Positions 1-24,393 of a stretch of DNA of 24,393 bases are shown in pieces. Both the position numbers and the translations under genes were made by a program. The notes under the pieces are model-generated. The model was given only the letters and a program-made list of their open reading frames with translations. It was not told the DNA's origin and did no database searches. Source of the DNA: Ruminococcus sp. UBA3800 (GTDB lineage: Bacteria > Bacillota > Clostridia > Oscillospirales > Ruminococcaceae); the NCBI GenBank assembly GCA_002368715.1, contig DFEO01000127.1, positions 1-24,393 on the forward strand. Reading direction: 5' to 3'. Position 1 is the stretch's first letter, and each line of letters begins with the position of its first letter.

Positions 1-23
1 CTACCAATCTGCGCCACACCCCG
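1..23 (-). tRNA. tRNA-Pro, 5' part only (runs off the left edge)
   Basis: The reverse complement begins CGGGGTGTGGCGCAG and continues ATTGGTAG. This is a seven-base acceptor strand (CGGGGTG), a two-base linker, the GCGC D-stem and the start of a D-loop with GG. The CGGGGTG acceptor is typical of bacterial tRNA-Pro. The anticodon lies outside the window, so the identity rests on the acceptor and D-arm. A promoter lies directly upstream on the same strand. Confidence 0.85.
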
Positions 24-35
24 ATCGCACATAAT

Positions 36-64
36 ATTTTATCACACTTGTCTGCCCAAGTCAA
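36..64 (-). promoter_or_regulatory. Promoter of the tRNA-Pro gene
   Basis: On the minus strand TTGACT (59-64) and TAAAAT (36-41) are separated by exactly 17 bases. The -10 box ends 12 bases before the first base of the mature tRNA. This fits a sigma-A promoter of a stable RNA gene. Confidence 0.75.
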
Positions 65-148
65 CCCCCTGAGTCCAAAGTTTATATTCTGTTAAAAAAA
101 TACCGCATTTTTATTCGCTTTCAACTGCATTTTTCGTCTCCCGACCAC

Positions 149-177
149 TTGACATTTTGCTGTAAATATGTTACAAT
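149..177 (+). promoter_or_regulatory. Sigma-A promoter of the secreted protein gene
   Basis: TTGACA (149-154) and TACAAT (172-177) have a 17-base spacer. The expected start near 184 leaves a leader of about 65 bases before the ATG at 251. It is divergent from the tRNA promoter. Confidence 0.7.
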
Positions 178-250
178 AAACTATCAAGCTAAGGTGGAGC
201 AGTCTCTGCCGACGGCTGTTGATCTTGAAATCATAATAGGAGGGATTTTT

Positions 251-1456
251 ATGAATAGAATTTTGAAAAAGCTTGTCCCGGGTGCGCTGGCGGCGGCGCT
301 TGCTCTTGGCGCTGTTCCCTCGGGGATAACATTTGATGATATTTTGGCTAGTGCGGATGGCGGATCCGTTAAAATAGAAGGCCTTAGCCTTACCGTTGAT
401 TCTTCCTACGGTCTGAATTGCTATGTTTCGCTTTCTGACGGTTTATCTGCGAGCGATGTTTCGGTCGTATATCATACGCCTAACGCTGGTACAGATGAGA
501 CTGTGGTGACAACAGAAAAACTGCCAAGTTCGACAACCTTGAATAACAAGACAGTATATAAAATCACAGTTCCTGTATATCCTAAGCACTATGATAAAAC
601 TGCAACATTACAGTTTAAAAACGGTGACACTGTTTATGATTTAAAGTATTCGGATGATACAGACGTTACAGATGGTGTCTTGTCCACTACTGTTAAAGCT
701 TACCTCGAAAATATTGAGGGGAACTACAACAAGATCATAACCGATGAAACAAAGGCAAAGCAACTTTATGACCTTGCTCACGCATTAAAGCTTTACGGTC
801 AGTATGCTCAGTATTATTTTGCACATAAGAGCGACACTTCCGGCGACTATACTGTTCCTAGTTGGTGGACGGCTAATTTTACAACATCTGACTACACTAC
901 TGAGTGGAAAACAAATCTGGGATTGCTTTCGAGCGACGAGGGTGGAGTTAATACTTTGGATAAAGCTCTTGGTAGTAATAATGCGCCGTCAACTCCTACT
1001 ATAATATATGGTGGGGATAGTACACATAAAACGGTAACTGTATATAAGGTGGCCTTAGTCCTTGATCAGGACATTAAAGTGAGATATTTCTTCAAGAATT
1101 TTATTGATGAGACCACTCCTGAGGTAAGTATTAGCTGTTTAAATGGCACAACAATTCTTAATGATAGTGCAGAATATAAACATGATACCGGAGAAATCGA
1201 TATTAAGTATATGGATACAGTAGGTCTACCGATTGGAAAGCTTCAACAAAAAAATGAAATGACTGTAAAGTGGACGTTCGGAAACTATAATACTATAATT
1301 GATACATTTGATGCTACACCTGTTGGCTATGCACGACAGATAATCAACCCATTAGGACAAAGGGTTGAATCTTATGAGGTAAAGGGACTTGCCAACACTA
1401 TGCGTGCAATGTATGTAGCTGACCTTGCTGCAAAAGCTTATTTCAATATTGTTTAG
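251..1456 (+). CDS. Secreted protein of unknown function with paired amphipathic helix motifs
   Basis: A 401-residue exported protein that I cannot assign to a named function. The start at 251 is chosen because AGGAGG sits just before it (about 238-243); an upstream in-frame ATG at 149 lies inside the promoter. Residues 1-25 are a basic n-region plus an Ala/Leu-rich hydrophobic core, so a Sec signal peptide is likely. There is no LPXTG motif, lipobox or second membrane span. Two related helical segments are visible: one around residues 167-190 containing LYDLAHALKLYGQYAQYYF, and one at the C-terminus (about 380-398) containing LANTMRAMYVADLAAKAYF. From memory, such YGxYAQxYF segments recur in extracellular proteins of Ruminococcus and relatives. 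Only two cysteines are visible in the mature part. The gene looks more AT-rich than its neighbours, which hints at a separate history. A 37-residue peptide gene follows 22 bases later. Confidence 0.8.
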   Translation: MNRILKKLVPGALAAALALGAVPSGITFDDILASADGGSVKIEGLSLTVDSSYGLNCYVSLSDGLSASDVSVVYHTPNAGTDETVVTTEKLPSSTTLNNKTVYKITVPVYPKHYDKTATLQFKNGDTVYDLKYSDDTDVTDGVLSTTVKAYLENIEGNYNKIITDETKAKQLYDLAHALKLYGQYAQYYFAHKSDTSGDYTVPSWWTANFTTSDYTTEWKTNLGLLSSDEGGVNTLDKALGSNNAPSTPTIIYGGDSTHKTVTVYKVALVLDQDIKVRYFFKNFIDETTPEVSISCLNGTTILNDSAEYKHDTGEIDIKYMDTVGLPIGKLQQKNEMTVKWTFGNYNTIIDTFDATPVGYARQIINPLGQRVESYEVKGLANTMRAMYVADLAAKAYFNIV

Positions 1457-1478
1457 AGAGAACAGAGGTGTACCTATT

Positions 1479-1592
1479 ATGAAGAAAGCGTATGAAGAGT
1501 TAGAACTTGAGATCATCAGGTTTGAATCTGAGGATGTAATAACTGCTAGCAGACAGAACGAAACTGATATCATAGATCCTCAGGGTAACTAA
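1479..1592 (+). CDS. 37-residue peptide with LEIIRFESEDVITAS core
   Basis: A short open frame that starts with ATG at 1479 and stops with TAA at 1590-1592, followed at once by a terminator. AGAGGTG at 1464-1470 can serve as ribosome binding site with normal spacing. The product is acidic in its first half with an alternating hydrophobic pattern (ELELEIIRFESEDVITAS), then a polar tail ending in DPQGN. It has no signal peptide and no cysteine. I recall similar small Clostridia proteins of the form PELEIIxFxxEDVIxTS, but no experimental function. It shares a transcript with the secreted protein upstream, so it could be a partner, a regulator or a precursor of a modified peptide. No modification enzyme gene is visible nearby. 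The promoter-gene-peptide-terminator arrangement supports it being real. Confidence 0.65.
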   Translation: MKKAYEELELEIIRFESEDVITASRQNETDIIDPQGN

Positions 1593-1604
1593 CAACCCCC
1601 ACCG

Positions 1605-1633
1605 CAGGCAGCCGAAAGGCTGCCTGTTTTTTT
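1605..1633 (+). terminator. Intrinsic terminator of the secreted protein / peptide unit
   Basis: A perfect 9-bp stem CAGGCAGCC / GGCTGCCTG with a GAAA tetraloop is followed by seven T residues. It starts 12 bases after the peptide stop codon. Confidence 0.92.
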
Positions 1634-1674
1634 GCTCTGAAATAAAATATTAAATAATAGTCTGATAAATCATG

Positions 1675-1703
1675 TTTACAAAAACGCCGATGTGTGTTAT
1701 AAT
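1675..1703 (+). promoter_or_regulatory. guaA promoter
   Basis: TTTACA (1675-1680), a 17-base spacer and a perfect TATAAT (1698-1703). The expected transcript start near 1710 leaves only about 25 bases before the ATG, so there is no room for a purine riboswitch. Confidence 0.8.
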
Positions 1704-1734
1704 CATATTTATCTTATTTTAAGGATGTGACCCT

Positions 1735-3279
1735 ATGTCTATGACTTCCCATGAGAAGATACTTGTCCTCGATTTCGGCGGCCAGTATAACCAGCTCATC
1801 GCAAGACGTGTCAGAGACCACTCGGTTTATGCCGAGATACGTCCCTTTGATACTCCTCTCAATGATATAAAAGCACAGGATTATAAGGGCATAATATTCA
1901 CGGGCGGCCCAAACTCGGTCTACGACCCCGCCTCTCCGCATTATGACCCTGCCATACTCTCGATAGGTGTGCCTGTTCTTGGCATCTGCTACGGCTGCCA
2001 GCTTATGGCATGGATGAAGCAGGGCACGGTATCCTCCTGTGAAAAAAGCGAATACGGCAAGATAGATATTTCTTTAAAGCATGAAAGCAAGCTCTTCAAG
2101 GGCGTCCCAAAAACCAATACGGTATGGATGAGCCACACGGATTTTATCAGCTCGCCACCTGCGGGTTTCACCGTTACCGCCTCCTCTGCCGACTGCCCCT
2201 GTGCTGCAATGGAAAACGAGGAGCAGCGTCTTTATGCTGTCCAGTTCCACCCCGAGGTCACTCACAGCGAATACGGCAGTCTTATGCTCAAAAACTTCCT
2301 TTATGAAGTCTGCGGCTGCAAGGGCGACTGGGTCATGGATAACTTTATTGAAACAACAGTTGAAAATCTCCGCAGACAGATAGGCAAAAAGAAAGTGGTG
2401 CTTGGGCTTTCGGGCGGTGTTGATTCGTCAGTTGCGGCAGGTCTTCTCAGCCGTGCTGTCGGCAGCCAGCTCACCTGTGTTTTTGTCGATCAGGGTCTTA
2501 TGCGCAAGGACGAGGGCGACTTTGTCGAAAAGACATTCACCTCTCTTTTTGATATGTGCTTTGTCCGTGTCAACTGCCAGAAGGAGTTCGTCTCGAAGCT
2601 CGCAGGTGTCACCGACCCTGAACAGAAGAGAAAGATCATCGGCACCGAGTTTTACAAGGTGTTCTGGGACAAAATAAGAGAAGAAGCCGGCGACGGATTC
2701 TTTGCTCAGGGAACGATCTATCCTGACCGTATCGAAAGCGGAAAGGGCGATGCTGCGACCATAAAGACCCACCACAATCAGGTCAGGATGCCCGAGGATA
2801 TCCATTTTGACGGGGTCATCGAGCCGCTGGGCGAGCTTTTCAAGGACGAAGTAAGACGTGTCGGTGAAAAGCTCGGCATCCCGAAAGAGCTCGTCTGGAG
2901 ACAGCCGTTCCCGGGGCCGGGTCTGGGTGTTCGCATCATCGGCGAGGTGACAGAGGAAAAGATAAAGATACTTCAGGAAGCAGACGCTGTTTTTCGTGAC
3001 GAGATCAAAAAAAGCGGCATCGAGCGTGAACTCAGCCAGTTCTTTGCGGTGCTGCCTGATGTGCGCAGCGTAGGCGTTATGGGCGACCACAGGACATATG
3101 ACCACCTGATCGCCATAAGGGCAGTGACCACGGATGACTTTATGACTGCGGACTGGGCACGCATCCCCTATGATGTTCTGGCACGCATCTCGAACCGCCT
3201 GTGCAACGAGGTGGAGCACGTCAACAGGGTAGTTTACGACATAACTTCAAAGCCGCCCGGAACGGTGGAGTGGGAGTGA
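1735..3279 (+). CDS. guaA: GMP synthase (glutamine-hydrolysing)
   Basis: Converts XMP to GMP using ATP and glutamine, the last step of guanine nucleotide synthesis, in the cytoplasm. At 514 residues it has the normal full-length bacterial form. Residues 1-190 are the class I glutamine amidotransferase domain: LDFGGQYNQLIARRVR near the start, the oxyanion stretch FTGGPNS, the catalytic cysteine C85 in GICYGCQLM, and H172/E174 in VQFHPEVTHS. Residues from about 200 form the ATP pyrophosphatase domain with the P-loop-like SGGVDSS at 226-232. The C-terminal dimerisation domain ends in the conserved KPPGTVEWE. AAGGATGTG precedes the ATG at 1735; Met3 (1741) is an alternative start. The gene is monocistronic with its own promoter and ends far from the next gene. 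Confidence 0.98.
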   Translation: MSMTSHEKILVLDFGGQYNQLIARRVRDHSVYAEIRPFDTPLNDIKAQDYKGIIFTGGPNSVYDPASPHYDPAILSIGVPVLGICYGCQLMAWMKQGTVSSCEKSEYGKIDISLKHESKLFKGVPKTNTVWMSHTDFISSPPAGFTVTASSADCPCAAMENEEQRLYAVQFHPEVTHSEYGSLMLKNFLYEVCGCKGDWVMDNFIETTVENLRRQIGKKKVVLGLSGGVDSSVAAGLLSRAVGSQLTCVFVDQGLMRKDEGDFVEKTFTSLFDMCFVRVNCQKEFVSKLAGVTDPEQKRKIIGTEFYKVFWDKIREEAGDGFFAQGTIYPDRIESGKGDAATIKTHHNQVRMPEDIHFDGVIEPLGELFKDEVRRVGEKLGIPKELVWRQPFPGPGLGVRIIGEVTEEKIKILQEADAVFRDEIKKSGIERELSQFFAVLPDVRSVGVMGDHRTYDHLIAIRAVTTDDFMTADWARIPYDVLARISNRLCNEVEHVNRVVYDITSKPPGTVEWE

Positions 3280-3480
3280 CAAACCCTTTTTCAGATGAAT
3301 TTATAAGCCGGGAGCTTTGCGGATGCGTCTTTTGTGGTTCAGGACGTTTTGCATGATCCCCGGAGGATGATCTGATGGGAAGAGGACACGAACTTTAGTT
3401 ATATGTTTTAATAATAGGAAAATTCAATGTTTTTTAGATGTAAAAAATTACCGTTTCGGACAGAAGTGTGAAACGTTTTC
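3280..3480. other. Non-coding gap after guaA with an unexplained hairpin-rich stretch
   Basis: No convincing gene is present. The segment 3308-3363 can fold: CCGGG (3308-3312) pairs with CCCGG (3359-3363), ATGC (3323-3326) with GCAT (3351-3354), and GTC (3327-3329) with GAC (3343-3345). It is followed by GGAGG and an ATG at 3375 that opens only seven codons before a stop. A second small inverted repeat, CGTTTC (3452-3457) and GAAACG (3470-3475), precedes the terminator. It could be an extended guaA 3' untranslated region, a small RNA or decayed coding sequence; I cannot decide between these. Confidence 0.35.
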
Positions 3481-3484
3481 GACC

Positions 3485-3524
3485 GCCCGAAAGCCCTTAT
3501 GAAAAGGTTTTCGGGCGCTTTTTT
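3485..3524 (+). terminator. Intrinsic terminator downstream of guaA
   Basis: GCCCGAAAGCC (3485-3495) pairs with GGTTTTCGGGC (3506-3516), with one mismatch near the top, and a run of six T follows (3519-3524). It separates guaA from the pilus operon promoter. Confidence 0.85.
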
Positions 3525-3582
3525 GACAAAAACCTTTGTGCAGATTCTATAAAAGTTTTGAACTCGACAATGGTTGCAATAT

Positions 3583-3608
3583 GTAAACAATATAAAATTT
3601 TGTTGACA
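3583..3608. promoter_or_regulatory. Imperfect palindrome overlapping the -35 box of the pilus operon
   Basis: GTAAACAA (3583-3590) and TTGTTGAC (3601-3608) form an inverted repeat that matches at 7 of 8 positions, with a 10-base AT-rich centre. The right half-site includes most of the -35 TTGACA, so a bound protein would compete with RNA polymerase. The binding protein is unknown and no regulator is encoded in the window. Confidence 0.35.
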
Positions 3609-3632
3609 ATTCATTCTGTTTATGGTATAATA
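3604..3632 (+). promoter_or_regulatory. Consensus sigma-A promoter of the pilus operon
   Basis: A perfect TTGACA (3604-3609), a 17-base spacer and a perfect TATAAT (3627-3632). Transcription would start near 3639, so the in-frame ATG at 3637 cannot be used and translation starts at 3667. Confidence 0.88.
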
Positions 3633-3666
3633 ACTCATGATACCGAAGGTGTGCGGAGGCGTTTTT

Positions 3667-4020
3667 ATGACGGATAAGGAGCTTTCAAAGCTTAGGCGGA
3701 CAGAGCTGCTTGAGATACTTTTCGAGCTGAGAAAACAGCTCGATGCGGCAAGAAAGGAAAACGATGATCTCCGTGCAGAGATCGAACAGGTGAAAAGCGG
3801 CACTGCAAAAAGGACCGAGCAGATGGTCAGAAGGCTTTATGAGGAGCGCTTCGGGCCCTTTGACGAGGCTGTGAGCGGTGAGGCTGACGAAGGCAAGGCT
3901 GTGAGCGGTGAGGCTGACGAAGGCAAGGCTGTGAGCGGTGAAGCTGACGGCGGCGAGGCTGACAGCGCAGAGGACGACAGCGGCGAGGATGCGGCTTTGG
4001 AGGACAAGGCTGATGAGTGA
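3667..4020 (+). CDS. Small cytosolic coiled-coil protein with an acidic repeat tail, first gene of the pilus operon
   Basis: A 117-residue protein without signal peptide or membrane segment. GGAGG lies about 8 bases before the ATG at 3667. Residues 1-45 are a charged heptad-like helix containing LRRTELLEILFELRKQLDAA, likely a coiled coil. Residues from about 68 form an acidic low-complexity tail with three tandem copies of AVSGEADEGK-like decapeptides followed by Glu/Asp-rich residues. From memory, similar LRRTELLEIL proteins occur beside signal peptidase or sortase genes in Ruminococcus and relatives, but I know no function. The stop codon overlaps the start of the signal peptidase gene by 8 bases, so translation of the two is probably coupled. 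It may be a small adaptor of pilus export, which is inference. Confidence 0.8.
   Translation: MTDKELSKLRRTELLEILFELRKQLDAARKENDDLRAEIEQVKSGTAKRTEQMVRRLYEERFGPFDEAVSGEADEGKAVSGEADEGKAVSGEADGGEADSAEDDSGEDAALEDKADE
3868..3957 (+). repeat. Three in-frame tandem copies of a 30-bp unit
   Basis: Units at 3868-3897 and 3898-3927 are identical (they begin GCTGTGAGCGGTGAGGCTGA). The third at 3928-3957 is diverged, and a further degenerate unit follows at 3958-3987. The unit length is a multiple of three and encodes AVSGEADEGK, so copy-number change would lengthen or shorten the acidic tail without breaking the frame. Confidence 0.92.
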
Positions 4021-4594
4021 GCACAGGAGCGTGGCTATACCGGAGGCCGAACAGCTCGAGAGAGAGCTGAAGCGTGTCCGGGGGAGAAGAAGCTTTTACA
4101 GGCTCCTTTACAACACCGTGGCATCGCTTATCGTCGTGGCGGCGGTGTCAGTTCTGGTGTCGATGCTGTTTCTGCCTGTGCTCAGGGTCACGGGCACCAG
4201 TATGACCCCGACGCTCAAAAGTGATGAGCTGGTGGTGTGCCGCAAGTTCGGAGATTATAAGAAAGGCGATATCATCGCTTTTTACCACAACAACAAGATA
4301 CTGTTAAAAAGGATAATCGGCGTTTCGGGCGATGTTATCAATATCGACAGCTCGGGCAGGGTCACCGTAAACGGGAAGTTGCTTGACGAGCCGTATATAG
4401 ATGCTCCGTCGCTCGGAGTGTGTGATATAAAGCTGCCCTATCAGGTGCCTGAGAACAGGTTCTTTGTAATGGGCGACCACCGGTCGGACTCTATCGACAG
4501 CCGCACCAAAGAGATCGGCTGCATAGCGGAAGAGATGGTAGTTGGAAAGGTCATCTGGTGTATCTATCCTTTCGGGGATATGAAGACATTATAA
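4013..4594 (+). CDS. lepB: Signal peptidase I of the pilus operon
   Basis: A membrane-bound serine/lysine protease that removes Sec signal peptides at the outer face of the membrane. It has 193 residues, normal for Gram-positive type I enzymes. The start at 4013 overlaps the previous gene (ATGAGTGA), with GGAGG nine bases upstream. One transmembrane segment lies at about residues 34-55. The catalytic serine is S63 in GTSMTPTL, the general base lysine is K99 in LLKRIIG, and the conserved MGDHRSDSIDSR box follows near residue 157. Both catalytic residues are present, unlike the inactive SipA-like chaperones of some streptococcal pilus loci, so an active protease is expected. Its position directly before the adhesin and pilin genes suggests a role in processing or assembling pilus subunits. 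Confidence 0.92.
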   Translation: MSEHRSVAIPEAEQLERELKRVRGRRSFYRLLYNTVASLIVVAAVSVLVSMLFLPVLRVTGTSMTPTLKSDELVVCRKFGDYKKGDIIAFYHNNKILLKRIIGVSGDVINIDSSGRVTVNGKLLDEPYIDAPSLGVCDIKLPYQVPENRFFVMGDHRSDSIDSRTKEIGCIAEEMVVGKVIWCIYPFGDMKTL

Positions 4595-4609
4595 TAAAAA
4601 GAGCAATAC

Positions 4610-4635
4610 GTGTGTTGGGCTTTATGACAACACAC
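4610..4635 (+). other. Intercistronic hairpin without a T-run, before the adhesin gene
   Basis: GTGTGTTG (4610-4617) and CAACACAC (4628-4635) form a perfect 8-bp stem with a 10-base loop. It is followed by CCCTAAGGGGG, which supplies the ribosome binding site of the adhesin gene at 4657. Without a T-run it is more likely an RNA processing, stability or translation element than a terminator. Confidence 0.5.
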
Positions 4636-4656
4636 CCTAAGGGGGTATGATATCTT

Positions 4657-7600
4657 ATGAGATTCAATAAAGAAAGCTTGTCGGGCTTTCTTAACGCTCA
4701 AAGGAGGAAACGGCTGCGGTCCGTTGCGGCAGGCCTTATGGCTGCCACCGTTGCTTTCAGCGTTTACGGCAGCTTGATAAGACCGGCTATAAGTCTGACG
4801 CCGGGCTCGGGCAGCGTGATGCTGCTGGGTGCCGGTAATGAAGTCAGCGGCGACCCGCTGGAGATAGGTCAGGCTTCAAGCTCCAGCTCCACAGGTGTTT
4901 ACACGGTGGAGGCCAAGGTCACGAAGGATGATAAGGGTTCACCAAAGAAGTATTATGCCGATCTGACTGCGAAGTTCAATCTGACAGCCGAAACTGTACA
5001 GAGCCTGAACCAGCACGCCAATGCTATTAAGTTCAATGTGGGACCTGTTGATTCCGAGGGCTTTGAGTTTGACTCGTCGATGAAATCCACAGGCGATGTT
5101 TTTACCAGCGGTGACGATAAGGCGAAGATAGGAACCTATGTGTTCGACCCTTCGACAGGAGATGTTACCATAACCTTTGATTTCACCGTTCCTTATTTTG
5201 ACGGAAGACAGGGCGAGGCTATCGGCGGAGGATTCAACTTCCAGGCATGGACATGGAACCAGGACAACAGCCAGGAGGACAAGTCCTTCAGTATAGCAGG
5301 AAATGATGTTGTAGTTCCGATATACAGATATACGCATACTGCGGATCTTTCGGTAAAGAAGAGCTATAACAACGACTTCTTCTATCAGACAGAGGGAGCC
5401 ACGATGGGTACGGGCGATGATGCCAAGAGAGGTCTGGGTTCGTCATTCAGGATAGATGTCAGCTCCAGAAACGGAGTTGACGGCGCAAAGGTGACCTTTA
5501 CCGATACGCTGACCTGTGACGATGTCCATTTTGACCTTGTGCCCGGATCGACATGGAAGCTGTATGATGCTAACGGAAATGTTGTAAGCGACCCTGTGCT
5601 GACTATCGATTCAATAACGACAATAGGCAGCGATCAGGTGCTTACGGCTTCGCTGACGGCAGCTGACCAGACGCTTCTGAGCAGGGGATTTGATTATTAC
5701 TGGAACTGTCCTGTTACAGTAAACGAGGAGCACCTCAACGAGAACGGTGAGGTCCACGTTGTAAGAGGATCCTTTGAATCGATCGAAGGAAGCAATGTTG
5801 TTTCTGCAAAGGCGAAGAACGTTCCGGAAACTGTCGATGATGCAAGGATCCAGGTAGGTCTTGTGGCCGACATAACCAAGGGCAACGGTACCTATGATCC
5901 CGAGACCAATACGGTCGAATGGAGGATATCTGTCCACAAGGAAAACGGCTGGTGGCAAAACGGTACCATCAATATCGACGACTTTATGGGCGGCGACGGC
6001 TCGAAGGAAAACCCGGGCGATAAGGCTCCCGAGCTTTACGGAACACCGGTGATGACCTTTATCGACAGCGATGACAACGAGCATCAGATCGTTTATGATC
6101 CGAGCAACCCGAACCAGTCTGTACAGGGCGTTCACCCTGTTGAGTATTCTGACGGCAGATTTACCATAACGATGGATCGTCCGACATCAGGTGACTGGAC
6201 AAATTACAATGAGACTCCTGTAAAAGAGTTCGTTATATACTACAAAACAAAGGTCAGCAGCGAGGATTACGGCAAGACGGAATACAACTGGGTAGGTCTT
6301 GTTGATCCCGAGGATCCTGACGGCTATGTCAGGATAGACCCCGACAAGCACGTAACGGTAAGCAAGCCCGATGTTTCAAAGGATCACGCTCTTGTGGATG
6401 ACGGTATACAGTGGACCATAACCGTTGACAACAGAGCAGGGCAGGATCTTGTGGGGCTTGATATAACGGATACCCTTTCACAGGGAGGTACGGCGCAGAC
6501 ACCGCCGGATCTCAGTACCGCTGTGCTCAGCGTCGGCGGCACGGTGGTCCCGATAACGGATGTTTTTGATGTGAACGGAAATGTCCTTACCTTCAAGGAA
6601 GGCGTTTCGGCAAATGCTTCGTCCTATGAGATAACCTATGTTCAGCAGCTCGATGTTGCACAGCATAAGAACGAATCGTTCCAAAATGATGTCAAGATCG
6701 AGAACGACGAGGAGATACTTGATGAGGACGTTGAGGATGCTCACATCCCGAAGGAGCACGAGGTCGATAAGAGCGGCTATCTTGGCGCAGACGGCCTTAT
6801 GCACTATAAGGTAAGCTTTATCAACCAGTATGGTGATGACCTTTACGGCGAGCAGATCACGGACGTGCTGACTATCACAAAGAAGGACGGCACTCCTGTG
6901 AACGCAGCGGATTTCGACTTTACTGTCGTAAGCCCGGCAACAGGTATCACCAGTCAGTCGGCGTCTGATGGCAACACCATCACCACGACCTTTACTGTTG
7001 ATGCGAGCACCACACAGAAGAGGCTGGATATCGAGTATGTTGTAAAGCCGGCGAACAGCACATTTATAACAGACTACGGCTATTACCTTCACAATGAAGC
7101 TGAGTGGGGCGATGAAAGGATCCCGAACGATGAGACCGTGGATCAGTTCGTTTCGCTGAGTGAAAAGACCGCAAGCTATGATAAGAATACCGACCTTATC
7201 ACCTGGATGGTCACTGTCTACAACCCTTACGGGGTAGACCTTTCGACACTCGGCTATCCGCTGGAAGACACGATGTTTGACAGCGGCATCAGAAGCTTCA
7301 ATGTCACCGATGCAAACGGAACTGATGTGACACAGGCAGGAGACCTTGAAGCGGTAAGAGCAGGAGCATATGAATTCCACGAGGGAATGAACTCCGACTC
7401 TTATACCTTTACCTATAAGACAAAGCTTCCCGATCCCGTGGGACTGACAGAGCAGAAGATATCGGTGACAAATGATGTTACCTACGGTCAGGACGAGAAG
7501 ACCAAGACCATAGATGTCTATCCCTGGGAAATGAATAAGAATTCCTCAAAGTCAGCTTCGGCAACGGATCCGGACTCTGAGGGCAGCTTTGAGATACTCT

Positions 7601-10600
7601 GGACGCTCAAGCTTGGGACATATAACGGCGGCTTCCTTTATGCTATGGAGCAGGGCTACGAGATAGGCGACAATATGTCGGTCAGAGCTGTCGGAACAGG
7701 CGGCCAGACAAAGCCTCTCTCTTCCGAGGATGCGGCACTGATAAAGAACTATATCCCTGCGGATGAGTTCGATATCAACACGCTGTTCACTCTTAAAACA
7801 AAGAGCTATACTACATGGGATACGGTCAGTCAGGGCCTTGAGCCCGGCGATCTGTTTGAGCTTGTCAAGGTGTCTGAGGACGCCGACGGGAACGTTACGG
7901 CGTTCAAGGTGCTCTTCAAGCAGCAGACAGATGAGAACTCCGATGAGTATAAGGCTCTGAGGGATGCAAACGAACTGGAGCTTAGCTACGTTTCGAGGGC
8001 TGAGGGCGCAGATGTGCTTGCAGACCTGAATAAAGGAGAGAAGCTTGTCTATGACAACACGCTGTCGTTCCCGGGAACACCCGACAAGACAGCGACTCAC
8101 GAGATCGAGAAAAAGCCTGCGATCTCAAAATACATCCAGAACTATGATTACGCTTCTTATCAAGAGGTATATACGGTTTATGACAAGTCCTTCGGACTTT
8201 CAAAGATAGCACACGACAACGAGCTGGACTGCTACTATGTTAAGTATATGCTCGGTGTCAATCAGTCCAGGAGCTATGGCGCAGACCAGGATATAACCGT
8301 TACGGACACCCTGCCCGAGGGTATGGACTTCGTTTCAGGTGAATATGCCCTGGGAGCCGGCGGCGAGCGGACTCCGATGTCGGCGTCAGGGGTTTCCTGG
8401 GCTCAGAACGGCAGAGAGCTCACCTTTACGGTGCCGGGAAATATCCACGGCGGCGGATATGCCGAGCTTTACTATACCGTGAAGATCGAGGACGAGGTAA
8501 TGGACGCTTTGCTTGCAGATACAGAGCAGTCTGCCAGCGGCGCCGCAGTATTCGAGAATACGGCACAGGTCGGAGATGACTTTGACACCATAACGACAAC
8601 GTTCAACGACGATGTGCCGAAGATAAGCAAAACAGCTTCGGAATACCGTGACAACGGAAACCTTGTTGAAAATGCGGTATCCTATACGCTGGATATCAAC
8701 CCGAATGCCAGAAAGCTGCTGCCTGACGACCAGAGCAGACTGACGGTGACAGACACGATAAACCAGTCTGATGCCGACCAGAATTATGCAAGATGTCCTA
8801 TACTGTTCTCGCAGCTGACGGCAAACAGCATCCATATCTATAAGGTAGTCGGCGATCAGCAGATCGAGATGGACATAGGTGAGTTCGGCTTTACGGAACC
8901 GGAAAGAAAGACGCTTCCTGTCTATGGCGGAAACCTCGGTGAGGGCGATGTTTATACCTTCAAGCTGACGGTCCCCGATGAAACGCATATAAGGATCGTT
9001 TACAACTACCAGTTCGAGTTCAATGAGAAGGCAAAGAACGACGACAGCTACAATGCCGATCAGATGGTGCTCAAGAACAACGCTGCCATCACAGGTCAGA
9101 ATGCTACCGCAAACAAAGACTTTAACCAGAACTTCAACAAGTATCAGAGCTCGGGTGCTTATGCTTCGACCATCAACAACATCTCGCTGAGAAAGTTCAG
9201 CTCGGACAACTGGCTCGAATCTCTCGGCGGAGCACAGTTCGTGCTTATGAGATGCGATAATGAAGGCAAATGGCAGACGCTGACGGGCGTGGAAACCGTG
9301 GCAGAGATCTATGAGTGGCTCGAGAACGATCACTCACATGAGACAAACTATAATGCCACTACATTTGGTGCGTGGAGCGACGGTGTTATCTCCGCTTCCG
9401 ACGGCGCAAGGGTGCTTATCACAGAGGCTCAGACAGGACAGATAGAGCTGCCTTGTCTCCAGAAATATGTGACCAGACCGGTAGACGTTGGCGGAGTTTC
9501 CGAGACCAGGAACTACTATACTATCGACGAGCTGCCGAACGGCCAGCAGAGATATGTTTACGTCCTTCGTGAGATAAAGGCTCCGACAGGGTATACGTTC
9601 GATGAAGGCACAAGAGATCATTATTTCTTCGAGCAGCCCAAGGATGAGACCGCAAGCGGCTGTAAGCCGGCACTTGCTATTGCACAGACCGGTGTCGATG
9701 CGAACAAGGTCGAAGCGGTGCGTTCGGGAACAAAGATAGAGCTTGAGAACGATGCGAAGGAACTGAGAGTAAAGAAGTTCTGGAACACCTCCGATCAGAC
9801 GGCAGTGCCCGATGAAGTGGAGTTCAAGCTTTACAGAACGCTCACACAGCCCGCACCGGCCGCAAACACACATAAGGTAACGCTGACGATAGAGCAGAAG
9901 TATGATTCTTCACACAGGGAGACCTATACATTTATAGTCAGGGACGGAGATACATTCTCTGCATCAACTCCTTGCGGTGTAAGCTGCTATGGGGCATACA
10001 ATAATAATATCGGATATGCAAACTCGCAGGGGATCATAACATTCACAAGTGATCAGCCTGTTACGAAGGACACAGAGTTCTTCGCAGGACTGAATCTCAG
10101 TGATTTTACAACGCTGAAGGTAAGGTCTGACAATTCTGTCGTGAACACAAGCTCGGGCAAGCCCACAGACAGCGAGTTCGTAAAGGACATTACGCTGACA
10201 AAGGGTCAGGACTGGCAGGCGGTTATCGACGGCATAGACTTCTCCGAGGGTGATTACTACTATTACCTTGAGGAAACAGGCGTAGACGGCTTTGATGCCA
10301 ACTACTACATAAACGGCATTGAACTGGGAACGTTTGAAGTCATCAACAACAGCTACGAAAGCGGTTCGATAACAGTGAACAAGAGCTGGCTCGGAGATGA
10401 GGCTGATGTGGATAAGCTGACGTTCGACATCGTAGGCTACACCGAGAAGGCACCTCAGGAACCAAGCGAGTATAGTCAGAGCGCAGGAGCTTCTGATTAT
10501 GTGACGATAAACTTCCAGGGCGCCGACAATCAGGATAATCATTATGTTTATGACCTGAAAAAGTACTTTGTGCTCACTCCGGGCGAAACATATACGCTTA

Positions 10601-11301
10601 ATATCGGAGGACGATCCTATACAAGCGGTCATGTCAAGAAGTTTGATGTCAACTCTGCGGCAAGCAGCGATTTCTGGCAGAACCAGACAGGGCCGGGATG
10701 CAGCTTCAATATCACAGCAGGGCAGGAGAATACGAATGTTGACATAAATGTATCCTACTCATACGGCATAAGCACTAATTATGGCTGGTGGAACGCACCG
10801 ACATCCGATGATTATCTGTTCAGTGTGACAAGCGGCGGACAGGATGTCACGGTATTTGACAGCAAGTCTGACCTTGACAGCTATATAGCTTCTCAGCAGA
10901 CCGAACCGTCAGACACCTACTCAGAGTACACGCCGACACTTCCGCAGGGGACTCCCGTGATCTCAAAGACCCTGACGGTAACAAAGGACGGCACGACAGG
11001 CAAATGGAGCGGCACCTATGATGGGCTCCCGCTCACAAGCGGCGGTCAGCCGATCTACTACTATGTGGTCGAGCGTGGAAGCTCAGCCTTCACACCTATC
11101 GACTACTCTAAGAACGGCTTCGTTCTTGAAGAGAACAAGACAAGCTCGGTAACGGTGACGAACCAGTCACAGGAAGTTGATGCCTATGAGCTGCCCGAAG
11201 CAGGCGGCGAGGGAACAACACTTTACATCATCACAGGCTCGGGGCTGATGCTTGGAGCAATGGTGCTGTTCACAGTTAAAAAGCGTAAGGCGCAGAGCTG
11301 A
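4657..11301 (+). CDS. Giant LPXTG-type pilus-associated adhesin (LPEAG sorting signal)
   Basis: A 2214-residue cell-surface protein, probably the pilus tip or an accessory adhesin. AGGGGG precedes the ATG. Residues 1-48 hold a long basic n-region (QRRKRLR) and a hydrophobic core, an extended Sec signal. Residues ~230-1500 contain a series of Ig-like adhesin modules that often begin with a K-rich strand and contain a phrase of the type xWTITVDN/AGQDLVGLDITDTL; visible starts are near 229, 397, 570, 700, 833, 959, 1152 and 1321. A prealbumin-like module follows at 1507-1650 (ISLRKFSS to LREIKAPTGY). Two Cna_B-type modules at ~1699-1895 and ~1903-2175 are each interrupted by a long insertion. 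The sorting signal LPEAG at 2179-2183 precedes a hydrophobic span and KKRK. Lys/Glu/Asn placements suggest intramolecular isopeptide bonds. The ligand is unknown. It lies directly before the backbone pilin gene. Confidence 0.93.
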   Translation: MRFNKESLSGFLNAQRRKRLRSVAAGLMAATVAFSVYGSLIRPAISLTPGSGSVMLLGAGNEVSGDPLEIGQASSSSSTGVYTVEAKVTKDDKGSPKKYYADLTAKFNLTAETVQSLNQHANAIKFNVGPVDSEGFEFDSSMKSTGDVFTSGDDKAKIGTYVFDPSTGDVTITFDFTVPYFDGRQGEAIGGGFNFQAWTWNQDNSQEDKSFSIAGNDVVVPIYRYTHTADLSVKKSYNNDFFYQTEGATMGTGDDAKRGLGSSFRIDVSSRNGVDGAKVTFTDTLTCDDVHFDLVPGSTWKLYDANGNVVSDPVLTIDSITTIGSDQVLTASLTAADQTLLSRGFDYYWNCPVTVNEEHLNENGEVHVVRGSFESIEGSNVVSAKAKNVPETVDDARIQVGLVADITKGNGTYDPETNTVEWRISVHKENGWWQNGTINIDDFMGGDGSKENPGDKAPELYGTPVMTFIDSDDNEHQIVYDPSNPNQSVQGVHPVEYSDGRFTITMDRPTSGDWTNYNETPVKEFVIYYKTKVSSEDYGKTEYNWVGLVDPEDPDGYVRIDPDKHVTVSKPDVSKDHALVDDGIQWTITVDNRAGQDLVGLDITDTLSQGGTAQTPPDLSTAVLSVGGTVVPITDVFDVNGNVLTFKEGVSANASSYEITYVQQLDVAQHKNESFQNDVKIENDEEILDEDVEDAHIPKEHEVDKSGYLGADGLMHYKVSFINQYGDDLYGEQITDVLTITKKDGTPVNAADFDFTVVSPATGITSQSASDGNTITTTFTVDASTTQKRLDIEYVVKPANSTFITDYGYYLHNEAEWGDERIPNDETVDQFVSLSEKTASYDKNTDLITWMVTVYNPYGVDLSTLGYPLEDTMFDSGIRSFNVTDANGTDVTQAGDLEAVRAGAYEFHEGMNSDSYTFTYKTKLPDPVGLTEQKISVTNDVTYGQDEKTKTIDVYPWEMNKNSSKSASATDPDSEGSFEILWTLKLGTYNGGFLYAMEQGYEIGDNMSVRAVGTGGQTKPLSSEDAALIKNYIPADEFDINTLFTLKTKSYTTWDTVSQGLEPGDLFELVKVSEDADGNVTAFKVLFKQQTDENSDEYKALRDANELELSYVSRAEGADVLADLNKGEKLVYDNTLSFPGTPDKTATHEIEKKPAISKYIQNYDYASYQEVYTVYDKSFGLSKIAHDNELDCYYVKYMLGVNQSRSYGADQDITVTDTLPEGMDFVSGEYALGAGGERTPMSASGVSWAQNGRELTFTVPGNIHGGGYAELYYTVKIEDEVMDALLADTEQSASGAAVFENTAQVGDDFDTITTTFNDDVPKISKTASEYRDNGNLVENAVSYTLDINPNARKLLPDDQSRLTVTDTINQSDADQNYARCPILFSQLTANSIHIYKVVGDQQIEMDIGEFGFTEPERKTLPVYGGNLGEGDVYTFKLTVPDETHIRIVYNYQFEFNEKAKNDDSYNADQMVLKNNAAITGQNATANKDFNQNFNKYQSSGAYASTINNISLRKFSSDNWLESLGGAQFVLMRCDNEGKWQTLTGVETVAEIYEWLENDHSHETNYNATTFGAWSDGVISASDGARVLITEAQTGQIELPCLQKYVTRPVDVGGVSETRNYYTIDELPNGQQRYVYVLREIKAPTGYTFDEGTRDHYFFEQPKDETASGCKPALAIAQTGVDANKVEAVRSGTKIELENDAKELRVKKFWNTSDQTAVPDEVEFKLYRTLTQPAPAANTHKVTLTIEQKYDSSHRETYTFIVRDGDTFSASTPCGVSCYGAYNNNIGYANSQGIITFTSDQPVTKDTEFFAGLNLSDFTTLKVRSDNSVVNTSSGKPTDSEFVKDITLTKGQDWQAVIDGIDFSEGDYYYYLEETGVDGFDANYYINGIELGTFEVINNSYESGSITVNKSWLGDEADVDKLTFDIVGYTEKAPQEPSEYSQSAGASDYVTINFQGADNQDNHYVYDLKKYFVLTPGETYTLNIGGRSYTSGHVKKFDVNSAASSDFWQNQTGPGCSFNITAGQENTNVDINVSYSYGISTNYGWWNAPTSDDYLFSVTSGGQDVTVFDSKSDLDSYIASQQTEPSDTYSEYTPTLPQGTPVISKTLTVTKDGTTGKWSGTYDGLPLTSGGQPIYYYVVERGSSAFTPIDYSKNGFVLEENKTSSVTVTNQSQEVDAYELPEAGGEGTTLYIITGSGLMLGAMVLFTVKKRKAQS

Positions 11302-11350
11302 TAAGCTTGGATATAGTATATTATCTCAAATCAAAAAAGGAGTGTTTTTT

Positions 11351-12946
11351 ATGAAATTAACAAAGAGGATAGCAGCTACCGTGGCAGCAATGACAATGGC
11401 AGTGAGCGTTGTGGGAATGACAGCTTTCGCATCAGAGGCACCTGCAACGAGGGATATCTCGGTAAGCCAGAATGCAAACAACTCATATAAGGTCTTCCAG
11501 GTATTCCAGGGCGATTTTGAGGGCAATAAGCTTCTGACAAAGGACCTTGAATTCGGTACCGATGTCAACATAGAAAAGCTTAATCAGGCGCTCGGACTTC
11601 CCACCGATAATCAGGATGCAGGCAAGGCTCTGAAGGCTCTTTCTGAACTGGATGCACAAGGTATCGCTGCTAAGCTCAATGAAGACGGCGTACTGGAAGG
11701 TTCAGGTACTGCTGTGGATGCCGGCGACAGTGTGGCTTTCTCGGTAGGTTACTACTACATCCGTGAGAGCGACGATGACGACAACACCGCTGATATCCTG
11801 ATAAACCTGAAGGATGATACAGAGATAACACCTAAGCTCGGTGCTCCCAAGGTAGAGAAGAAGGTCAAGGAGGACGACAGGGAAGTTTCGCTCGGCGATG
11901 TTATGGACGAAGATCTTTACGAGCCTAAATACAATGATGCAGCCGACTACTGCATAGGCGAGGCAGTTCCTTTCGAGCTCGTGGGTTCGCTCCCGGAGAC
12001 ATTTGACAATTTCAAAGACGGCTATTACTATGAGTTCATAGACCGTCTTGCTGCCGGCTTTGTGGCTCCCGAGACTTCTGCTTTCCAGGTTCTTTTGAAC
12101 GGCAGGACAGACATCACAAATCAGGCTGCCATTACAAAAACAGTAAATGCTGACGGCTCTGCAAACTTCAGCATCAAGTTCAACAATATCAAGGCTGTTC
12201 AGGGCGTGGACAAGGACAGCAAGATCGTTGTAAAATACAGCGCAGTTCTTGATACTGATGCAGTCATCGGTGAGGCAGGAAACACAAACGGCGTTAAGCT
12301 CAAGTATTCCACAGACTATGACTATGACGGCGACGGAATAGAAGACGGCGATGATCACGACGATACCGAAGAGACCACCGAGGACGGAACAGTTGTATTC
12401 ACCTACACTGTTGATACCACAAAGAAGGATGCCACAACTCAGGAAACTCTTGCAGATGCAAAGTTCAAGCTCCTTAATGCCGATAAGAGCAAGGCTGCTA
12501 TCATCACAGACGGAAAGTTTGCAGGCTGGGCAGCTAACGCTGAAGGCGGAACCGAGATAACCACAGCAGCCGGCGGTAAGTTTACTGTGATCGGTCTTGA
12601 CAGCGGCACATATTTTATCACTGAGACAGAGGCTCCTGAGGGCTATACTCCTCTTGACGGCGATATCAAGGTCGTTATCAGAGCTGATATGAACGTTGCC
12701 GGCGACTGGGAATATGAAGTTGACGACGGTTCGGACGCATTTGTTGAGCTTAACACAGATAGCGGCTTTACCGCTGATACTACGACAGGTGTTGTTGCAG
12801 GCGATATCCTCAATGCCAAGGACGGCGCAGAGCTTCCCGAGACAGGCGGCATCGGAACCACACTGTTCTATGTTGGCGGCGGTCTTACAGCAGCAGCAGC
12901 AGGCGTAGTCCTCGTTGCAAGAAAGAGAGCAAAGAGAGAGCAGTGA
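11351..12946 (+). CDS. Major (backbone) pilin subunit, LPETG
   Basis: A 531-residue pilus shaft subunit. The start at 11351 has AAGGAG just upstream. Residues 1-29 are a Sec signal ending in TAFASEA. A candidate pilin-motif lysine is K167 in LGAPKVEKKV, the position where the next subunit is joined in FimA/SpaA-type pilins. A central domain spans about 195-320. A Cna_B-type domain at ~345-480 contains the E-box YFITETEAPEGY (E425), expected to promote an isopeptide bond. An Asp-rich segment DYDYDGDGIEDGDD starts at D322 and may bind calcium. The sorting signal LPETG is at 495-499, followed by a hydrophobic span and RKRAKRE. The class C sortase gene downstream is the expected polymerase. Family assignment is strong; the linking lysine is inference. 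Confidence 0.94.
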   Translation: MKLTKRIAATVAAMTMAVSVVGMTAFASEAPATRDISVSQNANNSYKVFQVFQGDFEGNKLLTKDLEFGTDVNIEKLNQALGLPTDNQDAGKALKALSELDAQGIAAKLNEDGVLEGSGTAVDAGDSVAFSVGYYYIRESDDDDNTADILINLKDDTEITPKLGAPKVEKKVKEDDREVSLGDVMDEDLYEPKYNDAADYCIGEAVPFELVGSLPETFDNFKDGYYYEFIDRLAAGFVAPETSAFQVLLNGRTDITNQAAITKTVNADGSANFSIKFNNIKAVQGVDKDSKIVVKYSAVLDTDAVIGEAGNTNGVKLKYSTDYDYDGDGIEDGDDHDDTEETTEDGTVVFTYTVDTTKKDATTQETLADAKFKLLNADKSKAAIITDGKFAGWAANAEGGTEITTAAGGKFTVIGLDSGTYFITETEAPEGYTPLDGDIKVVIRADMNVAGDWEYEVDDGSDAFVELNTDSGFTADTTTGVVAGDILNAKDGAELPETGGIGTTLFYVGGGLTAAAAGVVLVARKRAKREQ

Positions 12947-12988
12947 TGCTTTCAGGCACCAAACACAAATAATTAAAATCACCTTAGT

Positions 12989-13010
12989 CCGACGGCCATA
13001 GCGCCGTCGG
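12989..13010 (+). other. Intercistronic hairpin between pilin and sortase genes
   Basis: CCGACGGC (12989-12996) and GCCGTCGG (13003-13010) form a perfect GC-rich 8-bp stem with a six-base loop. No T-run follows; the next bases lead into AGGGAGG, the sortase ribosome binding site. It could stabilise the 3' end of a processed pilin mRNA or partly attenuate transcription, giving more pilin than sortase. Confidence 0.55.
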
Positions 13011-13027
13011 GCATTAGGGAGGGTCTC

Positions 13028-13912
13028 ATGAGCAGCAAAAACAACAGAGCGACAACTATCGTCCTTGTGATAGTGTTTCTGGTGGGACTCTCCGTAATGC
13101 TTTACCCTGCTGTCAGCGACTGGTGGAACTCAAGACATCAGAGCCGTGTGGTGGCTGCATATCAGAAAGCCGCAAACAGGCTCGATGACAGCAAGGAAAA
13201 GGAGCTGCTCGAAAGAGCAAGAGAGTATAATAAAAAGCTTTCCGAGCTTGCGGCACCGCTTTTGGATTATGAAGCTGTGCCGGATTATGACAAGATACTC
13301 GACATTACGGGCACAGGCGTTATGGGTATAATAAATATCCCTCAGATAGGTGTGGAGCTGCCGGTGTATCATGGCACCAGCGAGGGTGTCCTGAATGTGG
13401 CGGTGGGTCACCTCAGGGGGTCGTCGCTGCCCGTTGGCGGCAAGGGCACTCATGCCGTTATCTCTGCACACAGAGGTCTGCCGTCTGCAAAGCTTTTCAC
13501 AGACCTGGATAAGCTGGTGGAGGGCGATGAGTTTACCATAACGGTGCTGAAAGAGGTCTACACCTATGAGGTGGAAGAGATAAGCATAGTTTTGCCGGAC
13601 GAAACAGAAAAGCTGGCAATAGACCCTGACCGTGACCTTGTGACGCTTATGACCTGTACGCCGTATGGCATAAACACGCACAGGCTTTTGGTGACCGCTC
13701 ACAGGTCGGGAACAGGATATATCGACGACAACGGACCTGTTAAGGTGCCGTCCGATGCTGTTATGCTCGATGCTATGTCGGTGGTGCCGTTTATAGCGGC
13801 TCTGCCTGTGGCAGGGCTCGTGGGCTGGTGGCTGTTCGGCGGCAGAAGAAAAAAGAGGTTTTCGCATAAGGATCCGCTCTCGGTCTTGGAGAGCGACAAA
13901 GATAAAAGCTAA
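13028..13912 (+). CDS. Class C (pilin-polymerising) sortase
   Basis: A 294-residue membrane transpeptidase that cleaves LPXTG-type signals and joins subunits through a lysine. AGGGAGGG precedes the ATG. A membrane segment lies at about residues 9-28. The catalytic domain shows the class C signature: IPQIGVELPVYHGTSE, then GHLRGSSLPVGG, H148 in SAHRGLPSAKLFTDLDKL, C210 in TLMTCTPYGINTHR and R219. A second hydrophobic segment near residues 251-269 is followed by basic residues, the C-terminal anchor typical of class C. The N-terminal lid region lacks the usual DPF/DPW signature and reads LLDYEAVPDYDKILD instead. It follows the backbone pilin gene, its presumed substrate. Confidence 0.95.
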   Translation: MSSKNNRATTIVLVIVFLVGLSVMLYPAVSDWWNSRHQSRVVAAYQKAANRLDDSKEKELLERAREYNKKLSELAAPLLDYEAVPDYDKILDITGTGVMGIINIPQIGVELPVYHGTSEGVLNVAVGHLRGSSLPVGGKGTHAVISAHRGLPSAKLFTDLDKLVEGDEFTITVLKEVYTYEVEEISIVLPDETEKLAIDPDRDLVTLMTCTPYGINTHRLLVTAHRSGTGYIDDNGPVKVPSDAVMLDAMSVVPFIAALPVAGLVGWWLFGGRRKKRFSHKDPLSVLESDKDKS

Positions 13913-13942
13913 AGAGCCTCAGGGCTTTTGGGAGGAATGAGT

Positions 13943-14701
13943 ATGAGAACTGTATCAAGGAGGGGACTGGCAGCAGCAGCCTGCATTATTTTGGCTATGC
14001 TCTTTATGCTGCCGCTCGGAGCCTTTGCGGCTGACGGTGCGATAGTTATAAACAGCAGGTACGGCGATGAGCCTGTCCCGATGAAATGGAGTGTATACAG
14101 CATAGGCAGCAGGTCGGAGGACGGAGGCTTTGTGCTGAATGATACCTTTGCGCAAAGCGGAGCTGACTTCGGTGACCTGAGCGCCGAGGCTGTGGCAGAT
14201 GCCGCAGACAGGATATCTCAGTTTATCTTTGACAGCCAGCTCGAGCCTGACTTTCAGGTGACAGCTGATGATGAGGGCATCGCAAGAGCCGAGGTGGGTC
14301 AGTCAGGGCTTTACTTTATCACATCTGATGCGCAGACCATAGGTCAGAAGCAGTATACGTCGGTGCCGTCCATCGTCGAGGTCAAGGACGGCGACGCTGA
14401 GGTGATGGCAAAGCTGGAGGCCGAGGATATCCCCGAGGACAGCAGCTCGTCACAGAGCAGCTCGGACAGTGTGAGCGAGAGCACACCCGATACATCTTCT
14501 AAGATCGACAGCAGCACCACGGATACAAGCTCCGGGAAGGATACCGGCGACGGCTTTGCTGACGGCGGCGGAAAGAAGGATCAGTCTATTCCACAGACAG
14601 GACAGCTCTGGTGGCCTGTGCCTGTTATGGCGCTTGTCGGACTGATACTCGTTGCTATGGGTATAAGAGTTTATACTAAGAAGGATAACAGTAATGACTA
14701 A
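13943..14701 (+). CDS. Minor pilin / basal subunit with IPQTG sorting signal
   Basis: A 252-residue secreted, wall-anchored protein. The start at 13943 is preferred because GGGAGG ends seven bases upstream; the in-frame ATG at 13937 is too close to it. Residues 1-28 form a signal peptide (RRGL, hydrophobic core, GAFAADG). Residues ~30-155 form a single beta-rich domain (INSRYGDEPVPMKWSVYSIG) followed by GLYFITSDAQTIG, resembling small pilins. Residues ~160-212 are a Ser/Thr/Asp-rich stalk suited to crossing the cell wall. The sorting motif IPQTG is at 216-220, followed by QLWWPVPV, a hydrophobic span and KK. The stalk and the non-LPXTG motif fit a base subunit that ends polymerisation. Its stop codon overlaps the start of the second sortase by 8 bases, suggesting that the two work together. 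Confidence 0.9.
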   Translation: MRTVSRRGLAAAACIILAMLFMLPLGAFAADGAIVINSRYGDEPVPMKWSVYSIGSRSEDGGFVLNDTFAQSGADFGDLSAEAVADAADRISQFIFDSQLEPDFQVTADDEGIARAEVGQSGLYFITSDAQTIGQKQYTSVPSIVEVKDGDAEVMAKLEAEDIPEDSSSSQSSSDSVSESTPDTSSKIDSSTTDTSSGKDTGDGFADGGGKKDQSIPQTGQLWWPVPVMALVGLILVAMGIRVYTKKDNSND

Positions 14702-15335
14702 TAAAAAATGCGGTCGCGTACTGATCGCAGCAGGGGCATTGGTGCTTTGTGCAGCGGTGTCCCTCGTTGCTTATAACAGGTATACTGACAAAAAAGCAGG
14801 AGAAGCGGCCGAAAAAACGGCTGCGGTCATAAGAGAGCATATAGAGAGCAGCCGGAAGCAGCTGACCTATGATACGGAAAGTGAGAGCGGCAGCGAAGCA
14901 CAGCAGGACATCACCTATGAGGATGAGGAGCCAGAGGCTCTTGACATTGACGGCGAGCTTTATATAGGGCTTCTCGAGATACCGAAGCTCGGTCTGGAGC
15001 TGCCCGTGACCAAGGGCTGGGACTATAATAAAATGGCTCACGCCTTATGTCAGTACAGCGGAGATGTAAGACATAACGACCTTATCATATGCGGTCACAA
15101 CTATACGTCTTACCTTATCGACGTCGATCAGCTGGCGGTGGGCGACGAGATGATCTTTACCGAGATAAACGGCAGAAAGCACAGCTACACCGTGGGCTGG
15201 TTCGAGCTGCTGGGCGGACTTGAAGGAGAGAAGCTGGACGCAAAGACCGAGGACTGGGATCTGACCGTGTTCACCTGCACCTGGAGCGGTTACAGCAGGG
15301 TGATCGTGAGGTGTATAGGCAGTGATGAGGTGTGA
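14694..15335 (+). CDS. Second sortase (no lid, no C-terminal anchor)
   Basis: A 213-residue sortase with an N-terminal membrane anchor at about residues 8-27 and an acidic linker (~55-80). The catalytic core begins at LYIGLLEIPKLGLELPV; H135 is in ICGHNYTSYLIDVDQL, C195 in LTVFTCTWSGYSRVIVRC, and R202 seven residues later. It has no class C lid and no C-terminal transmembrane segment, so it resembles class D/B-type anchoring enzymes more than a polymerase; I cannot fix the class. Translation is coupled to the IPQTG subunit (overlap ATGACTAA), so IPQTG processing or final wall attachment is the most likely job. It is the last gene of the pilus operon, and no clear terminator follows before the next promoter. 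Confidence 0.9.
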   Translation: MTNKKCGRVLIAAGALVLCAAVSLVAYNRYTDKKAGEAAEKTAAVIREHIESSRKQLTYDTESESGSEAQQDITYEDEEPEALDIDGELYIGLLEIPKLGLELPVTKGWDYNKMAHALCQYSGDVRHNDLIICGHNYTSYLIDVDQLAVGDEMIFTEINGRKHSYTVGWFELLGGLEGEKLDAKTEDWDLTVFTCTWSGYSRVIVRCIGSDEV

Positions 15336-15357
15336 GCGCAAGCTGACAAATAAGTTC

Positions 15358-15386
15358 TTTACTTTTGAAATAAATCGTGCTATAAT
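15358..15386 (+). promoter_or_regulatory. Promoter of the STAS / MATE-ATPase operon
   Basis: TTTACT (15358-15363), a 17-base spacer and a perfect TATAAT (15381-15386). The start of transcription would be near 15393, about 38 bases before the STAS ATG. Confidence 0.78.
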
Positions 15387-15395
15387 ACCAGTGTG

Positions 15396-15409
15396 AGTAA
15401 ACGCTTACA
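15396..15409. promoter_or_regulatory. LacI/CcpA-type operator-like site at the transcription start
   Basis: AGTAAACGCTTACA contains an imperfect palindrome, GTAAACGCTTAC, around a central CG. On the minus strand TGTAAGCGTTTACT matches the catabolite-responsive element pattern TGWNANCGNTNWCA at all but the last base. It lies at about +3 to +17, where a repressor could block transcription. Confidence 0.45.
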
Positions 15410-15430
15410 TGAAAAGAAAGGATGATATCT

Positions 15431-15733
15431 ATGCAGATAGCTACTCTTCACACAGCTAACAAGTTCACTGTGACGATCACAGGCAGGATAGATGCAAAAA
15501 CAGCCCCTGAGATCGAGAAGGCTGTGCTTTCTATGCCGGCAGAGGTCAAGGCGCTGGATTTTGACTTTAAAAATGTAATATATATATCATCGGCAGGGCT
15601 GAGGATGCTCATAACCGCCACACAGGAAATGGATAGAAGGGGCGGCTCGATGAAGATCGCAAATGCCAATGACGAGATACTTGAGATCTTTGAGGTGACA
15701 GGCTTTACAGAATTCCTGCCTATCGAATACTGA
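15431..15733 (+). CDS. STAS-domain anti-sigma factor antagonist-like protein
   Basis: A 100-residue single-domain protein of the SpoIIAA/RsbV type. In known systems such proteins switch partners by being phosphorylated by a cognate RsbW/SpoIIAB-like kinase. AAAGGA ends about 8 bases before the chosen ATG at 15431; an in-frame ATG at 15422 overlaps that site. It shows the early strand FTVTITGRIDAKTAPEIEKA and the switch loop DFKNVIYISSAGLRML, with S53/S54 at the usual phosphoacceptor position. The C-terminus has the usual IFEVTGFTEFLPI. The MATE transporter gene 17 bases downstream carries an RsbW/SpoIIAB-like ATPase domain, so the likely partner is encoded in cis. No sigma factor gene is visible in the window. 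Confidence 0.92.
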   Translation: MQIATLHTANKFTVTITGRIDAKTAPEIEKAVLSMPAEVKALDFDFKNVIYISSAGLRMLITATQEMDRRGGSMKIANANDEILEIFEVTGFTEFLPIEY

Positions 15734-15750
15734 GAAAAAGAGGAAACCAA

Positions 15751-17505
15751 ATGGTTGATTCAAAGATCATAACAAGGCTGTTTTTTCGTCTGCTGCCGGT
15801 TCAGATAATCCTGGTGGCGATAGGAAGCATAAACTCGATCATCGACGGAGCGATAGCAAGCAGATTTATAGGGCCCATAGCGATCAGCGTTATAGGCCTT
15901 TATCTTCCGCTGCTCAAATTTACCGACACCGTAAATGCCGTTATGCTGGGCGGCTCGCAGATATTGTGCGGCCAGTCCATAGGCAAGGGCGAGCTTGAAA
16001 AGACCGGAAGGATATTCTCGCTCGATCTGGTGGTGACAGCGGCGTTTTCGGCAGTGATAGCGCTGCCCTGCCTGTTTGCACCTTCGCTTGTGGGCGGCAT
16101 ACTCGGTGCCGACTCAAAGACTGCGGCTGATATGGCGCAGTATCTGAGAGGTATGTCCTTTGGCATAACGGGCACGATGATAGCGGCTCAGCTTTCGGTG
16201 TTTTTGCAGCTGGAGCAGCAGGAAAAGCGCACCTATGCAGGCATCGCCGTTATGGCGGTGTCAAATGTGGTGATGAACCTTTTGTTCGTAAAGGTGTTCT
16301 CGCTCGGGATGTTCGGCCTTGGTCTTTCCACAACGATAAGCAGCTGGCTTTTCTGCATCGTTCAGGCAAGCTATTATTTCAGCGGAAAGTCAGCCGTGCG
16401 TTTTAGTATAAAGGGGCTTGATCATTCGTTTCTTGCTCCTATGATAAAGATAGGCATACCCGGTGCGGTCGTACAGCTGTGCCTGACGATAAGGGGGCTT
16501 GCCCTTAACCAGATGATACTCCACTTTGCAGGCAGAAATGCTCTGGCGGCATTTGCGTCGGTGGGCACCTTCGGCTGTGTATATTTTGCGGTAACAGCAG
16601 GTGTGGCCTCGGCCACAAGGCTGCTGGCAAGCGTTTATTACGGCGAGGAGGACAGGTCGGGTCTTCTTATGATAATGAAGACTGCGCTGACAAAGGGTGT
16701 CGGCCTTGTTGCAGGTACTGCGGCAGTGTGTATAATTCTGGCACCGCTTTTCACAGGCTTTTTTTACAGCGACCCCGATACCGAGGTGTACAGGCTTGCG
16801 CTCCAGTTTTTCCGGATCTTCCCGATCTCTATGCCGCTGAGCGCCTTCTGTGTCATTTTCCTCAACTACTACCAGTGCTCGGACAGGATGAAGATAGTAA
16901 ATATCATTTCCGTTATCGACGGAGTCTTGGGCGTTTGCCTGAGCTCGCTGATACTTGCCCCGATAATGGGGGCTATGGGCATATGGATAGCACAGCCTCT
17001 GGCAGGTTATTATACTACGGCAGCCGTTATCCTGTACAGCGTGTGGATAAACGGCAGGCTGCCGAAAAGCATAGAGGACCTGCTGGTGATAAGGCCGGGC
17101 TTCGGTGTTCCCGATGAGGACAGGCTCGACATCTCTGTCAGGAACAAGAAAGATGTGCTGGATACCTCTCAGAGGGTGTATGACTTCTGCACCGAGCATG
17201 GTGTTGTTTACAAGCACGCATTTTACAGCGGTCTGTGTATCGAGGAAATGGCAGGCAACATAGTTGACCACGGCTTTGAAAAGGCCGGAAAAGACAGCAT
17301 AGACATTAGAGTGGTATATAAAGACGGCGGGATCCTTATACGCTTCAAGGACAGCTGCAAGCCCTTTGATCCGAAGGAGTTCGCAAAGCTTTTCAAGCCA
17401 GACGACATAACACACAATATAGGCATCAGGATGGTCAGCCGGATAAGCAGGGAAATGGATTATAACTATGTTCTGGGGCTTAATGTGCTGACAATAAAGG
17501 TGTGA
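15751..17505 (+). CDS. MATE-family transporter fused to a C-terminal RsbW/SpoIIAB-like ATPase domain
   Basis: At 584 residues it is about 130 longer than an ordinary MATE exporter. Residues 1-445 contain about twelve hydrophobic segments in a MATE-like pattern, starting FFRLLPVQIILVAIGSINSI, and would export an unknown substrate by cation antiport. After a short linker, residues ~460-584 form a GHKL ATPase domain of the anti-sigma kinase type: an N-box with E498, E499 and N503 in CIEEMAGNIVDHGF, a G1-like D534 in RFKDSCKPFDP, and a G2-like HNIGIRMV (G558). The usual GxG of the G1 box is replaced by SCK. No stop codon or frameshift separates the two parts. The gene sits between the STAS gene and a nucleoside-binding protein gene. 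This fits a transporter whose activity is coupled to phosphorylation of, or binding to, the STAS protein, which is inference. AAAGAGGA precedes the ATG. Confidence 0.9.
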   Translation: MVDSKIITRLFFRLLPVQIILVAIGSINSIIDGAIASRFIGPIAISVIGLYLPLLKFTDTVNAVMLGGSQILCGQSIGKGELEKTGRIFSLDLVVTAAFSAVIALPCLFAPSLVGGILGADSKTAADMAQYLRGMSFGITGTMIAAQLSVFLQLEQQEKRTYAGIAVMAVSNVVMNLLFVKVFSLGMFGLGLSTTISSWLFCIVQASYYFSGKSAVRFSIKGLDHSFLAPMIKIGIPGAVVQLCLTIRGLALNQMILHFAGRNALAAFASVGTFGCVYFAVTAGVASATRLLASVYYGEEDRSGLLMIMKTALTKGVGLVAGTAAVCIILAPLFTGFFYSDPDTEVYRLALQFFRIFPISMPLSAFCVIFLNYYQCSDRMKIVNIISVIDGVLGVCLSSLILAPIMGAMGIWIAQPLAGYYTTAAVILYSVWINGRLPKSIEDLLVIRPGFGVPDEDRLDISVRNKKDVLDTSQRVYDFCTEHGVVYKHAFYSGLCIEEMAGNIVDHGFEKAGKDSIDIRVVYKDGGILIRFKDSCKPFDPKEFAKLFKPDDITHNIGIRMVSRISREMDYNYVLGLNVLTIKV

Positions 17506-17539
17506 CAAGAACCGATAAAAACTATGAAGGAGGCAGCTT

Positions 17540-19444
17540 ATGAGAGAAGATTATAAAGCCGCAAAAAAGCTTGCGGAGGAGGCTGTTAAAGAGGCCAGGA
17601 AAAAGGGCATAGACCCTTATCTGCCGATACTTGACGAGATACCCGAAGCCAGGTCTTCTTCCGGCGAGATAAGGCTGGGTCTTCTGGAGCTGCCTGTTAA
17701 AAGGATAGTCGGAAACAAGGAGGCAGGCCGTAACTCCGCTTTTGCCAATAATTTTATGCCTTTGCTGGAGGACGGGAGCGAGTTTGCGACCAAGTGGTCC
17801 AATCTCTACGATTCGTTTGTGAACGAAGGCATAAGGGATGCCATCAAGGTCTATGAGTATATGAACAATTACTATGTTCAGGAGGGCAACAAGCGTGTGT
17901 CGGTCTCACGATTCGGTGAGATGGAGTTTATCCTTGCGGACGTAAGACGCATACTCCCAAAGCCCACGGACACAAAGGAGTATAAGGTATACAGCGAGTA
18001 TCTGCGCTTTTATGCAGCAACAAAGAATATATATATCGTTTTCTCCGAGGTGGGCAGCTATGAAAAGCTGGCCGACCTGCTGGGACGTGACCTCGATAAA
18101 AAATGGCCCGACTCCGTATGCTCGGAGTTGAAGCTTGCCTTTTTCAGCTTCTGCAAGAAGTGCAGGAGCGTTATGAAGATAGATGACGACAGAGCGCTTT
18201 CGGAGGCGTTTTTGATGTATATCTCTATCTTCCCGATGAAAACACTGTTCAGAGACACCGAGGAGCAGATAATCAAGAATATCAAGCTGGCAAGCTCGGA
18301 GCTTTCGGCTGTCACCTCGGACGATATAGCCTTTCTGGAAAGCGCCCCCGAGGCGGCAGAGCAGAAGACCTCCCGCTTCAGACAGTTTATACAGGGAAAG
18401 AAAAGATATACCGCTCAGACACCGCTCAAGGTGGCGTTAATCTATGATGCCGACCCCGAGCAGTCACGCTGGACCGACAGCCACGAGGCAGGCAGGCTTT
18501 ATGTGGAGCAGATGACCGATGAGAACGTTGTTACCACCAGCTACTGCACAGGTGAAGGCGAGCTGACCGCAGAGCAGACTATCGAGCGGGCGATAGCCGA
18601 CAGGAACGAGATCATTTTTGCGGTGTCTGCTTCGATGATACCCGACGCTCTCAAAGCAGCGGTAAAGAACCCCTCGGCAAAGATACTCTGCTGCTCGGTG
18701 GGACAGAAGCATTCATCTCTCAGATATTATCACGGAAAACTTTATGAAGCTGCTTTCCTTATGGGGATCCTTGCTGCCGACACCCAGCTTCGGGACGGAG
18801 CAGGCACCGACAGAAAGATAGGATACCTTACAAGAGATCTCGACAACATGAGCAAGAGAGTCTTAAACGCCTTTGCGGTGGGCGTTTCATTGCTTGACCC
18901 CGAGTGCAGGGTGGTGCTCGGCTGCGGCAGCAGTATAGATGACCTGCGTGATGAATGGAAACAAAAGGGGATAAGGTATTATGCCGACTTTGATTATGAG
19001 GGTCAGGCAGACCTTATGAGCCGCCCGGGACTTTTCCGTATGGATGAGGAGAAGGACAAGTATATAGGCGCTCCTTATTTCAGCTGGGGCAAGTATTATG
19101 TTCAGATAGTCCAATCTGTTCTTTCGGGCGCCTGGGAGCTGGGCGACGAGATGAAAACACATAACGCTGCCAGCTATTGGTTCGGCCTTTCTACCGGTGT
19201 TGTGGATATAAGAGTGAGCAGGATCAGCTATCAGACAAATAAGATGCTGGCGTTTTTCAAGACGGCGATAGTCAATGGCGGCTATGATCCCTTCACGGGA
19301 GAGCTGCGCACAGCTGACGGCATCGTTTATCAGGCCGAGACCGACAAGAAGCCCGGTGTGTCTCTGGAGCAGCAGACGCTCAAAACAGGCGATATCGCCT
19401 TTATGGACTGGTTTAACGAAAACATCGACTCTGATCTTATTTAG
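17540..19444 (+). CDS. Cytosolic ParB-like / BMP (basic membrane protein) nucleoside-binding-type fusion
   Basis: A 634-residue protein with a strong AAGGAGG before the ATG. It starts MREDYKAAKKLAEEAV with no signal peptide, lipobox or membrane segment, so it should be cytosolic. Residues ~50-140 resemble a ParB/sulfiredoxin-fold domain: LPVKRIVGNKEAGRNSAFAN is followed by FVNEGIRDAIKVYE and YYVQEGNKRVSVSRFG, where ParB proteins have GHRR. Residues ~140-290 are helical and unassigned. Residues ~295-570 match the BMP/Med (PnrA-type) periplasmic-binding fold, with PLKVALIYD, KLYEAAFLMGILAAD and KIGYLTRDL, then NAFAVGVSL and IGAPYFSWGKYYVQIV. Family members outside the cell bind purine nucleosides for ABC import. 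Here a free cytosolic binding domain suggests a sensor. I recall similar fusions in Clostridia labelled only as BMP-family proteins. No ABC permease is nearby. Confidence 0.85.
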   Translation: MREDYKAAKKLAEEAVKEARKKGIDPYLPILDEIPEARSSSGEIRLGLLELPVKRIVGNKEAGRNSAFANNFMPLLEDGSEFATKWSNLYDSFVNEGIRDAIKVYEYMNNYYVQEGNKRVSVSRFGEMEFILADVRRILPKPTDTKEYKVYSEYLRFYAATKNIYIVFSEVGSYEKLADLLGRDLDKKWPDSVCSELKLAFFSFCKKCRSVMKIDDDRALSEAFLMYISIFPMKTLFRDTEEQIIKNIKLASSELSAVTSDDIAFLESAPEAAEQKTSRFRQFIQGKKRYTAQTPLKVALIYDADPEQSRWTDSHEAGRLYVEQMTDENVVTTSYCTGEGELTAEQTIERAIADRNEIIFAVSASMIPDALKAAVKNPSAKILCCSVGQKHSSLRYYHGKLYEAAFLMGILAADTQLRDGAGTDRKIGYLTRDLDNMSKRVLNAFAVGVSLLDPECRVVLGCGSSIDDLRDEWKQKGIRYYADFDYEGQADLMSRPGLFRMDEEKDKYIGAPYFSWGKYYVQIVQSVLSGAWELGDEMKTHNAASYWFGLSTGVVDIRVSRISYQTNKMLAFFKTAIVNGGYDPFTGELRTADGIVYQAETDKKPGVSLEQQTLKTGDIAFMDWFNENIDSDLI

Positions 19445-19452
19445 GAGGAGTT

Positions 19453-20109
19453 ATGAGGATCCTTGTTATAGCTGACGAAGAATCTAAATATCTGTGGGAC
19501 TATTATACCCCCGATAAGCTTGACGGGATCGACCTTATTATTTCCTGCGGCGATCTGAGAGCCGAGTATCTTGAATTTCTGGTAACGATGGGCAGGGTGC
19601 CCGTGCTCTATGTTCCCGGCAACCACGACAGCCGCTATGAAAAGCGTCCGCCCGAGGGCTGCGAGCTTCTGGATGGGAAGGTGTTTCGGTATAAGGGTCT
19701 GCGTATCCTCGGCTTCGGCGGATCTATGCGCTACGGTGTAGGGCCTTATATGTATACCGAGAAGGAGATGCTGAAGCGCCTTAAAAAGTCCAGACGTTCG
19801 ATAGTTAAAAACGGCGGATTTGACCTGCTGGTCACGCATTCGCCCGCAAGAGGCTACGGCGACCTTGAGGATATACCCCACAAGGGCTTTGAGTGTTTCA
19901 ACAGGCTGCTGGAAAAGTGCCGTCCGAAATATATGCTCCACGGCCATGTCCATGCCACCTACGGCAGCCGCTTCAAGCGTGTGCTGCGGCACCCCAGCGG
20001 CACCACGATAATCAACTGCTATGACAAATACATCCTGGATGTTGACCTCGGGGAAGAGAAGGGTCCGACCAGAAAGGAGCTTTTCAAACAGCTCTATCCG
20101 AAGATATGA
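19453..20109 (+). CDS. Metallophosphoesterase
   Basis: A 218-residue calcineurin-like phosphoesterase, likely cytosolic. AGGAGG overlaps the end of the previous gene (stop TAG at 19442-19444), so the two are translated together. The dimetal motifs are in order: D8 in VIADEES, D34 in SCGDLRAEY, N57/H58/D59 in VPGNHDSRY, H129 in LVTHSPARG, and H165/H167 in LHGHVHATYG. In motif I, E10 stands where most family members have histidine (DxH), so the metal site may be altered; I recall relatives with the same DEES form. The substrate cannot be read from sequence; cyclic nucleotides and phosphodiesters are common in this fold. As the last gene of the STAS/MATE operon it could remove a nucleotide signal, which is inference. 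Confidence 0.92.
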   Translation: MRILVIADEESKYLWDYYTPDKLDGIDLIISCGDLRAEYLEFLVTMGRVPVLYVPGNHDSRYEKRPPEGCELLDGKVFRYKGLRILGFGGSMRYGVGPYMYTEKEMLKRLKKSRRSIVKNGGFDLLVTHSPARGYGDLEDIPHKGFECFNRLLEKCRPKYMLHGHVHATYGSRFKRVLRHPSGTTIINCYDKYILDVDLGEEKGPTRKELFKQLYPKI

Positions 20110-20114
20110 AATCG

Positions 20115-20153
20115 AAGACGCTCCTGTGCTTTTTTGAAGGAGCGTCTTTTTTT
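20115..20153 (+). terminator. Intrinsic terminator of the STAS/MATE operon
   Basis: AAGACGCTCC (20115-20124) pairs with GGAGCGTCTT (20139-20148) around a 14-base loop, and the T-run extends to 20153. It starts five bases after the phosphoesterase stop codon. Confidence 0.92.
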
Positions 20154-20437
20154 GGTCAGTTAAGGTTACACAAGGCTACAACAAAAATTACAAATTGTAA
20201 TCGCTTTGTGGGTAAAAAATTGAACTCGTTTTTGGGGCAAAAAACGACAAAAATGCCTGTTTTAGGCCATTATGAAGATATTTTGCCTTTACGGCATAAA
20301 AATATCAATTTAATAAATCGTAACAATTCATGCACGAATGTGCACAAATTTGCGAAAAAAAATCCCTCGATTTGGTCAGTGTTACAAATCGGTTAAGAAA
20401 ATTATTTGAAAAGCTTCAAATCGGTAACAACTTGTGG
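20154..20437. promoter_or_regulatory. AT-rich upstream region of the 3D-domain gene with a palindrome and direct repeats
   Basis: No gene is seen here. The region holds a near-perfect palindrome, ATTACAAATTGTAAT (20187-20201), and small hairpins such as TGCAC/GTGCA (20331-20344). Three related direct repeats are present: AAATCGTAACAA (20315-20326), AAATCGGTTAAG (20386-20397) and AAATCGGTAACAA (20418-20430). The second and third start 32 bases apart, about three helical turns, and the third covers the -35 and spacer region. Operator clusters for an unknown regulator are plausible. Confidence 0.45.
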
Positions 20438-20455
20438 TATAATACTTGGTATAAT
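20438..20455 (+). promoter_or_regulatory. Tandem extended -10 promoters of the 3D-domain gene
   Basis: Two perfect TATAAT boxes, 20438-20443 and 20450-20455, start 12 bases apart. Both are preceded by TGG, giving extended -10 elements. The upstream one has a weak -35 match, TTCAAA (20415-20420), with a 17-base spacer. Poor -35 boxes suggest activator dependence. Confidence 0.65.
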
Positions 20456-20516
20456 AAGTTTCGAGATAGAAAAGGGTGTCCATACGGGATATCCGTGAAT
20501 ATCTCCCAACTGAAAA

Positions 20517-20522
20517 AAGGAG
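20517..20522 (+). promoter_or_regulatory. Ribosome binding site with unusually long spacing to the start codon
   Basis: AAGGAG lies 13 bases before the only plausible in-frame ATG (20536). The surrounding AAAAAAGGAGTGTT is identical to that before the major pilin gene at 11351, where the ATG follows after normal spacing. Here TTTTAGTTATG replaces TTTTATG. An ATT at 20527 is in frame at closer spacing but would be a rare start. Confidence 0.6.
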
Positions 20523-20535
20523 TGTTATTTTAGTT

Positions 20536-21456
20536 ATGCAAACCACAGGCAAGATCAAGATAGCCTCGATAATTTGCGCATCCACAATGGCTATCGGCGT
20601 GTTTGCTTTGTCGGCAGATTCAGTAGAGATCGGCAAGACGAGATTGTTCAGATCGCCGAAGACATTGGAACCAAGCACAACTGCAGTAATCAAGAACCCG
20701 TCTTACATGGCCAAGGCTGTTACAGAAGAGCCTGAGAACAAAGAGAACAATGCAGAAGAGGTAGCCACCTTTGTAAAGGATGTACTTGCTGACAGCAATA
20801 TGATCCTTCGCAACGAGCAGACGGCTATCAAGAAGGCAGCAGAGGCGAAGGCTGCCGCAGAGGCCAAGAAGAAGGCAGAAGAAGAGAAAAAGGCTCTCGA
20901 AGCGAAAAAAGCCGCTGAAGAACAGGCTCGCAGAGAGGCAGAGGCTCAGGCAGCAGCTGAGGTAGTTGTTGTTTATGAGGAGGAGCAGGTGGAAGAAGCA
21001 GAGGAAGAGCCTGCAGATACAGAAGATACGACCTCTGAAACAAAGGAGCCCGAGACCACCGCAGCAGCAAAGCCTGCGGCAGCGGCTAAGACCACTGAGG
21101 ACGACGGACTTTACAAGAACCCGATAATCGATCCTGACTGGAACAGCAGCGGACACCTTACCTCATTCAGCGGTGTCTACTACGGACCCTCCGGCAAGGA
21201 GACCTATTACAACCTCAATATGAGCGGCGTTGTTTCCGTAATGAGAAACATGGGCTTTGACGAGGAGAATTATCCTTACTGGGTAAGAGAAGACGGCTGC
21301 AAGATGCTGGGCAACTACATAATGGTAGCAGCTGATCTGAGCGTGAGAAAGAGAGGAACTCTTGTGGAAACATCTCTCGGAACTGCGCTCGTATGCGACA
21401 CAGGTTCCTTTGCTGCATCCAACCACAACCAGATAGATATCGCAACCAACTGGTAA
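20536..21456 (+). CDS. Secreted coiled-coil protein with a C-terminal 3D (three-aspartate) domain
   Basis: A 306-residue protein, probably a cell-wall-active enzyme or wall-associated factor. Residues 1-27 form a Sec signal or anchor (KIKIASIICASTMAIGVFAL). Residues ~60-90 are polar. Residues ~95-140 are an Ala/Lys/Glu-rich helix (EAKAAAEAKKKAEEEKKALE), a long coiled coil. Residues ~140-190 are an acidic Thr/Glu/Pro linker. The C-terminal part carries the three aspartates that name the 3D domain: D267 in VAADLSVRKRG, D288 in VCDTGSF and D301 in NQIDIATNW. This is the double-psi beta-barrel fold shared with MltA and Rpf/YocH-type wall hydrolases. The coiled coil before a wall domain recalls secreted peptidoglycan hydrolases of Firmicutes. 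Peptidoglycan cleavage is likely but not proven. The gene is monocistronic, between its own promoters and a terminator. Confidence 0.82.
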   Translation: MQTTGKIKIASIICASTMAIGVFALSADSVEIGKTRLFRSPKTLEPSTTAVIKNPSYMAKAVTEEPENKENNAEEVATFVKDVLADSNMILRNEQTAIKKAAEAKAAAEAKKKAEEEKKALEAKKAAEEQARREAEAQAAAEVVVVYEEEQVEEAEEEPADTEDTTSETKEPETTAAAKPAAAAKTTEDDGLYKNPIIDPDWNSSGHLTSFSGVYYGPSGKETYYNLNMSGVVSVMRNMGFDEENYPYWVREDGCKMLGNYIMVAADLSVRKRGTLVETSLGTALVCDTGSFAASNHNQIDIATNW

Positions 21457-21487
21457 GGCTTGGAGATCAAAATCGATAATAACAGGA

Positions 21488-21525
21488 CAGCACGATGCTC
21501 TGATAGGGCAGCGTGCTGTTTTTTT
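21488..21525 (+). terminator. Intrinsic terminator of the 3D-domain gene
   Basis: CAGCACG (21488-21494) pairs with CGTGCTG (21512-21518), extended inward through TGCTC/GGGCA with a mismatch, and is followed by seven T residues. Confidence 0.9.
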
Positions 21526-21547
21526 GATGCGGCGCTGCGGGAGGCTG

Positions 21548-21576
21548 TTGATTTTTTTCAGACTTTGTGCTATTAT
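21548..21576 (+). promoter_or_regulatory. Promoter of the zinc-ribbon protein gene
   Basis: TTGATT (21548-21553), a 17-base spacer and TATTAT (21571-21576), about 37 bases before the ATG at 21614. Confidence 0.65.
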
Positions 21577-21613
21577 GTTTGCATAAGACCCATGTAAAAA
21601 GGAGGTCACGGAT

Positions 21614-22345
21614 ATGGATAACATCGTAACTATTGAACAGCTGGCAAAGACCCCGGAAAAACACGGCAGGCTTTTGTCCTTTTGCTGGAGCTCTTTTACA
21701 ACGGGCTGGTTATTCGGCACGGATGCTGTTTGCGAGATGTCGCTGGAGCGCACAAGGCAAAGCCCAATGCTCCATGTCGAGCGAAAGCCCTCGGGAGGAC
21801 AGAGGAGCAGAAAGGTCTATACTGCCGATGAAAGTCTGCTTGAAAGGCTTGGCGAACTGACAGAGCGTGAGAATATGGCTGCCTGGTCGGCTTTGCGATT
21901 CAGCGGAAGGCTGGCGCCCGAGGACCAAAGCTATATGGAGATAATTACAATGATCTTTGATGACAGCGATATTGGCGGCCGTGGCTTTACCCAGCGCAGG
22001 ATAGATGTAAGGGAGGTCCGTGGTCAGGGCAGGGGCGAGGTCATTGACGAGATACTCGATCTTTTGCGCTCGGCACAGGAGGAGGACAGGCTGGTGTCCT
22101 CGGTGACAGACCCTTTTTCCGGAGCAGCGATGTTCGGGATGACAGGCGCAGGTATGCCGATGATGGGATTTATCGCTATGGGACTGATGAACAGCTTCAA
22201 CCCCAATGTCCATATGCCCCAGCAGCAGGGCTGGACGTGCCAAAGGTGCGGACACGGAGATAATTCTCTCAACTTCTGTCCCGAGTGTGGTCAGAGACGC
22301 TGCGCAGAGACCGATGTGACCGATAAGAGCGGCGATGATGAGTGA
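21614..22345 (+). CDS. Protein of unknown function with C-terminal zinc ribbon
   Basis: A 243-residue cytosolic protein that I do not recognise. AGGAGG lies about 8 bases before the ATG. Residues 1-160 form a mixed alpha/beta domain (LLSFCWSSFTTGWLFGTDAV near the start; EEDRLVSSVTDPFSGA at its end). Residues ~170-200 are Gly/Met-rich (MFGMTGAGMPMMGFIAMGLM), possibly a flexible or weakly hydrophobic linker rather than a true membrane span. A four-cysteine zinc ribbon follows at ~210-227: CQRCG, then CPECGQRR. Many SPFH- or DUF-type proteins of Firmicutes have this kind of C-terminal short ribbon, but the front domain is not diagnostic. It has its own promoter and is followed by a 156-base gap with another promoter, so it is probably expressed alone. 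The acidic tail ends SGDDE. Confidence 0.78.
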   Translation: MDNIVTIEQLAKTPEKHGRLLSFCWSSFTTGWLFGTDAVCEMSLERTRQSPMLHVERKPSGGQRSRKVYTADESLLERLGELTERENMAAWSALRFSGRLAPEDQSYMEIITMIFDDSDIGGRGFTQRRIDVREVRGQGRGEVIDEILDLLRSAQEEDRLVSSVTDPFSGAAMFGMTGAGMPMMGFIAMGLMNSFNPNVHMPQQQGWTCQRCGHGDNSLNFCPECGQRRCAETDVTDKSGDDE

Positions 22346-22403
22346 CAGAGCACCGGCCTTTTGAGATAAGAGAAAAAATTGTGGGGCAGGGTGTCAAAAG
22401 GAC

Positions 22404-22432
22404 TTGAAAACAGGGAGAATTTGTGATATAAT
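22404..22432 (+). promoter_or_regulatory. Promoter of the CobD-like / phospholipase D-like pair
   Basis: TTGAAA (22404-22409), a 17-base spacer and a perfect TATAAT (22427-22432). The leader to the ATG at 22502 is about 62 bases and contains two copies of ATCGAAAA. Confidence 0.75.
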
Positions 22433-22501
22433 GAATGCGTTGCATTTATATGATCTGTCTTTATCGAAAATTTATATCGAAAAAATGGAAGGAACGTTTT
22501 T

Positions 22502-23470
22502 ATGCTGTTGAATTCGCTGGCAGCACTGGCGCTGGGCTTTGCGCTGGATATGCTGTTCGGAGATCCCGATATAATACTTTACCCGCAGAAGCTTGTGGAG
22601 GCACTGATAAAAAGGCTGGACCGTGCTTTTCGCCACAGCTATAAAAGAGCCGATGAGGCTCAGCATATGGGCGGAGTTATGCTCGTTTGTGCAGTGATGA
22701 TAATAGTGGGCGGAGTTTCGGCTATTCTTCTTGTTGTTTGTTACAGCGTAAATAACCTGCTGGGCATCCTTGCAGAGGGGCTGCTGTGCTGGTCGTCGAT
22801 CTCCGTAAGGAGCATGAGAACGTCCTCGGAGAGCGTTATGAGAGCGGTCAAGGGTGACAACCTGACGGGAGCAAGAAAAAGGCTCTCGGGGATGACCAAG
22901 AGAGACACCGGCGACCTGGATATGCAGAGCGTTATAAAGGCCACCGTGGAGACAGTTGCTGAGGACGCATCCGACAAGGCTGCGGCGCCAATTTTCTGGT
23001 GTGCGCTTTTCGGCGGTGCGGCAGGGTTCCTGTGCAGGACAGTGAACATCCTTGACAACGCTGTGGGACACAAAAACGCAAGGTACAAGCATTTTGGAAG
23101 GGCAGCAGCTATTGTTGACGATGTGCTGGTTTTCATCCCGGCAAGGATATGCGCTATGCTTATGCTGCTCGACAGTGCTATACTCGGTCTTAGCGTAAAA
23201 AACGCATGGAAGGTATATTGGAGGGACAAGCGCCGTTCTCCCAGCCCCAATGCGGCTCAGACCCAGTCGGTGTGCGCAGGTGCGCTTGAGCTGTCGCTGG
23301 GCGGAGATATCTATGTCAGGGGAGAGCTTGTCAAGCGTGCAAAGATAGGGAGCTCCTCCAGGGAAGCTTCCTCGAATGATATTTTTTGGTCGAACCAGCT
23401 TATGATGGGTTCGTCTGCGATGCTTATGTTCATCGCCGCAGCCGCAAGGCTGATCATCCATTTTGTGTGA
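22502..23470 (+). CDS. cobD: CobD/CbiB-family membrane protein (adenosylcobinamide-phosphate synthase), divergent
   Basis: The family attaches the aminopropanol arm to adenosylcobyric acid in late cobalamin synthesis, at the membrane. The 322-residue length is normal. GAAGGAACG precedes the ATG. Hydrophobic segments are visible at the N-terminus (1-20), ~57-90, ~165-185, ~205-235 and ~295-322. Family landmarks are GDPDIILYP (20-28), GDNLTGARKRLSGM with RDTGDLD, VETVAEDASDKAAAPIFW (~150-167), AVGHKNARYKHFGRAA, DDVLVFIPAR and SPNAAQTQSVCAGALELSLGG. Two normally conserved spots differ: the usual PHP near the start is YPQ, and the usual ENTSDG is EDASDK (154-159). No other cobalamin gene is present. 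It may be a salvage enzyme in a corrinoid-scavenging organism or have changed function. A phospholipase D-like gene follows after 21 bases. Confidence 0.85.
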   Translation: MLLNSLAALALGFALDMLFGDPDIILYPQKLVEALIKRLDRAFRHSYKRADEAQHMGGVMLVCAVMIIVGGVSAILLVVCYSVNNLLGILAEGLLCWSSISVRSMRTSSESVMRAVKGDNLTGARKRLSGMTKRDTGDLDMQSVIKATVETVAEDASDKAAAPIFWCALFGGAAGFLCRTVNILDNAVGHKNARYKHFGRAAAIVDDVLVFIPARICAMLMLLDSAILGLSVKNAWKVYWRDKRRSPSPNAAQTQSVCAGALELSLGGDIYVRGELVKRAKIGSSSREASSNDIFWSNQLMMGSSAMLMFIAAAARLIIHFV

Positions 23471-23491
23471 TTCTGTTCCAGAGGTGATCGT

Positions 23492-24393
23492 ATGAAAAAG
23501 GGAACACTGATAAAGCTTGTTGTTCTTGCTGCCGTTTTAATTTTTGCGGGGGCAGTGTTACTGTTTATGTTTGTCAGAGACAATGACAGCGAGTCGGGAA
23601 AACCTGCTTTGGTCCCTGACAGCAGCTCATCCCGGGTCGAGGTGACCTCTGAAAGCGAGGATGCGGGCGAGCCTGAGAGCAGTGTACAGACTGAGAGCGA
23701 GCCGGACAGCACAGCTGATATGGATATCTCGCAGAAGGCGCAGGAGTCTGTTTCGAGCGCAGGAGAAGCGCTTTCTCAGACAGGACTTGAAAGCAGCGAT
23801 GCCCTTGACTCTGCGGCTATGCTGTCAAGCTATGAGGCACTTAACAAGACCGGCGTTTATCCTGTCTACGCTGCCGGCTCTGTAAAGTATTTCGGTGAAA
23901 CTAAAGAAGGCTATATGGCTATGCTCGACGACCTTGAAAGCGCCGAGCATTTTATTTTTTTAGAGTATTTTATTATCGACGAGGGAGATATGTGGGACCG
24001 TGTCGAGAAGATCCTGACTAAGAAGGCCGAAGAGGGAGTGATCGTCAGGGTGGTGTGTGACGGATTGTATTTTGACTATGACGATTCTCCTCAGTATCAG
24101 AACAGGCTTGCGCAAAGCGGAGCACAGTTCAGGGCCTTTTCATCACTCACACAAAAGGGAGCCAGCAGGTCGAACCTTCGGGACCACAGAAAGATAACCG
24201 TTATCGACGGCAGGGTGGCATATACGGGCGGTGCCAATATCTCGGATGAGTATATCGGGATAGTAAAGCCTTACGGCGAACTGAAGGACAATTTTCTGCG
24301 TGTGGAGGGAAGCTGTGTCAACAGCTTTACCGCTATGTTTTTGCAGGTGTGGGACATTTACGGCGAGGACAGAGATATCAGCGAGTTTTTCAC
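23492..24393 (+). CDS. Cardiolipin synthase-like phospholipase D protein, 5' part (runs off the right edge)
   Basis: The first 300 codons of a PLD-superfamily protein; the second HKD half is outside the window. GAGGTG precedes the ATG. Residues 1-7 are basic and 8-28 hydrophobic, a single membrane anchor or signal. Residues ~30-120 are an unusual Ser/Glu-rich low-complexity linker. The catalytic part starts at about residue 133 (YFGETKEGYMAMLDDLESAE), continues HFIFLEYFIIDEGDMW as in bacterial cardiolipin synthases, and contains the first HKD motif at H232/K234/D239 in DHRKITVIDGRVAYTGGANI. Typical Cls proteins have two N-terminal membrane spans and no such linker; with one span the catalytic domain would face outward. 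The reaction is probably phosphatidyl transfer, substrate unproven. It is probably cotranscribed with the CobD-like gene. Confidence 0.88.
   Translation, partial: MKKGTLIKLVVLAAVLIFAGAVLLFMFVRDNDSESGKPALVPDSSSSRVEVTSESEDAGEPESSVQTESEPDSTADMDISQKAQESVSSAGEALSQTGLESSDALDSAAMLSSYEALNKTGVYPVYAAGSVKYFGETKEGYMAMLDDLESAEHFIFLEYFIIDEGDMWDRVEKILTKKAEEGVIVRVVCDGLYFDYDDSPQYQNRLAQSGAQFRAFSSLTQKGASRSNLRDHRKITVIDGRVAYTGGANISDEYIGIVKPYGELKDNFLRVEGSCVNSFTAMFLQVWDIYGEDRDISEFF

Follow-up and report, generated by a model that had tools for sequence, protein, structure and literature searches.

Partner switching is known mainly for the freeing of sigma factors, and a few other outputs are known, a cyclase being one example. 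In Bacillus, SpoIIAB and RsbW are soluble kinases, each holding a sigma factor. Partner switches with other outputs were described for SiaABCD in Pseudomonas and SypA/SypE in Vibrio fischeri (PMC9239204, PMC8457831, PMC10120452); in neither of them does the kinase belong to a transporter, and SiaC acts on a cyclase. Transporter and histidine kinase are found in one chain in CbrA and other SLC5/STAC proteins (PMC13022988, PMC7096432, PMC5715377, PMC9100948), and the mycobacterial MurJ is a flippase with an intracellular pseudokinase tail that is phosphorylated by PknB and then binds FhaA (PMC6180346). None of SiaABCD, SypA/SypE, CbrA or MurJ joins a MATE protein to an RsbW-type kinase, and neither does SpoIIAB/RsbW.

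In this paper we looked at a fusion of this kind, encoded in a 24,393-nucleotide stretch of DNA from Ruminococcus sp. UBA3800 (the whole of which is called the window). The fusion shares with SpoIIAB/RsbW the predicted fold and the ATP-site residues of its tail, and a STAS protein is encoded directly 5' of it, but its kinase is attached as a tail to a transporter with 12 helices and has a cysteine in the G1 box. Pfam scans of ten window proteins gave no sigma-factor family, and hence no cognate sigma gene as for SpoIIAB/RsbW; such a gene may lie elsewhere in the genome. As in CbrA, transporter and kinase are in one chain, yet the transporter is a MATE and not an SLC5 protein, and an RsbW-type domain with a STAS protein takes the place of a two-component kinase with a response regulator. 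As in the mycobacterial MurJ, an exporter- or flippase-type protein carries a kinase-like and presumably cytosolic tail; unlike the MurJ pseudokinase, this tail has ATP-site residues that look intact, and its fold is GHKL.

The fusion gene (15751..17505, + strand) is one open frame from an ATG at 15751 to a stop at 17503-17505 and encodes 584 amino acids. Profile searches recognized both halves above the Pfam cut-offs, MatE with 82 bits (cut-off 24.9) and HATPase_c_2 (PF13581, residues 481-582) with 32.4 bits (cut-off 27.4). The last membrane helix extends to residue 434, and from about residue 455 the chain adopts the ATPase fold, close to the boundary at 445/446 in the initial annotation, which had described one uninterrupted frame that joins about 445 residues of MATE protein to the tail. 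One full-length database protein is 90% identical, and a genomic copy that is 91% identical lies on a contig of 173,568 bases, which indicates that the join between MATE and ATPase is real. An assembly artefact as the source of the fusion is ruled out by this full-length relative and by many other fusions.

The MATE-RsbW fusion is not rare. A database search with the fusion found 187 proteins at E ≤0.001 (7995 candidates scored), and among the best 120 of these 187, both Pfam domains are precomputed for 115 and MatE alone for five. Database annotations of the relatives include plain 'MATE' or 'ATP-binding protein', and the source name of one relative (P0043) joins a multidrug efflux pump and an anti-sigma regulatory factor. 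The initial annotation knew of no described system of this kind, and this agrees with our literature search, which found no description of a MATE-RsbW fusion but had most subscription papers beyond its reach and is weak evidence of absence; the name of P0043 is an exception at the level of the databases. In a scan of species genomes, 390 stretches were found to encode a relative. The best 80 come from Ruminococcus, Lachnospiraceae, isolates of Butyrivibrio and Pseudobutyrivibrio, Eubacterium, Solobacterium, Mogibacterium and records labelled as spirochaetes. The spirochaete-labelled relatives (L080, L090, L125, L127, and L133) are 41-54% identical to the fusion, and their presence suggests lateral transfer or a binning error. 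In the window's own genus, at least 16 of 28 other genomes have a match below 1e-20 that extends at least to residue 541. A class-wide sample of 391 genomes contains 30, the own genome included, that match the tail profile at 1e-10, and 28 of these 30 have at least one matching frame of more than 500 amino acids, a count made from tail matches and frame length. The own genome also encodes a second fusion, which runs into a contig end (C36, L069).

For comparison of the family, the 129 fusion ORFs in all loci were reduced to those of the window and of L051-L150, with one copy per identical last 300 residues, which left 102. All 11 fusions of 874-905 amino acids among these 102 (L105, L114, L118, L122, L123, L134, L137, L138, L141, L142, and L150) continue past MatE and HATPase_c_2 into a third domain at the C-terminus, HD-CE (PF24391), and in L106 HD-CE is a separate 293-amino acid gene directly 3' of the fusion. 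HD domains are often phosphohydrolases.

The MATE part (residues 1-434; 15751..17052, + strand) shows MatE domains in Pfam, a MATE fold and 12 helices, and MurJ is also found among its fold matches. Alignment to PfMATE (3vvn) places D41, N180, and T202 of that protein on D32, N172, and T194 of the window protein, and D184 on N176, a position at which the consensus of 46 sequences has D. We take these four PfMATE residues to be the N-lobe cation site. D32 and N172 are invariant in the 46 sequences and T194 is nearly invariant; the two invariant cation-site residues favour a working transporter. The loops of the MATE part that are counted as inside contain 18 Lys and Arg residues and those counted as outside 7, a bias which suggests that the N- and C-terminus are both cytosolic, and thus the tail is predicted to be on the cytosolic side.

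The tail (residues 451-584; 17101..17502, + strand) is an RsbW/SpoIIAB-type ATPase domain of the GHKL kind, as the initial annotation had proposed, and Pfam, profile comparison with solved structures, and predicted fold agree on this. By sequence profile its closest solved relatives are RsbW (6m36) and SpoIIAB. When the whole protein was used in a fold search, MATE, WzxE, and MurJ entries took up the result, which was uninformative on the tail. The tail was therefore folded separately; its closest folds are then SpoIIAB, UsfX, and RsbW, and the predicted fold is nearer to SpoIIAB/RsbW than to histidine kinases. A histidine kinase reading of the tail was rejected, since no HisKA phosphoacceptor domain was found among the four Pfam families matched up to E 0.1 and the fold scores of histidine kinases are below those of SpoIIAB.

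In alignment with RsbW the tail contains the N-box glutamate and asparagine four residues apart, the G1 aspartate and the G2 glycine. All four residues of the initial annotation (E498, N503, D534, and G558) are present, but the glutamate that aligns with that of the RsbW N box is E499, to which E498 is adjacent. The equivalent of E499 is, we assume, the catalytic base in SpoIIAB. Both N-box residues, E499 and N503 (17245..17259, + strand), are found in 102/102 fusions, and so are D534 of the G1 box (D534-S535-C536; 17350..17358, + strand) and the G2 glycine G558 (17422..17424, + strand). The G1 box reads DSCKP and departs from DxGxG, with C replacing the usual first G; residue 536 is C in 88 of the 102 fusions, G in 12, and A in two. 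A dead ATPase is not favoured, with four ATP-site residues kept in 102/102 fusions although the G1 glycine is mostly gone, and this count is to be read with the selection of the fusions by a profile of the intact domain, which badly decayed tails would escape. The conservation of E499, N503, D534, and G558 together with the change at position 536 makes ATP binding and phosphotransfer by the tail likely but not certain, and the loss of the first G1 glycine could have altered the nucleotide affinity in most members.

A quick tree of HATPase domains (66 picked rows, with long branches) places 47 of the 48 fused rows in one half. The remaining fused row, L068, branches at the base of the other half, which contains the soluble and SpoIIE-linked domains, and L111 (labelled soluble) and L132 (labelled other) are located on a long branch inside the fused half. 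Because of these placements and the long branches, the tree supports no count of fusion events.

Directly 5' of the fusion we found a gene that is absent from the initial annotation and that strengthens the RsbW-type reading. It encodes a SpoIIAA/RsbV-like STAS protein of 103 amino acids (15422..15733, + strand; PF01740 with E 2.3e-15, TIGR00377 over its cut-off), although the true start may be the ATG at 15431, which is better placed behind an AAGGA site. Alignments to 6m36_B and 1th8_B identify Ser57 (15590..15592, + strand) as what is presumably the position of the serine that is phosphorylated in SpoIIAA/RsbV. The sequence S56-S57-A58-G59-L60 is invariant in 22/22 aligned STAS proteins from fusion loci, the alignment covering 22 of the 28 STAS that were found; those left out are the STAS of L054, L064, and L112, the 531-amino acid L059 protein, and the second copies in L111 and L132.

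A candidate promoter upstream (15358..15386, + strand) matches the sigma-70 consensus at 10/12 positions (TTTACT-17-TATAAT, with TG before the second hexamer); it is a consensus match in a region with 17 such sites against 7.1 in shuffles. Only 17 bases separate the STAS stop from the fusion ATG, and 34 bases separate the fusion from the following gene, which encodes a 634-amino acid protein (17540..19444, + strand) with a PnrA/Bmp-like region at residues 297-468 (PF02608, E 3.8e-6) in which, by eye, a signal peptide is not obvious. This Bmp-like gene probably shares an operon with the fusion, and it is followed by a calcineurin-like metallophosphoesterase gene (19453..20109, + strand; PF00149, E 7.1e-10). 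No terminator-like sites were found on the + strand between the STAS gene, the fusion, the Bmp-like gene and the phosphoesterase, in a region where such sites are at chance level (5 against 5.1). Just 5' of the STAS gene lies a pilus-like locus (window 4657-15335) with a 2214-amino acid protein that has an LPXTG-type end (below cut-off), a 564-amino acid SpaA-type pilin and two sortases.

The order STAS, fusion, Bmp-like gene is conserved in 6/6 loci with at least 66% identity, namely the window and L071, L072, L073, L074, and L103, the latter five all labelled Ruminococcus, and in each of the six fewer than 100 bases separate the STAS gene from the fusion. The phosphoesterase gene comes next in five of these six loci (window, L071, L073, L074, and L103), and in L072 the contig ends first. 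The Bmp-like cluster is found directly 3' of the fusion in seven loci (window, L071-L074, L101, and L103); in L135 it is 5' of the fusion. Among all 102 fusions, 23 have a STAS gene within 2.5 kb, 22 of them on the same strand: all six of the closest group, seven of the 75 others whose tail scores above 150 bits with the family profile, and ten of the 21 more distant ones. For 79/102 no STAS was found within 2.5 kb, and for 34/102 the available sequence ends less than 2.5 kb from the fusion on one or both sides. The search for STAS used a profile built up from the STAS of the window, and that for SpoIIE a two-sequence profile, so that some may have been missed. Near the fusions, 458,208 bases contain 24 STAS genes, whereas 4 lie in the 513,314 bases at a greater distance; the value from a simple binomial is 3e-5, which is too optimistic as the loci are related and the neighbour counts are not independent. 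The own genome has 8 STAS in 1.84 Mb.

A SpoIIE gene is located within 2.5 kb of 9/102 fusions, and 9/9 of these also have a STAS gene, while none was found within this distance of any of the six closest fusions. Four SpoIIE matches exist in the own genome, none of them on the window's contig (C29). The gene order is SpoIIE-HATPase_c_2, STAS, fusion in L096 and STAS, SpoIIE, fusion in L089. In L053 the order is STAS, a 198-amino acid gene (6123-6719) with no Pfam or NCBIfam match, fusion, flavodoxin, a soluble HATPase_c_2 and a dCache-SpoIIE protein; genes of 717-718 amino acids in L052, L056, and L061 begin, by eye, like this dCache-SpoIIE. Of 20 genomes picked from those in which STAS was not found within 2.5 kb of the fusion, 20/20 had STAS and 20/20 had SpoIIE somewhere (STAS in 10/14 and SpoIIE in 5/14 control genomes), and a partner in trans is thus possible.

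Several loci show further arrangements. A gene of about 200 amino acids, alike by eye, is also found between STAS and fusion in L056, L058, and L061, and a gene of about 460 amino acids occupies this place in L067 (9978-11366) and L068 (7380-8747), with beginnings that are alike by eye and, for the L067 protein, a weak adenosylhomocysteinase likeness below cut-offs. In L059 (8810-10405), directly 5' of the MATE fusion, a 531-amino acid protein consists of STAS, an APH-type phosphotransferase region and HATPase_c_2. The own genome contains, on G000:C101 (L004, L046, and L049), a 644-amino acid frame with SpoIIE and HATPase_c_2 and a STAS match nearby.

The interpretation in the initial annotation, a MATE transporter tied to an RsbW/SpoIIAB-like ATPase, is therefore supported, and with it the protein may couple transport to signalling. 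A mechanism that fits these data, and to which we give about an even chance, is that partner switching controls the fusion, which would be an exporter or flippase of the MATE type. The cytosolic RsbW-like tail would bind ATP, bind the STAS protein encoded just 5' and phosphorylate it on Ser57, and a SpoIIE-type phosphatase, whose gene is elsewhere in the own genome and adjoins the fusion in some relatives, would remove the phosphate. The unphosphorylated STAS protein on the tail would then change the activity of the attached transporter, which would occupy the place of the sigma factor in the Bacillus systems. ATP binding, kinase activity and the cytosolic side are expected from known families, and we only infer that STAS binding alters transport. 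A linked STAS protein with its phospho-serine kept and SpoIIE phosphatase genes in the own genome, adjoining 9/102 of the fusions, are what partner switching calls for, and the dCache domain on the L053 SpoIIE phosphatase suggests that the signal enters there, with the MATE protein as output. Several observations speak against this mechanism: the 79/102 fusions for which STAS was not found within 2.5 kb, the six closest fusions for which the same holds for SpoIIE, the G1 glycine that most members have lost, and N176 in place of D184 of PfMATE. A more tentative proposal, for which we see somewhat less than an even chance, is that of a transporter family whose activity is set directly by STAS partner switching, the kinase being a covalent part of the transporter and one branch having a further HD-type domain in the chain (MatE + HATPase_c_2 + HD-CE). 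We know of no earlier partner switch with transport itself as its target.

The same components can be read in the opposite direction, with transport as the input: the MATE part would act as a sensor for a substrate or ion through its transport and in this way change the kinase activity of the tail, and the STAS protein would signal to another target. CbrA and the SLC5/STAC kinases are such transporter-kinase sensor chains, and both a STAS encoded as a free small protein and its presence with SpoIIE somewhere in all 20 tested genomes that have none near the fusion would suit it. However, the evident sensor of L053 is the dCache on the SpoIIE phosphatase and no response target was identified within the window; we consider this reading unlikely and give it about half the weight of the regulated transporter.

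Another hypothesis does without STAS: the tail would sense ATP/ADP and gate the transporter according to the energy charge, and the neighbouring STAS would serve other kinases. It would account for the 79/102 fusions with no STAS found within 2.5 kb, and the own genome has further HATPase_c_2 matches, including three within frames of 143-154 amino acids, to which the STAS protein could belong; yet the N-box glutamate, maybe needless for simple ATP binding, is kept in 102/102 fusions and STAS is adjacent in 6/6 of the closest loci, which makes the hypothesis improbable to us. Still less probable, with only a slight chance, is that the MATE part merely tethers a kinase that holds a sigma factor at the membrane. 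Here the closest solved relatives of the tail, which are anti-sigma factors, are set against mostly conserved MATE cation-site residues and ten scanned window proteins that include no sigma-factor family.

Regulation of the transporter is the reading that we prefer, and a kinase welded to an exporter allows a direct test of whether a partner switch can gate transport, for which the STAS protein of the window and the tail form a clear pair for purification. The tail of the exporter is a switch enzyme that is normally free in the cell, encoded beside a small protein of the kind that these switches usually target, and this suggests a joint control of export and signalling. If the proposed mechanism is true, this would be the first partner switch known to us that acts on transport, and it would be found in rumen and gut Clostridia and in records labelled as rumen spirochaetes. 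It suggests that gut and rumen bacteria have a layer of control on efflux or flippase activity which plain annotation hides.
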